From contig JANXEF010000003.1 of the NCBI GenBank assembly GCA_025057895.1, positions 1 through 64,000 on the forward strand: a stretch of 64,000 nucleotides of DNA. The letters are read 5' to 3'. The position numbers and the translations under genes are program-made. Under the pieces are notes generated by a model, which searched no databases, had not been told where the DNA came from, and was given only the letters and a program-made list of their open reading frames with translations. Shown piece by piece: positions 1-64,000 of the stretch (position 1 is its first letter; each line of letters starts with the position of its first letter). Source of the stretch: Archaeoglobaceae archaeon. Lineage in GTDB: Archaea; Halobacteriota; Archaeoglobi; Archaeoglobales; Archaeoglobaceae.

Positions 1-380
1 CGATTCGCTCCAGTTGTGTTGAAAACTCCCGGCTTGTTTATTTTAGCTGGAATTGTAAGAGAAGGACCTACGCTTACAACACTGCTTGCATTGCTATGGT
101 AAAGTGAACAGGCAGTGGAATTGTTTACGAGATTTACAGCAATCCAGATGTCGTAAATTGCTTCGTTGGCTTTGTTCGTGATGTTCAAGTAGCCTGTTAC
201 GTTTGTGGTGTAGCTGAAGGTTATGGCTCCAGTTCCATCGCTTGATGGTGTTGCGGTAGTGTTAACCTTTTCCTCAATCACTATGTCCAAAGGCGCAGCG
301 GTTGCAAGCCCTATGGTGATTATTATGGATAACAGTATCATTATTCCCATCTTTTTTTTGCTCAAAAATACATTTTCCAT
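1..380 (-). CDS. Secreted protein, unknown function (C-terminus outside window)
   Basis: An open minus-strand frame starts at ATG 380 and runs off the left edge (126 codons visible). The N-terminus reads MENVFLSKKKMGIMILLSII followed by a hydrophobic run ending in TAA-A, a typical signal peptide with positive n-region and small-residue cleavage site. The mature part is rich in Asn-Thr/Ser sequons (NTT, NVT, NIT, NNS, NAS, NTT), as expected of an exported, N-glycosylated archaeal surface protein of mainly beta structure. A TATA-like octamer (403-410) lies about 26 nt upstream, so the mRNA is probably leaderless. I do not recognise the family; a cell-surface or conserved repeat-domain protein is the likely class. 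Confidence 0.75.
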   Translation of the reverse strand, partial: MENVFLSKKKMGIMILLSIIITIGLATAAPLDIVIEEKVNTTATPSSDGTGAITFSYTTNVTGYLNITNKANEAIYDIWIAVNLVNNSTACSLYHSNASSVVSVGPSLTIPAKINKPGVFNTTGAN

Positions 381-402
381 GCCTACATTGTCTCATAAGC
401 TG

Positions 403-410
403 TATATAAA
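403..410 (-). promoter_or_regulatory. TATA box of the secreted-protein gene
   Basis: TTTATATA read on the minus strand, centred about 26 nt before ATG 380. The spacing predicts transcription starting at or very near the start codon. Confidence 0.55.
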
Positions 411-594
411 TTTTTCTAGGTATTTGAATAATTGTAAAAATTTCTAAATCGTAAAGAATCGACTTTTCATGTAAAAGAAAGATCCAAGAATTTAGAAAAA
501 ATCGCCTTTATCTTCTTTTTGCGATTGCTCTTAACAAATTATAGAAAAATTTTTCAACGATAGATTTTTAAAACGGTTCTTCGATGAAATATAT

Positions 595-1293
595 GTGAGA
601 CTTGCATTCTTTCTGATAATAATGCTCATAAAAATATCATCAGCGGGAATAATTGAAATTTCCGAGATGGATCTGTCAATATTTGTTAAGGATAAGGCTC
701 ATTTTAGATATGAGATGACTTTGAAAAATCTAGTCGATAAACCATTAGTTCCCGGAATTTCGGAGCTGAGATTGCAGAAGGTTGAAAGTAGTAAGCTTTT
801 CATATTTCCTCTCCCCTTCGGTGAAAAGAGGGGGGCTGTTGAACTTGAAAATCTGAAAGCCTATTCTGGAGACATGTACTTCAAAGTTTATTCTGAGAAT
901 CGTGGAGAATACACTACAGTTTATTATGAGATCTGGTACCCTATAGAACCTCTTGGGGAGAGGAAAATAATACTCGAATTCAATGCAGACTTAGTCGAGA
1001 GAGGTTTGCTTTTCAAGAGTGTAACAGTTCCAATTGGAGGGGATATAGATATAAAGAAGGTCAAGCTTAACTTGACCTCTGATTGGAAGCTTTGCTATCT
1101 TGAGAGAGGGGGTGATACTATTCCAGCGAATCACATAGCATTCTTAACCGCAGAATTCTCTCTGCTTCCACTTCCGCTTTTACCAATTCGTGGTTACATC
1201 CTCTTTTGGGGATCAATAATCTTTCTAATCATCTTAATCCTTTCTATAATCCTCAAGAAGAAGAAAAAGAAGCTTAAAGGTGAAAAAAGTTGA
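595..1293 (+). CDS. Single-pass membrane protein with exported domain, unknown
   Basis: 232 aa. Starts at GTG 595; the upstream ATGs at 584 and 593 are in another frame, and a TTTTTAAA element around 566-573 sits about 25 nt before the GTG. Residues 1-18 form a signal peptide or N-terminal anchor, residues about 20-195 a soluble, probably beta-rich extracytoplasmic domain, and residues about 196-222 one transmembrane helix followed by a very basic tail (KKKKKK), giving N-out/C-in topology. Its stop codon overlaps the TTG start of the next gene, so the two are co-transcribed. Family not recognised. Product probably partners the next two membrane proteins. Confidence 0.7.
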   Translation: MRLAFFLIIMLIKISSAGIIEISEMDLSIFVKDKAHFRYEMTLKNLVDKPLVPGISELRLQKVESSKLFIFPLPFGEKRGAVELENLKAYSGDMYFKVYSENRGEYTTVYYEIWYPIEPLGERKIILEFNADLVERGLLFKSVTVPIGGDIDIKKVKLNLTSDWKLCYLERGGDTIPANHIAFLTAEFSLLPLPLLPIRGYILFWGSIIFLIILILSIILKKKKKKLKGEKS

Positions 1294-2711
1294 AAATAGT
1301 ATTTTTTATACTCCTGATCCTAATAATTTTTTCAGCTAAAGGTTGTGTTCTGGAAATTAGAAATGCTATTTTTTATCCAAACGGAACACAAATAGTGACC
1401 AGAGATTGGTTTGTAGTTGACTTCACGAACAAATATGACTACGATCTCTTTGACGTTCAATTCAGCGATTTAGCTTCTCTTTCCATTATTAGAAAAGGAG
1501 AAAGAGTAATGATAGACCCATACAAGAACATAACTCCTATCGAATTCCCAATTTTGATAAAGGCAAGGGTTCATCAATTCGAGAATGGTAAAAAAATAGA
1601 ATACACAATTTCAAATTATGGGGATGATACAAGATTTCTAATCAAGATTCCAGCTTTTTCTGAACTTATCCGATGCGAAGGTTGTGAGATTAGTGATGGG
1701 AGCATTTTTTTCGACAGAAAAATTTTAAAGAATGAATCCGCTAACTTCACTCTTGTCACAACCCAATACTTCACGATTCCAGATGGAGAGGTAAACTTTT
1801 TTTTAAGAGATGAGCTAAATCTCAGCTTCACAGCAAACGTTCCTGTTAGCATCGAAAAAGGAGATACTGATAACTGGATTGGAATTTTTAACATTTCAAA
1901 TGTACTCGATAGGGAGATAGTGGGAAAAGCTGATGCTTTTGTTGAATACTGTGACACCTCTTGTAACAGATCCGAACTTTTCAGCGAAAGTTTCCTTCTA
2001 AAGAGTGGAGAAGTTTTTTCTAGAAGAGTTGAAGTCCAAAGCACTAGGGTACCGATCTTCATCTTTAAAGTAGAAGCAAGGGTGAGAGACTTCTGCCCTC
2101 TTCTTATTCTTCCTGCAATGGAATTAGAAGGAAAATACTTAATAGGAAGTGCCTTACTAAAGGGATTCGATCATAAATTTCCCTTATACCCAGAATTTGG
2201 AGATTTCATAGAAATAGAAGCCCCACTTCCGCCCATACCTCCTCTTCCAACTCCTTTTACCCCTACTCCCTCACCGACTCCCATAGAGATCGAAGTAAGA
2301 ACTACACCAGAGGTTTCAATTCCTTTTGAAAGAGTTATCGAGAGGCAGTTAATCCAATACATGATCATAATGCTACCATCTTTCTTCGGATCTTTCATCG
2401 CGACAGTTTTAATACCCATATACTCGAGAAGGGGTGTAGTTGCTCTAAAAGAACATGAGAGGATTGTTAGGATTTTGTCTCACAAGATGCGCATCTACAC
2501 AACACCATCGAGTCCTTTAAATGGTGGAAAAATCGTGGAACCAGACGAAGACATCGTATCAATGCTAATCGCAAATGGCTTGACTCGTGAATTTGCAGAA
2601 GCAATTTCAGTAGCTATAAAAGTCAAAAAGCCATTGATAGTGAGTGATTTAAAAACTGCGAATATGGCCCTATCCCTCGGAGTTCCAGTGATCTTTTATG
2701 GAAGAACTTGA
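1290..2711 (+). CDS. Membrane protein with exported domain, Pro-rich stalk and cytosolic tail, unknown
   Basis: 473 aa. Begins at TTG 1290 inside the upstream stop, behind an AAAGGTGA ribosome-binding site. Order: signal peptide (1-18), extracytoplasmic domain with several N-x-S/T sequons (about 20-305), a proline/threonine-rich stalk (about 310-335), one transmembrane helix (about 350-375) and a cytosolic tail of about 90 residues. The tail ends with an alanine-rich helix, the segment KKPLIVSDLKTANMALSLGV and a final strand; this resembles the C-terminal half of PIN-like folds, which is only a suggestion. It overlaps the next gene by 14 bp. Not assigned to a known family. Confidence 0.7.
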   Translation: MKIVFFILLILIIFSAKGCVLEIRNAIFYPNGTQIVTRDWFVVDFTNKYDYDLFDVQFSDLASLSIIRKGERVMIDPYKNITPIEFPILIKARVHQFENGKKIEYTISNYGDDTRFLIKIPAFSELIRCEGCEISDGSIFFDRKILKNESANFTLVTTQYFTIPDGEVNFFLRDELNLSFTANVPVSIEKGDTDNWIGIFNISNVLDREIVGKADAFVEYCDTSCNRSELFSESFLLKSGEVFSRRVEVQSTRVPIFIFKVEARVRDFCPLLILPAMELEGKYLIGSALLKGFDHKFPLYPEFGDFIEIEAPLPPIPPLPTPFTPTPSPTPIEIEVRTTPEVSIPFERVIERQLIQYMIIMLPSFFGSFIATVLIPIYSRRGVVALKEHERIVRILSHKMRIYTTPSSPLNGGKIVEPDEDIVSMLIANGLTREFAEAISVAIKVKKPLIVSDLKTANMALSLGVPVIFYGRT

Positions 2712-3228
2712 AACGATGATAGAAGAAACGATGGAAAAAATTCGTTTCAGAGATACCATTGCAGCCATTGCAATAGCCTCAGCCTTTGTTGCCTTTGGAA
2801 CCATGTTTTTGATCTTAATCGATGTAATACCCATATCTCTGAGCTTAAAAACTCCCATGGCTTTAATGCTCCTAGTTATAACATGGATACTCATGAGCCT
2901 TGGAATATACTTGCTCACAAGCATGCCTGTACCAAAGCTACCAAGGCTCGTTGCAGATTCGGATGGTGTTGAAGGATTGATGAGAAGAGGTTATGATAGG
3001 GTCGTCTACGTTTCCGGAGAAACTTTTAAAAAGCTACCACCAAAAATTACTCTAAAGATGAATCTAAAAGTGATCGAAATCGACGATATAGAGGTAGAAA
3101 AGTATAGAAAACATGGTGAGGAACTTTCATATGCAATTGCGATAGCAAAAAAGCTCAAAGCTAGAGTTGTCAGCTCAAAGAGGGGCAAAGTAGATGGAGT
3201 TGAAATAATCACAGCTAAAGATGTTTAG
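2698..3228 (+). CDS. Two-TM membrane protein with C-terminal cytosolic domain, unknown
   Basis: 176 aa from ATG 2698, overlapping the preceding gene by 14 bp. After a short acidic N-terminus there are two closely spaced transmembrane helices (about 20-45 and 50-75), then a cytosolic domain (about 85-176). This domain contains ADSDGVEGLMRRGYDRVV and an alanine-rich helix followed by a strand near the C-terminus, the same general layout as the tail of the preceding protein. It ends 7 bp before the convergent tRNase Z gene. Function unknown; it probably works with the two upstream membrane proteins. Confidence 0.7.
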   Translation: MEELETMIEETMEKIRFRDTIAAIAIASAFVAFGTMFLILIDVIPISLSLKTPMALMLLVITWILMSLGIYLLTSMPVPKLPRLVADSDGVEGLMRRGYDRVVYVSGETFKKLPPKITLKMNLKVIEIDDIEVEKYRKHGEELSYAIAIAKKLKARVVSSKRGKVDGVEIITAKDV

Positions 3229-3235
3229 TAAATAC

Positions 3236-4138
3236 TCAAATAAGGCGAATTTCAAGAAAATCTTCAGCCAAATCTGTGTTTTCAAAAACACTTCTCGCTT
3301 CCTCTAAAAGTTTTTCAAAATTCTTAGAATATCTCGAACTTATGTGAGTTAGGATTAACCTTTTCACATTCGCCTTTTTCGCTATCTCAGCTGCTTCTTT
3401 AGCAGTAGAGTGTCCAGTCTCTATTGCCCATTCCTTCAGTTCCTCACCGAAGGAAGCATCATGTATTAGCAAATCAGCTTTTTCTGCAATCTTAACAGTT
3501 CTCTCAGATGGTCTAGTATCTCCAGTATAGACTATCCTTCTTCCTTTCTTCAAATCCCCCAGAACCATATCTGGTGTAACTATTTTTCCATTCCAAAGAA
3601 CGATCTCTCCTCTCTTTAGCTTAGCATAAATTGGCCCAGGTGGAATTCCAAGGCTCAAAGCTTTCTCTCTTTCAAACTTCCTACTATCTTGTTCAATCAA
3701 AGCATAGCCAACGCTCTGAACAATGTGTTCTGTCTTGAAAACAACAATTTTGAACCCGGGAAAGCATATCTCATCTCCGTCAGATGCTTTTTTAACTTTT
3801 AATTCGAAATCAAGATTTTCATAGCCAAATATTTCAAATAGAGCCTCTAAAATTTCAGGACTTGGTGTGTAGAAGTTAAGATCTTTTTTTCTTCCATTAA
3901 GAGAGAAAGTCTCTATCAAACCAAATAGACCGATGAAATGATCTGTATGCATATGAGTTATGAATATGTTGTCAAGATTTCTAAATCCAAGTTTATAAAT
4001 TATTATTTGTCTTTGAGCTCCTTCGCCACAATCGAAGAGAAATCTATGCTTTGAATACTGAACAAAAATTGCAGAAGGATTTCTTTCTGCACAAGGAACG
4101 GTGCCAGAAGTGCCGAGGAAAACGAGTTTAAAAAGCAT
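3236..4138 (-). CDS. rnz: Ribonuclease Z (tRNA 3' endonuclease)
   Basis: 300 aa. A metallo-beta-lactamase-fold endonuclease that removes 3' trailers from pre-tRNAs. The Zn-binding HxHxDH signature is THMHTDH at about residues 61-67, after GTSGTVPCAERNPSA, typical of the family. Downstream histidine/aspartate motifs (YTGDTRP, HDASF, TGHST and LTHISSRY) are all present, so it should be active. The ATG at 4138 overlaps the TGA of rpsJ (TGATG), which I prefer over the TTG one codon upstream. Last gene of the rpsJ/tuf transcription unit. All three tRNAs in this window lack an encoded CCA, compatible with tRNase Z processing. Confidence 0.93.
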   Translation of the reverse strand: MLFKLVFLGTSGTVPCAERNPSAIFVQYSKHRFLFDCGEGAQRQIIIYKLGFRNLDNIFITHMHTDHFIGLFGLIETFSLNGRKKDLNFYTPSPEILEALFEIFGYENLDFELKVKKASDGDEICFPGFKIVVFKTEHIVQSVGYALIEQDSRKFEREKALSLGIPPGPIYAKLKRGEIVLWNGKIVTPDMVLGDLKKGRRIVYTGDTRPSERTVKIAEKADLLIHDASFGEELKEWAIETGHSTAKEAAEIAKKANVKRLILTHISSRYSKNFEKLLEEARSVFENTDLAEDFLEIRLI

Positions 4139-4458
4139 CAAGACTCTAGAACTATCTCTATGTTCACATCCCTCGGCACCTGAATGCGCATGATTTGCCT
4201 AAGAGTTCTCTCATCCGCAGCTATATCTATTAGCCTCTTATGCACTCTCATTTCCCAGTGGTCCCAAGTATTGCTCCCTTCTCCATCAGGGGCTTTTCTA
4301 GTTGGAACGATTAGTCTTCTGGTTGGTAAAGGAATTGGACCACTTATCTCAACCCCAGTCTTAGTTGCTATCTCCTTTATCTGATTGCAGATCTTGTCAA
4401 GATTTGTTGGATTCAAACTCGATAGTTTTATCCTTGCTTTTGGACCTTTTATTGCCAT
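4138..4458 (-). CDS. rpsJ: 30S ribosomal protein S10 (uS10)
   Basis: 106 aa, the normal archaeal length. Characteristic segments are KARIKLSS at the start, [20 protein letters not shown] in the middle and [12 protein letters not shown]. It lies 21 bp downstream of tuf, the classic archaeal tuf-rpsJ order, and its stop overlaps the start of rnz. It binds 16S rRNA in the small-subunit head. Confidence 0.97.
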
Positions 4459-4479
4459 GAGATCACCAAAAAAATTTGT

Positions 4480-5751
4480 TTACTTTCTTGTGGTTATATC
4501 CAAAACCATTCCAGCTCCTACTGTTATACCCATGTCTCGAATTGCAAATCTACCCAAAGGAGGAATGTCCTTCACCCTTTCTATTACCATCGGCCTAGTC
4601 GGCTCAAGCTTCACAACTGCAGCGTCTCCAGTTTTCAAGAATTGTGGATTTTCTTCCTTAGCCTGACCCGTCCTCGGATCTATCTTCTTTATTAACTGTA
4701 TAAACTTACAAGCAACCTGCGCCGTATGAGCATGAACTACTGGGGTATATCCAATAGCTATTGCAGTTGGATGCTGCAGAACCACGATCTGTGCTGTGAA
4801 ATCTTTCACAACTGTTGGTGGATTCGTAGGATGGCCAGCAACATCTCCACGCTTCAAGTCCTTCTTTGCAACACCTCGAACGTTGAAACCAATGTTGTCT
4901 CCTGGATAAGCTTCTGGAATTGGTTCATGATGCATTTCAATACTCTTAACTTCACCGCTAACTCCTGCTGGTTCAAAAACGATTTTATCTCCTGTCTTTA
5001 AAACTCCACTTTCAACTCTTCCAACTGGAACTGTACCAACTCCGCTTATAGAATAAACATCCTGAATCGGAATCCTCAAAGGTTTATCCACTAGCTTTTC
5101 TGGTGGTTTGAACAAGTTAAAAGCCTCTAGCAAAGTTGGTCCATTGTACCATGGCATTTTCTGACTCTTCTTCGTTATGTTGTCTCCATTGTAAGCAGAA
5201 GCTGGGATGAACGGAATCTCTTCTACTTTATAACCAACCATTCTGAGAATCTTGGCTAGAGCATCTTTTGCAGCTTCGTATTCCTTCTTTTCATAGTTAA
5301 CTCTGTCCATCTTATTAACCAAAACGATGAGTTGGTTAATGCCTAGGGTTCTTGCTAGGAAAACGTGCTCTCTTGTCTGTGGTTGAACCTTTTCCACCAC
5401 ATCCATAACGAGAACTGCAGCATCAGCCTGTGAAGCACCAGTGATCATGTTCTTTATGAAATCCCTGTGTCCTGGACAGTCGACGATAGTGATATAGTAT
5501 TTATCCGTCTGGAACTTTCTGTGTGCTACGTCTATGGTTAAACCTCTTTCTCTCTCCTCTTTCAGTCTATCCATCACCCAAGCGAATTCGAAAGTTGCCT
5601 TACCTTTTTCCTGAGCTTCTTTTCTGTATTTTTCGATTACATGCTCGGGAATCTCTCCAACTTCATATAGAAGTCTTCCAATCGTCGTGCTCTTTCCATG
5701 ATCCACGTGCCCTATAAAGGCGACATTGATGTGCTCCTTCTCTTTAGGCAT
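4480..5751 (-). CDS. tuf: Translation elongation factor EF-1alpha
   Basis: 423 aa GTPase that delivers aminoacyl-tRNA to the ribosome. G1 is GHVDHGKST (about residues 14-22), G3 DCPGHRD and G4 NKMD, followed by the two beta-barrel domains and the conserved RFAIRDMG near the C-terminus. I choose ATG 5751, not the GTG at 5760: the ATG is preceded by AGGTGAT as Shine-Dalgarno and gives the usual [10 protein letters not shown]-terminus. A TATA element at 5795-5801 indicates a dedicated promoter with a leader of roughly 20 nt. Co-transcribed with rpsJ and rnz. Confidence 0.97.
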
Positions 5752-5794
5752 ACCTATCACCTACCTTTTTGATATACACAACCTTCAGAAGTGC

Positions 5795-5801
5795 ATATAA
5801 A
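5795..5801 (-). promoter_or_regulatory. TATA box of tuf
   Basis: TTTATAT on the minus strand, about 46 nt before ATG 5751. Unlike most promoters here it leaves room for a leader containing an AGGTGAT Shine-Dalgarno, fitting a highly translated gene. Confidence 0.5.
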
Positions 5802-5811
5802 GCTTTCACAT

Positions 5812-6438
5812 CTATATGAACATCTTCGCAATCTTCAGAGATTCGAGGATGCTCTCTCTTGCATTACCTTCAACTAAATCCTCGTGCCCCGGATAGAGGT
5901 TTTCGACGTCGAGTTTTGAAAGCATCTCTATCGATTTCAAGAGTTTCATGGCATCTCCTCCTGGTAGATCGTATCTACCAAAGTTCCCATGAGCAAATAC
6001 TGTATCACCGCTGAAAAGCCATTTCCTATTTGGCTCATAGAAGCAAACACTCCCAGGTGAGTGCCCAGGAGTGTGAATAACTTCAAGAGTCGTTTCACCG
6101 AGACAAAATCTTTCACCACCCTTTAGAACTATATCTGGATCGAAAAACTTGAACCTAAGACCCAAGATTGGAGAAAAACTTTGCATTCTCATCAATCCCA
6201 GCTCCTCTTCATGAATCGCGATCCTCGAAGTTCCTTTAAAAAATCCAGCTGCAGATGCGTGATCATAGTGAGAATGAGTTAGGAAGACGTAATCGAGTTT
6301 TTTTGGCTCAAAATACTTCTTTATAGCCTTTAAGATGAACTCTGCATCTCCACCAACATCTATGATGGCTTTTTTTTCATCGATTAAAAGATAACAATTT
6401 GCAGCTAGAGGAGGAGCAACTATGCGTATCAACTTCAT
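5812..6438 (-). CDS. MBL-fold hydrolase, glyoxalase II-like
   Basis: 208 aa metallo-beta-lactamase-fold protein. The binuclear metal motif is THSHYDHA (about residues 54-61); later ligands are in HTPGHSPGS, FSGDTVF and YPGHED, so the active site is complete. The family includes hydroxyacylglutathione hydrolases, but archaea lack glutathione, so the substrate is probably another thioester or lactone. The start overlaps the stop of the aEF-1beta gene by 4 bp (ATGA), so it is translationally coupled to it. Confidence 0.9.
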   Translation of the reverse strand: MKLIRIVAPPLAANCYLLIDEKKAIIDVGGDAEFILKAIKKYFEPKKLDYVFLTHSHYDHASAAGFFKGTSRIAIHEEELGLMRMQSFSPILGLRFKFFDPDIVLKGGERFCLGETTLEVIHTPGHSPGSVCFYEPNRKWLFSGDTVFAHGNFGRYDLPGGDAMKLLKSIEMLSKLDVENLYPGHEDLVEGNARESILESLKIAKMFI

Positions 6439-6701
6439 AGGAGTTCCAAATCCTCTACTTCAACACTTTCAACACCTTCTATTTTTCCAAGCTCGGAAAC
6501 AAGGTTATCCACGATTCCTTCTGTATCCGGCATTACTGCTAGAATGGCAATCGCTTTAAGACCAAATGCTATTGGTTTTATAGCGATGTCTCTGATTTCA
6601 ACTTCTTCTAAGTTCAAATCCAAGATCTTTTCTTTGATTTTTCCCAAATCAACATCCAAATCACTTGGCATGATTCGCAATCTCACAAAAACCCTTCCCA
6701 T
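6435..6701 (-). CDS. ef1b: Elongation factor 1-beta (aEF-1B, EF-1alpha nucleotide exchange factor)
   Basis: 88 aa, the standard archaeal length. It promotes GDP/GTP exchange on EF-1alpha. Diagnostic segments are VRLRIMPSDLDVDL at the N-terminus, IAFGLKAI in the middle and the acidic VESVEVEDLELL C-terminus. Preceded by GAGGTGATGGAATG, a good Shine-Dalgarno, and directly downstream of the zinc-ribbon gene, a pairing common in archaea. Confidence 0.93.
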   Translation of the reverse strand: MGRVFVRLRIMPSDLDVDLGKIKEKILDLNLEEVEIRDIAIKPIAFGLKAIAILAVMPDTEGIVDNLVSELGKIEGVESVEVEDLELL

Positions 6702-6710
6702 TCCATCACC

Positions 6711-6869
6711 TCATGGACCTACGAAGTTGCAAGAGCAATGATATTTGTTTGAAAGTCTTCTGCATCTCTTGCAACGATAAATCCTTTCTCCACAACTTGG
6801 ACAAGGAAATGAAACGTATTCAGTGCCCACAAGCATAGCCCCACAGCTTATACATCTCGCAATTATCAT
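6711..6869 (-). CDS. Small zinc-ribbon protein (HVO_2753-like)
   Basis: 52 aa ([20 protein letters not shown]...), easily missed because of its size. It carries four Cys pairs: CISC, CPSC, CKRC and CSC with a nearby His, consistent with two zinc-binding ribbons. It starts 1 bp after the mfnE stop behind AGAGGTGA and ends 9 bp before the aEF-1beta gene. Small zinc proteins of this type sit next to aEF-1beta in many archaea and may bind rRNA/ribosomes, but their role is not settled. Confidence 0.85.
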
Positions 6870-6870
6870 T

Positions 6871-7461
6871 TCAATCACCTCTCACGAATGTGCCCCGTGC
6901 TCTTCCTCTCAATATATAATTTTTTAGTTCTTCAGGAGAACATATGAAGAGCTCTATACCATGATTTTTAATCAAAACTGGTGAATATCTGTCGATCACA
7001 CCTATACTCTCCTCAGCCTTCGCGAATTCCAAAAAATATCCGTTTCTCAAAACTCCACCAACTGCTGTTACTTTAAAAACTTTCTTCTCCCCAATCTTTG
7101 AAGCTATCCAGATTGATATAGAATCCGAGGTCACATCCCAGGAATGAGGAAGTTCATCAAAATTTTTCAAGAGCTTATAGGGTAGAACGATGAATCTTCC
7201 TCTTCTTCTGAGCTCTCCAAATTCCTCTGGTTCTAAGATTTCAAAACCAGCCTTTTCAGCATAACTAAACATGTAGTAGCCATATAGATTCATTGAAAGC
7301 ACTGCCATCCAATGCGAAATCTCCTCACTTAGATTCATCTTTTCAACAATATCCGAGAAAATCCAACCTCCCGGAATTACCTTTACTTCTTCAACTCTTT
7401 CTAGCGTCTCAAAAATGATTTTTAACTTGTCTACAACACTTCCTCCTACTTTAACTATCAT
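6871..7461 (-). CDS. mfnE: Amino-acid-kinase family protein, likely MfnE (methanofuran biosynthesis)
   Basis: 196 aa. The N-terminal KVGGS is the amino-acid-kinase phosphate-binding loop, VIPGG a second loop, and [13 protein letters not shown] the conserved segment of the archaeal subgroup that contains MfnE, which phosphorylates 5-(aminomethyl)-3-furanmethanol phosphate during methanofuran synthesis. mfnA is also in this window (30037-31137), supporting the pathway. It overlaps the upstream membrane glycosyltransferase by 4 bp and lies 1 bp before the zinc-ribbon gene. Another small-molecule kinase in the same subgroup cannot be excluded. Confidence 0.75.
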
Positions 7462-8852
7462 ATCTTCCTCAACTCATAGAATTCCCAGTATTTCCTTAGC
7501 TCATAATTTGCAACGATTTCATATCCACTCAGACATCTGTAATCTCTCCGAGCTGCAAAAACGTAATCATAGCCCCGAGGACATGTAGTAGTGAAAATGA
7601 CTTTTTCATCTCTCAAAACCCATGGCATCGGCCAATAGTGGCCATCAACTGCAAATATAGCAACACTATATCCCTGTGAAACGAGATCTCTAATTCGATT
7701 TGCCATCTTTATAGCCCCTTCCTGAGTTTGAACATAGATCAAAGGCTGTTCAAGAACGTTGTTGTACTCGAAATAAGTGACTTGGACCGATATCAAAGAG
7801 GTTACAATCAATCCAATTGCAAATGTGATCTTGAAGTCTCTATTATCAAAAAAGTCTCTTCTTATAAATACTATTGCAAAAAAAACAAGAGGGGTTACTA
7901 AGTGAACTACAAGCCAAGGAGTTTTGTAAGCCATTGCATGATAAAATAAAAAAGCGATAACTAACCAACAAATCGCGAAAATTTCGTAGAATTCAAATTT
8001 TCTTTCTATTTTCAATGGAAAAGATGCGATTGCCAATGCAAGTGCTAGAAATTCATATCTAAGTAAGATGTTGATGAAATAGTGAATAGGTTTTTCATGT
8101 GCTGAACCCAAGCCTTGAGAAAACCAGTATGGAATTGATTTTTCAAAAAATCTATCGATCCAATCTCTACTCAAAATGACTTCGACCCAGTTTTTTCCAT
8201 TGATCGCATAGGCGAATGCTGAAGAGTAAAAGAAGGAGGAAAGGAAAATAAAGAGGACTATACATGGAATAATATTGCGATCGAAGGTAAAATCTCTTCT
8301 CATATATCTGTAGAGAGTCAATGCTAAGAAAACGACTGTGAAATACTGTACCCAGTTCTCCTTTGAAGTAAAGATTACTACTAAGAAAATAACTGCAAAG
8401 ATCGCATTCCTTAGCTCTCTTTTCTCCCTGTAAAGGAGATAGAAGTAAAGGAATGCAATGAAAGATGATAAGACTATGATGTCATCTCTTGCATATCGAG
8501 AATAGTATAGAATTGAAGGAGAGAAGATCATGAAAAGAGCAAAGATGTATGCAGATTTTCCAAACCATCTTTCAAACTTAAAAGCAAAAAAAACTCCAAT
8601 TATGCTGAAAATAGCTACTGGAAACCTTGCAGAAAAATCACTATCTCCAAAAGCAAGAAAGGTCAGAGAAATTACGAAGTAAAGAAATGGTCCATGAAAA
8701 GCTGGATCGTAACTATAGCTCGGACTTTCAACAACGTTCTTCAAAGATATCCAAGCATGAACGCTTTCATCATGATCCATTGGACGTTGTTCGAGAAAAG
8801 CGAATCTCGTTATTATTGCAAAAATCATTAGTGCTATCAGTATTTTTTTCAC
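7458..8852 (-). CDS. Membrane glycosyltransferase of GT-C fold, Agl23-like (TIGR03663 type)
   Basis: 464 aa with about ten transmembrane helices. The first extracytoplasmic loop contains RPMDHDESVHAW, an Asp/Glu catalytic loop of the GT-C/ArnT-PMT superfamily; PAFHGPFLYFV and YSRYARDD follow. The closest family I recognise is the 'flippase activity-associated protein Agl23' group, linked to lipid-linked oligosaccharide handling in archaeal N-glycosylation. It starts at GTG 8852 with a TTTTAAAAA element 8872-8880 about 24 nt upstream, suggesting a leaderless transcript that heads the mfnE/zinc-ribbon/ef1b run. Confidence 0.8.
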   Translation of the reverse strand: MKKILIALMIFAIITRFAFLEQRPMDHDESVHAWISLKNVVESPSYSYDPAFHGPFLYFVISLTFLAFGDSDFSARFPVAIFSIIGVFFAFKFERWFGKSAYIFALFMIFSPSILYYSRYARDDIIVLSSFIAFLYFYLLYREKRELRNAIFAVIFLVVIFTSKENWVQYFTVVFLALTLYRYMRRDFTFDRNIIPCIVLFIFLSSFFYSSAFAYAINGKNWVEVILSRDWIDRFFEKSIPYWFSQGLGSAHEKPIHYFINILLRYEFLALALAIASFPLKIERKFEFYEIFAICWLVIAFLFYHAMAYKTPWLVVHLVTPLVFFAIVFIRRDFFDNRDFKITFAIGLIVTSLISVQVTYFEYNNVLEQPLIYVQTQEGAIKMANRIRDLVSQGYSVAIFAVDGHYWPMPWVLRDEKVIFTTTCPRGYDYVFAARRDYRCLSGYEIVANYELRKYWEFYELRKI

Positions 8853-8991
8853 AAGAGATGTAAGTAATGAGTTTTAAAAAACTTTCTTAATTCAAAATTC
8901 GATTTGAATAGATCTCTTAGACAGAGAAGGAATTCCAGTGGATTGTGTCCAGAAAAGCATATATACCTGTAAGAATTAAAGAGTCACGAAT

Positions 8992-9639
8992 ATGATACTC
9001 GTAGGCGAAGGTGATGAAGAAAAGAGCTTAGAGCCTCCAGACCATTTTCTTAAAAAAAAGGTTAGCGACACCATTTTAAACCTTCTTGGAGATTATAGAT
9101 TTCACACGAAAGGCTATTACGTTTCTCTTCATGCAGAAGAAAACAACTGCATCGTTTATCCTTCTGTAAAAAACGCTCTAGACATATATAGGGCTCCAGT
9201 TTTTATTGAAAGGTTGAATAGGTCTGGTTTGAACGTTCCGAACTTTGAAGTTCTTCCAAGGCCAATTCCACGGAAAACAGTAATGCTACCTTTAAATCCA
9301 TTTTCAAAAAATTCTATGAAAATCGTGAGAAATGAATCCCAATACTATAGGTGTTTTCGTAGTTTGAGCATGGATTACCATTATCCGGTCGTTCAAGTTG
9401 AAATAGAAGGTAAAATCGAGGAGATATACATGCATCTAACGAAGGCAAGAAAAGGAGATGAAGAAATGAACAGAATCGCAAAAAAGGTTTTCGAAATCTT
9501 TGGTGTCCCTCTCGGAAAGATATTCGTTGAAAAGATAGATGGAAAGTTGAAACCTTTCTACTTCATGCCACTGATGAAAGATGAGATCGATCTAGATTTT
9601 GCAATAGAAGTTATGCATGAAGATCGGCTGTTTCGTTGA
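8992..9639 (+). CDS. Stand-alone RLAN domain (RimK-like ATP-grasp N-terminal domain)
   Basis: 215 aa. The segment YRFHTKGYYVSLHAEENNCI followed by VYPSVK matches the hallmark 'GYYVSLLAE...PSVKT' of the RLAN domain, which in bacteria is fused in front of a RimK-type ATP-grasp ligase. Here it is a separate protein whose 3' end overlaps the ATP-grasp gene by 23 bp, so the two halves are presumably made together and form a complex. A CATATATA element at 8958-8965 is about 30 nt upstream of the ATG. First gene of a four-gene cassette (RLAN, ATP-grasp, GCS2, YkgJ). Substrate unknown. Confidence 0.8.
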   Translation: MILVGEGDEEKSLEPPDHFLKKKVSDTILNLLGDYRFHTKGYYVSLHAEENNCIVYPSVKNALDIYRAPVFIERLNRSGLNVPNFEVLPRPIPRKTVMLPLNPFSKNSMKIVRNESQYYRCFRSLSMDYHYPVVQVEIEGKIEEIYMHLTKARKGDEEMNRIAKKVFEIFGVPLGKIFVEKIDGKLKPFYFMPLMKDEIDLDFAIEVMHEDRLFR

Positions 9640-10477
9640 AACCTACAACTTCAAATACAAAGAGGAAATGGAGGCTTTAAAGATCTTTGAAGTTACTGCA
9701 AAAAGCCTTGGCCACAACTTTGAAGTTACTGGGAAAGAGATAGTGAACAGAATAGACGATTTCGATTCCATATTCATAAGAGCAACCACAGATCCGCTTT
9801 TTACATCTTACGTTGTTTCTAGAATCGCAGAGGAGAAAGGTAAAAGAGTGATAGATGATTCTGAGAGTATAAGAGTATGTTCGGACAAAGTAGCGCTATA
9901 CTACAGACTTCTAAAGAGAGGTATTCCGATACCGCGAACTATTCCTTTTTATGGTGAATTCGATAGACTAGAGTCAATTGCAGAAGAAATAGGATATCCT
10001 GTAGTCGTTAAAGCTCCAAATTCAAGGTTTTCGCTTTATGTTGAGAAAGCTAATACATTTGAAGAACTTTTGGTGATTGCTAAGAGATTTTTGAGAAGAA
10101 GCAAGGCAATTCTGCTTCAGAAATTCATACAATCTACTTTTGATTGGCGTATAGGTGTTTTGAACGGCAGAGTCATATATGCTTGCAAGTATTTGCTTCC
10201 AAAAGGTGGCTGGAAAATTCGAGATGTTGTTAACAACAGGGTTGTTTGGGGAGAAGTTAAAGCGGTTAGTAGAGAAACAATATCTCCAAAGCTGAAGAAG
10301 ATTGCAATAGATGCCGCAAAAAGCGTTGGAGACGGATTATATGGAGTTGACATAAAGCAGGTTGGAAAAGATTTCTATGTGATCGAAGTTAACGATAATC
10401 CAACGATAATGCATGGTATGGAAGATGCTAAGGACAAGGATATCTATGAAAAAATAATTCTTGCTCTCGTTGCTTAA
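9617..10477 (+). CDS. RimK-type ATP-grasp amide ligase
   Basis: 286 aa. The pattern follows the ligase half of RLAN-RimK fusions: FIRATTDPL, VIDDSESIRVCSDKVALYYR, VVKAPNSRFSLYV, LLQKFIQSTFDWRIGVLNGR, DGLYGVDIK and the metal-binding VIEVNDNPTI. It should activate a carboxylate as acylphosphate and form an amide or peptide bond. The start ATG 9617 lies inside the RLAN gene (23-bp overlap), and the stop is 2 bp from the GCS2 start. With the GCS2 protein it probably builds a small peptide-like metabolite or modifies a protein terminus; the actual substrates cannot be read from sequence. Confidence 0.88.
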   Translation: MKIGCFVETYNFKYKEEMEALKIFEVTAKSLGHNFEVTGKEIVNRIDDFDSIFIRATTDPLFTSYVVSRIAEEKGKRVIDDSESIRVCSDKVALYYRLLKRGIPIPRTIPFYGEFDRLESIAEEIGYPVVVKAPNSRFSLYVEKANTFEELLVIAKRFLRRSKAILLQKFIQSTFDWRIGVLNGRVIYACKYLLPKGGWKIRDVVNNRVVWGEVKAVSRETISPKLKKIAIDAAKSVGDGLYGVDIKQVGKDFYVIEVNDNPTIMHGMEDAKDKDIYEKIILALVA

Positions 10478-10479
10478 AA

Positions 10480-11583
10480 ATGTTCGGACCTGAACATGAG
10501 TTTTCGATAAACGATGAATTCTTCGAACCTCTGCCAATTGCAGACAAGATAATAAAGAGAATAAGGGGGAGAGTTACAAATGAAGCAAAACTCAAAAATT
10601 CTCGTACTGTAATTGGAAAAGAACTTCAAAAACACGTAATCGAATTAAAACCAGAAAAACCATTTGAAAGTTTTTCTGAATTCGAAGAAAAAATGCATGA
10701 AGGTATTTTAGAATTGATGAGTTATTTAGAAGGTTACAGACTTCTCGGCCTAGGTATGCATCCCCTGCTAAATCTGGAGTCTGCTAGGGTATGGGACCAT
10801 AGAGATAGAAGAATATACGAAACATACGACAAACTTTTTAACATAAAACAGCATGGATGGTTGAACATACAGAGTTTTCAGCTAAACTTGCCGTTCAAAA
10901 GCGAAGAAGAAGCTATAACTATGCACAACAAACTCAGAGTTCTAATACCATATCTCGTAGCAATAGCATCTTCTTCACCTATATACGAGGGAAAGGCATT
11001 TTATGTGGATTCTAGAATTTATTTCTACAGAATAAATCAAATAGCAGTCCCACTGATCTGCAACGATGTAATACCTGAGAAAATAAGAAGTCTTCGAGAA
11101 TACAAGGATATATTGGAGAAAATTTACTATGAACTTAAATCTAGGAACGCTAAAGTTCTTTGTGTGGAGTGGGTGAATTCTAGAGGTGTGATTTTTCGTT
11201 TTACTCGGAAATGTCTCGAAATAAAAGTGATGGATGAGCAGGAATGCATAAAAAGCGATGTTGCACTCGCATCTTTCATAAATTCAATCCTCAGAGAAGA
11301 CTTACAGGAAATGGAGGATTTGAATTTAAAAGAGAGACTAAACGATGCGATGATCTATGGAACAAAGAAATTAAAAAAAGAACTAAGAGAACTTTTCAAA
11401 AAAGCAATGAAAAATGCAGAAGATGAGGAGAGAAAATATCTCAGAATTGTAAAAGATAGAATAGACAATGGAAGCCTTGGTGAAAGAATACTAGAAAAGA
11501 TAAGAGATTTTTCTCGTGAAGAAATCATCAAAACTTGCGAAAAACTTTCAAAATGCATTGAAAAAAACGAGGTGTTTAACTGA
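10480..11583 (+). CDS. GCS2-family carboxylate-amine ligase (glutamate-cysteine ligase-like)
   Basis: 367 aa. Recognisable glutamine-synthetase-fold GCS2 motifs are GPEHEF (residues 3-8), LGMHP (about 91-95), HGWLNIQSFQLNLPF (about 125-139), ASSSPIYEGKAF, and CLEIKVMDEQECI in place of the usual E-x-R-x-x-D. The C-terminal third is a charged helical region (about 285-360). Members ligate glutamate or another amino acid to an amine. Archaea of this group do not make glutathione, so the product is likely something else. The stop TGA overlaps the next ATG (TGATG). Confidence 0.85.
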   Translation: MFGPEHEFSINDEFFEPLPIADKIIKRIRGRVTNEAKLKNSRTVIGKELQKHVIELKPEKPFESFSEFEEKMHEGILELMSYLEGYRLLGLGMHPLLNLESARVWDHRDRRIYETYDKLFNIKQHGWLNIQSFQLNLPFKSEEEAITMHNKLRVLIPYLVAIASSSPIYEGKAFYVDSRIYFYRINQIAVPLICNDVIPEKIRSLREYKDILEKIYYELKSRNAKVLCVEWVNSRGVIFRFTRKCLEIKVMDEQECIKSDVALASFINSILREDLQEMEDLNLKERLNDAMIYGTKKLKKELRELFKKAMKNAEDEERKYLRIVKDRIDNGSLGERILEKIRDFSREEIIKTCEKLSKCIEKNEVFN

Positions 11584-12053
11584 TGGATTTTGTAGAAATA
11601 TGCTCAGAATGTGGTGGGAAGTGTTGTAGAGATGCAAATCCACCAATTTCAAGGAGAAGACTCGAAATTTTATTAAAAAATGGTGTTAAAGTTGATAAAA
11701 TTGCTTTCGAAAAATACATGCATCCAAAAACAAAAGAAGATGGTTTCTGTATTTTTTTGGATAATGGAAAGTGCTCGATACATGAGATTAAGCCAGAAAC
11801 ATGTGTTGCAGGACCTTTCACCTTTGATCTTAAGGGAGATGTTCTCGAGATCTTTCTGAAAAAAGAAGATATTTGCCCATTGGTCACATACTTGAAAAGA
11901 GATAAGAGAGCGTATAAGGAGCAGTTCAAAAGAGCAGTTGCAAGTATAGTCCAGCTGATCCTAGATTTGGACAAAGAGAGCCTCGAAGAGATTCTAAAAA
12001 TTGAAGAAGTCGAGACTGTAAAAGTTGCCGAGATCAAGCTAAGTTATGAGTGA
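11583..12053 (+). CDS. YkgJ-family cysteine cluster protein
   Basis: 156 aa. Cysteines occur as C7-x2-C10-x3-CC14/15, C56, C64, C74 and one in EDICPL near residue 97, the arrangement of the YkgJ (CxCxxCC) family that binds Zn or an Fe-S cluster. Segments GKCCR, GFCIFLDNGKCSIHEIKPETC-like and the C-terminal helices are typical. Coupled to the GCS2 gene through TGATG, so it belongs to the amidoligase cassette and may act on, bind or be modified by its product. Biochemical role of the family is poorly known. Confidence 0.88.
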   Translation: MDFVEICSECGGKCCRDANPPISRRRLEILLKNGVKVDKIAFEKYMHPKTKEDGFCIFLDNGKCSIHEIKPETCVAGPFTFDLKGDVLEIFLKKEDICPLVTYLKRDKRAYKEQFKRAVASIVQLILDLDKESLEEILKIEEVETVKVAEIKLSYE

Positions 12054-12148
12054 TTTAAACAATTTTAATTTACTAATCTAAAAACTCGGAATAAAAAATT
12101 CTGGAAAAGCGCGAAAAAGTTAATATTCCCAACAAATTTTATTAAATC

Positions 12149-12400
12149 ATGGTTGAGAAGGTTAGAGATAGAGAACATCATGAGAAGCTTTTTAAAGCAT
12201 CTATAAGTCCAATAAGGAGAGAAATTGTTTCTGCAATCGGAATTCAGGGGAAAACAAAGGAAGAGTTGAAAAAGGAGTTGAAACTAACAGACTTCCAACT
12301 CAAGTTCAACCTAGAATGGCTGATAAAAGAGGGATTTGTAAAAGAAGAGGAGGGGAAGTTAAAGCTTACAGATAATGGCTTAGAACTCCTCGAAGCCTAA
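12149..12400 (+). CDS. Small winged-helix DNA-binding protein
   Basis: 83 aa. Sequence ASISPIRREIVSAIG, then KTKEELKKELKLTDFQLKFN as helix-turn-helix, then a wing GFVKEEEGKLKLTDNG: an ArsR/MarR-like winged helix and nothing else. TTAATAT at 12120-12126 is about 26 nt before the ATG, so the mRNA is probably leaderless. It lies just after the amidoligase cassette but has its own promoter; its stop overlaps the convergent purP stop by 4 bp. A link to the cassette is possible but unproven. Confidence 0.8.
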   Translation: MVEKVRDREHHEKLFKASISPIRREIVSAIGIQGKTKEELKKELKLTDFQLKFNLEWLIKEGFVKEEEGKLKLTDNGLELLEA

Positions 12401-13479
12401 GTTACGATTTCTTCAATTCTTCCAAGTTCTTCAGCTTTTTTTATTTCCATCATTGTAAGATCTAGTGGGTCTTCAATTTTAACTCGGTGTTTTAAAGAAA
12501 GATTTCTCATCTCTGGCGAAGTTGGACCAATAGCTGGATCTCCCGGAACTCTGAAGGAGATATCGAAAACAACAAATTCCAATTCATCCATTGGTGAATA
12601 AGCCATCGCTCCTTGTAAACCAAACATTCCAATTATTCCAGGCGGGTATTCCCTCTCGCAAACTCTTATCAGTTTTTCTGCATATTCGTAAATTATTTCT
12701 TGTTTGCTCTCCCTCATAGTAACTCCAAAATGTCCAATTTCCTCGTTCTTTATCGGAATATCTATTTTAAGCTGTTCTCTAGCTGGAAGGTTTAAAAAAC
12801 CTTGTAGATTTACCTGTCTACGGTCGCTAAATCCAACAAAGTCAAAATCACCAAATACGTCCTTGAGCGCGTAGCTGTGGAAATTTGCGTTGAACCTTGC
12901 TCCTAATACAAATTCCTCTATTCTTGCTTTTTTGAGTCCATCTTCTGTTATCACCCCATCTCTGATCAATCTCTCAGCTTGTCTGTAATAATCCTCAGCT
13001 GAAATTACGTAGAAAAATGCCCTTTCAAGAGGATTTCTTGCTTGCTGAACTTTAACCACGCAGAGCCTGTCGATCTCTTCTGGAAATCTAAACTCTTTTG
13101 GAGACCTTATATTCGCTTTTTCGAGCAAGTAGTATTGATTTCTTTCCACATTCCTCTCTTCTGCCCTAAGAAGAAAGCGATTTCCATAGATTGGAACTTT
13201 GAAACCCCTTTCTATTCCATCATACCCAACATAAACTGCAAAGCTCCTATTTGGAATGAAAACGGTTTCGAGATCTATTAGTTTTTCCTGAACTTCTTTG
13301 TTCAAGATTTCTTTGAAAGAGTTTAGCACAATTATGTGGTCATAAAGATGCTTGTTGAACTCGCTGTAAAGTTTATCTCTACCTTTTTGAACAACTATTA
13401 CTGTTTCAAAGCCCCAAGCTTTTGCAGAAATGCCTATTTCCTTAGCTGAGTGGGAGCCAAAGATACCTATTGTTACCAT
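12397..13479 (-). CDS. purP: PurP-family ATP-grasp ligase (FAICAR synthetase or close paralogue)
   Basis: 360 aa. N-terminal GSHSAKEIGISAKAWGFET and the PurP segments VGYDGIERGFKVPIYGNR, RNVERNQYYLLEKA, VKVQQAR, FVLGARFNANF and VVFDISFRVPGDPA are present. PurP makes FAICAR from AICAR, formate and ATP in archaeal purine synthesis. Archaea carry two PurP subgroups, and without alignment I cannot say which this is. The gene follows the ADP-ribosylglycohydrolase gene by 21 bp behind a GAGGTAA Shine-Dalgarno, so both are probably on one transcript. Confidence 0.85.
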   Translation of the reverse strand: MVTIGIFGSHSAKEIGISAKAWGFETVIVVQKGRDKLYSEFNKHLYDHIIVLNSFKEILNKEVQEKLIDLETVFIPNRSFAVYVGYDGIERGFKVPIYGNRFLLRAEERNVERNQYYLLEKANIRSPKEFRFPEEIDRLCVVKVQQARNPLERAFFYVISAEDYYRQAERLIRDGVITEDGLKKARIEEFVLGARFNANFHSYALKDVFGDFDFVGFSDRRQVNLQGFLNLPAREQLKIDIPIKNEEIGHFGVTMRESKQEIIYEYAEKLIRVCEREYPPGIIGMFGLQGAMAYSPMDELEFVVFDISFRVPGDPAIGPTSPEMRNLSLKHRVKIEDPLDLTMMEIKKAEELGRIEEIVT

Positions 13480-13500
13480 GTTCTTTAAGGTTACCTCAAA

Positions 13501-14406
13501 CTAGATTACCTTTGCTATACTCAAGTGGAGCTTATAAAGTTTAAATGCTACATCTTTTAGCACATCGATATCCTTGAGTTTATCCAGAAATCTACTAGAA
13601 ATTCCTTCAATTCCTTTTATCGATCCACAGATTGCAGAAATCGAATCTGCATCCCCACCAGCATTAGCGGACTTCAAAATTGCCTTTTCAAAATCTTTTT
13701 CTGAAAAAAAGCAATAAAAAGCAATTGGAACAACATCAAGTGCTGAAATTGTATTTCCTAGCTTCTCCACAGCATAATCGAGTTCTTTATTCCTTATATC
13801 ATAGGCAAATCTTATCTTATCTGCGAGCAAACTGTCGTAATCTTCAACTCTGCTCACAACTTCCGCCAACATCTCCTCATCACTGAAATCGAGCATCTTA
13901 CATGCTATTGCTATAGCCACTGCAATTGCAGAAGCTATAGCCCCCATACCTGTATGGGTTACTCTCGAAGAAATCTCTGCATATTTCTCAACCATGTTGA
14001 AGTTGAAATGATAAACAAGACCGATTGGTGCAACTCTTATTGCAGAACCACACGTATCTGACTCCAAACCGGATTCATACCAATTTGCACCCCTTAAAAG
14101 CCTTATTATTGCAGCTCTTGAAGTTGGTCCAATCCTTCGACCCGTATAAAACCATTGCTTTAATCTCTCAGCAAAATTCTCTGGACTAAAATGTTTTGTC
14201 TCTATTATAGATTCAGCAAGCAGTAAAGCTTGTTCTGTATCATCTGTCCATTCTCCTTCCTTCAAATCTCCATAAGGTGAAGGTAAAAAGTCTCTTATCT
14301 CTCCATAAATCTCTTTTATCTTTTCCCTACTCATTCCCTCAGCAGGCATTCCAAGAGCGTCACCAATCGCAAGACCAAGGATACAACCTTCAAACTTTTC
14401 AATCAC
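13501..14406 (-). CDS. ADP-ribosylglycohydrolase family protein (DraG-like)
   Basis: 301 aa. It has both metal-binding signatures of the family: GLAIGDALGMPAEG and EWTDDTEQAL near the N-terminus (about 12-65) and SANAGGDADSISAI near residue 250. It should hydrolyse ADP-ribose linkages with a binuclear Mg site; target unknown. Two possible starts exist, TTG 14412 and GTG 14406. The TATA-like CTTTTAAAG (14426-14434) lies about 24 nt before the GTG, so I choose GTG 14406 as a leaderless start. Upstream gene of an apparent operon with purP. Confidence 0.88.
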   Translation of the reverse strand: MIEKFEGCILGLAIGDALGMPAEGMSREKIKEIYGEIRDFLPSPYGDLKEGEWTDDTEQALLLAESIIETKHFSPENFAERLKQWFYTGRRIGPTSRAAIIRLLRGANWYESGLESDTCGSAIRVAPIGLVYHFNFNMVEKYAEISSRVTHTGMGAIASAIAVAIAIACKMLDFSDEEMLAEVVSRVEDYDSLLADKIRFAYDIRNKELDYAVEKLGNTISALDVVPIAFYCFFSEKDFEKAILKSANAGGDADSISAICGSIKGIEGISSRFLDKLKDIDVLKDVAFKLYKLHLSIAKVI

Positions 14407-14662
14407 ACTCAAAGTTGATCTAATCTTTTAAAGATTTTATGCTTTGATCGAGAAATCTTTTTAATTGAACGAAAAATTGATTGGAAAAGTTAAACAACTC
14501 TCAAAAGAGTTAATAAGACTGAACAGATCAACTTTTTGAGAAGAGAATTAATTAGATCAGAATAAGTGTAAAAGATGAAATTGTTTATAAAAATAGAAAA
14601 AGATGAACATATCTAAAATTGCTGAGATTAGACTTATAACGTCTAAATTTTATTTTAAACGA

Positions 14663-15052
14663 TTACCAAGCGCTTATATTTGTAATATCCACAACTTCAG
14701 CCTCGATCGCATCTAAAATGTCACCGGTTCTTATTTGAATTACTCTTCCAAAACCCTTTGGATTTATTTTCAATCTGACAACTGCCATCTCACTCTCTTC
14801 AATGTAATGAGGAGAAGAGTAGAAGAGAGACTGATGTATGACTTCTTTTCCATTCACTTCAGCTATTACACCACTTATACCTCTTTCGAGGTCACTTATC
14901 TTCGAATAAGTCAAGAAAACACAATCTCCAAGATTAACTTTTAAAGCAGTTGCCACATTATGGGCGCTACGTAATTCAATCGTTCTTATGTTTCTCTTCA
15001 CTATCTCCTCGATTATTCCCCTCGCAATACCAGTAAAGACGTAGCATCTCAT
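14663..15052 (-). CDS. DUF473 family protein
   Basis: 129 aa. The segment IRTIELRSAHNVATAL, then GDCVFLTY and ERGISGVIAEV match the archaeal DUF473 family, which is uncharacterised. I take ATG 15052, preceded at good distance by GGGTGA, over GTG 15061. The leading GTGA overlap with the PAC2 stop shows coupling to the PAC2-family chaperone gene, an arrangement suggesting a role in protein quality control or RNA binding (the latter is only inference). Followed by a 250-bp AT-rich gap with no gene. Confidence 0.8.
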   Translation of the reverse strand: MRCYVFTGIARGIIEEIVKRNIRTIELRSAHNVATALKVNLGDCVFLTYSKISDLERGISGVIAEVNGKEVIHQSLFYSSPHYIEESEMAVVRLKINPKGFGRVIQIRTGDILDAIEAEVVDITNISAW

Positions 15053-15057
15053 TCTTA

Positions 15058-15774
15058 TCACCCATACATCGGAAATTCTTCTCTTTTAACTTCTTGAACT
15101 GCTTGTTGGGCGAGTTTTTGCATCTGCGCCTCTATGAACTCTGCTTCCTCGATTAGCTTTTCAACACTGATTTTCCAACCAAAAATTCTATTGATAGCTC
15201 CTATTAAATTAGCCGCAGCCCTTGGATCTGGATTAAATCCAGAAGTTTCACCAAGTAATGCAATTCCCGGGAATTTTGAGGCTACACATTCGTTCAAAAT
15301 ACTCCCAGCAATTCCAGAAATTGTACCTGTTCTGAATATTTCCACATGGTCCTTTATCTCGTCTATTAGTTCTTTTTGAGTAACTGCCCCAAAAACTCTC
15401 TTCTTGTCTTCAAAAGTTGCAATTCCAGCCAAAGAGAAAACTCTACGGGCTTTTACTTCCATAGCCCAGTTAACGATGACTTTGCTTATCCCATAAGCGA
15501 TCTGTGGGACTATTGGTACATCAGAGTGAATTAGTAGTAGATTCAACTCTTTGGACTCGTAAATTCTTATGGGTGGTAAAACGACTCCCTCGTAAAGAGA
15601 CGCAACTGGTGGCAAAAGCCTCGATTCGAGAATTCCGAGGTTGTCTAGTTTTACCTCGTTGATGAAATAAGCAGTTGCTATTGTACCAACGAGTCCAATA
15701 CCTGGAAAACTCGTTACCAATACAGAGTTCTTCACAGAAGGTTTTTCCACGATGATCTGCGCATCGAACTCCAT
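15058..15774 (-). CDS. PAC2-family proteasome assembly chaperone homologue
   Basis: 238 aa. VTSFPGIGLVGTIATAYFI is the PAC2 signature; PPIRIYESKELNLLLIHSD, FSLAGIAT, GIAGSILNE and ALLGETSG follow, then a C-terminal helix. The protein ends in PMYG: Met-Tyr-Gly at the extreme C-terminus fits an HbYX motif, the tail used by proteasome assembly factors and activators to dock between alpha subunits. Start ATG 15774 chosen because the ATTTTAAA element (minus strand of 15796-15803) is about 25 nt upstream; ATG 15783 would be too close. Coupled to the DUF473 gene. Confidence 0.88.
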   Translation of the reverse strand: MEFDAQIIVEKPSVKNSVLVTSFPGIGLVGTIATAYFINEVKLDNLGILESRLLPPVASLYEGVVLPPIRIYESKELNLLLIHSDVPIVPQIAYGISKVIVNWAMEVKARRVFSLAGIATFEDKKRVFGAVTQKELIDEIKDHVEIFRTGTISGIAGSILNECVASKFPGIALLGETSGFNPDPRAAANLIGAINRIFGWKISVEKLIEEAEFIEAQMQKLAQQAVQEVKREEFPMYG

Positions 15775-15888
15775 GAAAATCATTTCAAACAGAATATTTT
15801 AAACTTTTGGGTAATTAAAGAGTTTTAAATCATCTGATTTTTGATTCGATTTTGAAAATCTTTTTACCTCGAAATAAGAAGTTTTTTC

Positions 15889-16302
15889 ATGAAAGGTGAA
15901 ATTTTAGCGTTAATAGCAGCACTGCTGTGGGGAATTGTACCAATACTAGACAAATACGCCCTTCAGGAGGTGCCAACTTATCCTGCGATAGTAATAAGAG
16001 CTTTTGGTGGATTCGCCGCAATTCTCACAATTTCTGCAATTCTAAAAGATTTTAACTTTAACTTTTCAAAAGCAGCAGTACTTCTACTGATCTCCGGAGC
16101 GATAAGCGGAGCCTTTGGAATGATATTCTATTTCGAAGCCTTAAAGAGTATTGGAGCAAGCAGAGCGGTCCCTATAACTGCGATATATCCGATGTTCACG
16201 GCTGTTTTCTCATTAATTTTTCTATCTGAACTAATCTCTGCAAGGGTTCTGATAGGGATAGTATTAATAATTGTTGGAATAATTCTCGTAAGTGAGGTGT
16301 AG
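15889..16302 (+). CDS. EamA-type (DMT) transporter, half-size
   Basis: 137 aa with four or five transmembrane helices; contains LIAALLWGIVPILDKYAL at the N-terminus and AVPITAIYPMFTAVFSLIFL, typical of one EamA repeat. Full-length DMT exporters have two such repeats (about 300 aa), so this must dimerise or resembles the single-domain archaeal/bacterial forms. Substrate unknown. It ends 2 bp before the AIR-synthase-related gene. A TTTTTAC element around 15861-15867 is about 25 nt upstream. Confidence 0.85.
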   Translation: MKGEILALIAALLWGIVPILDKYALQEVPTYPAIVIRAFGGFAAILTISAILKDFNFNFSKAAVLLLISGAISGAFGMIFYFEALKSIGASRAVPITAIYPMFTAVFSLIFLSELISARVLIGIVLIIVGIILVSEV

Positions 16303-16304
16303 AG

Positions 16305-17633
16305 ATGGATCTCGAAGGATATGCGATTAAAATGCTCAAAAAGTTCAAAGAAGAAGAAGTTGAAAGAAAACTCTCAGATAGAATAGCAGAAATAAAGGAT
16401 TGGAACATTGAAAAATCATCTATTTGGGCAAAAGCTGTGATCAAGGAGGTAAAAAACGCTTACTCAAAAAGCAATTGGCTTCTCGAATACTTTAGAACTG
16501 GTGTTACGATGGGAAAATTTGGTGTAGGGAGTAGAGGAAGAGGAGATTTTTACATACACTCGAAAATCGGAGAAGTAAGTGGAGTTTCAGCTATTCTCTC
16601 TCCTAAAGATCTCGATGATGCTGGAGTTGTCGAAAGAGAAGGTATCTATATCGTGGTAGCAGTCGACGGAGTTCACTCAAGACTGAGCGAGTTCCCATTC
16701 CTTTCTGGTTTCCACGTGACAAGAGCTGCGATGAGAGATGTCTACGTTAAGGGTGCAGAACCAGTAGCTGTATTCTCTGACATTCATATCGCAGATGACG
16801 GTGATGTCGGTAAGATCTTTGATCACATCGCAGGAATAGCTACAGTTTGCGAAGCTACACAAGTTCCACTTGTAAGTGGTTCAACCTTGAGGATTGGGGG
16901 AGACATGGTGATTGGGGAGAGAATGACCGGCTGTGTAGGATGTGTTGGTGTTGCAAAATATATAACTCCGAGAAAAAATGCTATGGAAGGAGATGTCATC
17001 CTTTTAACAGAAGGTGCTGGTGGTGGAACTATAGCTACAACTGCGATATATTATGGAATGCATGAAATGGTTGAAGAAACGATCAACTTAGACTTTATCA
17101 AGGCAGCTAAAGCTATTTTCTCTGCAAATCTGCTATCAGAGATTCACTCGATGAGTGATGTGACAAACGGGGGAATTCGTGGTGATGCGGAAGAAATTTC
17201 GAAAGTTGCAAAAAAATCACTCATTTTCGAATACGAGATGCTGAGAAAATCCGTGAATCCAAAAGTGCTAAAGATGCTTGAAGAGTTAAACATAGACTTC
17301 ATGGGTGTTTCTACAGATTCTCTAATGATCATTTGCCCAGAAAGTGTTGCCGAAAAAGTTAAAAAAACCGTAAAATCTGTTGGTGTTAAGATTGAGAAAG
17401 TAGGTTGGGTTGAGAAGGGAGAAGGGGCTTATTTGATCGAAAAAGGTGTTAAAAAAGAGATGAAACCGAAATTCAGAGAATCCGCTTATACACCATTGAA
17501 AAAAGTTGTAGGAGAAGAAATTCCAAGAGATTTTGAAGATATGAAGAACAAAGTCGATGAAGCTGTTATAAAAGCGATTGAAAAGAAAAAAATAGTTTTG
17601 AAAAAGTTTAGAGATCGATTATCCGACTTATGA
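16305..17633 (+). CDS. AIR synthase-related protein (PurM/SelD/ThiL/HypE superfamily)
   Basis: 442 aa, longer than most superfamily members because of an N-terminal helical extension (about 1-75). The ATP-binding fold is shown by VAVDGVHSR, ADDGDVGKIFDHI, GSTLRIGGDMVIGE, GDVILLTEGAGGGTIATTAI and MSDVTNGG. The substrate of this archaeal subgroup (selenophosphate-synthetase-like, no Sec/Cys catalytic residue seen in a Gly-rich loop) is unknown. It overlaps the DUF488 gene by 4 bp and follows the EamA transporter. Confidence 0.8.
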   Translation: MDLEGYAIKMLKKFKEEEVERKLSDRIAEIKDWNIEKSSIWAKAVIKEVKNAYSKSNWLLEYFRTGVTMGKFGVGSRGRGDFYIHSKIGEVSGVSAILSPKDLDDAGVVEREGIYIVVAVDGVHSRLSEFPFLSGFHVTRAAMRDVYVKGAEPVAVFSDIHIADDGDVGKIFDHIAGIATVCEATQVPLVSGSTLRIGGDMVIGERMTGCVGCVGVAKYITPRKNAMEGDVILLTEGAGGGTIATTAIYYGMHEMVEETINLDFIKAAKAIFSANLLSEIHSMSDVTNGGIRGDAEEISKVAKKSLIFEYEMLRKSVNPKVLKMLEELNIDFMGVSTDSLMIICPESVAEKVKKTVKSVGVKIEKVGWVEKGEGAYLIEKGVKKEMKPKFRESAYTPLKKVVGEEIPRDFEDMKNKVDEAVIKAIEKKKIVLKKFRDRLSDL

Positions 17634-18169
17634 GTGAGATTATTTTTGAAAAAAAGCATCTTGTATACACAATTGGTCACTCAAACCGAGATTTTTTCTC
17701 TTTCCTGAACCTATTAATAAAAAATGGTATAAAAATCCTCATAGATGTTAGAAGGTTTCCAAAGTCAAGATTTGAGCATTTCAATGCAGAGAATTTAGAA
17801 AAAATTGATACCTATGGAATAGAATACTTAAAAAAACCGAAACTCGGTGGTTTTAGGAAAAAAACTGTCAAAAACTCCCCAAATATAGCTATAAAGAGTT
17901 CTGGTTTCAGAAATTATGCTGACTACATGTTGACAGAAGATTTCAAACGAGAAATTGAAGAAGTGATCGAAGTAGCAGAAAAAAGAAGTACAGCAATAAT
18001 GTGTGCAGAAAAATTATACTGGAAATGCCACAGAAAATTCATAGCAGATTATCTGCTTTTTCGTGGATTTGAAGTTGCTCACATAATAGATCATAGAATT
18101 TTAATACATAAACTCAACAAAAATGCTCGTATCGAAGAAGATAAATTGATCTACGATTTAGAATTCTAG
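17630..18169 (+). CDS. DUF488 family protein
   Basis: 179 aa. Hallmarks are YTIGHSNRDFFSF, LIDVRRFPKSRFEHFN, LGGFR, NYADYM and CAEKLYWKCHRKFIADYL. DUF488 proteins are small, Cys-containing and often found with DNA-repair or redox genes; function is not established. It overlaps the AIR-synthase-related gene by ATGA and is the last gene of that transcription unit. Confidence 0.88.
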   Translation: MSEIIFEKKHLVYTIGHSNRDFFSFLNLLIKNGIKILIDVRRFPKSRFEHFNAENLEKIDTYGIEYLKKPKLGGFRKKTVKNSPNIAIKSSGFRNYADYMLTEDFKREIEEVIEVAEKRSTAIMCAEKLYWKCHRKFIADYLLFRGFEVAHIIDHRILIHKLNKNARIEEDKLIYDLEF

Positions 18170-18299
18170 AAAATTTTTAGAATTGTGGAGGACTTAAAAT
18201 TTTGTAATATTTTTATCCTTCATGTTAAAATTGACGAGGACTAAATTTCTTAGCAATCTAAAAAGTTTTGGGCTGAAAAAATCTAGATGGATGAAAAAA

Positions 18300-18307
18300 T
18301 TTATATA
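18300..18307 (+). promoter_or_regulatory. TATA box of the histone gene
   Basis: TTTATATA; predicted transcription start about 18329, which excludes the in-frame GTG at 18322 and leaves a leader of about 17 nt containing GGAAGG. Confidence 0.6.
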
Positions 18308-18345
18308 GTGAAGTTCAAGAGGTGCAACAAGATGGAAGGATGCAG

Positions 18346-18558
18346 ATGGAATTACCTCTCGCCCCTATTGAAAGATTGTTTAAAAAAGCTGGAGCAATAA
18401 GAATTAGCGAAGATGCAAAGGTTGAACTTGCAAGAGAGATAGAAAATAGAGCTTCATTAATCGCTAAAAGAGCTTTTGAGATAGCTAAAAATGCAGGAAG
18501 AAAGACTGTAAAAGCAGAAGATGTAAAACTGGCAGCAGATAGTATTTTCAAGTCCTAA
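18346..18558 (+). CDS. Archaeal histone
   Basis: 70 aa. [20 protein letters not shown] and [20 protein letters not shown], then [17 protein letters not shown] give the complete histone fold of the HMf type, which dimerises and wraps DNA. ATG 18346 is chosen: it gives the standard N-terminus, is preceded by GGAAGG at 6 nt, and lies downstream of the predicted transcription start. The gene's last codons overlap the end of the convergent primase gene by 11 bp. Confidence 0.95.
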
Positions 18559-19660
18559 ATTTTTTTCTTTTTTTACAATTTCTGTAAAAAATTAACGGAT
18601 GTTTTACGTTGCAGTTTGCGATGCAATTGTAGTAAGTCCTCATGGTATCACACGAAGGAGATGTGTATTCTGCCCCCTTTCCCCTCATCCCAGCTATGTG
18701 CTCGATCTGATATCTGGATTTCTCTTCATCGAAGTCGGGAGCAGTACTGAAGATGTTAATTATGTCATCTATTTTCATTCCTATGTTCAAAAGAAAAGAC
18801 GTTAAAGCAAATCTCGCAGTATGGGGTACGTTCATACCTTTTCTAATCTCAGAAATTATTTCAACCATACAGGGAGGAAAACAATTTGTATCTACATCTC
18901 CAAAACTCAGATCGACTTTTTTTTCTTTTTCTTTAATCACAAAACTTTCGATTTCTTTGAGATGTGGTTCTAGAACTGATAAAAAAGAGTTTTTTTTCTC
19001 AAAAAGCCTAATTCTCAGAAACTCTTTCATTATTCTCACAACTTGAGACCTATTTGTCTTAACGTATCCATCTATAAAAAAACGATTCACGAGTCGCCAA
19101 TCATCGTCTTTTATCCTCGAAGAAGCTTTTAGATAGCTTGTGATATATACATTCCATCCTCGAAGCTTTATACCCATCTCTTTTGCGAGAATATAAAGAA
19201 TTTCATCTCTTTCATCATCAAAAGCCTCTGAAAAAGCCTCGGCTTCGTTCACAGCATATCTCATTCTGACCCAGTCCTCCAGTCTCGAAACGAGCATTTT
19301 CGCAGAGATGTAAGATAAGACAGAGACTTTAGCAGACAACCTTATCTTCTCTTCAGCTTCTCTACTATATGAAATTTTACAATTTTCAAAACAGTTCATG
19401 CAAAGATTGCAGTTCTCATATATTCCAATTTCACTACACTTCCAACAATTCAAGTCACATTCGAGACAAGGGATATCATTCAAAGGATTTTTTTGATTTG
19501 ACTTTCCATTTATGGCTACAATTATGTCTCTTTTCGCATTTTCCAATATTTCAGGAAATTTTTCAAGTTCTTTTTCAATTTCTATTTCTGAAAAGAGCTT
19601 TGCAGCAAAACTGAGGAATGGATAATTTGAAAGAAGTCGAAAAATCGGTAAAAATTTCAT
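18548..19660 (-). CDS. priL: DNA primase large subunit with extra N-terminal Cys cluster
   Basis: 370 aa. The C-terminal Fe-S domain is visible: [35 protein letters not shown] and HPLIFYRNC. It partners the catalytic PriS (not in this window) in primer synthesis. ATG 19660 overlaps the PCNA stop (TGATG), which I prefer over the TTG one codon earlier. Unusual: eight cysteines at residues 65, 68, 72, 75, 84, 87, 90 and 94, that is C-x2-C-x3-C-x2-C plus C-x2-C-x2-C-x3-C, inserted in the N-terminal helical region and separate from the known Fe-S ligands. They could bind Zn or a second Fe-S cluster. The Lys/Arg-rich C-terminus is encoded opposite the histone terminator. Confidence 0.88.
18560..18574 (+). 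terminator. Oligo-T terminator of the histone gene
   Basis: Two T7 runs separated by one C immediately after the histone stop, followed by an 8-bp inverted repeat (18569-18576 with 18584-18591). Oligo-T tracts terminate archaeal RNA polymerase. The tract lies inside the 3' end of the opposing primase gene. Confidence 0.55.
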
Positions 19661-20394
19661 CAACTTTCTACTCGCGGGGCGAGTATATATTCAACTCTTA
19701 CTTTCCCACCAACGAGTTCAAAGGAGAATCTACCTGGGTAATTTGTCCCAAGACTGATAGTGAGTAAATCTCCAGCACCGGCAACCTTACAGAACTCTCT
19801 CAAATAATCTATGCTAAACATGCTCCTAGCTTCACCACCGTTGAACTCGATCAATTCGCTTCCTGTCATCGTAAAGGTTATCCTCTCGATATCTCCCTTT
19901 GCTTCAATCGTAAAACCATGCTTGTCAGACTTGAGAACTACATTTTCACTTATCTTCTCTGTAGCAGAGATTGCCTTCTTGAACTCACCAGCATCGAGAA
20001 CTATCTTCGCAGGTAAATTTAACTCTGGAATTTTCGGCTCTTTTCTTATTGCAGATGGATCTATCAGAGCAATATTGTACTCAACACTACCAAATTTTAT
20101 TCTTAAACTGGTTTCATCTAAGATTGAAACCTCTACGAGGTCTTTCGAACCTATGGTTTTACTTATCTCGAAAATTCTGTTTATATCCACTCCTATTGTT
20201 TTCTCCACATCAACTCTGTAGCTTTCGATCGAATCTTTTGGAACATCTACTATGACCATCGCAACGTTCGATGGATCAACAGCTCTAGAGTGTAGACCTT
20301 TACTTAGGAAGTGTATTCTACACTCACTAACTAGAGCAACGATTGCTCTTGCTATCGTTCTTAGTATTTCTCCAGAGACGATAGTCTCAACCAT
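19660..20394 (-). CDS. pcn: DNA polymerase sliding clamp (PCNA)
   Basis: 244 aa. SECRIHFLSKGLHSRAVDPS and NVAMVIVDVPKD near the N-terminus, KFGSVEYNIALIDPSAIRKE in the interdomain region, FNGGEARSMFSIDYL and the C-terminal VEYILAPRVES are diagnostic and strongly resemble Archaeoglobus PCNA. The homotrimeric ring tethers polymerases, ligase and nucleases; PolB in this window carries a matching PIP box. ATG 20394 chosen over TTG 20400 by comparison with the family. Translationally coupled to priL. Confidence 0.97.
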   Translation of the reverse strand: MVETIVSGEILRTIARAIVALVSECRIHFLSKGLHSRAVDPSNVAMVIVDVPKDSIESYRVDVEKTIGVDINRIFEISKTIGSKDLVEVSILDETSLRIKFGSVEYNIALIDPSAIRKEPKIPELNLPAKIVLDAGEFKKAISATEKISENVVLKSDKHGFTIEAKGDIERITFTMTGSELIEFNGGEARSMFSIDYLREFCKVAGAGDLLTISLGTNYPGRFSFELVGGKVRVEYILAPRVES

Positions 20395-20519
20395 AACCAA
20401 ACTTTTTTAGCCCCGTTAATATTTATTTTTTTCTGCTTCAATCTTAACAACATTTTAAATTATTATCAATATAAATGAAAAGAACGGAAAAATTTTTAAC
20501 TTAATAGATAACAAGAGCC

Positions 20520-20816
20520 ATGGACATCGAAACGAGAACTTCAATACTAATGGATGCTTTCGAAGAGTTGAAGAAAAAATGGGAAATAGATGAGGATAAA
20601 CTTACAGCAAAGGAGGAGAGAGCAGACATCCTACCCGAGACAAAAGTTAATGAGCTACTACAGTTAAAGGAAAAGTATAAACTTGATGAAATCGAATTCC
20701 TTTTCCTCGTAGGAGCAGCAGTAGGTTACTATCAAGGGCAGATGAACGTAAAAAACGTAGTTCTAAGAAAACTTGCTACTGTTAATCAATTCGTAAATTC
20801 TATACTCAGAAAATGA
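20520..20816 (+). CDS. Small conserved-looking protein, unknown
   Basis: 98 aa, mostly helical and charged, with a hydrophobic middle helix (FLFLVGAAVGYYQG). I do not recognise the family. It has an apparent promoter (TTTTTAAC about 20493-20500, some 23 nt upstream of ATG 20520) and overlaps truA by 4 bp (ATGA), so it is co-translated with the pseudouridine synthase. Divergent from the pcn-priL operon. Confidence 0.7.
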   Translation: MDIETRTSILMDAFEELKKKWEIDEDKLTAKEERADILPETKVNELLQLKEKYKLDEIEFLFLVGAAVGYYQGQMNVKNVVLRKLATVNQFVNSILRK

Positions 20817-21589
20817 AGTATGCGTTCAAAATCGCATACTTCGGTGAAAATTTTTTTGGTAGCCAGTATCAACCAAATCTAAGAACTGTCGAAGGTGAGA
20901 TCAGAAGAGCACTTCTTGAACTCGGAATAAACTCAAAACCAAGATTTGCAGGTAGGACAGATAGAGGTGTTAGTGCTCTTGGACAAGTTATCGTTTTCGA
21001 GAGTGAAAGTAGATTGAAACCAAGAATTCTCAATTCTGTATTACCATCTGACATAACGACTTGGGCTTATAGAGAAGTGGAAGTGGGCTTCGATCCAAGA
21101 AAGGCTAAGAGTAGAATTTATTCATACATTTTTTTAAATGAAAATTATGATTTTGAAATGATGACTAGAGCTTTAGATTTTCTAAAAGGGTCTCATGACT
21201 TTTCCAATTTTACCCGTAGGTGGGAAGGAGGGAAAAGAGAGATCTTCGATGTAAATCTTTTCAAAGATGGAGATTTTATCATCTTCGAGATCGAAGGCAA
21301 TGCGTTCACATGGAACATGGTAAGATGTATTGTTACAGCATTGAAACTCGTTGGAAGAGGAAAGAGTTTAGAATGGTTCAAAAAAATGCTAAAACCAGAA
21401 GAATATAGAGAAAGAGTTCCACCATCTCAGCCAGAAGGGCTCCTGCTCAAAGATATAAAATACGATTTTTCTTTTGAAATCGATGAAATAGGACTGAGAT
21501 TGCTCAACCTGAGACTTAAGAAAAAATTGAGTTTTCATGGCGTTATCTACAAACTCCTATCCCTGGAGTTTAAGACTCTTAATTCCTGA
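20813..21589 (+). CDS. truA: tRNA pseudouridine synthase A
   Basis: 258 aa. Catalytic motif AGRTDRGVSALGQV with the essential Asp; YGENFFG-like start (YFGENFFGSQYQP), DFSNFTRR and FTWNMVRCIV follow the TruA/Pus3 pattern. It isomerises uridines in the tRNA anticodon stem-loop. Its 3' end overlaps the convergent CetZ-like gene by 33 bp. Confidence 0.93.
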   Translation: MKYAFKIAYFGENFFGSQYQPNLRTVEGEIRRALLELGINSKPRFAGRTDRGVSALGQVIVFESESRLKPRILNSVLPSDITTWAYREVEVGFDPRKAKSRIYSYIFLNENYDFEMMTRALDFLKGSHDFSNFTRRWEGGKREIFDVNLFKDGDFIIFEIEGNAFTWNMVRCIVTALKLVGRGKSLEWFKKMLKPEEYRERVPPSQPEGLLLKDIKYDFSFEIDEIGLRLLNLRLKKKLSFHGVIYKLLSLEFKTLNS

Positions 21590-22474
21590 AAATAAAACAA
21601 TCAGAGATACTTTTCTACTCTGAAGCGGGCAATCGCCATATCTTATTTCCATGGATTGGTTCATTTTTTCAATCCTTCCTATGACTTCAAATATACCCTC
21701 CATCGTTATTTCTTCCTTTGGACCCGAAAAAAGAACAAGTGAGGAACTTGCTTCTTCAATATTTCCCAAAACACTCAGATTTTGAAGAGCCAACTCGTAT
21801 AAATCGATAATTCTCTTTGTTCTTCTTGCTTTGAGTTCATTTTTCTTTTTGAAGATTTCAATCGGAATCTTTTTCTCCGCAAATCCTATAACAGAAAAAC
21901 CGTCGGATTTTAATGCATTGAAAACGTCAGAGGTGTCAACTACAACCTCCCCAGCAACTCTCCTCTTTAAATCAACTTCTCCTGCAAGTGCAAGTAAGTT
22001 CAGAGATTTTAATATTTTCTCCTCAAAATCAACTTTTCCCTCGAAAAGCAAGAGAATGTCCGACTTCTTTTTAACTTCTAATATCTTTTTTTTCAGATCT
22101 GTCAAATCCAATTTTTCAATCGTGGGAATAAGTAGCAAACTCATTATCGGATCTTCAAAGACTTCTCTTATCTTTTCATTTATTTCAAGGGCTAATTCGA
22201 AGGAGTATTCATCCTCGATAGAGAAGATGATCAAACCACCTTCCCAGAGCTCGTAAATTCTAGTTATCGAGTTCAAAAATGCAGGAACACTTTTCTTACT
22301 GGGTGCATAGAACTTCCTATCATCTCTCATCTTTACAGTTCTAATATGTGACTCGTCACCAAGTATTGCGAAACACTTGAAAAGCGGAGCTCTATTCACT
22401 TTAATTCCTTTCCTATAAAAATTTTCTACAACCTTAGCTCCTTTAAGCCCAATTCCAATCGTCAAAAGTTTCAT
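21557..22474 (-). CDS. Divergent CetZ/FtsZ-tubulin-like protein lacking the GTPase signature
   Basis: 305 aa. The N-terminus LLTIGIGLKGAKVVENFYRK matches the first nucleotide-binding loop of CetZ (IGIGQAGGKIVDRF-like), NLLALAGEVDLK...GEVVVDTSDVFNAL and FSVIGFAEKK match the region after helix H7, and the C-terminal part matches the CetZ activation domain: SSSLVLFSGPKEEITMEGI, IRYGDCPLQSRKVSLIVLFS. The tubulin signature GGTG(S/T)G is absent: where it should stand the sequence is GGLIIFSIEDEYSFEL. The T7 catalytic N-x-D-x-x-D/E is also not obvious. So it is probably a GTPase-dead paralogue acting as a scaffold or partner of FtsZ/CetZ. It starts 1 bp after leuB, in the leuDB transcription unit. 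Confidence 0.65.
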   Translation of the reverse strand: MKLLTIGIGLKGAKVVENFYRKGIKVNRAPLFKCFAILGDESHIRTVKMRDDRKFYAPSKKSVPAFLNSITRIYELWEGGLIIFSIEDEYSFELALEINEKIREVFEDPIMSLLLIPTIEKLDLTDLKKKILEVKKKSDILLLFEGKVDFEEKILKSLNLLALAGEVDLKRRVAGEVVVDTSDVFNALKSDGFSVIGFAEKKIPIEIFKKKNELKARRTKRIIDLYELALQNLSVLGNIEEASSSLVLFSGPKEEITMEGIFEVIGRIEKMNQSMEIRYGDCPLQSRKVSLIVLFSGIKSLKLQG

Positions 22475-22475
22475 T

Positions 22476-23468
22476 TCACACTTCTTCCAATTTTTGAAGA
22501 TTTTTTATTACTTCTCTTGTGAAATCCAATGTTTTTAGATTTCCACCAAGATCGGGGGTTTTTTTACCTTCCGAAATAGTTTTTTCAATTGCCATCTCTA
22601 TCTTCTTTGCCTCTCTCATAAATCCGAGACTTCTTAGCATCATCGCAGCAGTTAGAATCATTGCTGTTGGATTTGCAATTCCTTTTCCAGCTATATCGAA
22701 TGCTGCTCCATGAACTGGTTCAAAGATTCCGTTCTTCTCTCCGATGTTCGCGGAAGGGGCGATACCAAGTCCACCAACGAGTCCTGCTGTTAGATCACTC
22801 ACTATGTCGCCGAACATGTTCGTTGTAACTATGACGTCGAATCTAAAGGGGTCCATTACGAGAAACATGCAAGCGGCATCGATATAGTATTCGTTGAACT
22901 TGATATCATCATATTCTTTTGCAACCCTTCTACAAACATCTCTGAAGATTCCACAGGTTTTTTTCATCACGTTTGCCTTATGAAGTGCTGTAACTTTTCT
23001 TCTTCCCTCTTTTTTTGCAAACTCGAATGCAAATCTGGCAATTCTTTCTGAACCTTTTTCTGTAATGATTCGAATTGCAAAAGCTGAATCTTGAATTTCA
23101 AATTCCCAGCCCTTGTAAAGACATTCTGTGTTCTCTCTAACAACAACTATATCAAGCCCTGGATAAAGACACTTCACACCACTGATTGCTCTCGCAGGAC
23201 GAACATTTGCAAAAGCATCCAGCTCTTGTCTTAATCTGATTATGACATCCGCAGCTGTCTCCCCAACAGCTCCAAATAGAGTTGCATCGCTTTTTTTGCA
23301 AGCTTCAAGCGTTTCATCAGGAAGAGCTTTTCCATATTTGGCAAGAGTTTCATCTCCGGCTTCGTAAAACTCAAATTTCAAATTTAAATCTAGCTCTTCG
23401 AGAACTGCTATAGCTGAATCCATAACCTCCTTTCCTATTCCATCTCCTGGAATTACAGCAACCCTCAT
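22476..23468 (-). CDS. leuB: 3-isopropylmalate dehydrogenase
   Basis: 330 aa. [13 protein letters not shown] start, [67 protein letters not shown] and [19 protein letters not shown] are typical of the beta-decarboxylating dehydrogenases; the neighbouring leuD and the archaeal LeuB-type length support leucine synthesis. A homoisocitrate dehydrogenase (AksF) or malate/tartrate specificity cannot be excluded from motifs. Overlaps leuD by 4 bp. Confidence 0.88.
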
Positions 23469-23941
23469 TTCAAAATCCTCCTACAGTAATTTATCAGCCC
23501 AAGATTCACTATTTCCATTAAAAATGCCGGAATTGGCTTTATTTTATATCTTTCACCTTTCGTAAGATTTAGTATTTCCCCTGTGTCATATTTTATCTCT
23601 ATATAGTCGCCATCACTTATTCTATCTGTTTCAGAACATTCAACAACCATTAGTCCTGTGTTTATTGCATTCCTAAAGAAGATCCTAGCAAAAGATTTTG
23701 CAACCACAGCAGAAATACCCGTACCTTTTAGTGCGATGACTGCATGTTCTCTGCTACTTCCACAACCAAAGTTCCTACCTGCAACCACAAAGTCTCCTTT
23801 TTTTACATTCTTTGCAAAATCTTTTCTAAAATTTTCGAAGACATGTTTTGCAAGCTCTTCTGGTTCGTTGAAAACGAGATATTTGCCTGGTATTATCAAA
23901 TCAGTGTCAACATCATCACCGAATTTCCACGCCCTTCCCAT
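23465..23941 (-). CDS. leuD: 3-isopropylmalate dehydratase small subunit
   Basis: 158 aa. [39 protein letters not shown] and [15 protein letters not shown] are the aconitase-swivel signatures. It pairs with a LeuC subunit that is not in this window. ATG 23941 gives the family N-terminus and lies about 23 nt from a TTTTTAAA element, so the mRNA should be leaderless; the longer TTG start at 23956 would lie upstream of the transcription start. Confidence 0.92.
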
Positions 23942-23960
23942 ACAACTTGTTCGCAAATGG

Positions 23961-23968
23961 TTTAAAAA
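23961..23968 (-). promoter_or_regulatory. TATA box of the leuD-leuB-cetZ-like operon
   Basis: TTTTTAAA on the minus strand centred about 23 nt before ATG 23941; no Shine-Dalgarno in between. Confidence 0.5.
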
Positions 23969-24000
23969 TCATTCATATGGTTCAAGTTTAGAAAAAGTGA

Positions 24001-24417
24001 TCACTTCAATACTCCTATCAACTCTTCGATTGAGATGTTCATATCGTTTAGCTTTTTCTTTGCTCTTGAGAGGTCCGAGGGTTTATATGACCTATCCCTC
24101 GCTTTTCCAATTAAGGCTTCTATTTCAAGATCGCTCAGAAAACTCCTTAGATACTCAGTAAATCCTATCTTCTCCACTACTCTTACTTCTTCTTTTTTCG
24201 TGAATCTATAAGAATTAAAAAAATAAGCACTGTTTTTCCAACACTTCTCACATTCCGAGATCAGAATCTTTGTTTTTTCAATGTCCAGCCATATTTTCTG
24301 AAACATCATTCCTCCACATTCACAAAAACCGCCAAAATATTTTTCTTTGACTTCTTTCCCAACATAAGCTATATCTTCGATTACGACTTTTTTTATCGGC
24401 TCCAGCAAGTAGATCAT
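24001..24417 (-). CDS. Zn-ribbon-like protein, unknown
   Basis: 138 aa. CECGG (about residue 32) and CEKCW (about 57) form one likely zinc ribbon; the rest is helical, with a C-terminal region [14 protein letters not shown]-like motif of short charged helices. Not recognised. Its start overlaps the NifU-domain stop by 4 bp (ATGA), making it the third gene of a tmcA-nifU unit. Confidence 0.65.
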
Positions 24418-24647
24418 ACCAGAACTACTCTTTTAACTTCTGGTATCTTGGTCCTCAAGACGCGTTCAACAAAAGCTGTAAGTGTGATCATAGACATCGG
24501 ACATGCACCACACGCGCCGAGTAGTTTTACCTGGACCGTTCCACTTTTTTCATCTACACCTACTACTTCTATGCTACCTCCATCTCTTAGGAGTAAAGGC
24601 TTTATTTCTCTTTCCACGACTTCAACGACTTTTTCTTTCGGCACCAT
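24414..24647 (-). CDS. NifU C-terminal-domain Fe-S scaffold protein
   Basis: 77 aa. VVEREIKPLLLRDGGSIEVV and the cluster-binding GACGACPMSMITL (C-x2-C) define the NifU/Nfu domain, which assembles or transfers a 4Fe-4S cluster. I choose ATG 24647, which gives the standard length; a GTG at 24701 would add 18 residues and overlap tmcA by 34 bp. Located between tmcA and a small zinc-ribbon-like gene. Confidence 0.88.
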   Translation of the reverse strand: MVPKEKVVEVVEREIKPLLLRDGGSIEVVGVDEKSGTVQVKLLGACGACPMSMITLTAFVERVLRTKIPEVKRVVLV

Positions 24648-24667
24648 AGTTTCTATCTTCTTCGGAT

Positions 24668-26953
24668 TTAATAAGTTTTTCTGTCCAAAAACCAATTCCA
24701 CACCTTCTTAAGCGCATTTAGAAGAACTCCATATTTTTCTTTTACCTCAATTTCTCTCCAAGGTAATAACTGTAAACATTTTGCGACAAGAACTCTTTCT
24801 TCCTCTTCATCAAGATTAGCATTTCCGAGTTTCGAATAATAAAACCTCACCAGTGGTCTTGCTAGATCTGAGATATATTCGTAAAAACCAAAACCCTCGA
24901 AATATTTTCGGAGTCTCTCAATTTCCACATATCCAAAATTCGGAAGATACGTGTCGATCTCACGTTTCAGCGTTTTTAAAACCATCAAAGCTGTTTTAAT
25001 TTCAAGATCGCTGAGTTCATCACCGAGATACTCAATAAATCTTCTTATGAATTCTCTGTTCATTTTTTCTATCTCTCTACTTTCTTTTATTGGTCTTAAA
25101 ACGATTGCAGTATATTCTCCACTGACTTCATTTCTCTGAGGGGTTATATGGATTGGCACGAATCCATTTTTAAGCCAAAAACTCATCAGCTCGTTTGAAA
25201 TCCCAAAACCAGCACCAACCCAACTCAAAGAGTTTGATTCAGCATATTTTAGGATATTATTTAATGCAAAGCTTCCTATTCCAAAGTTCATAACATTGGG
25301 ATGTGTCGCTATTCTGACTATCCTTAAACCTCTTTCCTTTGCGAAATCATAGTTCCAGAAATGCTTAAGTGCAAGATCAGGAATTATCTGTCCTTTTGGT
25401 TTGTAACCATTCCTTATCTTCTCTATCACGTTTTCATCTAGCCCTCCTTCAACTGCAGCATGGATTGAACAAACAACCTTTCCATCGACAAAAACCGCAA
25501 AAGGTATATGATTTGGAGTATCAAGCAAGATTGCAAGATCTGATGGCTTATTGCGGTAATGTGCTAGAACGTATATTCCAAAGTACTCGCGAAGGAGTTT
25601 ATCATTCCTTACAACTTCATCCTTGTCGAGCAACTTGAATTCGAGTTCAAGATTTTTTATTTTCTCAAGATCTCTCTCATCTATTTCGACTGGTTGTGCG
25701 TTGAGTAAAAGGATATCATAAAGCCATTTCTCTATCGGATCTCCATTTCCATATCTTATTGGTTCCGACATGTGTATCTTTTCTACCTCTATATTCTCAT
25801 CGCTCTCAAGTTTTCTCAGAAAGCGTATATTGAAGCTTCTTCCGGTACCCTCGTAACCATGAACTGTCGTCGAAAAAATCATGTTTCTCGCATTCTCTGT
25901 TATCTTTAAAAGAACTGGTGCTTCTATTCCCGCAGCTTCGTCGATTATTAGTATATCTGCAAAATCTCTTTCCTCAATAGCTCTTCTTGGGACTACATAT
26001 TCAACTCTTGCATACTTGCTGTTCAGAACAGTGATCAATTCCTCGCTTTTTTTGACAAAAAATTCTTTCATTCCTTGTCTCTTCATAGCTTTCATCAAAA
26101 ATTTGAAATATGTTTGAATTGCTTGTGGAGTTGGAGCAACTACCAGAACCCTAACTGGTCTTTTCAAAATCCTCTGTAATTTCGAAATCAATGCGGGAGT
26201 TACAATTCCAAGAACTGCTGTCTTTCCTCTTCCTCTATCTGCTGTTATAACTACAGCTTTTCTCTCCCTTTCTCTCTCGAAAAAACTCTCGAAAAGACTG
26301 AGAACTCTGACTTGATCCTGGGTTGCACATAACTTGTATAGCTTTTTCTTTATCCTTGTTGAACTCGGTAAAACGATTTCCTCTCTCGAGGAAACCGCAG
26401 ACTTGAATTCATATTTCTTGATGATTTCTGCTCTATCGACATCATAGACTATCACACCCTCAGCATTTAGAGTTTTTTCAATGAATCTCCTATAAAACCT
26501 ACCAACTACATCCTCAATACTGTAAGGTTCACTGATTATATCCTCATGCCATCTGCTCTTCATTTCAAACCATTTTTCGAGTGGAGGGGAGATCACTACA
26601 ATTGCTCCACCTTCTTCTATCGTTTCTACAACAATACCAAGATCGTTAGGATGGAAACTTTCCGAAAAATCCATTATAAGAGCTGAAAAAGTTCTTCCAA
26701 GAACTTGAGCTGAATCTTTCCAGTGAATTAGCTCTCCAGCTAAATATTTTGCTATTTCAAGAAAATTTTCTCTCCCAACAATGAGCAAATCACTTTTACC
26801 AGTTTTTTCTCTATTTTTTTCAATTATTTTTTCTCCAATTTTAAGAGCCTCTTTTGGATTACTTGAACAAAGAAATACAAGAAAACGATGTCTGTTCTCG
26901 ATTGCTATATCGATCGCGTGCAACACTTCACCAAAAAGATCTTCCATTAGCAT
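24668..26953 (-). CDS. tmcA: tRNA(Met) cytidine acetyltransferase
   Basis: 761 aa, full length. Domains in order: N-terminal domain (about 1-180), RNA-helicase-like ATPase with ADRGRGKTAVLGI as Walker A (about 240) and LIIDEAAGI as Walker B, GNAT acetyltransferase with RIVRIATHPNVMNFGIGSFA (about 560) and a C-terminal tRNA-binding region. It forms N4-acetylcytidine in RNA, a modification abundant in hyperthermophilic archaea. ATG 26953 (MLMED) or 26947 are possible starts. First gene of a unit with the NifU-domain and zinc-ribbon genes. Confidence 0.95.
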   Translation of the reverse strand: MLMEDLFGEVLHAIDIAIENRHRFLVFLCSSNPKEALKIGEKIIEKNREKTGKSDLLIVGRENFLEIAKYLAGELIHWKDSAQVLGRTFSALIMDFSESFHPNDLGIVVETIEEGGAIVVISPPLEKWFEMKSRWHEDIISEPYSIEDVVGRFYRRFIEKTLNAEGVIVYDVDRAEIIKKYEFKSAVSSREEIVLPSSTRIKKKLYKLCATQDQVRVLSLFESFFERERERKAVVITADRGRGKTAVLGIVTPALISKLQRILKRPVRVLVVAPTPQAIQTYFKFLMKAMKRQGMKEFFVKKSEELITVLNSKYARVEYVVPRRAIEERDFADILIIDEAAGIEAPVLLKITENARNMIFSTTVHGYEGTGRSFNIRFLRKLESDENIEVEKIHMSEPIRYGNGDPIEKWLYDILLLNAQPVEIDERDLEKIKNLELEFKLLDKDEVVRNDKLLREYFGIYVLAHYRNKPSDLAILLDTPNHIPFAVFVDGKVVCSIHAAVEGGLDENVIEKIRNGYKPKGQIIPDLALKHFWNYDFAKERGLRIVRIATHPNVMNFGIGSFALNNILKYAESNSLSWVGAGFGISNELMSFWLKNGFVPIHITPQRNEVSGEYTAIVLRPIKESREIEKMNREFIRRFIEYLGDELSDLEIKTALMVLKTLKREIDTYLPNFGYVEIERLRKYFEGFGFYEYISDLARPLVRFYYSKLGNANLDEEEERVLVAKCLQLLPWREIEVKEKYGVLLNALKKVWNWFLDRKTY

Positions 26954-27068
26954 AAGGTAAACTCTGAGTAATTAAATCTTGTCAGCTCAAATTTAGAAAG
27001 TCTAAAGTTTGAATATGGAGGCATATATAACGTAAGGTATAATTGCCTCGACTCAATAGAAATACTGG

Positions 27069-27584
27069 ATGGTGAGGAGAGCGAAACTCATAAATGACAT
27101 CGTAGAACTGATACCCATATTTCAACTTTTATCAACAGAGACGCACAGAAAAGTTTACTCTGCGTTGCTAGATGGATGGTTAACGCTCGATGAACTCAAG
27201 AGTAGATTCGGAGACAATTTCGAAGAGACTTTGAAGATCCTTAAACATGCTGGAATGCTGGAAATAAAGTGGCGAATGCCATCTGATCCAGGTGGAAAAC
27301 CTGAGAAGGAGTACCATGTAAGCTATACTCACATTTCAGCGAATTTCTACGTTTCGCTCAAAGATTTCAACAGAATTCTCGAGATCGTCTTTATGCCTGA
27401 TGATGAAGTTGAAAAATTCGTAGAAAAAATAATAAGAGAAGTTGAGATGGGTAGAAATTCTGTCGGACACATAATAAAGGTTTTGAACTATGACCCCCTG
27501 TTCGTAAGGGCTGTTGTAAAAAGAACGCTGAAACTCAATCTCAAAGGTCAACTGATCGAGTTGGCTAAAGATGAAGAGATATAG
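27069..27584 (+). CDS. ArsR-like winged-helix regulator
   Basis: 171 aa. LIPIFQLLSTETHRKVYSAL, then WLTLDELKSRFGDNFEETLK and ILKHAGMLEIKWRM form an ArsR-type winged helix (about 10-75); a PDPGGKPEKEYHVSYTHI-like beta segment and a helical C-terminal domain (about 110-171) follow. A TATATAA element at 27022-27028 lies about 44 nt upstream. It overlaps the DUF504 gene by 14 bp. Ligand and targets unknown. Confidence 0.8.
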   Translation: MVRRAKLINDIVELIPIFQLLSTETHRKVYSALLDGWLTLDELKSRFGDNFEETLKILKHAGMLEIKWRMPSDPGGKPEKEYHVSYTHISANFYVSLKDFNRILEIVFMPDDEVEKFVEKIIREVEMGRNSVGHIIKVLNYDPLFVRAVVKRTLKLNLKGQLIELAKDEEI

Positions 27585-27807
27585 TGCTAGAGAGACGTTG
27601 AACAAATTGAGATGGCATCCACAATATGATTTTTCGAAAGTGGTGATCATTTATATCGACAGATTTGAGGGAAACAAAGAAATCAGGGCTGAGAATATCG
27701 AAAGCATAGGACATAAGTTTCTCTATCTAAAAGATGGAAAAGTAATTCCACAACATAGAATAGTAGAGATAAGATATGGAGGAAATTCAGTATGGAAAAA
27801 GTCGTGA
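27571..27807 (+). CDS. DUF504 family protein (MJ1316-type RNA-end domain)
   Basis: 78 aa. TLNKLRWHPQYDFSKVVIIY, ESIGHKFLYL and GKVIPQHRIVEIRY match DUF504, predicted to recognise RNA 2',3'-cyclic ends or related RNA termini. Nested between the regulator and the BtpA gene with overlaps of 14 and 16 bp. Confidence 0.85.
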   Translation: MKRYSARETLNKLRWHPQYDFSKVVIIYIDRFEGNKEIRAENIESIGHKFLYLKDGKVIPQHRIVEIRYGGNSVWKKS

Positions 27808-28529
27808 TCTGCGTATTGCACTTGAAACCTCTACCCGGAGCACCAATGTATGAGAGCTTCGACTTTGTGCTCGAAAGAGCGTTGGAAGATGCTAGAGCAA
27901 TAGAAGAGGGGGGAGCAGATGCACTTATAGTTGAAAATTTTGGAGATAAACCTTTTCTACTAGAAGTTGGCAAGGAAACAATTGCGAGTATAAGCATAAT
28001 CGCGTGGGAGATTAGAAAAGAGGTTGGAATTGGACTTGGGATCAACATTTTAAGAAACGATGCAATTTCAGCACTTGCAATTGCAAAAGCAGTAAATGCT
28101 GATTTTGTTAGAGTAAACCAGTTCTTTTTCCCAGCTCTTTCTCCAGAAGGACTACTCTTGGGAAACTCAGGAGAAATAATGAGATATAGAAAGATGATCG
28201 ATTGCAGAGCTATGATCTTTGCTGATTTAAAAGTCAAACACGCAGTTCATTTTGCAGACTTTGAGGATTACCTTTTAAACGCCGAGAGATGTCTTGCAGA
28301 TGCTTTTATAATAACTGGGAAAGCAACAGGACTTGAGATCGATATCAAAAAACTAAAAATGGCGAGAAAAATTGCTCCGATACTCGCTGGTAGTGGGGTT
28401 AACGCGGAAAACGTAGATAAAATTGCTAAACACTGTGATGGTATCATAGTGGGGAGCTATATAAAAGAGCGGGGAAGAATAAGTTTAGAAAGAGTTAAAA
28501 AAATAGTTAAAGCTGTAAAAAAGAGTTAA
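27792..28529 (+). CDS. BtpA/SgcQ family TIM-barrel protein
   Basis: 245 aa. VLHLKPLPGAPMYE at the N-terminus, EGGADALIVENFGDKPF, NADFVRVNQFF, VKHAVHF and GSGVNAENV match the BtpA family. The family name comes from photosystem I biogenesis in cyanobacteria, but the archaeal members have an unknown, probably enzymatic, role. Start overlaps the DUF504 gene by 16 bp; its stop overlaps moaA by 4 bp. Confidence 0.85.
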   Translation: MEKVVICVLHLKPLPGAPMYESFDFVLERALEDARAIEEGGADALIVENFGDKPFLLEVGKETIASISIIAWEIRKEVGIGLGINILRNDAISALAIAKAVNADFVRVNQFFFPALSPEGLLLGNSGEIMRYRKMIDCRAMIFADLKVKHAVHFADFEDYLLNAERCLADAFIITGKATGLEIDIKKLKMARKIAPILAGSGVNAENVDKIAKHCDGIIVGSYIKERGRISLERVKKIVKAVKKS

Positions 28530-29413
28530 GTGAAGAATGGTCTTCTGAGCTTGATAACTTTCAATATTGTATCCTTTAACTTTTCTCCATGCAAATTTGA
28601 TATATCAACTTTTTCGTCGCTCATCAAGCAGAGCTTTATCTTCCCATCTGAGGTTATTCTTATGCGATTGCAGTGTCGACAAAAATCGCTGTTGTCGAGG
28701 GGCTTTACTATTTCCACTATACCAAGTGGTGTTAGAAACTGCTTCCTTCTATGCATATCTCTTATCTTTATTGCCCTAGAAATTGTGCTCAACTGCTTTT
28801 CAAAAAATTCTGGACTTATATATAGATCTTTTGTATTTGAATTTGGAATCAGTTCTATCAGCTGTAGTATAACCCTTGTACTTTCTTTGTTAAACGAGTT
28901 TGCAAACTTCAACATTTCGAAGATTTCTTCATCGTTTATTCCCTTCATCAAAACCATGTTCAGCTTTACTGGGGTAAGCTTTGCATTTATTGCGCTTATT
29001 AGTCCTTCGATCACAGAATCAAGATTTCCACCTCCTGTAACATACTTGAACTTCTCATAGTTAAGCGTATCGAGGCTTATGTTCACTCTGTCTAGTCCAC
29101 TTTCTTCCAACTCCTCAGCTTTATCACTGAGAAGCATTCCGTTGGTTGTCAAAGATATCTCATCGAAATCTGGCATCATAGCGATTATGTCGCATATATC
29201 TTCTCTCAACAATGGCTCGCCACCTGTGATCTTGAGTTTTTTAACACCTAGTCTGTAAAAGGCATTCGCAATCTCAGCAATTCTTTCAGCATCCATCTCC
29301 TTTTCGAAATCCTTTTCACCCTCTCTGTGGCAATATATGCAGTTCAAATTACATCTCTGCGTAACTGTAATACGGAGATTTGTCACAACTCTTCCATAAA
29401 GATCTCTGAGCAT
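28526..29413 (-). CDS. moaA: GTP 3',8-cyclase (molybdopterin biosynthesis)
   Basis: 295 aa radical SAM enzyme. CNLNCIYCHREGE (first 4Fe-4S cluster, about residues 21-28), ITGGEPLLR, ISLDTL and the C-terminal cluster CRHCNRIRIT...KLC are all present, so the first step of molybdopterin synthesis is intact. The start overlaps the end of mobA by 31 bp. Confidence 0.93.
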   Translation of the reverse strand: MLRDLYGRVVTNLRITVTQRCNLNCIYCHREGEKDFEKEMDAERIAEIANAFYRLGVKKLKITGGEPLLREDICDIIAMMPDFDEISLTTNGMLLSDKAEELEESGLDRVNISLDTLNYEKFKYVTGGGNLDSVIEGLISAINAKLTPVKLNMVLMKGINDEEIFEMLKFANSFNKESTRVILQLIELIPNSNTKDLYISPEFFEKQLSTISRAIKIRDMHRRKQFLTPLGIVEIVKPLDNSDFCRHCNRIRITSDGKIKLCLMSDEKVDISNLHGEKLKDTILKVIKLRRPFFT

Positions 29414-29985
29414 AGTTCTTCAGCCTTTTTTGCATCATCTTCTGTATTTATGTTGAAAAAGGAAATCAGATGTTTATCAAACTTTCTCAGTTCATCGACA
29501 GGAAGATAGATAGTTTTCAATCTGCTTAAAGGGATCATAATCTTCTTATTCCCTTTTTTTATCGAATTTTCTATCTCCAAAAGAGCTCTTTCTGAATAGA
29601 AGGCAAGTAAAGGTTCTACAAACTCGTGCTTTGGAATAAGCGCATCGCAATCCATTTCCAAACCCTTATCAAATAGAAACTTAAGAACTCTTTTTTTAGC
29701 AAAAGGCATGTCTATTGCGATGACTACTGTACTTCCATTATGTTTTAAAGCACTATGGATTCCTGCAATCGCTCCAAAGTCACGATAAAAATCACAAACA
29801 AATTTAAATCCAAATTCCTCACCATACCTTTTCGCTTGCGATTCGTCTCTACAAACAAAAATTGGTTCATAATCTGCAAACTTTTCAATAGCAATTTCGA
29901 TGAGCCTCTTTCCACATATCCTAACTTCTGTCTTCTCTATTCCAATCCTTCTCCCTTTTCCACCTATAAGGATGGCGAGTTTCAC
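29383..29985 (-). CDS. mobA: Molybdenum cofactor guanylyltransferase (MobA-like)
   Basis: 200 aa nucleotidyltransferase. LIGGKGRRIGIEKTEV is the L-x-G-G-x-G-x-R-x-G-x-x-K loop and IDMPFAK the metal-binding segment. It adds GMP to molybdopterin, as expected for tungsto- or molybdoenzymes of the DMSO-reductase family. Starts at GTG 29985 with a TATA-like octamer about 26 nt upstream, no Shine-Dalgarno. Operon with moaA. Confidence 0.88.
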   Translation of the reverse strand: MKLAILIGGKGRRIGIEKTEVRICGKRLIEIAIEKFADYEPIFVCRDESQAKRYGEEFGFKFVCDFYRDFGAIAGIHSALKHNGSTVVIAIDMPFAKKRVLKFLFDKGLEMDCDALIPKHEFVEPLLAFYSERALLEIENSIKKGNKKIMIPLSRLKTIYLPVDELRKFDKHLISFFNINTEDDAKKAEELCSEIFMEEL

Positions 29986-30007
29986 AGATGGAGATGGATT
30001 AGTTATC

Positions 30008-30015
30008 TATTTATT
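30008..30015. promoter_or_regulatory. Possible shared TATA element of mobA and mfnA
   Basis: TATTTATT on plus, AATAAATA on minus. Its centre is 25.5 nt from the mfnA ATG and 26.5 nt from the mobA GTG, and no other TATA-like sequence fits in the 51-bp spacer. One element may serve both divergent leaderless genes. Confidence 0.45.
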
Positions 30016-30036
30016 ACCTTTTTTCGAGAAGAGCAC

Positions 30037-31137
30037 ATGAATGTCTTAGAAGAGCTCAAGAAATTTAGAGAAATGGATATCCCATATTCTAGAGTTCTGA
30101 GTTCAATGTGCACAGTTTCGCATGAAATAGCGATTAAAGCTCATCAACTATTCATAAACACGAATCTCGGTGATCCTGGGATATTTCCAGGAACAGTTGA
30201 GCTTGAGAAAAGATTGATAGAAATGATTGGTGAACTGCTTCATTGTAAAACACCTTTTGGCTACATATGCTCCGGAGGCACTGAAGCAAATATCCAGGGA
30301 ATCAGGAGTGCAAGAAACATAAAAACAAAAAATAAACCAAACATTGTAATCCCAAAGACTGCACACTTCTCATTTGAAAAGATCTGCGATATTTTGAGAA
30401 TTGAAGTGAGAAGGGCTGATGTTGACGAATCCTACAAGGTAGAAGTTGGTGAAGTGGAGAGTCTAATCGATGAGAACACAGTAGCTATAGTTGGGATTGC
30501 CGGTACAACTGAGCTTGGACAAATAGATCCAATTGTAGAGCTTTCAAAGCTTGCTGAGGAAAAAGATATTCCTTTACACATAGATGCTGCCTTTGGTGGG
30601 CTCGTGATTCCATTCATGGACAAGCCTTATCCTTTCGATTTCATAAATAAGGGTGTAACCTCGATAACAATCGATCCACACAAGATGGGAATGGCAACGA
30701 TCCCTGCAGGAGGAATAGTGTTCAGAGATGAGAAATTCTTGAAATCTCTTGAGGTAGAAACACCTTATCTGACCTCGAGAATGCAGTTTACACTCACAGG
30801 AACCCGTCCAGGAACAGGAGTTGCATCAGCTTACGCCGTACTGAGAGCTTTAGGCTTTTCTGGTATGAGAGAGATCGTTAAGCAATGCTTGAAAAACACG
30901 AAAATTCTAGTTGAAGAAATGTCCCAGCTAGGCTTTGAACCTGTTATAAAACCTGTAATGAATGTCGTAGCTTTCAGAAGTGAGAATGCAGAGGATTTAA
31001 AGAGTGAACTCTATCGGAGAAGATGGGTTATATCGACAATCAGAAATCCCAAGGCTATGAGATTCGTTATAATGCCACATGTAACAGAAGAAGTCATAAA
31101 ATACTTCATCTCTGAGTTGAAAGAGGTGATGAAATGA
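30037..31137 (+). CDS. mfnA: L-tyrosine/L-aspartate decarboxylase MfnA
   Basis: 366 aa PLP enzyme of the glutamate-decarboxylase type. GDPGIFPGT, YICSGGTEANIQ, HIDAAFGGLVIPF and the PLP lysine in TIDPHKMGMATIP are present. MfnA makes tyramine for methanofuran, and possibly beta-alanine for CoA. The ATG 30037 is used; the frame is open further upstream, but that would overlap mobA. Likely leaderless. Followed by a 49-aa gene, hisC and others with ATGA couplings. Confidence 0.92.
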   Translation: MNVLEELKKFREMDIPYSRVLSSMCTVSHEIAIKAHQLFINTNLGDPGIFPGTVELEKRLIEMIGELLHCKTPFGYICSGGTEANIQGIRSARNIKTKNKPNIVIPKTAHFSFEKICDILRIEVRRADVDESYKVEVGEVESLIDENTVAIVGIAGTTELGQIDPIVELSKLAEEKDIPLHIDAAFGGLVIPFMDKPYPFDFINKGVTSITIDPHKMGMATIPAGGIVFRDEKFLKSLEVETPYLTSRMQFTLTGTRPGTGVASAYAVLRALGFSGMREIVKQCLKNTKILVEEMSQLGFEPVIKPVMNVVAFRSENAEDLKSELYRRRWVISTIRNPKAMRFVIMPHVTEEVIKYFISELKEVMK

Positions 31138-31283
31138 AAGCAAGACTCTTTGTAGATGGTATCGAAATCGAGATGAATCCATTTGTAACGATGATGATTG
31201 CAAAAGTTATAGAAGCAATGGCAACATCGCTTAAAGGCGTCGATGAAAAATGGAGACACATCGAAGTAGAAGTGATTAGATGA
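31134..31283 (+). CDS. Small conserved-type protein, unknown
   Basis: 49 aa: MKARLFVDGIEIEMNPFVTM, then MIAKVIEAMATSLKGVDEK and an acidic beta strand (HIEVEVIR). It overlaps mfnA by 4 bp at its start and hisC by 4 bp at its end, both ATGA, so it is clearly translated within this operon. The beta-helix-beta pattern suggests a small folded domain; I think similar short proteins occur in other Euryarchaeota, but I cannot name the family. Confidence 0.7.
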   Translation: MKARLFVDGIEIEMNPFVTMMIAKVIEAMATSLKGVDEKWRHIEVEVIR

Positions 31284-32305
31284 GAAAGTGTTCTATTTTT
31301 GAGGACTACATTGCTGGAAAGAGCATTGAAGAAGTCAAAGATAAATACAGACTCGATAAAATAGTGAAACTCGCATCCAATGAGAACGCATATGGAGCAA
31401 GCCCAAAGGCTCTAGAGGTTCTTCGTAATTTTGAGGATCTTCATCGCTATCCAAATCCAGAATACAGAGAGCTGAGAGAAAAGATCTGCGAATACACTGG
31501 ATGGGAAATGCAAAGGATAGTTGTCGGTGCAGGAATAGATGGAATTCTTGAAACTCTCTTCAAGATGCTCATAGATGAAGGTGACGAAGTTGTAATTCCA
31601 GTACCAACATTTCAATATTATCGAATACTCGCAAGGCTTCATTGTGCAAAAGAAGTTCTTGTTGAAAGGGAAGAGGATTTCCAGATTGGTGAAAATATAT
31701 TTGAGTTCCTAAATGAAAAGACTAAACTTGTGATAATACCATTTCCAAACAATCCCACAGGCAATTTAGAGAAGAAGAACCTAATTGAAGAAATAATAAA
31801 CTCAACTAGAGCTATAGTTTTCATCGACGAAGCTTATATAGAATTCTCGAATTCAAAAATTGAAATAGATGCAGACAATCTCATATTTGCAAGAACGATG
31901 TCAAAAGCATTCGGACTTGCTAATCTCCGCATAGGTTATGCAAGACTTCCAAAATGGCTTATTAGTCATTTTAGAGCTGCTTCCACACCTTTCCCGATTT
32001 CCACAGTTGCAGAAAAGTGTGCAATAGCCTCACTGGATGATGTTGATTGGATGAGAAAATGCGTGGAAAAGATAAAGGAGGAGAGAGAGAAGATATTTTT
32101 TGAACTTCAAAATATCGTGAGACCTTATCCTTCCCAAGCGAATTTCATATTCTTCAAGGCAAGAGAGAATGTTGCGGAAGACTTGTTGATGAAAGGTGTG
32201 ATAATAAGAGATTGTAAGAGCTTTGGTGTTTCGGGCTATAGAGTAACTGTAGGAAAACCAGAAGAAAATGAATTTTTCCTTGAAAAGCTTAAAGAAGTTC
32301 TATGA
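31280..32305 (+). CDS. hisC: Histidinol-phosphate aminotransferase
   Basis: 341 aa class I/II aminotransferase. KLASNENAYGASPKA, PFPNNPTGN, FIDEAYIEF, TMSKAFGLANLRIGY (PLP lysine) and GYRVTVG match HisC. The other his genes are not in the window, so a related aromatic or threonine-phosphate specificity remains possible, but motifs favour histidine synthesis. Linked by 4-bp overlaps to the 49-aa gene and the AK6-like kinase. Confidence 0.88.
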   Translation: MRKCSIFEDYIAGKSIEEVKDKYRLDKIVKLASNENAYGASPKALEVLRNFEDLHRYPNPEYRELREKICEYTGWEMQRIVVGAGIDGILETLFKMLIDEGDEVVIPVPTFQYYRILARLHCAKEVLVEREEDFQIGENIFEFLNEKTKLVIIPFPNNPTGNLEKKNLIEEIINSTRAIVFIDEAYIEFSNSKIEIDADNLIFARTMSKAFGLANLRIGYARLPKWLISHFRAASTPFPISTVAEKCAIASLDDVDWMRKCVEKIKEEREKIFFELQNIVRPYPSQANFIFFKARENVAEDLLMKGVIIRDCKSFGVSGYRVTVGKPEENEFFLEKLKEVL

Positions 32306-32823
32306 TAGCTTTAACTGGAACTCCAGGTTGTGGAAAAACGAGTGTTGCAGAAGAGTTGAAGAGGAGAGGTTATAGAGTTATTTCTCTCAAGGAATTTGCG
32401 GAAATACATGGGTGTGCTAAAAAATTTGGAGAGGAAATAATAGTTGATTTGGAAAAACTTTCTAGACATAGCTTTAACGGAATCATCGAAGGACATCTAT
32501 CGCATTTGCTAAAACCCAAGATCTCGATAGTTCTACGATGCAATCCGCTTTTAATAAAGAAAAGACTGATGGAAAGGGGTTGGAGTTACGAGAAAATCAT
32601 GGAAAACGTAGAGGCAGAACTAATAGATCTAATACTCGTAGAAGCTATGCAGAACTCCGAAAAGGTATATGAGATCGATACGAGTGATATGACAATCCCT
32701 GAAATTGCAGATGCAATTGAAAAAATCCTAAAGGGTGAAGAAGGTTTCGAACCTGGAAAGGTTGACTGGATATCAAAGCTTGAAGACAAAATAGAGGAAG
32801 TGACGAGATATGGAGGGATTTAA
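32302..32823 (+). CDS. Adenylate kinase-like NTPase of the AK6/Fap7 family
   Basis: 173 aa. Walker [15 protein letters not shown] at residue 5, an NMP-binding region, IIEGHLSH and [17 protein letters not shown] typical of AK6/Fap7, which works in small-subunit rRNA maturation (with uS11) and has adenylate-kinase activity. A C-terminal tail of about 25 residues ([20 protein letters not shown]-like) extends beyond the core. Overlaps hisC by 4 bp and ahcY by 14 bp. Confidence 0.88.
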
Positions 32824-34015
32824 CAAAATCTCTTGGGCAGAAAGACACATGAAAGTTCTTGAAAATATAAGAGAAGAAATGGAAAAAGATAGACCATTAG
32901 AGGGGCTTAGAATTGGAATGGCATTACATGTTGAAGCAAAAACAGCAGTTCTTGTCAAAACTCTAATTTCTGCAGGGGCGGAAATTGCAATTACAGCTTG
33001 CAATCCAATGAGCACTCAAGACGATATAAGTGAAGCTCTAAGAAGTATTGGAGTGAAGTGCTTCGCGAGACGTGGGATGAGTGTAGATGAATACTATAAA
33101 GCAATTCGTAAAGTTGCAGACTTTAAACCAGACATCGTAATAGATGATGGTGCTGATTTGATCTTTGAATTGCACAAGAGAGGACAGAGAATTAGAGGGG
33201 CAAGTGAAGAAACGACTACTGGGGTCTTAAGATTGAAAGCAATGGAAAGAGAAGGAGTTCTTTTATTTCCTGTAATAGCTGTCAACGATGCTCTAACAAA
33301 ATTTCTATTCGATAACCGGTATGGCACTGGACAATCGACAATTGATGGAATAATGAGAGCCACAAATATGCTCCTCGCGGGGAAAAAAGTGGTTGTAGCT
33401 GGTTATGGTTGGTGTGGTAGAGGAATCGCGATGCGTTGTAAAGGAATGGGGGCGAACGTGATAGTGACAGAAGTAGATGAGATTCGTGCTCTCGAAGCTT
33501 TGATGGATGGTTTTGAAGTTATGCCCATGAGCAAAGCATGTGAGATCGGAGAAATATTCATAACCGCTACTGGCAACAGAGATGTGATAAGAGAAGAACA
33601 CATGAGAAAGATGAAAGATGGTGTAATCTTGGCAAATGCTGGACACTTCAACGTTGAAGTTAGCGTATCTACACTAGAAAAAATGGCAAAGAGCGTGAAA
33701 GAAATTAGAAGTAATATTAAAGAATATGATCTTGGAGGAAAAAAACTTTATTTACTTGCAGATGGTAGACTAGTGAATCTCGTAGCCGGTGATGGTCATC
33801 CGATCGAGGTTATGGATATGAGTTTCTCAAATCAAGCTTTAGCAGTTCGTTACATTGCGGAAAACTGGAAGGAACTTGATAACAGAGTCTATAGACTACC
33901 AGAGGAACTTGATAGAAAAGTTGCAAGATTAAAACTTAAAACGCTCGGGATTGAGATAGACAAGCTTACTGAAGAACAGATCCACTATATTTCCGATTGG
34001 AGATGTGGAACATGA
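32810..34015 (+). CDS. ahcY: Adenosylhomocysteinase (or S-inosylhomocysteine hydrolase)
   Basis: 401 aa NAD-dependent hydrolase. [53 protein letters not shown], the NAD loop [21 protein letters not shown] and [13 protein letters not shown] are all present. It regenerates homocysteine from S-adenosylhomocysteine. In some methanogens the homologue prefers S-inosylhomocysteine; the MTA-phosphorylase-like protein in this window raises the same question here. Confidence 0.93.
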
Positions 34016-34425
34016 TGTGGAGCTATAGAGCTATCAAGAATCCAGTAGCAAGAAAAAAATGGCTTTCTTTTATCTCTTTTTTGATTTTGTTTGGATTTAT
34101 ATACTCGATCTATCGTATTTTAATTGGAGAAAATGTAATCAAGATCTTTCTCATCTTCACAATTTTTTCTCTTTTCATTTTCCTATACGCCATTATTTCT
34201 CTTGGAAAACCTCGTTTTTATCTCATGGACGATGATTCTATAATTTACAAGCCCTTCAAAACGAGATTTAGTAAAATAAGCGGATACAGCATTGACGAGA
34301 AAAATTTGAGAATAAAACTAGAGTTGAAGAGTTTAAATATCTTCAGCGTAAAAACACTATACTTTGAAAAGCCTGAAGATTTGCAAAATGCTGAAAAATG
34401 GTTAAAAAAGAGATTGAGACGTTGA
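34012..34425 (+). CDS. Two-TM membrane protein, unknown
   Basis: 137 aa. Two transmembrane helices (about 15-35 and 45-70) followed by a soluble C-terminal domain of alternating strands ([18 protein letters not shown], then [16 protein letters not shown]), compatible with a PH-like (DUF304/bPH2-type) domain. I take ATG 34012, which overlaps the ahcY stop by ATGA; an in-frame TTG at 33997 is also possible. Last gene of the mfnA-to-ahcY operon. Confidence 0.7.
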
Positions 34426-34541
34426 TTTTTAAATCAAATCTATCTGGTGCAACAAGAATAAAAAAGGCTCCATATTTAATCAGATGTGAACCGATTAAAA
34501 AACAATAGAAAAATAAAAACACAGATTTTGAATTGGTATAA

Positions 34542-34613
34542 GCCGCCGGCGGGGTTTGAACCCGCGACCTGGTGATTACAAGTCACCCGCTCTTCCAGCT
34601 AAGCCACGGCGGC
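34542..34613 (-). tRNA. tRNA-Thr (UGU)
   Basis: 72 nt, complete cloverleaf: 7-bp acceptor GCCGCCG/CGGCGGC, D arm GCTTAGCTGGAAGAGC, anticodon stem GGTGA/TCACC with loop CTTGTAA (anticodon TGT) and T arm GCGGG-TTCAAAC-CCCGC. No intron and no encoded CCA. Confidence 0.96.
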
Positions 34614-34687
34614 ATTCTAGTTTTTAGACCCTTTTCCTACATTTTGTTTTAATTTTTGTTTGCGTTTAAAAGATTTAAGCGAAAGTT

Positions 34688-34694
34688 TTTTATA
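34688..34694 (+). promoter_or_regulatory. TATA box of feoAB
   Basis: TTTTATA immediately upstream of the operator, about 26 nt before ATG 34718, predicting a transcription start at the feoA start codon. Confidence 0.55.
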
Positions 34695-34702
34695 CATGAA
34701 GT

Positions 34703-34718
34703 TTTAGGTTAACCTAAA
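34703..34718 (+). promoter_or_regulatory. MDR/DtxR-type metal-responsive operator of feoAB
   Basis: TTTAGGTTAACCTAAA, a perfect 16-bp palindrome, ends on the A of the feoA start codon. It closely resembles DtxR/IdeR boxes (TTAGGTTAGCCTAACCTAA) and the sites recognised by the A. fulgidus metal-dependent repressor MDR1. Placed over the predicted transcription start, downstream of the TATA box, it would allow Fe-dependent repression by blocking RNA polymerase recruitment, as known for MDR1. Confidence 0.75.
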
Positions 34719-34936
34719 TGATTCCACTCAGTCTTGCACATGGAAAAGTTAAAATAAAAGAGATCAAAGGAAATGGAGATTTTGTAAAGAGACTAGCAGA
34801 CATGGGATTAACTACTGGACAAATCTTAGAAATCGTGACAAATGGGCCCCCAGTGATTGTGCGTATAAGAGATTCAGAAATTGCTCTTGGACATGGGATA
34901 GCGAAAAGAGTCTTCGTAGAGGTAATAGATGTATAA
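34718..34936 (+). CDS. feoA: Ferrous iron transport protein A
   Basis: 72 aa SH3-like protein. IPLSLAHGKVKIKEI, VKRLADMGLTTGQILEIV, PPVIVRIRDSEIALGHGIAK match FeoA. It assists FeoB in Fe(II) uptake. The start codon overlaps the metal-responsive operator, and the end overlaps feoB by 8 bp. Confidence 0.93.
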   Translation: MIPLSLAHGKVKIKEIKGNGDFVKRLADMGLTTGQILEIVTNGPPVIVRIRDSEIALGHGIAKRVFVEVIDV

Positions 34937-36911
34937 AATCTATTTAGTGGCTCAACCAAATTCCGGAAAAACAACACTCTTCAACCGTATTACAAATCAG
35001 CAATGCTATGTTGCAAACTGGCCTGGAAAAACTGTTGAAGTTTTTCAGGCAAAAATAGAGCATCATGGTAAAGAAATTCAGCTGATAGATCTTCCTGGGA
35101 TAAATAGCTTCAAAACTCTAAGCAAAGAGGAGGAGATAACCAAAGAGTTCATTTTTGGAGATGAGAAAGGAGTTGCAATTTTAATAGTTAATGGAGAATC
35201 TCTTTACAGATCCTTCTACTTTGCAGTTCAAGTGCTCGAGATGAAAAGTGATGTTGTTCTAGCTATAAACAAATTAGACTCTCTTGAAAAGAGGGGAATC
35301 CACATAAACCCTGAAATTTTGAACAAGAGACTTGGTATTGACGTTGTTCTGATAAGTGCTCTTCACGGAACTGGGATAAATCAGCTCATGGATAGATGTA
35401 TGGATATTCTAGAGAGTAGAATAAGAAACAAAAAGCTAAAAATAAACTACGGAAATATTGAAAGTTTTATTGAGAGGCTTGAAAAAATAATAGGAGATAG
35501 AGGAACTGCGATAAGAGCTCTTGAAGGAGATGAAATGGTTCTATCATCGCTATCTGAAAAAATGAGAAGTGAAGTCGAATTTATTGCGAAAGAAATAGCT
35601 AGCACTTATGGAAATCCTGAAGAAATAATAATAACTCATCGCTATAAATTTGTTGAAGAGGTTCTAAGTTCTTCGGTTAGAGAAGTTAAGATTTCCAAAG
35701 TTTATATCGAGGAAAAATTAGATAGATTATTTTTTAGCAAATTTGGATTTTTTATATCACTTCTAATACTATTCTTTGCTCTATTCATCTCTTTTTCGAT
35801 AAACACAGGATTTCCGCTAAACTTGATGGTTGAATTCATGGGTTTTAGAGATTTTGCCGATATAATAGAGGGGTACAGTCTCGTAGGAATCATTTCGATG
35901 TTTTTCGATTCTATCTCCAGTATATTAGATGAGAATCTTCCAGAATCTTTTTTGACAAATCTTTTAATTGGAGGAATAATCCCTGGGGTTGGTATTGTGG
36001 CATCTTTTTTCCCTCTAATCCTCGTCCTAAACTTTGTTATGTCTCTCATAGAGGACAGTGGTCTTATGGCAAGAATTGCAGTTTCAATGGACCGCTTTTT
36101 TTCCTTCTTCGCTCTCACAGGTAAATCTGTGTTTCCATTCAGCATAAGTCTCGCATGCAATGTACCGGGAGTTGCTACTTCGAGAGTGCTTGAAACCGAT
36201 TCAGAAAGACTTAGAGTGGCTTTAGCCTCTCCTTTCGTGATATGCCAAGCAAGGCTTCTAGTCTTAGTGTTATTCGTAACTTTCATGATAACTTCCCCAC
36301 TCATTCAAAGTGCTACAATAATTTTGATTTATCTTCTCTCAGTCTTTCTTTTCCTAGGAGCAACAAAAATCTACTCAAAAGTAATAAAAAGAGAAATTTC
36401 AGAACTACTGATGGAGCTACCGCCCTACCATTTTCCCAACTTAAAAGTAAGCTGGTGGATTACTTGGACAAGAAGCAAGGCTTTTATAACAAAAGTTGGA
36501 AAAATAATACTCTTGATTTCAATTATTATATGGCTTCTCGAATTTTTTGAGATTACGAAAATTTTAGGATCTCTGATCGCAAAAATTTTTTCTCCTTTTG
36601 GATTTGAAAGCGCTGAACTTGGATTTGCCCTATTAATGGGTTTTTTAGCAAAAGAAGTTATAATATCCTCTCTAGCCATCTCTTTTGGAACTTCAGACAT
36701 CTCAGAAATAATATCAAAACTAGGAATAACATTTGATCAAACAATAGCCCTCATAATCTTCATTTCTTTTTACACTCCATGTGTGGCAACTATTTCGGCA
36801 ATACATACAGAGATAAGAAGTTATAGACTTCTCGCACTTTCTATTGCTTTTCAGCTTTTCGTAGCTTATAATCTTGCTTTCTTAGTGTATAAAATTATGA
36901 ATTTAATATAA
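34929..36911 (+). CDS. feoB: Ferrous iron transporter FeoB
   Basis: 660 aa. N-terminal GTPase domain with QPNSGKTTLFNRI (G1), DLPG (G3) and NKLD (G4), a helical GDI-like linker (about 170-250), then the membrane part with about eight helices and both Gate motifs: PGVGIVASFFPLILV, SIEDSGLMARIA-like, GKSVFPFSISLACNVPG and FYTPCVATISA. Slightly shorter than many FeoB proteins but complete. Regulated with feoA by the upstream operator. Confidence 0.95.
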   Translation: MYKIYLVAQPNSGKTTLFNRITNQQCYVANWPGKTVEVFQAKIEHHGKEIQLIDLPGINSFKTLSKEEEITKEFIFGDEKGVAILIVNGESLYRSFYFAVQVLEMKSDVVLAINKLDSLEKRGIHINPEILNKRLGIDVVLISALHGTGINQLMDRCMDILESRIRNKKLKINYGNIESFIERLEKIIGDRGTAIRALEGDEMVLSSLSEKMRSEVEFIAKEIASTYGNPEEIIITHRYKFVEEVLSSSVREVKISKVYIEEKLDRLFFSKFGFFISLLILFFALFISFSINTGFPLNLMVEFMGFRDFADIIEGYSLVGIISMFFDSISSILDENLPESFLTNLLIGGIIPGVGIVASFFPLILVLNFVMSLIEDSGLMARIAVSMDRFFSFFALTGKSVFPFSISLACNVPGVATSRVLETDSERLRVALASPFVICQARLLVLVLFVTFMITSPLIQSATIILIYLLSVFLFLGATKIYSKVIKREISELLMELPPYHFPNLKVSWWITWTRSKAFITKVGKIILLISIIIWLLEFFEITKILGSLIAKIFSPFGFESAELGFALLMGFLAKEVIISSLAISFGTSDISEIISKLGITFDQTIALIIFISFYTPCVATISAIHTEIRSYRLLALSIAFQLFVAYNLAFLVYKIMNLI

Positions 36912-36921
36912 AAACTATTCT

Positions 36922-37518
36922 TTAATAATCAAGAAGACTTTTTTGTCTTCTTTTTATCAATAATCCTATCTTCTTGAAATTCTCCTCATATTCAGCTCTT
37001 AACTGAGGTTTATATAAGATTGCAGCAGGATGGTAAAATGATACTATCTTGACTCTTCTGCCCCAAGCCTCAACTTCGAATATTTTCCCTTGAAGCTTAG
37101 TTATTGAAGAAAATTGAAGACCAAATGTTTTAAAGATGAAACTAGCAGAGAACCTACCAAGACAAATTATAATGCTCGGTTTTATCACTTCGAGTTGTCT
37201 TAGTAAGTAATTTCCACAGACCTCTATCTCTTCGGGAAGCGGATCGCGATTTTTAGGAGGTCTGCACTTCAAAACGTTGCTTATGAAAACTTCTTCTCTC
37301 CTTAGTCCTAGAAGAGAAATAATTTCCATAAGTAATTTTCCCGCACTGCCAACAAATGGCTCTCCTCTTGCATCTTCTTCTCTTCCAGGAGCTTCTCCTA
37401 TAAAAAAGATTTCAGCTTTATCGCTTCCGCTTCCAGGAACGTATTTGGTTTTTGTCCTGTAAAGTTCACACTTTTTACACTGCAAAATCTCTTCTCGGAT
37501 TCTTTCGAGAGATTCCAT
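36922..37518 (-). CDS. udg: Family 4 uracil-DNA glycosylase
   Basis: 198 aa. C14 and C17 (CKKCELYRTKTKYVPG), then GEAPGREEDARGEPFVGSAG as the water-activating/uracil-binding motif, and VLKCRPPKNRDPLPEE with further cysteines giving the 4Fe-4S cluster; FYHPAAI supplies the catalytic-pocket His. Removes uracil from DNA, important at high temperature. A. fulgidus Afung belongs to this family. ATG 37518 lies about 22 nt from an AAATTTAAA element. Confidence 0.94.
   Translation of the reverse strand: MESLERIREEILQCKKCELYRTKTKYVPGSGSDKAEIFFIGEAPGREEDARGEPFVGSAGKLLMEIISLLGLRREEVFISNVLKCRPPKNRDPLPEEIEVCGNYLLRQLEVIKPSIIICLGRFSASFIFKTFGLQFSSITKLQGKIFEVEAWGRRVKIVSFYHPAAILYKPQLRAEYEENFKKIGLLIKRRQKSLLDY
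36931..36955 (+). terminator. Hairpin plus T-run, terminator of feoAB
   Basis: AAGAAGAC - TTTTTT - GTCTTCTT (8-bp stem, 6-nt loop) followed by three more T residues, starting 20 bp after the feoB stop. It lies in the 3' end of the convergent udg gene, where it encodes the RRQKSLL segment. Confidence 0.55.
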
Positions 37519-37608
37519 GTTAAAAGTTGAAGCATAAATTTAAACCTTGAGATCTTCACAAATTCAAAAAACAAAAATCTTTTAGAGACCTTTTACAAAT
37601 CTTGAAAA

Positions 37609-38487
37609 GTGAAAAGACTAAGAATTCTTAAATCCTTCGACCCATGGAAGTCCAAGATTTGCTCATGTGGGGATAAATTGTCTTTTAATCCATATACTGG
37701 CTGTTCTTATCGCTGCGATTACTGCTACGCAACATATATCCCTAGATTTTGGGAAGTTAGGGAAAAAAAAGACCTATTAAAAAAGCTCGAAAAAGACCTT
37801 GCAGAAATAAGCGATGATACAATAATTTCGATGTCAAACAGTTCAGACCCATATCCAATCATCGAAAGAGAGAAGATGATCACAAGAGATTGTTTAAAAA
37901 TTTTCAAAGAATACAACGCAAAGCTCATTGTTGTGACAAAAAGTGATATAGTACTCAGAGATTTAGACCTCCTCTCTGAAATCGATTGCGTTATCTGTAT
38001 TACTATAACAGGTTGTGATAAGCTAGAAAAGTTTGCTCCTTCTACAGAAAATAGAATTGAGGTATTTAGAGAATTAAGAGACGCCCTCCCTTCCGTTCTT
38101 CGTTTCGACCCAATTGTTCCTTTCTTAAACGAATCAAGACTTGAAATAATCGAAATGTGTGATCCAGAACATGTTGTTACTTCAACACTAAAGTTAAGGT
38201 TTGATTCATATAAAAGAATTAGTAAAACACTTCCTTGGTTGGCTCCAGCACTTAAAAAGCTTTATTTTGATGATGGAGAGAAAATAGGTAGTTACTATTA
38301 TTTAAAAAGCGATTTCAGAATTTCTCTTCTAAAGAAGGTTGAAAAATTCTGTGAGTCATTGGGAATAAGCTGTGGATTCTGCAGAGAAGGGATCGAATTT
38401 AAGGCAAAAAGTTGTGATGGAAGACACTTGAGCAGTAGTTTTAAAAACGTAAATGGAAGATACTTTGGGGGATGTAATGTTGTGTAA
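37609..38487 (+). CDS. Radical SAM protein (SplB-like / Rv2578c-type)
   Basis: 292 aa. GCSYRCDYCYATYIPRF holds the CxxxCxxC cluster (about residues 32-39) after a preceding ICSCGDKLSFNPYT segment; SNSSDPYPIIE and VVTKSDIVLRD are typical of the spore photoproduct lyase-like COG1533 group. Additional Cys residues near the C-terminus (CGFC and SCDGRH) could bind a second cluster. Reaction unknown. Starts at GTG 37609; TATA-like TCTTTTAGA about 27 nt upstream. Confidence 0.82.
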   Translation: MKRLRILKSFDPWKSKICSCGDKLSFNPYTGCSYRCDYCYATYIPRFWEVREKKDLLKKLEKDLAEISDDTIISMSNSSDPYPIIEREKMITRDCLKIFKEYNAKLIVVTKSDIVLRDLDLLSEIDCVICITITGCDKLEKFAPSTENRIEVFRELRDALPSVLRFDPIVPFLNESRLEIIEMCDPEHVVTSTLKLRFDSYKRISKTLPWLAPALKKLYFDDGEKIGSYYYLKSDFRISLLKKVEKFCESLGISCGFCREGIEFKAKSCDGRHLSSSFKNVNGRYFGGCNVV

Positions 38488-38929
38488 CTTGTTCCTACAC
38501 GAGAAGGTTGTTGAAATCTTGCTCGCAATACTTTCATCCGAAGAGAACGGAGAAAAAATATATCCTCTTCAGATCTCAAACTCCATCAACTCACCCTACA
38601 GCTATGTTTCAAAAGTTTTGAACGAATTTGAAAAAAATTGCATAATAGAGAGCAAATTCGAAGGTAGAACAAGAGTGCTAAAGCTAACAGAATACGGAAA
38701 AAAAATTGCAACGATTCTAAAAGAATTAAAAGAGTTGCTTGAAAGAGATGTTATTTCAGAAGTCAAACTCGGAACTCTAAAAAGAATATTTGAAAATGGA
38801 CAGAAAGATTTCTATTCTATAGCTCCAATCCTTGCAGAACTCGAACTGCTGATGTCAGAAACAAAAAATGAGTCTGTAGTTAAAGAGGCAATTGAGTTGA
38901 GAAGAAGATTGGAGGAATTAATATGCTAA
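38477..38929 (+). CDS. Winged-helix (MarR-like) regulator
   Basis: 150 aa. HEKVVEILLAIL, YPLQISNSINSPYSYVSKVL as helix-turn-helix and FEGRTRVLKLTEYGK as wing (about 8-80), then a long helical region for dimerisation. ATG 38477 preferred (preceded by GGGGGA); an in-frame ATG at 38453 would overlap the radical SAM gene by 35 bp. Co-transcribed with that gene and overlaps the M20 peptidase gene by 7 bp. Confidence 0.78.
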   Translation: MLCNLFLHEKVVEILLAILSSEENGEKIYPLQISNSINSPYSYVSKVLNEFEKNCIIESKFEGRTRVLKLTEYGKKIATILKELKELLERDVISEVKLGTLKRIFENGQKDFYSIAPILAELELLMSETKNESVVKEAIELRRRLEELIC

Positions 38930-40119
38930 AAGAGATAGAAGAGAAGAGAGAAGAGATGATAGAGCTTCTTTCGAAGCTGATAGAAATAAAAGCAATATCT
39001 CCCGATTTTGGAGGAGAAGGAGAGAAAAAGAAAGCTGATTTCTTAATGAAATACTTAGAAGATTTTGATTACGTTGAGAGATTTGATGCTTTCGATGAAA
39101 GAGTTGGAGACAGACCTAACATAGTTGCAAGAATTAGGGGGGTTGTTGATAGAACCATATGGATCATAACACATCTAGATGTTGTACCAGAAGGAGATAA
39201 GAGACTCTGGAAGACAGATCCTTTTAAGGCAGTCGTTGAGAGGGAAAAAATCTATGGTAGAGGTAGTGAAGACAATGGACAAAGCATAGTTTCTTCTCTT
39301 TTTTCTGGAAAAGCAATAATAGAGTCTGGACTCAAACCAAAATACAATTTTGGTCTAGTTTATGTTTCTGACGAGGAGAGTGGCAGTAATTATGGTATAA
39401 AACATCTACTAAACAAGGAGATATTCTCAAAGAACGACATGTTCATAGTTCCAGATGTGGGTTCACAGAGAGGAGATGCGATAGAAATTGCTGAAAAAAG
39501 TATTCTATGGTTAAAATTTGAAGTTTACGGGAAACAATCGCATGCAAGCATGCCTATTAGTAATGCTTCAAGAAGAGCTATGAAGTTCATTCTAAATCTA
39601 GACGAAAAACTGCATACAAAGTTCAATGCAAAGAATGAATTGTTCAATCCACCTTACTCTACATTTGAACCTACAAAAAGGGAAAAGAATGTTGATAACA
39701 TTAACACGATTCCAGGGCTGGATATAAGCTATATGGATTGCAGAATTTTGCCTGAATACAAACTAGAAGATGTTATCGATTATATAGAAAGTGTCAAAAA
39801 ATTTCATGAAATTAGAGAGAACGAACGAATAAACGTTGAAGTCATCCACAAATTTAGTTCACCGAAAACATCTGAAAACTCTGAAATTGCTTTGAGGTTA
39901 TCTCAAACTATAGAAATGCTTAGAGGGACCAAAACAAGGTTTATTGGAATTGGAGGTAATACCTGTGCATCTTTTCTGAGAAATACTGGATTTAAAGATA
40001 CTGTAGCTTGGTGTACAGCAGATGGGACTGCACATAAACCAAATGAATACTGTTTGATCGATAACATGGTAGAAGATGCAAAAGTATTCTTTTCAATCTT
40101 CTTTGATCCAAAATATTGA
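38923..40119 (+). CDS. M20-family metallopeptidase (DapE/ArgE-like)
   Basis: 398 aa. Zn-binding motifs of M20: THLDVVPEGD (about residue 84), YGRGSEDNGQ, VSDEESGSNYG (catalytic Glu-Glu), VPDVGSQRG and the C-terminal TADGTAHKPNE. The dimerisation domain starts near KQSHASMP. Substrate could be an N-acyl amino acid or dipeptide; annotations of archaeal orthologues vary. Start at ATG 38923 behind GGAGG. Confidence 0.85.
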   Translation: MLKEIEEKREEMIELLSKLIEIKAISPDFGGEGEKKKADFLMKYLEDFDYVERFDAFDERVGDRPNIVARIRGVVDRTIWIITHLDVVPEGDKRLWKTDPFKAVVEREKIYGRGSEDNGQSIVSSLFSGKAIIESGLKPKYNFGLVYVSDEESGSNYGIKHLLNKEIFSKNDMFIVPDVGSQRGDAIEIAEKSILWLKFEVYGKQSHASMPISNASRRAMKFILNLDEKLHTKFNAKNELFNPPYSTFEPTKREKNVDNINTIPGLDISYMDCRILPEYKLEDVIDYIESVKKFHEIRENERINVEVIHKFSSPKTSENSEIALRLSQTIEMLRGTKTRFIGIGGNTCASFLRNTGFKDTVAWCTADGTAHKPNEYCLIDNMVEDAKVFFSIFFDPKY

Positions 40120-40191
40120 ATTATAGCTCAAAAAAAACATGAAATCCCAAACTCATAATCTTTATAAGCCCAAAAATCCTACCATATTCTA

Positions 40192-40266
40192 GGGCCCGTG
40201 GCTCAGCCAGGACAGAGCGACGGCCTTCTAAGCCGTAGATCGCGGGTTCAAATCCCGCCGGGTCCG
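40192..40266 (+). tRNA. tRNA-Arg (UCU)
   Basis: 75 nt. Acceptor GGGCCCG/CGGGTCC with one G-U, D arm GCTCAGCCAGGACAGAGC, anticodon stem ACGGC/GCCGT with loop CTTCTAA (anticodon TCT) and T arm GCGGG-TTCAAAT-CCCGC, discriminator G. TTTATAA at 40161-40167 about 28 nt upstream is its promoter. No CCA encoded, T-run follows. Confidence 0.96.
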
Positions 40267-40376
40267 CTTTTTTACAAGAACTCTAGCTCGTCAATAAGCC
40301 TCTCTAGCTGTTAAGATAATACATCGCAACTATTAAAATAAATATCCTAAAGTCGAATACTTAGGAAAAAAAATTC

Positions 40377-41138
40377 TTACTCAAAAACTTTACCCTCAAG
40401 CGATGGATCATGACCCGGAATTATTTTTGATTTTTTAACAAATCTCATCGTTTTATAGCAACTCTCAAACCAATCCGAGAGATTAACATGAATTCCAGGA
40501 GGTAAAAATGGTGATTTTTGTGCAGATATCACAGTTTTTCCATGTTCATTTTCAATTTTAAGGTTATTTCTTGGAGGAAATATGTTGAGATATGAGTAGA
40601 AATGATCCCCAGATAGCAGATAATCTCCTCCCCTCGTTTCTACTACAACTCCCTGCAATCCAGGAGTATGTCCGGGCAAATGAATTAGCTTCACCCCAGG
40701 TAAAATTTCGATATCACCTTCTACAAAACAGAGATCCATTTCTTCAAGCTTAAACAAGTAATCATCAACATATAGATCTCTAAAAATCGGAATAGGATTA
40801 TTTGCAAACTCCCAATCAGCTTTTTGTACATAAATTTTGGCATTGTGGAAAAGATGAACATTTGCGATGTGATCAAAATGTAAATGTGTTATTACAAGCT
40901 TTTCAACTTCTTTTGGCTTGATTTCTTCTCTTTCAAGAGCTTTAATCACTCCTTTTTCCCCACCACCCTCTATAGGATAGTAAGAATTCTCCGCTACGCC
41001 AGCATCGACGACTACTCTTTCTCCTTCTATAACCCAAATATATACGGACCCTGATACCATGTAATCCGGACTACCGAACATGAAAACGACGCTGAGTGGA
41101 GCTCTTATCCTTGCTTGAAGTAGTGGTTTGATTCGCAT
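40377..41138 (-). CDS. MBL-fold hydrolase (N-acyl-homoserine lactonase-like group)
   Basis: 253 aa. VITHLHFDHIANVHLF (HxHxDH), HLPGHTPGLQG, LLSGDHFYS and IIPGHDPS give a complete binuclear metal site. The pattern is that of the lactonase/AttM-AiiA branch, but the substrate is unknown. ATG 41138 used; a TTG at 41150 is less likely. Stand-alone gene between tRNA-Arg and the amidohydrolase. Confidence 0.85.
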   Translation of the reverse strand: MRIKPLLQARIRAPLSVVFMFGSPDYMVSGSVYIWVIEGERVVVDAGVAENSYYPIEGGGEKGVIKALEREEIKPKEVEKLVITHLHFDHIANVHLFHNAKIYVQKADWEFANNPIPIFRDLYVDDYLFKLEEMDLCFVEGDIEILPGVKLIHLPGHTPGLQGVVVETRGGDYLLSGDHFYSYLNIFPPRNNLKIENEHGKTVISAQKSPFLPPGIHVNLSDWFESCYKTMRFVKKSKIIPGHDPSLEGKVFE

Positions 41139-41172
41139 AAAATTTATCAATACTTGATATATATAAACATTG

Positions 41173-42162
41173 TCATACTAAAATTACCTCTATATCCATT
41201 GCGTTTGCTCTTCTAACAAGCGTTGAGATCAAGTTTTTAGCATTCTTAAAATTTTTTTCCCTGTGAAAAACAATATATCCGCTACGAATACCAAATCTAT
41301 CCTCAAAAATTCTGTAACCATTTATCGATGCTCTAAAGATAGCCCAATCATCTTTAACAATCAAAGATGAAAAATGCATTTCGTCGAGCATCGAAGGGTT
41401 AAAGAGCATAGCATTATCTGTACCCAAAAGCCATTTATCATAAGAAGACAGGATTTTGTAAGTTTTTGGATTCATAAGGTTGAAAAAAGTGTTCGATCTA
41501 ATACATGAGACAACCGGTATATCTGCATCCATAAAGCTTCCCAGAAGTTCTGGACATGAGTTCATGTGAACTACCAAATCCGGATTCAATTCTATAGCCT
41601 TTTCTACGTCATTGCAGTTCATCTCTCCAGCATGGATAGCGAAAACTATTCCTCTACTCTTTGCAATCTTTCTCAACAAGAATAAAAAATCGAGTTCATG
41701 ATCTCTCACACTGCTCATTGCAAAACCAGAACATATAATCTTCTCAGCTTCCTCGATATTACGTGGTCTCCCGAGGGGAATTACACAGTCAATGTTCTCA
41801 ACAACTTTTAATCCTTCAATTCCAGATTCACGAAAATCGAGAAAAACCCTCGTACCAGAGTCTTTTGCAATTTCAATTTCGTTAATTAAAGCATTTCTGA
41901 GCTCTTCAATTGAGTGAGAACTTAGAATTTTAAACTTATAACCATTCGGACCGACCATTGTAGTTAATTCCATAAAAGGGGGATCTTTTGCAATCGAATC
42001 GCCAAGATGCGTGTGTGAATTGAAAAGAGTTGGAGTTATGATAAAGTCATCAAAGTCGATTCTACTCTCCTCAAATCGCCCATCAACTACATAACCATGT
42101 CTAATGCCATCGAAATCTATATAAATCCCCCTATATCCAGACGAACTTACATGCATCTTCAT
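41173..42162 (-). CDS. Amidohydrolase-superfamily protein
   Basis: 329 aa. FNSHTHLGDS is the first metal motif (about residue 48), FAIHAGE the second His motif (about 175), VHMNSCPELL the third and LGTDNAML the catalytic Asp (about 250). This fits the deaminase/hydrolase branch (COG0402-like), but the barrel is shorter than usual and the substrate is unknown. Overlaps the upstream gene by 32 bp, so the two should act together. Confidence 0.82.
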   Translation of the reverse strand: MKMHVSSSGYRGIYIDFDGIRHGYVVDGRFEESRIDFDDFIITPTLFNSHTHLGDSIAKDPPFMELTTMVGPNGYKFKILSSHSIEELRNALINEIEIAKDSGTRVFLDFRESGIEGLKVVENIDCVIPLGRPRNIEEAEKIICSGFAMSSVRDHELDFLFLLRKIAKSRGIVFAIHAGEMNCNDVEKAIELNPDLVVHMNSCPELLGSFMDADIPVVSCIRSNTFFNLMNPKTYKILSSYDKWLLGTDNAMLFNPSMLDEMHFSSLIVKDDWAIFRASINGYRIFEDRFGIRSGYIVFHREKNFKNAKNLISTLVRRANAMDIEVILV

Positions 42163-42796
42163 ATCCTACTTCAACAACAGTATCGACGAAAGATATATGT
42201 CTCCGAATAATTTCAAGCCACCTCTCATCGCTCACATCTTCTCCACTCAACTCACGGAGTGCTATTTCGTAAAGCCTATCTATTGGTCTCTTGAAGTCAT
42301 AAACAACAATTCTTTCAACTTTGAAATCTCTCTCAAGCGCTAATTCAACTTTTAACGGTAGATTTAGGCAAGCATTCTCTTCTTTTAAATTTTCTCTTAC
42401 TTTCATCTCAATGTATTCACATGAAGAGTCTCTCAGAAAGATATCCCTAAATATAATCTTCTTCCATTCCTTTAAATCTATTTTTTTGGCTATTTTTGAT
42501 CTCAACACGAGTCTTGCTATTTCGACTTGAACATCATTCCTCTCTTTCGAAGCTTTAGTATCTAAGTAACAGTAAACCGAAATTCCCTTCTCCCAGCAAA
42601 ACTTCAAAATTGGTTCACAAGCCTTTAAATCTTGCGAATTCCCGAGATCGGCAGTTGGTATTATACCATTCGCAAGAAACGGTTCAAAGTGTTCAGGTAG
42701 ATCAAGAAACACAGCTTCAAAATTCATTTTACACATAATCTCAACGACTTTTTCTCGATTCCAAGTCGTATTGACAGATAGAAAATTAACGATCAC
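42131..42796 (-). CDS. Hypothetical protein coupled to the amidohydrolase
   Basis: 221 aa. Begins at GTG 42796. N-terminal alternating strand-helix pattern (MIVNFLSVNTTWNREKVVEI, then FEAVFLDLPEHFEPFLANGI), several charged helices after it. The start resembles TraB-like or esterase-like folds that read a substrate through 'DLPEH', but I do not assign it. Overlaps the amidohydrolase by 32 bp and is divergent to polB. Confidence 0.65.
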   Translation of the reverse strand: MIVNFLSVNTTWNREKVVEIMCKMNFEAVFLDLPEHFEPFLANGIIPTADLGNSQDLKACEPILKFCWEKGISVYCYLDTKASKERNDVQVEIARLVLRSKIAKKIDLKEWKKIIFRDIFLRDSSCEYIEMKVRENLKEENACLNLPLKVELALERDFKVERIVVYDFKRPIDRLYEIALRELSGEDVSDERWLEIIRRHISFVDTVVEVGYEDACKFVWI

Positions 42797-42871
42797 AAAT
42801 AGAGTGAGTTTAGATAGATAAAAATTTACTCAAAGTGATTAAGTTTAAATTTCTTTAAAACAAAAGAAAAT

Positions 42872-45211
42872 GTGGTAGAGGGGTTGTTAATCGATGCAGA
42901 ATACGTCACACTAGATGAGAGGGCAGTACTAAGGCTCTGGTGTAAGGGTAAAGAAGTTTTTGCAGCATATGATAAAAATTTCAAGCCTTATTTCTATGTT
43001 TTCGGTATTGATGAGGAAACAATAGAAAAAGCAGTGCTGAGAACTAAAAAAGGAATGATAACTCCCGAATCTTATGAAAGGAAAAATGTCAAGACTTTCG
43101 GTGAGGAAAAAGAAGCTTTCATCATCTATGTAAAGCATCCCCAGCACGTTCCAAAACTTAGAGAGATTTTTTCCGAGTTTGGAGAAGTTAGAGAGGCAGA
43201 CATCCCATTTGCCTACCGCTACTTGATTGACAAGGATCTCGCGTGCATGGATGGAGTCAATATTGAAGGTAGAGAAATTTTAGGGAGAATCAGAAGTTAT
43301 GAAATTGATATAATTGAAAGAATTAACACAGAAATCCCAGAACTGAACATTCTTGCCTTTGATTGTGAAATGCTATCTTCTTTAGGAATGCCTGATCCAG
43401 AAAGAGATCCAATAATAGTCATAGCAGCTAAATGGGGAGAAAAGGAGGGAGAAGAGGTAATACTCCATGGCGATGAAAGAACTATGCTCCAAGAATTCGT
43501 TGAAATTATAAGGAGACTTGATCCCGACGTGATCGTTGGTTATAATCAAGATGCTTTTGACTGGCCCTATATAAGAAAGAGAGCAGAAAAACTAAAAGTC
43601 CCACTAGAAATTGGAAGAGATGGTAGTTCGATTAACTTCAAGGGAGGAAGACCGAAGATTCCAGGAAGATTGAATGTTGATCTATATGACATTGCGATGC
43701 GTATAAGTGACATCAAAATAAAAAAGCTTGAAAACGTTGCAGAATTCTTGGGAACAAAAGTCGAAATAGAAGATATTGAAGCTAGAGATATCAATAAATA
43801 TTGGGAAAAAGAGAGAGAAAAAGTACTTCTTCATGCAAAAAGAGATGTTCTTCACACTTTCATGATAGCAAGGGAACTTCTTCCAATGCACTCTGAACTC
43901 TCACGACTTATAAGACTTCCACTCGATGACGTTTCGAGAATGGGTAGAGGAAAACAAGTAGATTGGCTTCTACTAAGCGAGGCAAAGAAATTTGGAGAAG
44001 TTGCGCCTAATGCTGTGGAAGTTGCAGAAAGTTATGAAGGAGCTTTTGTAATCGAACCCGAAAGAGGGTTACACGAAAATGTTGTAGAGCTCGACTTTGC
44101 GAGTATGTATCCATCGATAATGATAGAGTTCAACATAAGTCCAGACACTTTAAGTTCCAGCGGTGATTTCGTTGCGCCTGAGGTTGGTTATAGATTTAAA
44201 AAACATCCTGATGGATTTTTCAGAAGAATTCTAAAATCCTTGATCGAAAAAAGAAGAGAAATAAAGAAAATGATGAAAGAGATGAAAGAGAGCGATCCAA
44301 AATATAAGTTGTTAGACATAAAACAACAAACTCTAAAAATCCTTACGAACTCTTTCTATGGCTACATGGGTTGGAGTGGAGCAAGATGGTATTGCAAAGA
44401 ATGTGCTGAAGCAACAACAGCTTGGGGAAGATATTTTATAAAGACCTCTGCAAAAATAGCAAGAGAAATGGGTTTTAATGTTCTTTATGGTGATACAGAC
44501 AGTATTTTTGTATCAAAATCCCTGAAGATTGAAGATCTGAAAAAAGAGGTTGAAAGATTGATCGAAAGGATTTCAGAGGAGTTGCCAGTGCATATAGAAC
44601 TTGATGAATTTTTCAAAACGATATTTTTCATTGAAAAAAAGAGATACGCAGGAATTACTGTAGAAGGAAAAACATTGATTCGAGGACTTGAAGTTAGGAG
44701 AGGAGATTGGTGTGAATTGGCAAAAAAAGCACAAAAAGAAGTAATAGAGATTCTTTTAAGAGAGAAAAATCCTGAAAAAGCTATGAACTTTGTTATAAAG
44801 GTGATAGAAGATATAAAGAGTGGTAGAATAAAATTAGATGAACTGGTCATTTACAAAGGACTTACAAAAAAACCCTCTAAATACGAAGCGGTACAAGCGC
44901 ACGTTAAAGCCGCAAAAAAGGCTGAAGAAATTGGAATATTTTATCCTGTAGGCTCAAAGATAGGCTACATAGTCGTAAGGGGAGCTGGAAGTGTTGGAGA
45001 TCGTGCTTTTCCGATTGAGATGGTAGAAAATTTTGATGGTGATAATTTAAAAATAAGACGCAGAGATTGTTACGAAGTTAAAAAAATCGACAAGGATTAT
45101 TACATCGACCACCAGATACTTCCTGCAGTCATGAGAATTCTTGAAAGATTTGGTTATTCGGAAAAAAAGATTAAGAGCTCACAGACTAGTTTAGATTCAT
45201 TCTTTGAATAG
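42872..45211 (+). CDS. polB: Family B DNA polymerase
   Basis: 779 aa. Exonuclease motifs: LAFDCEM (D164, E166), VGYNQDAFDWPYI (Exo II) and HAKRD (321-325, Exo III, with His where Tyr is usual). Polymerase motifs: ELDFASMYPSIM (A), KILTNSFYGYMG (B) and YGDTDSIF (C). The C-terminus QTSLDSFF (771-778) is a PIP box for binding PCNA. GTG 42872 is the only sensible start; TTTAAAT around 42844-42850 is about 25 nt upstream, so leaderless. Second replicative polymerase beside PolD. Confidence 0.96.
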   Translation: MVEGLLIDAEYVTLDERAVLRLWCKGKEVFAAYDKNFKPYFYVFGIDEETIEKAVLRTKKGMITPESYERKNVKTFGEEKEAFIIYVKHPQHVPKLREIFSEFGEVREADIPFAYRYLIDKDLACMDGVNIEGREILGRIRSYEIDIIERINTEIPELNILAFDCEMLSSLGMPDPERDPIIVIAAKWGEKEGEEVILHGDERTMLQEFVEIIRRLDPDVIVGYNQDAFDWPYIRKRAEKLKVPLEIGRDGSSINFKGGRPKIPGRLNVDLYDIAMRISDIKIKKLENVAEFLGTKVEIEDIEARDINKYWEKEREKVLLHAKRDVLHTFMIARELLPMHSELSRLIRLPLDDVSRMGRGKQVDWLLLSEAKKFGEVAPNAVEVAESYEGAFVIEPERGLHENVVELDFASMYPSIMIEFNISPDTLSSSGDFVAPEVGYRFKKHPDGFFRRILKSLIEKRREIKKMMKEMKESDPKYKLLDIKQQTLKILTNSFYGYMGWSGARWYCKECAEATTAWGRYFIKTSAKIAREMGFNVLYGDTDSIFVSKSLKIEDLKKEVERLIERISEELPVHIELDEFFKTIFFIEKKRYAGITVEGKTLIRGLEVRRGDWCELAKKAQKEVIEILLREKNPEKAMNFVIKVIEDIKSGRIKLDELVIYKGLTKKPSKYEAVQAHVKAAKKAEEIGIFYPVGSKIGYIVVRGAGSVGDRAFPIEMVENFDGDNLKIRRRDCYEVKKIDKDYYIDHQILPAVMRILERFGYSEKKIKSSQTSLDSFFE

Positions 45212-45273
45212 TTTCTAAAAAGTGAAACACTCGAATAGAAAGAGATAAAAACAAAAGGAATCAAAAAATTTGA

Positions 45274-45346
45274 GGGCTCGTGGTCTAGCGGTTATGACGC
45301 CGCCCTCACACGGCGGAGATCGCCGGTTCGAATCCGGCCGAGCCCA
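45274..45346 (+). tRNA. tRNA-Val (CAC)
   Basis: 73 nt. Acceptor GGGCTCG/CGAGCCC, D arm GTCTAGCGGTTATGAC, anticodon stem CCGCC/GGCGG with loop CTCACAC (anticodon CAC), T arm GCCGG-TTCGAAT-CCGGC, discriminator A. No intron, no CCA. TATA-like GATAAAAA about 27 nt upstream. Confidence 0.96.
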
Positions 45347-45592
45347 GATTTTGAGATATTTTTATTTAGTTATAAGATTCCAAAGTCATTTGATTTTTGC
45401 TTTGAATGCCCTATATTTTTATTCTATCTCTAAATTTTTCAAAAACCTTTCAAGTGTCTCTTTTTTAAAAACTTGTGTGTATAAAACTTCTACTTTTCTC
45501 AATTTATTATTAAAAAATTTCTTTGAATTCATTCAGGAGTTTATTCAGCTAATTACCATTAGGAATATTCACAACGTTAAACTTTCTAAATC

Positions 45593-45600
45593 TTTATATA
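45593..45600 (+). promoter_or_regulatory. TATA box of the homocysteine biosynthesis operon
   Basis: TTTATATA about 26 nt before ATG 45623, without Shine-Dalgarno in between. The AT-rich stretch 45347-45592 before it shows no gene or RNA that I can support. Confidence 0.6.
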
Positions 45601-45622
45601 TCTAATCGGAGTTGCTAAACCC

Positions 45623-47095
45623 ATGAAAAGCATTGAAGAGATAAATGCAAAGATCAGAGAAGGAAGTGTTTGTGTAGTAACAGCAAAAGAAATGAAAGAG
45701 ATAGTAACAGAAATGGGTACCAAAAAAGCTGCTAAAGAGGTAGATGTTGTCACAACCGGAACATTTGGAGCAATGTGCTCAACAGGTGTTTTCATCAATT
45801 TTGGACACGCAGATCCACCGATAAAATTCAAGAGAGTTTGGTTAAATGATGTTGAGGCATATACAGGAATGGCTGCAGTTGACATTTTTTTGGGAGCGAC
45901 AAAAATTTCTGAGACGAGAGAATTCTATGGTGGAGCTCATGTAATCGAAGAACTCGTTTTCGGAAAAGAAGTCGAAATGCGAGCTATTGGATTTGGTACA
46001 GATTGCTACCCAAGAAAGGAAATTCTAACAAGTATATCACTCCAAGATGTAAATCAAGCAGTGATGGTCAACCCTAGAAATGCCTATCAGCGGTATCGAG
46101 CAGCTACGAATTCTTCTGAGAGAATTTTAAGAACTTACATGGGTACTCTTTTACCAAACTATGGAAACGTCACTTTTGCTGGAACTGGAGAGATTTCACC
46201 AATGAACAATGATCCTGAGTTTAGAACAATTGGTATTGGAACAAGAATATTCCTCTGTGGGGCAAGAGGTTACATAATAGGAGAGGGGACACAGCACTCT
46301 CCACCTTTCGGAACTCTAATGGTAAAAGGAAATCTGAAAGAAATGAAACCAGATTTTCTTAAAGCCTGTTACTTTCCTGGATATGCTCCTTCAATTTTTC
46401 TTGGTATCGGAATTCCAATCCCGGTACTAGATGACGAAATTGCAAAAGCGACTGGAATAAAAGATGATGAGATAAAAACAACGATAATAGATTTCGGAGT
46501 TCCAAGAAGAGATAGACCCACTGTAAGAGAGGTTAGCTATGCTGAACTCAAAAGTGGAAAAGTTGAGATAAATGGACAAGATGTGAGAGTTTCACCACTT
46601 TCGAGCTATTACATAGCGGAGAAGGTTATGAAAGAGTTAAAAAAGATGATAGAAAAGGGAGAGTTCTTTTTGAGCATGCCTGTAGAAAGAGTGAAAAGAA
46701 ATGAGATATTTAAACCCATGAAACAAAGAGAAATAAGAATTGTTCGAGAATTCATGACAAAAGCTGTTACCATAAACGAGGATTTAAGCATTGAAGATGC
46801 CGCAATGCTCATGATACAGAAAAATGTAAACCACCTACCTGTAGTAGACAAGGAAAAAGTTTTAAAAGGGATTGTAACTTCTTGGGACATTGCAAAAGCA
46901 ATAACTGTAGGAGCTAGAAGAGTAGAGGAAGTTATGACAAGAGATGTCGTAACTGTTTTTCCAGATGAACCAATTGCAATAGCCATTTCAAAACTTGAGA
47001 AATATGATATCTCTGCTTTACCTGTTATCGATAATAAAAAAAGAGTTCTTGGAATCGTGACCAGCGAAACGATAAGCAAAATGTTGGGGGTGTAA
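45623..47095 (+). CDS. L-aspartate semialdehyde sulfurtransferase (homocysteine biosynthesis) with CBS pair
   Basis: 490 aa. The DUF39 domain (about 1-370) includes the conserved TTGTFGAMCSTGVFINFGH, GTDCYPRKEI with the probable catalytic Cys, MNNDPEFRTIGIGTRIFLCG, and GEGTQHSPPFGTLM. Two CBS repeats follow (about 380-490: FMTKAVTINED..., VMTRDVVTVFPDE...), probably regulatory nucleotide sensors. In methanogens this protein and the ferredoxin downstream make homocysteine from aspartate semialdehyde and sulfide. The downstream gene follows by 2 bp. Confidence 0.9.
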   Translation: MKSIEEINAKIREGSVCVVTAKEMKEIVTEMGTKKAAKEVDVVTTGTFGAMCSTGVFINFGHADPPIKFKRVWLNDVEAYTGMAAVDIFLGATKISETREFYGGAHVIEELVFGKEVEMRAIGFGTDCYPRKEILTSISLQDVNQAVMVNPRNAYQRYRAATNSSERILRTYMGTLLPNYGNVTFAGTGEISPMNNDPEFRTIGIGTRIFLCGARGYIIGEGTQHSPPFGTLMVKGNLKEMKPDFLKACYFPGYAPSIFLGIGIPIPVLDDEIAKATGIKDDEIKTTIIDFGVPRRDRPTVREVSYAELKSGKVEINGQDVRVSPLSSYYIAEKVMKELKKMIEKGEFFLSMPVERVKRNEIFKPMKQREIRIVREFMTKAVTINEDLSIEDAAMLMIQKNVNHLPVVDKEKVLKGIVTSWDIAKAITVGARRVEEVMTRDVVTVFPDEPIAIAISKLEKYDISALPVIDNKKRVLGIVTSETISKMLGV

Positions 47096-47097
47096 TT

Positions 47098-47481
47098 ATG
47101 CTTCTCCTGCTGCGTTTTGATTCAAAAACAGTTAGAGAACCAATAATCTCTATGACTTCGATAAAAACTGGAACTCCAATAAACATTCTGAAAGCAGACG
47201 TTGGAGCAAGAAGGGGGGAAATAATAGTAGAAGTCCCTGAAGAGAGGGCTAAAGAAGTTGAAAAGATTTTAATAGAGATGGAAGTTGAAGTTCAAGAGAT
47301 AACTAAAACAATCGCAAGAAACGACAACTGTGTTCATTGTGGGCTCTGCATCAGTATCTGTCCTACAGAGGTTTTTCGATTAAACGGAGAGAATAAAGTA
47401 GAGATGAAGACTGAAAAATGCATTCACTGTGGCGCATGCATAAAGGTATGCCCAACAATGGCCCTATACTTTCCAATTTAA
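47098..47481 (+). CDS. NIL-domain ferredoxin of homocysteine biosynthesis
   Basis: 127 aa. N-terminal NIL domain (about 1-75), then two 4Fe-4S motifs, CVHCGLCISICPTEVF and CIHCGACIKVCPTMAL. It delivers electrons for sulfide-based persulfide reduction in the aspartate semialdehyde sulfurtransferase reaction. It is 2 bp downstream of that gene, the order known from methanogens. Its 3' end overlaps the convergent CYTH gene by 18 bp. Confidence 0.9.
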   Translation: MLLLLRFDSKTVREPIISMTSIKTGTPINILKADVGARRGEIIVEVPEERAKEVEKILIEMEVEVQEITKTIARNDNCVHCGLCISICPTEVFRLNGENKVEMKTEKCIHCGACIKVCPTMALYFPI

Positions 47482-47973
47482 TCTTTCGAGCAGTTCTAGA
47501 TAGGAAAGTCTAATAGATTCTTCTCTTGAATATCCGAGAATTCTTGCTATTTCAAATATCCTTTCCTTTTCTTCGGGGACTCTTAATTCTATTTCAAGAA
47601 AATCTCCTAATCCTTCGACTTTATCAACACAGATAATAGCGCGATCAAGTTCATAAATTCTTCTCTTTTTCCTAATGCTTTTGAACTTTTTAAATCCAAG
47701 AAATTCGAGTAATCTAACAGCGTTTTCAAAGCTGTCAATCAAAAGATTGACTTCTTCCCTTGTTTTCGTCTCATTGTCTACCTTTGGTCCTTTATAAGTC
47801 ATCTTGATTCTATTCTCAACTCTCAGCCTTAAGGCTTCATCAGTTTTGGCGAAATCTCTACATGGGTGACTGAAATAAAGATCGTATTCCTCTTTCTCTT
47901 CTAAAAATCGTGCAATTTTCTCTATCTTTTCCAAAACCCCATCTTTAAGCTTAAATTTAGCTTCAACTTCCAT
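47464..47973 (-). CDS. CYTH-domain protein (class IV adenylate cyclase / ThTPase-like)
   Basis: 169 aa. N-terminal MEVEAKF is the ExExK motif, with EALRLRVEN, MTYKGPK, TREEVNLLID, CVDKVEGLGDFLEIEL continuing the tunnel-lining charged strands. Class IV adenylate cyclases and inorganic polyphosphate/thiamine triphosphatases share this fold, so the activity is open. Located 14 bp downstream of mtd on the same strand. Confidence 0.85.
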   Translation of the reverse strand: MEVEAKFKLKDGVLEKIEKIARFLEEKEEYDLYFSHPCRDFAKTDEALRLRVENRIKMTYKGPKVDNETKTREEVNLLIDSFENAVRLLEFLGFKKFKSIRKKRRIYELDRAIICVDKVEGLGDFLEIELRVPEEKERIFEIARILGYSREESIRLSYLELLERLNWKV

Positions 47974-47987
47974 GTAAAAAAGAAAAT

Positions 47988-48812
47988 TTATTGAGGTTTG
48001 CTTATCAATTCAATCTTGGATAAAATCTTTCCATCTCTTGCATGTGGGTTTCTGAAAACTTTGTCTCCATATTTCTCTATCTCTCTGGCTTCATCAGCAA
48101 GTATAGCTGCAACTCTCATCATCTCATGGGCAGAGGCTACAAGCGGAACATATACATTGTAGTCTTTTTCGACAAAACAACCGCGTACATTTATGTCTGC
48201 GACTCTTTCAGCGATGAAATATGCCGCCATTGCCTTTGCCTTGGCATATGGATTGTTGAACTTACCAGCTTCAACGGCTTTTTCGGCAGTTATAATGAGT
48301 TGTGGCAATTCTGGTTTCTTTCCAGCCTTTATGTCTTCAATAACCTTTCCAATAGCCTCCTGGACTGCTCTAAGTGCTCCAGTTGCAGCAAGGACCTTCA
48401 AAACATCTGCATTGAACAGAGTCATCTCTGTTGGATCTAAAAACTCCCTCCTCGCTCCTATCATCGAATCAGCGTTGACAAATATGTAACCGAATCCTTT
48501 CTCTTTCAACTCGTCCTTTGCCTTCTTTGCTGGAGCATCACTGATAACTATTACTGGCTTCCCTATAAAAGCTTCTCTAGCTGCTTTTGGTCCTGGTAAG
48601 GCAGCGTTTGGAGAAGCTATAATGATCAAATCTGGATCGAATTCTTTTAGTTTCTCAGCTACAACTGCCTCTTCAGGTTGCATTTTTGCTCCACTAGTCA
48701 CAACTCTAACATCTATATCCTCTCTATCTGCTCTTTCGTCGAGAAGATATTCAAGAATTACTGCAGTGCCAATAGCACCCATTTTTAAAACACCAATTTT
48801 AACTTTCCTCAT
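47988..48812 (-). CDS. mtd: F420-dependent methylene-tetrahydromethanopterin dehydrogenase
   Basis: 274 aa. VKIGVLKMGAIGTAVILEYL, RVVTSGAKMQPEE, SPNAALPGPKAAREAFIGKP, GARREFLDPTEMTLFNADVL and NPHARDGKIL are diagnostic. It interconverts methylene- and methenyl-H4MPT with F420 in the C1 branch of reverse methanogenesis or acetyl-CoA pathway. ATG 48812 is used: a TTAAATA element (48834-48840) about 25 nt upstream implies a leaderless mRNA. Confidence 0.96.
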   Translation of the reverse strand: MRKVKIGVLKMGAIGTAVILEYLLDERADREDIDVRVVTSGAKMQPEEAVVAEKLKEFDPDLIIIASPNAALPGPKAAREAFIGKPVIVISDAPAKKAKDELKEKGFGYIFVNADSMIGARREFLDPTEMTLFNADVLKVLAATGALRAVQEAIGKVIEDIKAGKKPELPQLIITAEKAVEAGKFNNPYAKAKAMAAYFIAERVADINVRGCFVEKDYNVYVPLVASAHEMMRVAAILADEAREIEKYGDKVFRNPHARDGKILSKIELISKPQ

Positions 48813-48963
48813 GCTTACAAATATCTCCACAACTATTTAACTTTTCTCATTTTAAAACGATGGAACTATGAAAGATTGGACTTTAAATCGAGTGAGTCGA
48901 TTTAGAAAAGTTTAGATTGGAAAGACTTAAAAACTAAGGAGCCAAGTGCGAAAAGAGGTGAAG

Positions 48964-50181
48964 ATGTTGAGGGCTGTTGAAGTCATATTTGTTTCAATAT
49001 CTCTTGCCTTAATATTGGTGGGATTCATCTGTGTCTACTCGATGCATTTTCCATTACCTATACCAATAAAACTTCCAGTAGAGCCCTACGAACCTGCAGA
49101 AAGTATTCCATGGAGACTCCTTGTTGCTCTCTACGTTTTCTTCGTCGTCTCAACAACAGGTCTTTGTATAGTAGCTTCGCTTGGAGAAGTCTTTGGATTT
49201 AAAAAACTTGAGCCGATAGTTAAAGAAGGACTTCTAATGGCTCTTGTAACGATAATCGTAGGTCTTATGACTATAGGTCTCGAAATTAAACAAGTTATGA
49301 GAGGTTATTTCGCCTTGATTGGACACACCAATCCAGCTAGTATGATGTACTGGATGATCATGTTCTATATCCTCTACGTAATCTTCCTCCTTATAGAGAT
49401 GTGGCTCTACTTTAGAGGTGACCTCATCAAGCAGCGAGAAGAGAGGGGAATAAGAGGTTTTTTTGCAAGAGTTCTCACTATACCAAAGTTAGCAGAAATA
49501 AAGGATTTGACAAAAGTAGTCGGTTTTTTGACTGTTTTTACAGCAATAATTGCTCATAGTAATCTTGGAGCACTTTTTGGAGTTAATTATCTCCCATTTT
49601 GGCATGGTCCATTCCTTCCAATTTATTTTATTCTTTCTGCCATAGTTTCTGGTGCTGCACTGACAATAATTGGCGCATACATCGCTGACCATTTCAAGAG
49701 GATCAAAATTGAAGGTGAAAGATATGAAGCTTTTCAGATGTTGAGGATAATTCTTGGCTTCGCAATCGTAGTTACAATCTTTTTTACAGCTTGGAAGTTT
49801 TTAATTAAAGTCTATCCTACTTCCACATTGCTCTCGAGAGAGAGCGTAGAGGTCTTTGTATATGGAAACTTTGCATTCAATTTTTGGATATTTGAAGTCT
49901 TGATCGGACTTATTATACCATTGACTTTACTAGCACTACCTCAAACTGGGAGAAAAGTTGAATTTATTTTTTTGGCATCTCTCTTTACAATAGTTGGGAT
50001 CTTTTTCCTGAGGATCGATCTTGTAATGGGTGGACTTGCACTTAAGCTAATCACTGGAATGAACTTTCCATCACCGGTTTATCATCCATTTGAAGTTTTT
50101 GGTACGATCGGCTTTTTATCTTTAGCAGCCTTCCTATACTACATTGGATACAAGTTGCTACCGATGGAGGTGAAAAAATGA
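48964..50181 (+). CDS. NrfD/PsrC-type integral membrane quinone-interacting subunit
   Basis: 405 aa with about ten transmembrane helices. GLCIVASLGEVFGF, IGLEIKQVMRGYFALIGHTN, SMMYWMIMFYILYVIFLLIE, AIIAHSNLGALFGVNYLPFW and FPSPVYHPFEVFG match NrfD-family subunits that exchange electrons with a membrane quinone (menaquinone/thermoplasmaquinone). ATG 48964 is behind GAGGTG and downstream of the predicted transcription start; GTG 48946 would be upstream of it. First gene of a three-gene module with an FeS protein and a tetrahaem cytochrome; no molybdopterin catalytic subunit is present. Confidence 0.9.
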   Translation: MLRAVEVIFVSISLALILVGFICVYSMHFPLPIPIKLPVEPYEPAESIPWRLLVALYVFFVVSTTGLCIVASLGEVFGFKKLEPIVKEGLLMALVTIIVGLMTIGLEIKQVMRGYFALIGHTNPASMMYWMIMFYILYVIFLLIEMWLYFRGDLIKQREERGIRGFFARVLTIPKLAEIKDLTKVVGFLTVFTAIIAHSNLGALFGVNYLPFWHGPFLPIYFILSAIVSGAALTIIGAYIADHFKRIKIEGERYEAFQMLRIILGFAIVVTIFFTAWKFLIKVYPTSTLLSRESVEVFVYGNFAFNFWIFEVLIGLIIPLTLLALPQTGRKVEFIFLASLFTIVGIFFLRIDLVMGGLALKLITGMNFPSPVYHPFEVFGTIGFLSLAAFLYYIGYKLLPMEVKK

Positions 50182-50912
50182 ACAGAAGAGATTTTCTCAA
50201 GATGATCGCTGGATTAATCCCAGCTACAGCAATTTTAAGAGTCCAAAGCTCAGAAAGCTTAGAAAAGAATTATGCGATGGTTGTTGACGTTAGTAAATGC
50301 ATAGGTTGCGGAAAATGTGTTGTTGCATGTAAAATTGAAAACTATGTTCCTATAGATTCCAAATTATCCAGAACTTGGATTGAGGGTTATTCGGTAGATA
50401 TAGGAACTTCAATTAAAGAAATCAAAGTTAGGAAAGAAATTCTTAGCACATCTAAAAATCCATTCCTTGAGAAAAGTTGGATTGAAGATATAAAAGGAAA
50501 AAAGACTTTTTACGTGCCTAAACTTTGCAACCATTGTGCAAACGCTCCTTGCATAGAGGTCTGTCCAGTTTATGCAAGATTTCATACAAAAGATGGAGTA
50601 GTTCTTGTCGACAAAGATACCTGCATTGGTTGTAAGTATTGCATAACAGCCTGTCCCTATGGTGCAACGTTCCTGCATCCGAAGGAAAAAGTGACCGACA
50701 AATGTACCTTTTGTTATCATCGAATTAAAAAAGGCGCGACGCCAGTATGTGTTCTTTTATGTCCAACAGAAGCTAGAAACTTCGGAAAATTGGAAGAAGG
50801 TAGTAAAGTTCAAGAGATGATAAAGAGGAACATGACTTTGGTTCTAAAGCCAGAAGAGGGGACTTTTCCAAGAGTATTCTATCTGAACTTAGACATGGTG
50901 GTAGATTTATGA
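50178..50912 (+). CDS. Tat-exported ferredoxin-like subunit with four 4Fe-4S clusters
   Basis: 244 aa. N-terminal RRDFLKMIAG is a twin-arginine signal motif, so the protein acts outside the membrane. Four cysteine clusters are CIGCGKCVVAC (41-51), CNHCANAPCIEVCP, CIGCKYCITACP and CTFCYHRIKKGATPVCVLLC, the DmsB/NrfC pattern. It should relay electrons between the NrfD subunit and the tetrahaem cytochrome. Overlaps both neighbours by ATGA. Confidence 0.92.
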   Translation: MNRRDFLKMIAGLIPATAILRVQSSESLEKNYAMVVDVSKCIGCGKCVVACKIENYVPIDSKLSRTWIEGYSVDIGTSIKEIKVRKEILSTSKNPFLEKSWIEDIKGKKTFYVPKLCNHCANAPCIEVCPVYARFHTKDGVVLVDKDTCIGCKYCITACPYGATFLHPKEKVTDKCTFCYHRIKKGATPVCVLLCPTEARNFGKLEEGSKVQEMIKRNMTLVLKPEEGTFPRVFYLNLDMVVDL

Positions 50913-51334
50913 AACCCATTATAATTGGACTAATCTTAGCCTTTTTTATATATGGTGTCGTTTTTGGATACACCTTCAGCTTTTCGCCAATAGTAAAGCA
51001 AAGCAGTGTCGAGAGTTGGATACAAAAAGAAATGAGCAAGAAACAAATCTACATGCAAAGTGATATTTGCAAACATTGCCATCTCAATGTTTTTAAAAAT
51101 TTGTCTTCAGGTAATCACTCAACTGTAGAGTGTGAAAGTTGTCATGGAGCCGGAAATAATCATGTGAAGCTTAGAACCAAAGATAGCATAATCGTCGAGG
51201 ATACAAGAAGCGCCTGTATGGTTTGCCACAAGAAAATTGAGGGTAGAAACATTGCAGTAGTTGGAGAGGACCATGGAAGTGGCGTTCGATGTTCTTATTG
51301 CCATGATCCTCACACAGCGAATATTAAAAGCTAA
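50909..51334 (+). CDS. Membrane-anchored tetrahaem c-type cytochrome
   Basis: 141 aa. Residues 5-20 form a signal/anchor helix. Four CxxCH haem sites: CKHCH (54-58), CESCH (75-79), CMVCH (103-107) and CSYCH (128-132); His residues at 70, 85 and 122 and in HDPH are candidate distal ligands. It is the probable external electron exit or entry of the NrfD-FeS module. The stop TAA overlaps the start of trmJ by one base. Confidence 0.92.
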   Translation: MKPIIIGLILAFFIYGVVFGYTFSFSPIVKQSSVESWIQKEMSKKQIYMQSDICKHCHLNVFKNLSSGNHSTVECESCHGAGNNHVKLRTKDSIIVEDTRSACMVCHKKIEGRNIAVVGEDHGSGVRCSYCHDPHTANIKS

Positions 51335-52044
51335 TGATCCATGTAGTGCTTGTTGAACTAAAGATTCCTGAGAACATTGGTTTCATCGCAAGAGTTCTTA
51401 AGAACTTTGGTTATGAGAATCTTTATCTCTATAGATGTAATGTAGCTGAAGAGAGCTTTAAAACTGCAGCAAATGCGAAAGACTTGCTTAAAAAAGCAAA
51501 AATAGTTGAAGATTTGAATTCTTTCCTTTCTAACTTTAATCTTGTCGTTGGAACAACTGGAATCTCAGGAGGAGATTATAGATTTTTTAGAAAACCAATA
51601 ATAACTCCTGAAGGACTTAGAGATTTCATTGGAGGAGATACTGCAATTCTTTTCGGTAGAGAAGATTTCGGATTGTTGAACGAAGAGATAGAGAAATGCC
51701 ATGCTCTTGTTAAGATTCCAACCAGCGATGCGTATCCAGTGATGAACGTCAGCCATGCAGTTGCGGTCATTCTCTATACTTTGAGAGATTTAAAGAGAGG
51801 AGACGAGAAATTGGTAACAGCTGGAGAAATTGAGATACTAATTGGAAAAGTAATAGAATTATTTGAATTGATAAATTTTCCAGAGAGGAGAAGAAGAAGA
51901 GAGATCATAACTCTAAGACGTGTTCTGGGTAGAGCAAAGATGAGAGATTACGAGTTCGAGAGTATAATGGGAATTTTCACGAAAACTATAGCCTGGATAA
52001 AAAAAATTAAGACCGAAAAAGAGAAATCTCAGGAGGATAGTTGA
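51334..52044 (+). CDS. trmJ: tRNA 2'-O-methyltransferase, TrmJ-like SPOUT
   Basis: 236 aa. PENIGFIARVLKNFG, VVGTTGISGG, LFGREDFGL and PVMNVSHAVAVILYTL show the knotted SAM-binding SPOUT fold; a helical C-terminal extension (about 165-236) is typical of TrmJ. Methylates the ribose at position 32 of tRNA. It overlaps the cytochrome gene by one base (TAATG), an odd coupling of a tRNA enzyme to a respiratory module. Followed by archease. Confidence 0.88.
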   Translation: MIHVVLVELKIPENIGFIARVLKNFGYENLYLYRCNVAEESFKTAANAKDLLKKAKIVEDLNSFLSNFNLVVGTTGISGGDYRFFRKPIITPEGLRDFIGGDTAILFGREDFGLLNEEIEKCHALVKIPTSDAYPVMNVSHAVAVILYTLRDLKRGDEKLVTAGEIEILIGKVIELFELINFPERRRRREIITLRRVLGRAKMRDYEFESIMGIFTKTIAWIKKIKTEKEKSQEDS

Positions 52045-52048
52045 ACTC

Positions 52049-52453
52049 ATGAAATACCGATTCGTTGATCACACAGCAGACATAGCTTTTGAAGTTTATG
52101 GTAAAAATCTTGAAGAGTTGTTAGCAAATTCAGCCCATGCTTTCTATGAAGCCTTTGTAAGGCTCGAAGAAATCAAAGATGTAGAGATGAAAGTTGTAGA
52201 AGTTGAAGCTGAAGATGAAGATCTTTTGCTTTATCGCTGGCTCAATGAACTCTTGTTTCTTTTTGAAACACAGTTTTTTGCTGGAAAAGAGGTGAAAGTA
52301 AAGGTCACAAACATGAAAGCTGTAGGAAAAATTTTTGGTGGTAGATTTGGACGAAAAGCTGTTAAAATTGAACCCAAAGCGATTACGATGCACAAATTTG
52401 GTATAAAAAAAGAAAATGATAAACTTGTGGCCTTCGTGATAGTTGATATATGA
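52049..52453 (+). CDS. Archease (RtcB ligase activator)
   Basis: 134 aa. YRFVDHTADIAFEVYGKNLE and EDLLLYRWLNELLFLFET with IEPKAITMHKFGI are the archease signatures. It activates the tRNA ligase RtcB and may chaperone SAM-dependent tRNA methyltransferases. Start behind AGGAGG; ATGA overlap with the DUF763 gene. Confidence 0.92.
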   Translation: MKYRFVDHTADIAFEVYGKNLEELLANSAHAFYEAFVRLEEIKDVEMKVVEVEAEDEDLLLYRWLNELLFLFETQFFAGKEVKVKVTNMKAVGKIFGGRFGRKAVKIEPKAITMHKFGIKKENDKLVAFVIVDI

Positions 52454-53490
52454 GAGAGATTTATTTACCTCTTCATGACGGAAAAGCCCCATACTGGCTT
52501 CTCAACAGAATGAAAAAACTTGCAAGCCAGATAACCAGATTGATAATTATCGAATTTGGTGAAATGGAATTCATAAAAAGAATTTCCAATCCGATTTTTT
52601 TTCAGTCTTTTTCCAACATTCTAGGATTTGACTGGAACTCCAGTGGTGCCACTACTGTGCTCACGGGAGTTCTAAAAGCAGTACTTAATAACTCCGAATT
52701 TGAAATAAGAATTGCTGGTGGAAAAGGAATCCATGGACTTAAAACTCCAGAAGAGATTAGAAATATGGCAGAAAAACTTGGAATAGATTCAGAAAAAATA
52801 GTGAAGTTTAGCAGACTATCTGCAAAAGCAGATAACTCAGCTTTGATAGATGGATACAACCTTTACCATCATGCTATTTTCTTTACAAAAAAGCATTTCA
52901 CCGTAGTGCAGCAAGGTATGAATGTTCAAGAAAAAATGGCAAGAAGATACCACTGGGAGGTCTATGATGAGATTCCAAGATTTGAAGATGTCCATAGCGG
53001 TATAATCACAGATAGATTCGAAAAAGAAGTTATAAACATGCTTTCAAGCAAAAGCAAAGATTCAAAAATGCTCTTTGTTGATATCATGAGAGATGGCACA
53101 TTCAGAAAAGATTATGAAAAATTGATCTCGATTTCGAAAAAAGGAAAAGCTTTTTTTGTCCCTAGAAAAATAGATTGGAAAGCAGTTGAAAAAGCTTATG
53201 ATTTAAAAGTTAGCAGCTTTGAAGATTTACTCTTGATCAAGGGTATTGGAAGAGAGACGATAAGAGCTTTTGCCCTAATATCGGATCTAATCTACAACGT
53301 GGAATACGACAAACAAGATCCGGCAAAATATTGCTTCGCTGTAGGAGGAAAAGATGGAGTCCCATTCCCAGTTCGGAGAGACATCTATGACGAGGTTATC
53401 GAATTCATGGAAGAAATCCTGAAACAATCCCATCTGAGCGATTTTGAAAAAAATAAAGCTCTTGAAAGACTCAAAGCAAAGAAATATTAA
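52450..53490 (+). CDS. DUF763 family protein
   Basis: 346 aa. LPLHDGKAPYWL at the start, FDWNSSGATTVLTGVLK, GGKGIHGLKTP, KADNSALIDGYNLYHHAI and QGMNVQEKMARRYHW are the conserved parts of this uncharacterised archaeal/bacterial family. A helix-hairpin-helix-like LLLIKGIGRETIRAFAL (about residues 257-275) suggests nucleic-acid binding. Overlaps the archease gene by 4 bp; the pairing with trmJ and archease fits RNA processing, but this is inference. Confidence 0.85.
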   Translation: MREIYLPLHDGKAPYWLLNRMKKLASQITRLIIIEFGEMEFIKRISNPIFFQSFSNILGFDWNSSGATTVLTGVLKAVLNNSEFEIRIAGGKGIHGLKTPEEIRNMAEKLGIDSEKIVKFSRLSAKADNSALIDGYNLYHHAIFFTKKHFTVVQQGMNVQEKMARRYHWEVYDEIPRFEDVHSGIITDRFEKEVINMLSSKSKDSKMLFVDIMRDGTFRKDYEKLISISKKGKAFFVPRKIDWKAVEKAYDLKVSSFEDLLLIKGIGRETIRAFALISDLIYNVEYDKQDPAKYCFAVGGKDGVPFPVRRDIYDEVIEFMEEILKQSHLSDFEKNKALERLKAKKY

Positions 53491-53510
53491 GCATAAAGTG
53501 ACCTAAAAAC

Positions 53511-54170
53511 ATGAAATTTGTTATCTCTCTCGGTGGATCGGTCTTCGAAGGAGATGTAGAGAAAATAAAGAAATTCGCTAAAACTCTCGATGATATTTCC
53601 GAAATCCATCAACTCTTTATAGTAGTTGGAGGCGGAAAAATGGCAAGAGAGATTATAGATAAAGCAAGAAAACTGGGTGCAAGTGAAACAATGTGTGATT
53701 ATCTCGGTATTGCAATCACTAGAATAAATGCTATGCTCTTGGCCTTTGCGATGCGAAATTCTGCAAAAAAGATTCCAAAAGATTTCATAGAAGCAGAAGA
53801 ATTGAGCAGGTCACACAAAGCTGTAATAATGGGCGGAACTTTTCCTGGACACACAACCGATGCGACTGCAGTTTTGCTTGCTGAATTCGTAAAAGCAGAT
53901 CTATTTTTGAATGCAACTTCTATAGATGGAATTTATTCCGAAGATCCAAAAAAGAATCCAAACGCATTTAAATTTGAAAAGATAAGTCCTAGAGAACTCA
54001 TTGAACTTGTTGCAAGAGAAGAAGCAAAGGCAGGTGTAAACGTAGTAATGGACGTGCTTGCTGCAAAAATTCTTGAAAGAAGTAAAATAAAAGCTATTGT
54101 TTTCAAAGGAGAACCAGAAAACATACGCAAAGTTATAGATGGTGAAAAAATAGGAACTGTAATTACCTAA
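53511..54170 (+). CDS. pyrH: UMP kinase
   Basis: 219 aa amino-acid-kinase-fold enzyme. ISLGGSVFEG, VVGGGKMAREII, GTFPGHTTDATAVLLAE and ATSIDGIYSEDPKKNP are the archaeal PyrH pattern. Phosphorylates UMP to UDP. Ends 61 bp before the convergent rnp4. Confidence 0.93.
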   Translation: MKFVISLGGSVFEGDVEKIKKFAKTLDDISEIHQLFIVVGGGKMAREIIDKARKLGASETMCDYLGIAITRINAMLLAFAMRNSAKKIPKDFIEAEELSRSHKAVIMGGTFPGHTTDATAVLLAEFVKADLFLNATSIDGIYSEDPKKNPNAFKFEKISPRELIELVAREEAKAGVNVVMDVLAAKILERSKIKAIVFKGEPENIRKVIDGEKIGTVIT

Positions 54171-54231
54171 AACTTTTAACTTTATTTGAAGTACTCCCAT
54201 CACTGCTCTGAATACAATTGCAACTTTAAAC

Positions 54232-54540
54232 TCATTTTCCATCCCTAAGTTGAAATCTTCTGATATTTGAGCAGTTTAGGCAAGTAATGATGATCGAGGA
54301 TTTGTGAATCCTGACTCTGAAATGATTGAAACGATAAGGATAAAGGCACCTATTGCAAAAAAGAAGCTTGTATTTTCTCGGTATTCTTACACGGTACTTC
54401 ATAGAGATCTTTTTTGCAAGCTCTACGTATCTCCTTGCGAGATCGTAATCAATTGTTCTATATATCTGAGCTCTTTCTATGAGATAAGAGATTCTCTCGA
54501 AAGCTATCTTTTTCTCCCTATCTCTTTCTCTCTTGAGCAT
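54232..54540 (-). CDS. rnp4: Ribonuclease P protein component 4 (Rpp21-like)
   Basis: 102 aa. FERISYLIERAQIYRTIDYD and ARRYVELAKKISMKYRVRIP, then KLLFCNRCLYPY and ITCLNCSNIRRF with the two zinc-binding Cys pairs of the Rpr2/Rpp21 family. Part of the archaeal RNase P holoenzyme. The start (54540) is 46 bp from the divergent sepS start, and both may use the same central TATA-like octamer. Confidence 0.92.
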   Translation of the reverse strand: MLKRERDREKKIAFERISYLIERAQIYRTIDYDLARRYVELAKKISMKYRVRIPRKYKLLFCNRCLYPYRFNHFRVRIHKSSIIITCLNCSNIRRFQLRDGK

Positions 54541-54558
54541 AGAAGAAATACGACAAAG

Positions 54559-54566
54559 ATAAATAA
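54559..54566. promoter_or_regulatory. Possible shared TATA element of rnp4 and sepS
   Basis: ATAAATAA on plus, TTATTTAT on minus, centred 24.5 nt from the sepS ATG and 22.5 nt from the rnp4 ATG in a spacer of 46 bp. No other TATA-like element fits. Confidence 0.45.
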
Positions 54567-54586
54567 CTTTCCGATTAAAAGATTAT

Positions 54587-56191
54587 ATGAAATTCGATAC
54601 GAGAAAGTTCAGAGAGCTTACAGAAAAGAACTTTGAAAAAGCCTGGCTTAGTGGAAAGGAGATTATATCGAGAAGAGATCCGAATGAGTTTTATCCAAGG
54701 CTAGCTTATTCTCATGGAGAAGAACATCCGCTTTTCAAAACTATTGAGATGTTAAGAAGAGCATACATTTCAATGGGTTTTAAGGAAGTTGTAAACCCAT
54801 TGATAGTAGAAGATATCCATGTAAAGAAGCAGTTTGGTAAGGAAGCACTTTCTGTTCTCGATAGATGTTTTTACTTGGCATCTCTCCCAAAACCAAACAT
54901 TGGAATTTCTGCAGATAGAGTGAAAAGAATAAAAGAGATGATAGGAAAAGATTTCGACGAGGAAGAGTTGAGAAAAGTTTTTCACAACTACAAAAAAGGG
55001 AGAATCGACGGAGATGACTTAAGCTATGAAATAGCTAAGATATTTGGTGTCGATGATTTGATCGCTATAAAAATCCTTGACGAAGTTTTTCCAGAATTTC
55101 GTGAGTTAAAACCCGAGGCAAGCAAACTAACTTTGCGCAGTCATATGACTACGGGATGGTTTATAACCTTGAGAGAAGTATCTGATAAACTACCATTACC
55201 AATAAAACTCTTTAGCATCGATAGATGTTTCAGAAAAGAACAAGGAGAAGATGCAACAAGGCTTTATAGTTACTTCTCAGCTAGTTGCGTAGTTGTAGAT
55301 GAAGAAGTCAGCGTCGACGATGGGAAAGCTGTAGCAGAAGCTTTGCTAAAGCAATTTGGGTTCGAAAAATTCAGGTTTAAACTCGACGAGAAAAGAAGCA
55401 AATACTATATACCATCAACTCAAACAGAAGTTTATGCTTACTATCCAAAGTTGTTAGGTTCAAAAACTAAGTATAGTGATGGCTGGGTTGAGATTGCAAC
55501 TTTTGGAGTTTACTCACCAACAGCTCTTGCTGAATACGATATTGAGTTCCCAGTTATGAATCTTGGACTTGGCGTTGAAAGGCTTGCAATGATTCTTTTT
55601 GACTACGATGATATAAGAAAACTCGTCTATCCACAACTTCACGGAGAAATTCATCTAAGTGATCTGGAGATTGCAAGGGTAATAAAAGTGAGAGAAGTCC
55701 CAAAGACAAAAACCGGTTTTGAGATTGCGAAGAAAATAACAGAAACTGCAGAGAAGAATGCAAGTGTAGAGAGCCCATGTAGTTTTCTTGCCTTTGATGG
55801 AGAACTATTTGGGAAAAGAGTTGAAATATTTGTTGAAGAGATTGAAGAGGGGTCAAAACTCTGTGGTCCTGCCTTTGCAAACGAAATAGTTGTCTATCAG
55901 GGTAGTGTTTACGGCGTTCCAAAAACAGAAGAGTTCAAAAAGATTTTAGAAGAGGGTATTAGATGTGAGATTAGATACATTGACTCTTTTGCTCTTCTTG
56001 CATCGAAAAGGATAGAAGATATGGCTTTTAAAGGTGAAAAAAGTGGGATTATAAGAGTTAGAAATGTTGAAGGACTTTCGAGTATAAACTTGCAAATACA
56101 AGAAAATGTTCGTAGATACATAGTCTGGAGAGGGGGAAAAATAGATGTCCGTGGTCCAATGTTTGTTAGAGTTAGAGCTAAACTGGAATGA
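54587..56191 (+). CDS. sepS: O-phosphoserine-tRNA(Cys) ligase (SepRS)
   Basis: 534 aa class II synthetase. FYPRLAYSHGEEHPLFKTIE, KEVVNPLIVEDIHVKKQFGK, LRSHMTTGWFITL, motif 2 SIDRCFRKEQGEDATRLYSY and motif 3 NLGLGVERLAMILF are SepRS-specific. It charges tRNA(Cys) with phosphoserine, which SepCysS (not in this window) converts to Cys. This indirect route is typical of methanogens and Archaeoglobus and is a main clue to the organism. Likely leaderless. Ends 14 bp inside the convergent signal peptidase gene. Confidence 0.96.
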   Translation: MKFDTRKFRELTEKNFEKAWLSGKEIISRRDPNEFYPRLAYSHGEEHPLFKTIEMLRRAYISMGFKEVVNPLIVEDIHVKKQFGKEALSVLDRCFYLASLPKPNIGISADRVKRIKEMIGKDFDEEELRKVFHNYKKGRIDGDDLSYEIAKIFGVDDLIAIKILDEVFPEFRELKPEASKLTLRSHMTTGWFITLREVSDKLPLPIKLFSIDRCFRKEQGEDATRLYSYFSASCVVVDEEVSVDDGKAVAEALLKQFGFEKFRFKLDEKRSKYYIPSTQTEVYAYYPKLLGSKTKYSDGWVEIATFGVYSPTALAEYDIEFPVMNLGLGVERLAMILFDYDDIRKLVYPQLHGEIHLSDLEIARVIKVREVPKTKTGFEIAKKITETAEKNASVESPCSFLAFDGELFGKRVEIFVEEIEEGSKLCGPAFANEIVVYQGSVYGVPKTEEFKKILEEGIRCEIRYIDSFALLASKRIEDMAFKGEKSGIIRVRNVEGLSSINLQIQENVRRYIVWRGGKIDVRGPMFVRVRAKLE

Positions 56192-56735
56192 GAAGTCGGA
56201 AGTAACCAATCAAAGGAATTCTGAACTTTGCAACACCAATGATCCACTCTTTTTGAACGGGCAAAATAGATTCCATTTTTCCAGAAATCCTCAAGAGAGC
56301 AAGCTGATCAGAGATACGATTTGCGTCCCCTTGAGTTATATAACCGGAGATTTGTGCAACGTTCTCTGAATAAACGAATTCTCCCCTAGAAAGTATTGGA
56401 ATCTTTTCTCCTTCCTCAACAAAGGCAATAGCTCTATGGATTATCGGTTTACCATTTCCATTTGGATAGTAAACGATCACATCTCCATAATCACCAAAAC
56501 TCTTATAACCATTATTTCTTCCTTCAGCCCAAGTGATGAGTCCAACTCTGCTCGGATGCATCAAAATAACAACATCTCCAGGCATGAGATTTGGTTGCAT
56601 ACTTCCTGATTCCACAGCAACCATGAAAGGCCAGCAACCTGTGATTGCAATGCCAGCCCCAACTACCAAGACGACGATTGCTACCGTGGAGACCAAATCC
56701 TTTATGAACTTGAAAGCATTAGACTTGTTCAGCAT
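56178..56735 (-). CDS. Signal peptidase I (archaeal S26B)
   Basis: 185 aa from ATG 56735. One N-terminal transmembrane helix (about 15-40), then VESGSMQPNLMPGDVVIL with the nucleophile Ser, PIIHRAIAF with the catalytic His used by the archaeal type in place of Lys, and ITQGDANR. Cleaves signal peptides. Its start codon overlaps that of the divergent PolD small-subunit gene by 2 bp (CATG). A longer frame upstream of 56735 exists but would run through the PolD gene. Confidence 0.88.
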   Translation of the reverse strand: MLNKSNAFKFIKDLVSTVAIVVLVVGAGIAITGCWPFMVAVESGSMQPNLMPGDVVILMHPSRVGLITWAEGRNNGYKSFGDYGDVIVYYPNGNGKPIIHRAIAFVEEGEKIPILSRGEFVYSENVAQISGYITQGDANRISDQLALLRISGKMESILPVQKEWIIGVAKFRIPLIGYFRLLIPV

Positions 56736-58188
56736 GAATGAAGGATTACAAAAGGTTGTTAAAGGTATCGATGCTATAACAGTTGCAAAGAAATTTTTGG
56801 TTCGCGGTTTCAATGTTAGTCCCGAAGCTGCAAGATTAGTATCTTCTTTTCAAGATCCAGAGCTTTTAATATCTGAGATATGCAAGATTTCAAAGAATAA
56901 GTTCATAATCTGTGAAGAAGATGTGATTACCGTCATCAAAAACCTCGAAAAAAAGGTATCTCAAAGACTTGAGAGCAAAGTTGCTGAACTCAAAGAAGAA
57001 AAAATCAGAATCTTGAAAGATGTGAACAATTCTGTGGTAGAAGGTACAATAGAGGATTTTGTGGCTTATTTCAACTCAAGATTTGAAAAATTGAGTGGAA
57101 TTTTGAGAGGAAGAGTTCAGCAAACAAGAATAAAGGATATAGGAAGGTTTAGAGGGGAAACCATTAATGTTGTTGGAGTTGTTTCTAATGTTTTCAATAG
57201 AAAGGATAACGTCTTGATAGAGCTCGAAGATCAAACAGGTGTAGTTAATTGCATAGCAATGGGTAAAGCTGCAGAAGTTGCTAAAGAGTTACTCGGAGAT
57301 GAAGTGATCGCAGTTACGGGTACTTTAAAAGGTAGCTCGATAATAGTTGATCGAATCGTCTTTCCAGACTGTCCTATAAATGGGGAAAAAAAATCCATAG
57401 ACTTCGGAATTGTATTCATCTCTGACACACATTTTGGAAGTAAGGGTTTTCTCAAGGAAAAGTGGAAAAATTTCGTTGATTGGCTTAACATGGAGAGTAA
57501 AAATGAAGAAATGAATAAAATAGCTGAAAAAGTAAAATATCTGATTGTTGCTGGAGATATTGTCGATGGAGTTGGAATCTATCCAGAGCAGGAAAAAGAA
57601 CTTGTTTTGATCGATATATATGAACAATACGAGCTTGCTGCAAGTCATTTTGATGAAATTCGGAAAGATATCCAGATAATAATCTCCCCAGGTAATCACG
57701 ATGCTGTTCGTCAAGCTGAACCTCAGCCTTCTTTACCAAAAGAGATTTCAAAAATTTTCTCAGGAAACGTTAAAAGCGTTGGAAACCCCTCACTTCTAGA
57801 GCTTGAGGGGTTGAAAATCCTGATTTACCATGGTAGAAGCCTCGATGATATCGTTACAAAAATACCAAGAATTAGCTATGAGAATCCACATAAAGCAATG
57901 GAAGAATTACTAAAAAGACGTCATTTAAGCCCCCTATACGGGGGTAAAAGTCCCATAGCACCAGCTAAAGAAGACCACCTTGTGATAGAGGAGATTCCTG
58001 ACGTTCTTCACAGTGGACATGTTCACACCTATGGTGTAGGATTTTACAGAGGCGTGTTTCTTGTGAACTCCTCTACGTGGCAAGCTCAGACTGGTTTTCA
58101 GAAAAAGATAAATCTCAACCCTATGCCATGCAACGTTGCAGTTTACTTTGGCGATGGAATTTACAGGATAAACTTCAACGGTGGTTAA
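56734..58188 (+). CDS. polB (DP1): DNA polymerase D small subunit (DP1, proofreading exonuclease)
   Basis: 484 aa. N-terminal helical domain, an OB fold with VVGVVSNVFNRKDNVLIELE (about 155-220), then the calcineurin-like phosphoesterase with ISDTHFGSKGF, VAGDIVDGVGIYP, SPGNHDAVRQAEPQP, YHGRS and HSGHVHTYG, giving the Mre11-like 3'-5' exonuclease. ATG 56734 matches the usual N-terminus; extension upstream would invade the signal peptidase gene. The large subunit (DP2) is not in this window. Followed directly by the PRTase gene. Confidence 0.94.
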   Translation: MNEGLQKVVKGIDAITVAKKFLVRGFNVSPEAARLVSSFQDPELLISEICKISKNKFIICEEDVITVIKNLEKKVSQRLESKVAELKEEKIRILKDVNNSVVEGTIEDFVAYFNSRFEKLSGILRGRVQQTRIKDIGRFRGETINVVGVVSNVFNRKDNVLIELEDQTGVVNCIAMGKAAEVAKELLGDEVIAVTGTLKGSSIIVDRIVFPDCPINGEKKSIDFGIVFISDTHFGSKGFLKEKWKNFVDWLNMESKNEEMNKIAEKVKYLIVAGDIVDGVGIYPEQEKELVLIDIYEQYELAASHFDEIRKDIQIIISPGNHDAVRQAEPQPSLPKEISKIFSGNVKSVGNPSLLELEGLKILIYHGRSLDDIVTKIPRISYENPHKAMEELLKRRHLSPLYGGKSPIAPAKEDHLVIEEIPDVLHSGHVHTYGVGFYRGVFLVNSSTWQAQTGFQKKINLNPMPCNVAVYFGDGIYRINFNGG

Positions 58189-58791
58189 ATGAAATTCATG
58201 GTATTGAACTGGGATTATGCGGAAAAGCTTTGCAGAAAGGTTGCAATGCAAGTTCTTGAGGATAAATTTAAACCTGAAAAGATTGTAGCTCTTCCAAAAG
58301 GTGGCTGGTTTGCTTCGATGCTGATGAGCGATTATCTTGGAGTGGATGTTGTCAGTTTAAACTTAAAAGATGATGTGAAGTTCTCTTTTAGAAAAGCTCT
58401 TGTCGTTGATGATTTTATAAACACAGGTAAAACGATTAAAAAAGCAATCGAAAGAATAGAAGGTGAATTTAAGACTTCTGCATTACTAATGTTCCAGAAT
58501 TCAAATTTTGTACCCGACTATTTAGGCGAGTATGTCTTTGGAGATATTTGGGTTATTTTTCCATGGAACTTCGTTGAAGATGTCTCCGCCCTGATACTTA
58601 ATATACTTGAAAAGGGAGAGATGGATACTTGGGAAATAAAGAATTTTCTCTCGACAACAGGAATAGACCCAATCAGTGTTGAAATAGCTCAACCAGGAAA
58701 AATCGAGGAAGTACTCAGTGTTCTTGAAAAGAGAAAGATGATTGAAAAATATGAAGATTATGGTAGAACTTTTTGGAGGCTAAGAAAATGA
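58189..58791 (+). CDS. Phosphoribosyltransferase with C-terminal extension
   Basis: 200 aa. LPKGGWFASMLMSDYLGVDV and the PRPP motif LVVDDFINTGKTIKKAI (about residues 68-85) define a type I PRTase of the hypoxanthine/xanthine branch. Residues about 140-200 form a separate unit with WEIKNFLSTTGIDP and VLEKRKMIEKYEDYGRTFW, which looks like a small winged helix. No gap to the DP1 stop. Next gene is a purine nucleoside phosphorylase, so the two likely act in purine salvage. Confidence 0.85.
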   Translation: MKFMVLNWDYAEKLCRKVAMQVLEDKFKPEKIVALPKGGWFASMLMSDYLGVDVVSLNLKDDVKFSFRKALVVDDFINTGKTIKKAIERIEGEFKTSALLMFQNSNFVPDYLGEYVFGDIWVIFPWNFVEDVSALILNILEKGEMDTWEIKNFLSTTGIDPISVEIAQPGKIEEVLSVLEKRKMIEKYEDYGRTFWRLRK

Positions 58792-59504
58792 TAGGTGTTA
58801 TCGGTGGCACTCATCTACTCGAAACTGGAATTCTTGAAGATAAAAAAGAATTCGAACTCCAAACTCCTTTTGGAGTAGCAGAAGTCGATTTAGGTTTACT
58901 GAGCAGTATTAAAGTTGCACTTATACAGAGGCATGGCAGAAAAAAAGATAAGCCCCCGCACAAGATCAATCACCGAGCCAATTTTTATGCTCTCAAATCT
59001 CTTGGAGTTAGAAGGGTAATTGCGATGGGTTCTGCTGGATGTCTAAGAGAAGACATAGAAATTCCCGCAATAATGATTCCACACGATTACATCGACTTCT
59101 TCAGTGGAACAACTGTTTTCAATGACTCATTAATTTACATCACTCCGAGCTTCGATGAAAGAATAAGAAAAGTCCTTATTGAGGCTGCAAGGAGAGTTTC
59201 AAGTCTTCCTGTAATCGATAAAGGAGTGTATTTCCAGACTCGCGGTCCAAGATTGGAAACAAAAGCTGAGATAGCAATGATGAAGAATTTTGCAGATTGC
59301 GTTGGGATGACAGCTGGAAGCGAAGCAACCGTTGCCAAGGAGCTTGGATTAGAGTACGCTATAATATGCACGATTGATAATTATGCACATGGAATTAAAG
59401 GTGTGAATACAAATTACGAAGACATAATTAAGAAAGCAAAAGAAAACGCAAAGAACTGCATTGAAATTGTTAAAGAAGCTATAAGAATTCTAAGCAAAAT
59501 CTGA
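58788..59504 (+). CDS. S-methyl-5'-thioadenosine/thioinosine phosphorylase
   Basis: 238 aa. GVIGGTHLLETGIL, QRHGRKKDKPPHKINHRANF, MGSAGCLRED, GVYFQTRGPRLETKAEIAMM and GMTAGSEATVAKELGLEYA follow the MTAP pattern. Substrate could be MTA or, after deamination, MTI or another 6-oxopurine nucleoside; the key specificity residues need alignment. ATG 58788 overlaps the PRTase stop by ATGA. Confidence 0.88.
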   Translation: MIGVIGGTHLLETGILEDKKEFELQTPFGVAEVDLGLLSSIKVALIQRHGRKKDKPPHKINHRANFYALKSLGVRRVIAMGSAGCLREDIEIPAIMIPHDYIDFFSGTTVFNDSLIYITPSFDERIRKVLIEAARRVSSLPVIDKGVYFQTRGPRLETKAEIAMMKNFADCVGMTAGSEATVAKELGLEYAIICTIDNYAHGIKGVNTNYEDIIKKAKENAKNCIEIVKEAIRILSKI

Positions 59505-59600
59505 ACTCGTTTTTATATATCACGAACTAGAAAATCTTCTGAAGTTATTTTTGTCCCTATTTACAGCAAAGCTAAAAATACTGGAAGAATTTTAAATCCT

Positions 59601-59891
59601 ATGAGTCAAGAGGACATTTACAATCCAAATAATGAGGGAATGAGAGAAATTCTAAAAGTAATTTCACGAAAAGGTGTGAGAGAAATTCTCAAGTCTTTGC
59701 GAACTAATCCTAAGAAATTCTCACAGCTCATGTTTGAAACCAAACTCAATCCAAGCATAATCGATCGTCATTTGAAAGCTCTAATAAAATTAGGATTAAT
59801 AATTAAAGATGAGGATAACTATAAGTTAACGAATTGTGGTTTTAATGTTTTAAAAATCCTAGATGATCTCTGCCGTACTATGAATCTCTAG
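59601..59891 (+). CDS. Small winged-helix DNA-binding protein
   Basis: 96 aa. ISRKGVREILKSLRTNPKKF as first helices, MFETKLNPSIIDRHLKALIK as helix-turn-helix, LGLIIKDEDNYKLTNCGF as wing: HxlR/ArsR-like. Its 3' end overlaps the convergent topA by 14 bp. Target unknown. Confidence 0.8.
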   Translation: MSQEDIYNPNNEGMREILKVISRKGVREILKSLRTNPKKFSQLMFETKLNPSIIDRHLKALIKLGLIIKDEDNYKLTNCGFNVLKILDDLCRTMNL

Positions 59892-61838
59892 AGTTACAGA
59901 TCGGACAAAAACTCCAGAATTTTTTCCTACCAACCTTTAGAATTTTAACTCCATGTTCTCTACATGTTTTTGCTGTAACATATAACGAACCTCTTTGGGG
60001 TAGAGGTAAAGAGAACTCACATTTCGGATAATTCGTGCATCCGATGAATCTCTTCTTCGCTTTTGATCTCCTTATAATGATATCCCCACCACAATTTGGA
60101 CATCTTCCTATCATCTTGTCCTTTCTTACTCCCTCTCTGAGTCTAGAAATCACATTTGAGGTTTCAATTTTGCTGATTATATCACCAAGAATCTTCTTAG
60201 ATTCTGAAACGACTTCTGATTCCTCTTTTTTTCCTTCTGCTATCTTATCCATTTCTTTTTCAAGATTTGAAGTCATTTCTGGCAGAGTTATTGTCTCCAC
60301 TTTCTCTTTGAGAACTTCTAAAACTGAAAATGCAATTTCTGTTGGTTTGTAGGGATTCCCTTTTATGTAACCTCTACTAAGCAACTTCTTTATTATTTCG
60401 TGTCTGGTTGATTTCGTTCCTAAATTGAACTTTTCCATGATTTTTATTAGAGAGGCCGGAGTGTATCTTGGCGGTGGTCTTGTCTCTTTTTCTTCGATTC
60501 CCTTCTCTTTGATCTTTATTCTATCGCCAACATGCATTAACGGTAGATCAACTTCATTCGCCTTAGAATACACATAGATCTCTCTCCACCCTAATCTTAG
60601 AATTTTTCTACCATTTGCTATGAATTTTACACCATTGCTCTCAAGTTCAGCAGACCTCAACTCCCAGATTGCGTTCTCTGAAAGAGTGGCAAGAAATCTC
60701 CTAACTATGAGCTCATATATCTTCCACTCATCTTTTGTCAAATAATCTCTTCTAGCAACTGCAGTAGGATATATTGGCGGATGGTCGGCTGTTTCCTTTT
60801 TACCTCTCGATGGTTCAATCGTTTTTTGACTTAAAACGATTCTTGCCTCTTTCGCAAAATCACTATCGAGAAAAGCTTCAATTATTTTGACTAACTCGAG
60901 AGATTTGGGATAAACCGTGTTATCAGTTCTCGGATAACTTATGTATCCATTGATGTATAGATTCTCAGCTATGTTCATGGCTAAATGTGGAGACATGAAG
61001 TTTGAAGCTTCTCTCAAAAATTCTGTGGTATTGAAAGGAGTCGGTTTTGCATCAGATTTCCTCTTAACATCAAAATTCTTTACAACTGCGGAATCCATGA
61101 CTTTTTCTAGAACTTTCCTCGCGGAATCAAGATCCTTAAATCTTGTAGGATGTTTCGCAATGAATCCAAAATCTGCAAAAATTTCATAGTATTTTTCGAC
61201 TCTAAAATTCTCGATCTCTGTTTCTCTTTCAACTATTAACCTCAAAGTAGGAGTTTGGACCCTTCCAACACTTAAAAAATCCTTTCCAAGTCTTCTAGAA
61301 CTAAGAGAGACGAACCTAGTTAGCACAGCCCCCCATATTAGGTCGATCTTCTGTCTGGCAAGAGCAGAAAATGCAAGATTGAAGTCAATTTTTTCGGGTT
61401 TTGAAAATGCTTTGAGTATTTCGTCTCTTGTTATCGCACTAAAACGTGCTCTTTCAACTTTAACATTCTTTTTCACACTGTTAACTATTTCGAGAGCCTC
61501 AACTCCGATCAATTCTCCTTCTCTATCATAGTCTGTGGCTATTGTAACCTTCTCAGCATCCTTCGATAAATCTTTTAGCAGTGAAATTATCTCTTTTTCC
61601 TTTTCAACCTTTACAAGCTCAGTTTCGATCAGGTCGAGAAGTTTCGTCTTTATCCAATTTCTACACTCTTTTGGAAAATCGAGTTCAACGATGTGCCCTT
61701 TCAACCCAACAACGTACGCATTGTTTAAGGGTGAGTAATAGTAATGAATTTTTCCTTTTTTTAGTATTTTTACATCTTTAAAGAGGATTGAAGCAATTCT
61801 AGCTGCGGAATTCTGTTTTTCAGTTATTATTATCCAGC

Positions 61839-61842
<4 letters not shown>
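59878..61842 (-). CDS. topA: DNA topoisomerase IA
   Basis: 654 aa. Toprim domain with TEKQNSAARIASILF at the start and DYDREGELIGVEAL (about residues 105-118), catalytic Tyr in GYISYPRTDNTVYP (about 310), and a C-terminal zinc region with CPNCGGD, CTNYPKC and a last C-x...CPIC pair. Relaxes negatively supercoiled DNA or decatenates. It is not a reverse gyrase (no helicase domain). Overlaps the KH gene by 4 bp. Confidence 0.95.
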
Positions 61843-63912
<2,070 letters not shown>

Positions 63913-63932
<20 letters not shown>

Positions 63933-64000
63933 TCCATTCAACCTCCTTCTTTCTTATGAATTTAATTAGAGCTGAGATCGCAGAGAATTGCAATAAAATA
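63913..64000 (-). CDS. C-terminal end of an upstream protein (partial)
   Basis: A minus-strand frame is open from the right edge to TAG at 63913-63915 and encodes about 28 residues ending LIKFIRKKEVEWNAMRRN. The GGAGGT ribosome-binding site of the next gene lies inside it, and the two genes would overlap by 20 bp, as elsewhere in this window. Only the tail is visible, so identity is unknown and a chance open frame is possible. Confidence 0.4.

Follow-up and report, generated by a model that had tools for sequence, protein, structure and literature searches.

Four consecutive genes in the window, a stretch of 64,000 nucleotides from an Archaeoglobaceae archaeon, encode an RLAN protein, a RimK-like ATP-grasp, a GCS2-family ligase and a YkgJ-type cysteine-cluster protein. 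Together they represent a real, recurrent system of several archaeal lineages, neither a local oddity nor a product of chance, and they fall into two modules, RLAN–RimK and GCS2–YkgJ. On balance (probability about 0.55) the cassette would be a dedicated two-module amide-ligation system that makes a small gamma-glutamyl amide or a short peptide.

Gene content of the cassette

All four proteins score above the curated (gathering) cut-offs of their Pfam families: RLAN against PF14401 (5.5e-13, 49.3 bits, cut-off 25), RimK against PF08443 (7.2e-16, 58.8 bits, cut-off 21), GCS2 against PF04107 (6.3e-52, 177.2 bits, cut-off 21) and YkgJ against PF03692 (CxxCxxCC; 8.9e-12, 46.0 bits, cut-off 23). The families and gene boundaries given in an earlier note on this DNA therefore stand, among them the RLAN assignment, on which that note had made the idea of one dedicated system depend. 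The RLAN and RimK genes share 23 bp, a gap of 2 bp lies between RimK and GCS2, and GCS2 and YkgJ have one base in common, in TGATG. The TATATA box upstream of RLAN would fit a cassette transcript with a short leader.

Features of the cassette and its flanks
Feature	Position	Strand	Description
TATA-like box TATATA	8960-8965	+	about 27 nt 5' of the RLAN start codon; read from sequence
RLAN gene	8992-9639	+	215 aa; not fused to RimK; predicted to be its partner, a degenerate (pseudo) ATP-grasp
RimK-like ATP-grasp amidoligase gene	9617-10477	+	286 aa
GCS2-family glutamyl (carboxylate-amine) ligase gene	10480-11583	+	367 aa
YkgJ-type cysteine-cluster protein gene	11583-12053	+	156 aa
Small winged-helix protein gene	12149-12400	+	downstream of YkgJ; PF14947, 1.6e-6

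In RimK the putative Mg ligands D245, E257 and N259 are invariant in alignment A1, and in GCS2 the acidic residues E5, E7, E48, E55, E247 and D252 are kept in nearly all aligned archaeal and bacterial members. RimK falls below the NCBIfam equivalog cut-offs for RimK proper (46.7 bits against 331), LysX (75.1 against 275.6), MptN (65.3 against 350) and CofF (46.4 against 300), as does GCS2 below those for the YbdK subfamily TIGR02050 (37.3 against 176.4) and the gamma-glutamylcysteine ligase PRK13517 (33.1 against 332). YkgJ has a CxxCxxxCC cluster and eight invariant cysteines (C7, C10, C14, C15, C56, C64, C74 and C98 in alignments A4, A6 and A9); a PDB search with its model (pLDDT 91.5) turned up no significant fold match.

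RLAN as a predicted partner of RimK

When the AlphaFold2 model of RLAN (pLDDT 94.6) was searched with Foldseek, the top matches were ATP-grasp enzymes (E 3.6e-9, probability 1.00, TM about 0.55–0.66). The RLAN profile is also collinear with the RimK profile over some 98 columns in hhalign (E 6.9e-6, probability 84.5), and the RimK profile matches Bathyarchaeal RLAN ORFs at E 1e-4. K132 of RimK faces residues other than lysine in this alignment. In the C-terminal third of RLAN, where the global hhalign alignment is unreliable, residues were mapped by hand, and it is only by this alignment of secondary-structure elements that D245, E257 and N259 of RimK face F178, F191 and P193 of RLAN; judged in this way, the catalytic positions look to have been lost. 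Because of the fold match, the collinear profile and the apparent loss of catalytic positions, RLAN is probably a pseudo-ATP-grasp partner of RimK, a degenerate likeness that had gone unremarked when RLAN was correctly placed in its family. If this is true, RLAN, listed so far as a domain whose fold is unknown, would be a degenerate ATP-grasp, and RLAN–RimK an enzyme/pseudoenzyme pair encoded as one protein in bacteria and as two in archaea.

The two genes are adjacent in all archaeal loci examined and separate in every archaeal locus found, whereas they are fused in all members of the bacterial fused clade that were found. The earlier note had drawn the same contrast between bacteria and this locus, and the tree now places it as a single transition: the split state belongs to one supported, mainly archaeal clade and the fused forms are all bacterial. 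The cassette is read as an archaeal variant of the bacterial RLAN–RimK/GCS2 system. Bacterial clusters share this gene order, with homologues of RLAN, RimK and GCS2; the RimK and GCS2 trees each set the bacterial members apart from the archaeal ones. In place of YkgJ, the bacterial clusters carry a C39-like peptidase (PF13529) and an N-formylglutamate amidohydrolase (FGase, PF05013), a substitution that had been overlooked; both are amide-bond hydrolases, in keeping with an amide-ligation system, and both were found in bacterial loci only and are absent from the archaeal ones. Bacterial clusters of this kind were reportedly described by Iyer et al. in Mol. BioSyst. in 2009. Nothing direct was found in the literature on RLAN/RimK/GCS2.

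Distribution and linkage

Linkage of the cassette genes is seen in Archaeoglobi, Bathyarchaeia, Njordarchaeum, Methanotrichaceae and Methanomicrobiales. The exact order RLAN–RimK–GCS2–YkgJ is confined to the subclade of the source genome (G000, G005, G008 and G009) and Njordarchaeum (L043), the two pairs being rearranged elsewhere. The earlier view of the four genes as one dedicated system is thus upheld, with recurrence in several arrangements rather than in one fixed order; what it had missed is that there is a second module, made up of GCS2 and YkgJ. These two are adjacent except in one Archaeoglobi subclade, and in Bathyarchaea with GCS2 distant from RimK the GCS2–YkgJ pair is retained. 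The YkgJ family, poorly characterised so far, thereby gains a firm partner in GCS2.

RLAN–RimK and this GCS2 subfamily occur together in 35 of 295 Halobacteriota, with RLAN–RimK only in 5, GCS2 only in 1 and neither in 254 (Fisher p 7e-39, kinship ignored). The corresponding figures for Bathyarchaeia are 15, 0, 6 and 130 (p 3e-16, kinship again ignored), so that GCS2 is present in 15/15 of those with this RimK. That the cassette is merely two unrelated pairs brought together by accident would be compatible with the relocation of GCS2 in one subclade (G001, G004, G006 and G007) and in some Bathyarchaeia, but linkage is conserved across phyla in several arrangements and co-occurrence is near-perfect even when the genes are unlinked; the co-occurrence data in practice refute this explanation, which is extremely unlikely. 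The distribution also holds points against a two-module system. RLAN–RimK occurs without any GCS2 in Methanocellales, in G083 and in many proteobacteria, and RimK therefore has a role independent of GCS2; in the archaeal genomes concerned the searches for YkgJ gave nothing below E 1e-4. Conversely, in six Bathyarchaeia GCS2 is present but neither the RimK subfamily nor an adjoining YkgJ is.

Proposed reaction and nature of the product

In the two-module system the first module would be a heteromeric ligase, with RimK as the active ATP-grasp subunit and RLAN as its degenerate ATP-grasp partner. In the second, GCS2 would convert the gamma-carboxyl group of glutamate, or of a similar acid, into an acyl phosphate and couple the activated acid to an amine. 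YkgJ may be a metal or Fe-S protein with eight cysteines, on which the GCS2 step or the handling of its product depends. The two ligases would act one after the other, in a role analogous to that of GshA and GshB, and yield a short peptide or a small gamma-glutamyl amide. Stepwise synthesis had been suggested before; the two amide-forming enzymes are indeed there, while a shared pathway is plausible only. The product is most likely a small glutamyl compound. The neighbouring genes also point to a small metabolite, and here the earlier reading of the four genes had passed over a linked permease and polyamine-type genes. An orthologue of the CitMHS/ArsB-type permease is found in 10/12 Archaeoglobi with the cassette against 2/47 without; in eight genomes it adjoins GCS2, in G014 a remnant of that gene, and a relative adjoins RLAN–RimK in G083 and L048. 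It may move the product in most Archaeoglobi, although it was not found in G008 and G009 has a distant homologue only, which counts against the two-module explanation. In G000 and G005 another gene stands between the permease and the second deoxyhypusine-synthase (DHS) paralogue, and their proximity was rejected as an extra polyamine link.

Two special cases of the two-module explanation would name the product, and each is rather unlikely. In one, GCS2 and/or RimK would join a polyamine or guanidino-polyamine made by DHS2, a deoxyhypusine-synthase paralogue, and the resulting glutamyl-polyamine conjugate would be akin to glutathionylspermidine. Immediately upstream of RLAN–RimK in G131 are the genes for DHS2 and a pyruvoyl-dependent arginine decarboxylase, a DHS2-clade gene is within 3 kb of RimK in 10/15 Bathyarchaeia and DHS2 is about 2 kb from YkgJ in G009; in the tree the Bathyarchaeal b2 gene groups with the DHS2 of Archaeoglobi and not with their second paralogue. 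A Thermus DHS homologue, caldomycin synthase (CdmS), couples two agmatines (PMC10981699) and is a possible functional model for DHS2 beside arginine decarboxylase; unlike the cassette, that system involves no amide ligase. DHS2 is enriched in cassette genomes (34/41 against 60/254 other Halobacteriota, 13/15 against 37/136 in Bathyarchaeia), but these tests ignore kinship, adjacency is limited to few lineages with none found in the methanogens checked, and two cassette Archaeoglobi, G000 (79% complete) and G002 (99% complete), lack DHS2. The phylum-wide search shows many DHS2 genomes without the cassette, and DHS2 was rejected as its exclusive partner. The fullest version, in which RLAN orients the substrate of RimK in an obligate archaeal heteromeric ligase that acts with GCS2 and a YkgJ metalloprotein to make a glutamyl conjugate of the DHS-paralogue polyamine, moved in or out by a dedicated permease, is unlikely to hold in every part. 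In the other special case GCS2 would make gamma-glutamylcysteine and RimK would lengthen it into a thiol or metal chelator resembling glutathione, while YkgJ would be the metal or redox partner. Plant and alpha-proteobacterial GCL belong to the GCS2 family, the second step of glutathione synthesis is likewise carried out by an ATP-grasp, and a cysteine-rich partner and an ArsB-like permease would suit a thiol. GshA-family matches found in Archaeoglobi and methanogens have been pointed out as candidates for making gamma-glutamylcysteine (PMC7278568), and AF2307 of A. fulgidus, annotated as glutamate-cysteine ligase and from its position inferred to be the GCS2 of G131, rises more than 2-fold on CO (PMC4543118). 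Against this, both cassette enzymes are far below the cut-offs of the glutathione-specific profiles (PRK13517 and glutathione synthase), the RimK subfamily is closer to RimK/LysX/ArgX, and GshA/GshB synthesis has no counterpart of RLAN or YkgJ. Furthermore, some proteobacteria with the bacterial homologues have glutathione of their own.

Modification of a protein is unlikely. Here the RimK of the cassette would extend a protein at its tail or on a side chain, in the way that ribosomal protein S6 is modified by RimK, with GCS2 supplying or trimming the addition and the small, cysteine-rich, linked YkgJ as a possible target. The nearest solved relatives of the cassette RimK (3vpb, 7qyr and 5zct) are indeed ArgX/LysX enzymes acting with LysW and S6 ligases, but it does not reach the profiles of those subfamilies. 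YkgJ, unlike the acceptors in those systems, lacks a conserved C-terminal tail: no acidic tail of the LysW type is conserved and the C-termini vary across alignments. A LysW-like carrier was rejected on this ground, and for the same reason a role of YkgJ as C-terminal carrier or target, the latter suggested in the earlier note, is not supported. RLAN–RimK is also found without YkgJ, and the permease linkage suits a small molecule better. Improbable, too, is a catabolic use, in which GCS2 would gamma-glutamylate an amine taken up by the cell and so mark it for degradation, as happens to putrescine through PuuA; the linked permease and polyamine genes would agree with it, but no recurring oxidase, dehydrogenase or gamma-glutamyl hydrolase was found in the cassette neighbourhoods. 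The cassette makes the purpose of archaeal GCS2 enzymes directly testable in cultured strains that appear to carry it.

The winged-helix protein encoded downstream of YkgJ is a possible regulator, its membership of the cassette being uncertain. Its gene is in the same place in L015 (80% identity), and a relative is present in L013.

The cassette and its distribution

Re-reading the window confirmed the four open reading frames of the cassette reported in the earlier note, and all four exceed the curated Pfam cut-offs in a profile search. Both ligases score far under cut-off against the NCBIfam equivalogs RimK proper, LysX, MptN and CofF, and against YbdK, gamma-glutamylcysteine ligase and glutathione synthase, so that RimK and GCS2 represent subfamilies without an assigned reaction in the libraries searched. 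The cassette combines two ligases, each with a partner: a RimK-type enzyme whose partner is probably a pseudo-ATP-grasp, and a GCS2 enzyme with its cysteine-cluster protein. A divergent PMT_2-type glycosyltransferase gene lies beside it in the window; no match to this gene adjoins the cassette in the relatives fetched.

Coordinates of the cassette genes and other features
Feature	Sequence	Position	Strand	Junction with next cassette gene (bases)
PMT_2-type glycosyltransferase	window	7458-8852	-	
RLAN	window	8992-9639	+	-23
RimK	window	9617-10477	+	+2
GCS2	window	10480-11583	+	-1
YkgJ	window	11583-12053	+	
CofE-like F420 glutamyl ligase, with ATP-grasp_3 protein between it and RLAN	G009, locus L019	9553-11345		
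GCS2 remnant	locus L200 (G014:C1:1013000-1026000)	about 6265-6477		

Within the genus of the window genome GCS2 is present in 10/10 genomes and RLAN in 9/10, the RLAN-less genome being 73% complete; of the remaining Archaeoglobaceae in the first sample, only G019 has both. The order RLAN-RimK-GCS2-YkgJ is found in the window genome's subclade (G000, G005, G008, G009), YkgJ-GCS2 faces RLAN-RimK in G002, G019 and G131, and in G001, G004, G006 and G007 RLAN-RimK is faced by YkgJ with GCS2 located elsewhere. Mapping of 80 loci from a named-genome scan also placed the four genes together in Njordarchaeum, in the same order as the window, in Bathyarchaeia, with RLAN-RimK divergent from YkgJ-GCS2, and in Methanotrichaceae and Methanomicrobiales as RLAN-RimK-YkgJ-GCS2. 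The proposal of one dedicated system is thus upheld, the four genes recurring together in several archaeal lineages in varying arrangements, and the cassette represents a genuine archaeal system that occurs repeatedly.

Among 295 Halobacteriota genomes RLAN was found in 34 by Pfam and in 6 more by a local profile, and GCS2 in 36; 35 have both, five RLAN only (four from one family, and G083), one GCS2 only (G003, 73% complete) and 254 neither. All 15 of the 151 Bathyarchaeia with the RimK subfamily also have GCS2, and six further genomes have GCS2 without it. Fisher's test gives p values of 7e-39 and 3e-16 respectively, which overstate the strength of the association since kinship is ignored. 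In Bathyarchaea where GCS2 is distant from RimK, GCS2 and YkgJ remain adjacent, and in archaeal genomes with RLAN-RimK and without GCS2 no match to YkgJ had an E value below 1e-4; the cassette therefore divides into two modules, {RLAN, RimK} and {GCS2, YkgJ}. Six Bathyarchaeia (L227-L232) carry a somewhat divergent GCS2 without adjacent YkgJ or the cassette RimK subfamily, possibly reflecting a separate use.

Relation to the bacterial systems

On a RimK tree of 81 sequences and an outgroup, one change suffices to explain split and fused RLAN-RimK (SH-aLRT 99). The split clade comprises the archaeal sequences and three loci from bacterial MAGs (L048, L059, L061), the fused forms are exclusively bacterial, and the same division is seen in the GCS2 tree. 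The bacterial fusion is often preceded by a C39-like peptidase (PF13529) and followed by GCS2 and an N-formylglutamate amidohydrolase (PF05013); in the two proteobacterial fusion loci without GCS2 that were checked, a GNAT-C39 fusion precedes RLAN-RimK. No YkgJ orthologue was seen in bacterial RLAN-RimK loci. From these trees and loci, a separate RLAN is the standard archaeal state rather than a peculiarity of the window genome, in agreement with the earlier observation that the two are one protein in bacteria and separate here. The cassette is most suitably classed with the bacterial RLAN-RimK/GCS2 systems, as their archaeal variant; it differs from them in YkgJ and the split RLAN, whereas the fusion, peptidase and amidohydrolase are bacterial. 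One Lambdaproteobacteria MAG, G303, has both a fused RLAN-RimK with GCS2 (L206) and a split pair elsewhere (L061).

RLAN and YkgJ

To our knowledge, Pfam does not place RLAN among the ATP-grasp families. A structure model of RLAN built from 41 sequences (pLDDT 94.6) matches the ATP-grasp ligases PsnB, LysX, ArgX and Ddl in the PDB, with E from 3.6e-9, probability 1.00 and TM up to 0.66, the rmsd of 5-6 Å being expected if domains are rotated. In an independent hhalign comparison, RLAN 37-137 aligns collinearly with RimK 60-169 (E 6.9e-6, probability 84.5; E 4e-5, probability 70 with a wider RimK set), and Bathyarchaeal RLAN reading frames are matched by the RimK profile at E about 1e-4. Asp245, Glu257 and Asn259, which we take as putative Mg ligands from the analogy with ATP-grasp enzymes, are kept in the RimK alignment; in a hand alignment of secondary-structure elements RLAN appears to place Phe178, Phe191 and Pro193 opposite them, and it appears to have no lysine at the position of RimK Lys132. 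RLAN is probably a pseudo-ATP-grasp partner of the RimK-type ligase.

The YkgJ protein has eight invariant cysteines and a well-predicted fold (pLDDT 91.5), the model having no significant relative among solved structures; membership of its family suggests a metal or Fe-S site. A role as a carrier like LysW, which serves LysX and ArgX, is disfavoured by its variable C-terminus.

Linked genes and the likely product

The cassette would act in the manner of a two-step peptide-ligase pathway, of which the glutathione pair GshA/GshB is an example, but belongs to none of the characterised pathways tested. Clues to its product come only from linked genes. A CitMHS/ArsB-like permease adjoins GCS2 in G001-G004, G006, G007, G019 and G131, and a relative adjoins RLAN-RimK in G083 and L048; its orthologue is present in 10/12 cassette-bearing Archaeoglobi versus 2/47 others, one of the two being G014. 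MFS transporters lie close to the cassette in G009, G019 and G131, and together these transporters favour a small-molecule product. We consider a small glutamyl amide or peptide, thiol and polyamine versions included, the likeliest product, at slightly better than even (about 0.55).

A deoxyhypusine-synthase paralogue, DHS2, lies by RLAN-RimK in G131, with arginine decarboxylase in between. In G009 it is found near YkgJ, and in 10/15 Bathyarchaeia it is no more than 3 kb from RimK. On the DHS tree these genes form one clade, distinct from the second Archaeoglobi paralogue; DHS2 co-occurs with the cassette, yet is common in genomes without it. Since a Thermus homologue joins two agmatines (PMC10981699), a guanidino-polyamine is a conceivable amine substrate, and the polyamine link may be regarded as a lead rather than a result. 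In Bathyarchaeia (L046, L049, L053-L057, L067 and others) two distinct DHS-like genes adjoin RimK, b1 clustering with the sole DHS of several other Archaeoglobaceae genera and b2 with the DHS2 clade.

In G009 a gene for a CofE-like F420 glutamyl ligase lies close to the cassette, with an ATP-grasp_3 protein between it and RLAN, and four Bathyarchaeal loci (L046, L051, L054, L055) also have such a gene nearby. From its fitting gene position, the GCS2 of G131 is presumably AF2307. This A. fulgidus glutamate-cysteine ligase is more than 2-fold up during growth on CO (PMC4543118).

In G014 the permease gene is directly followed by a GCS2 remnant with internal stops (58% identity over 33 amino acids), and DHS2 and arginine decarboxylase are still nearby; this genome has apparently lost the cassette.
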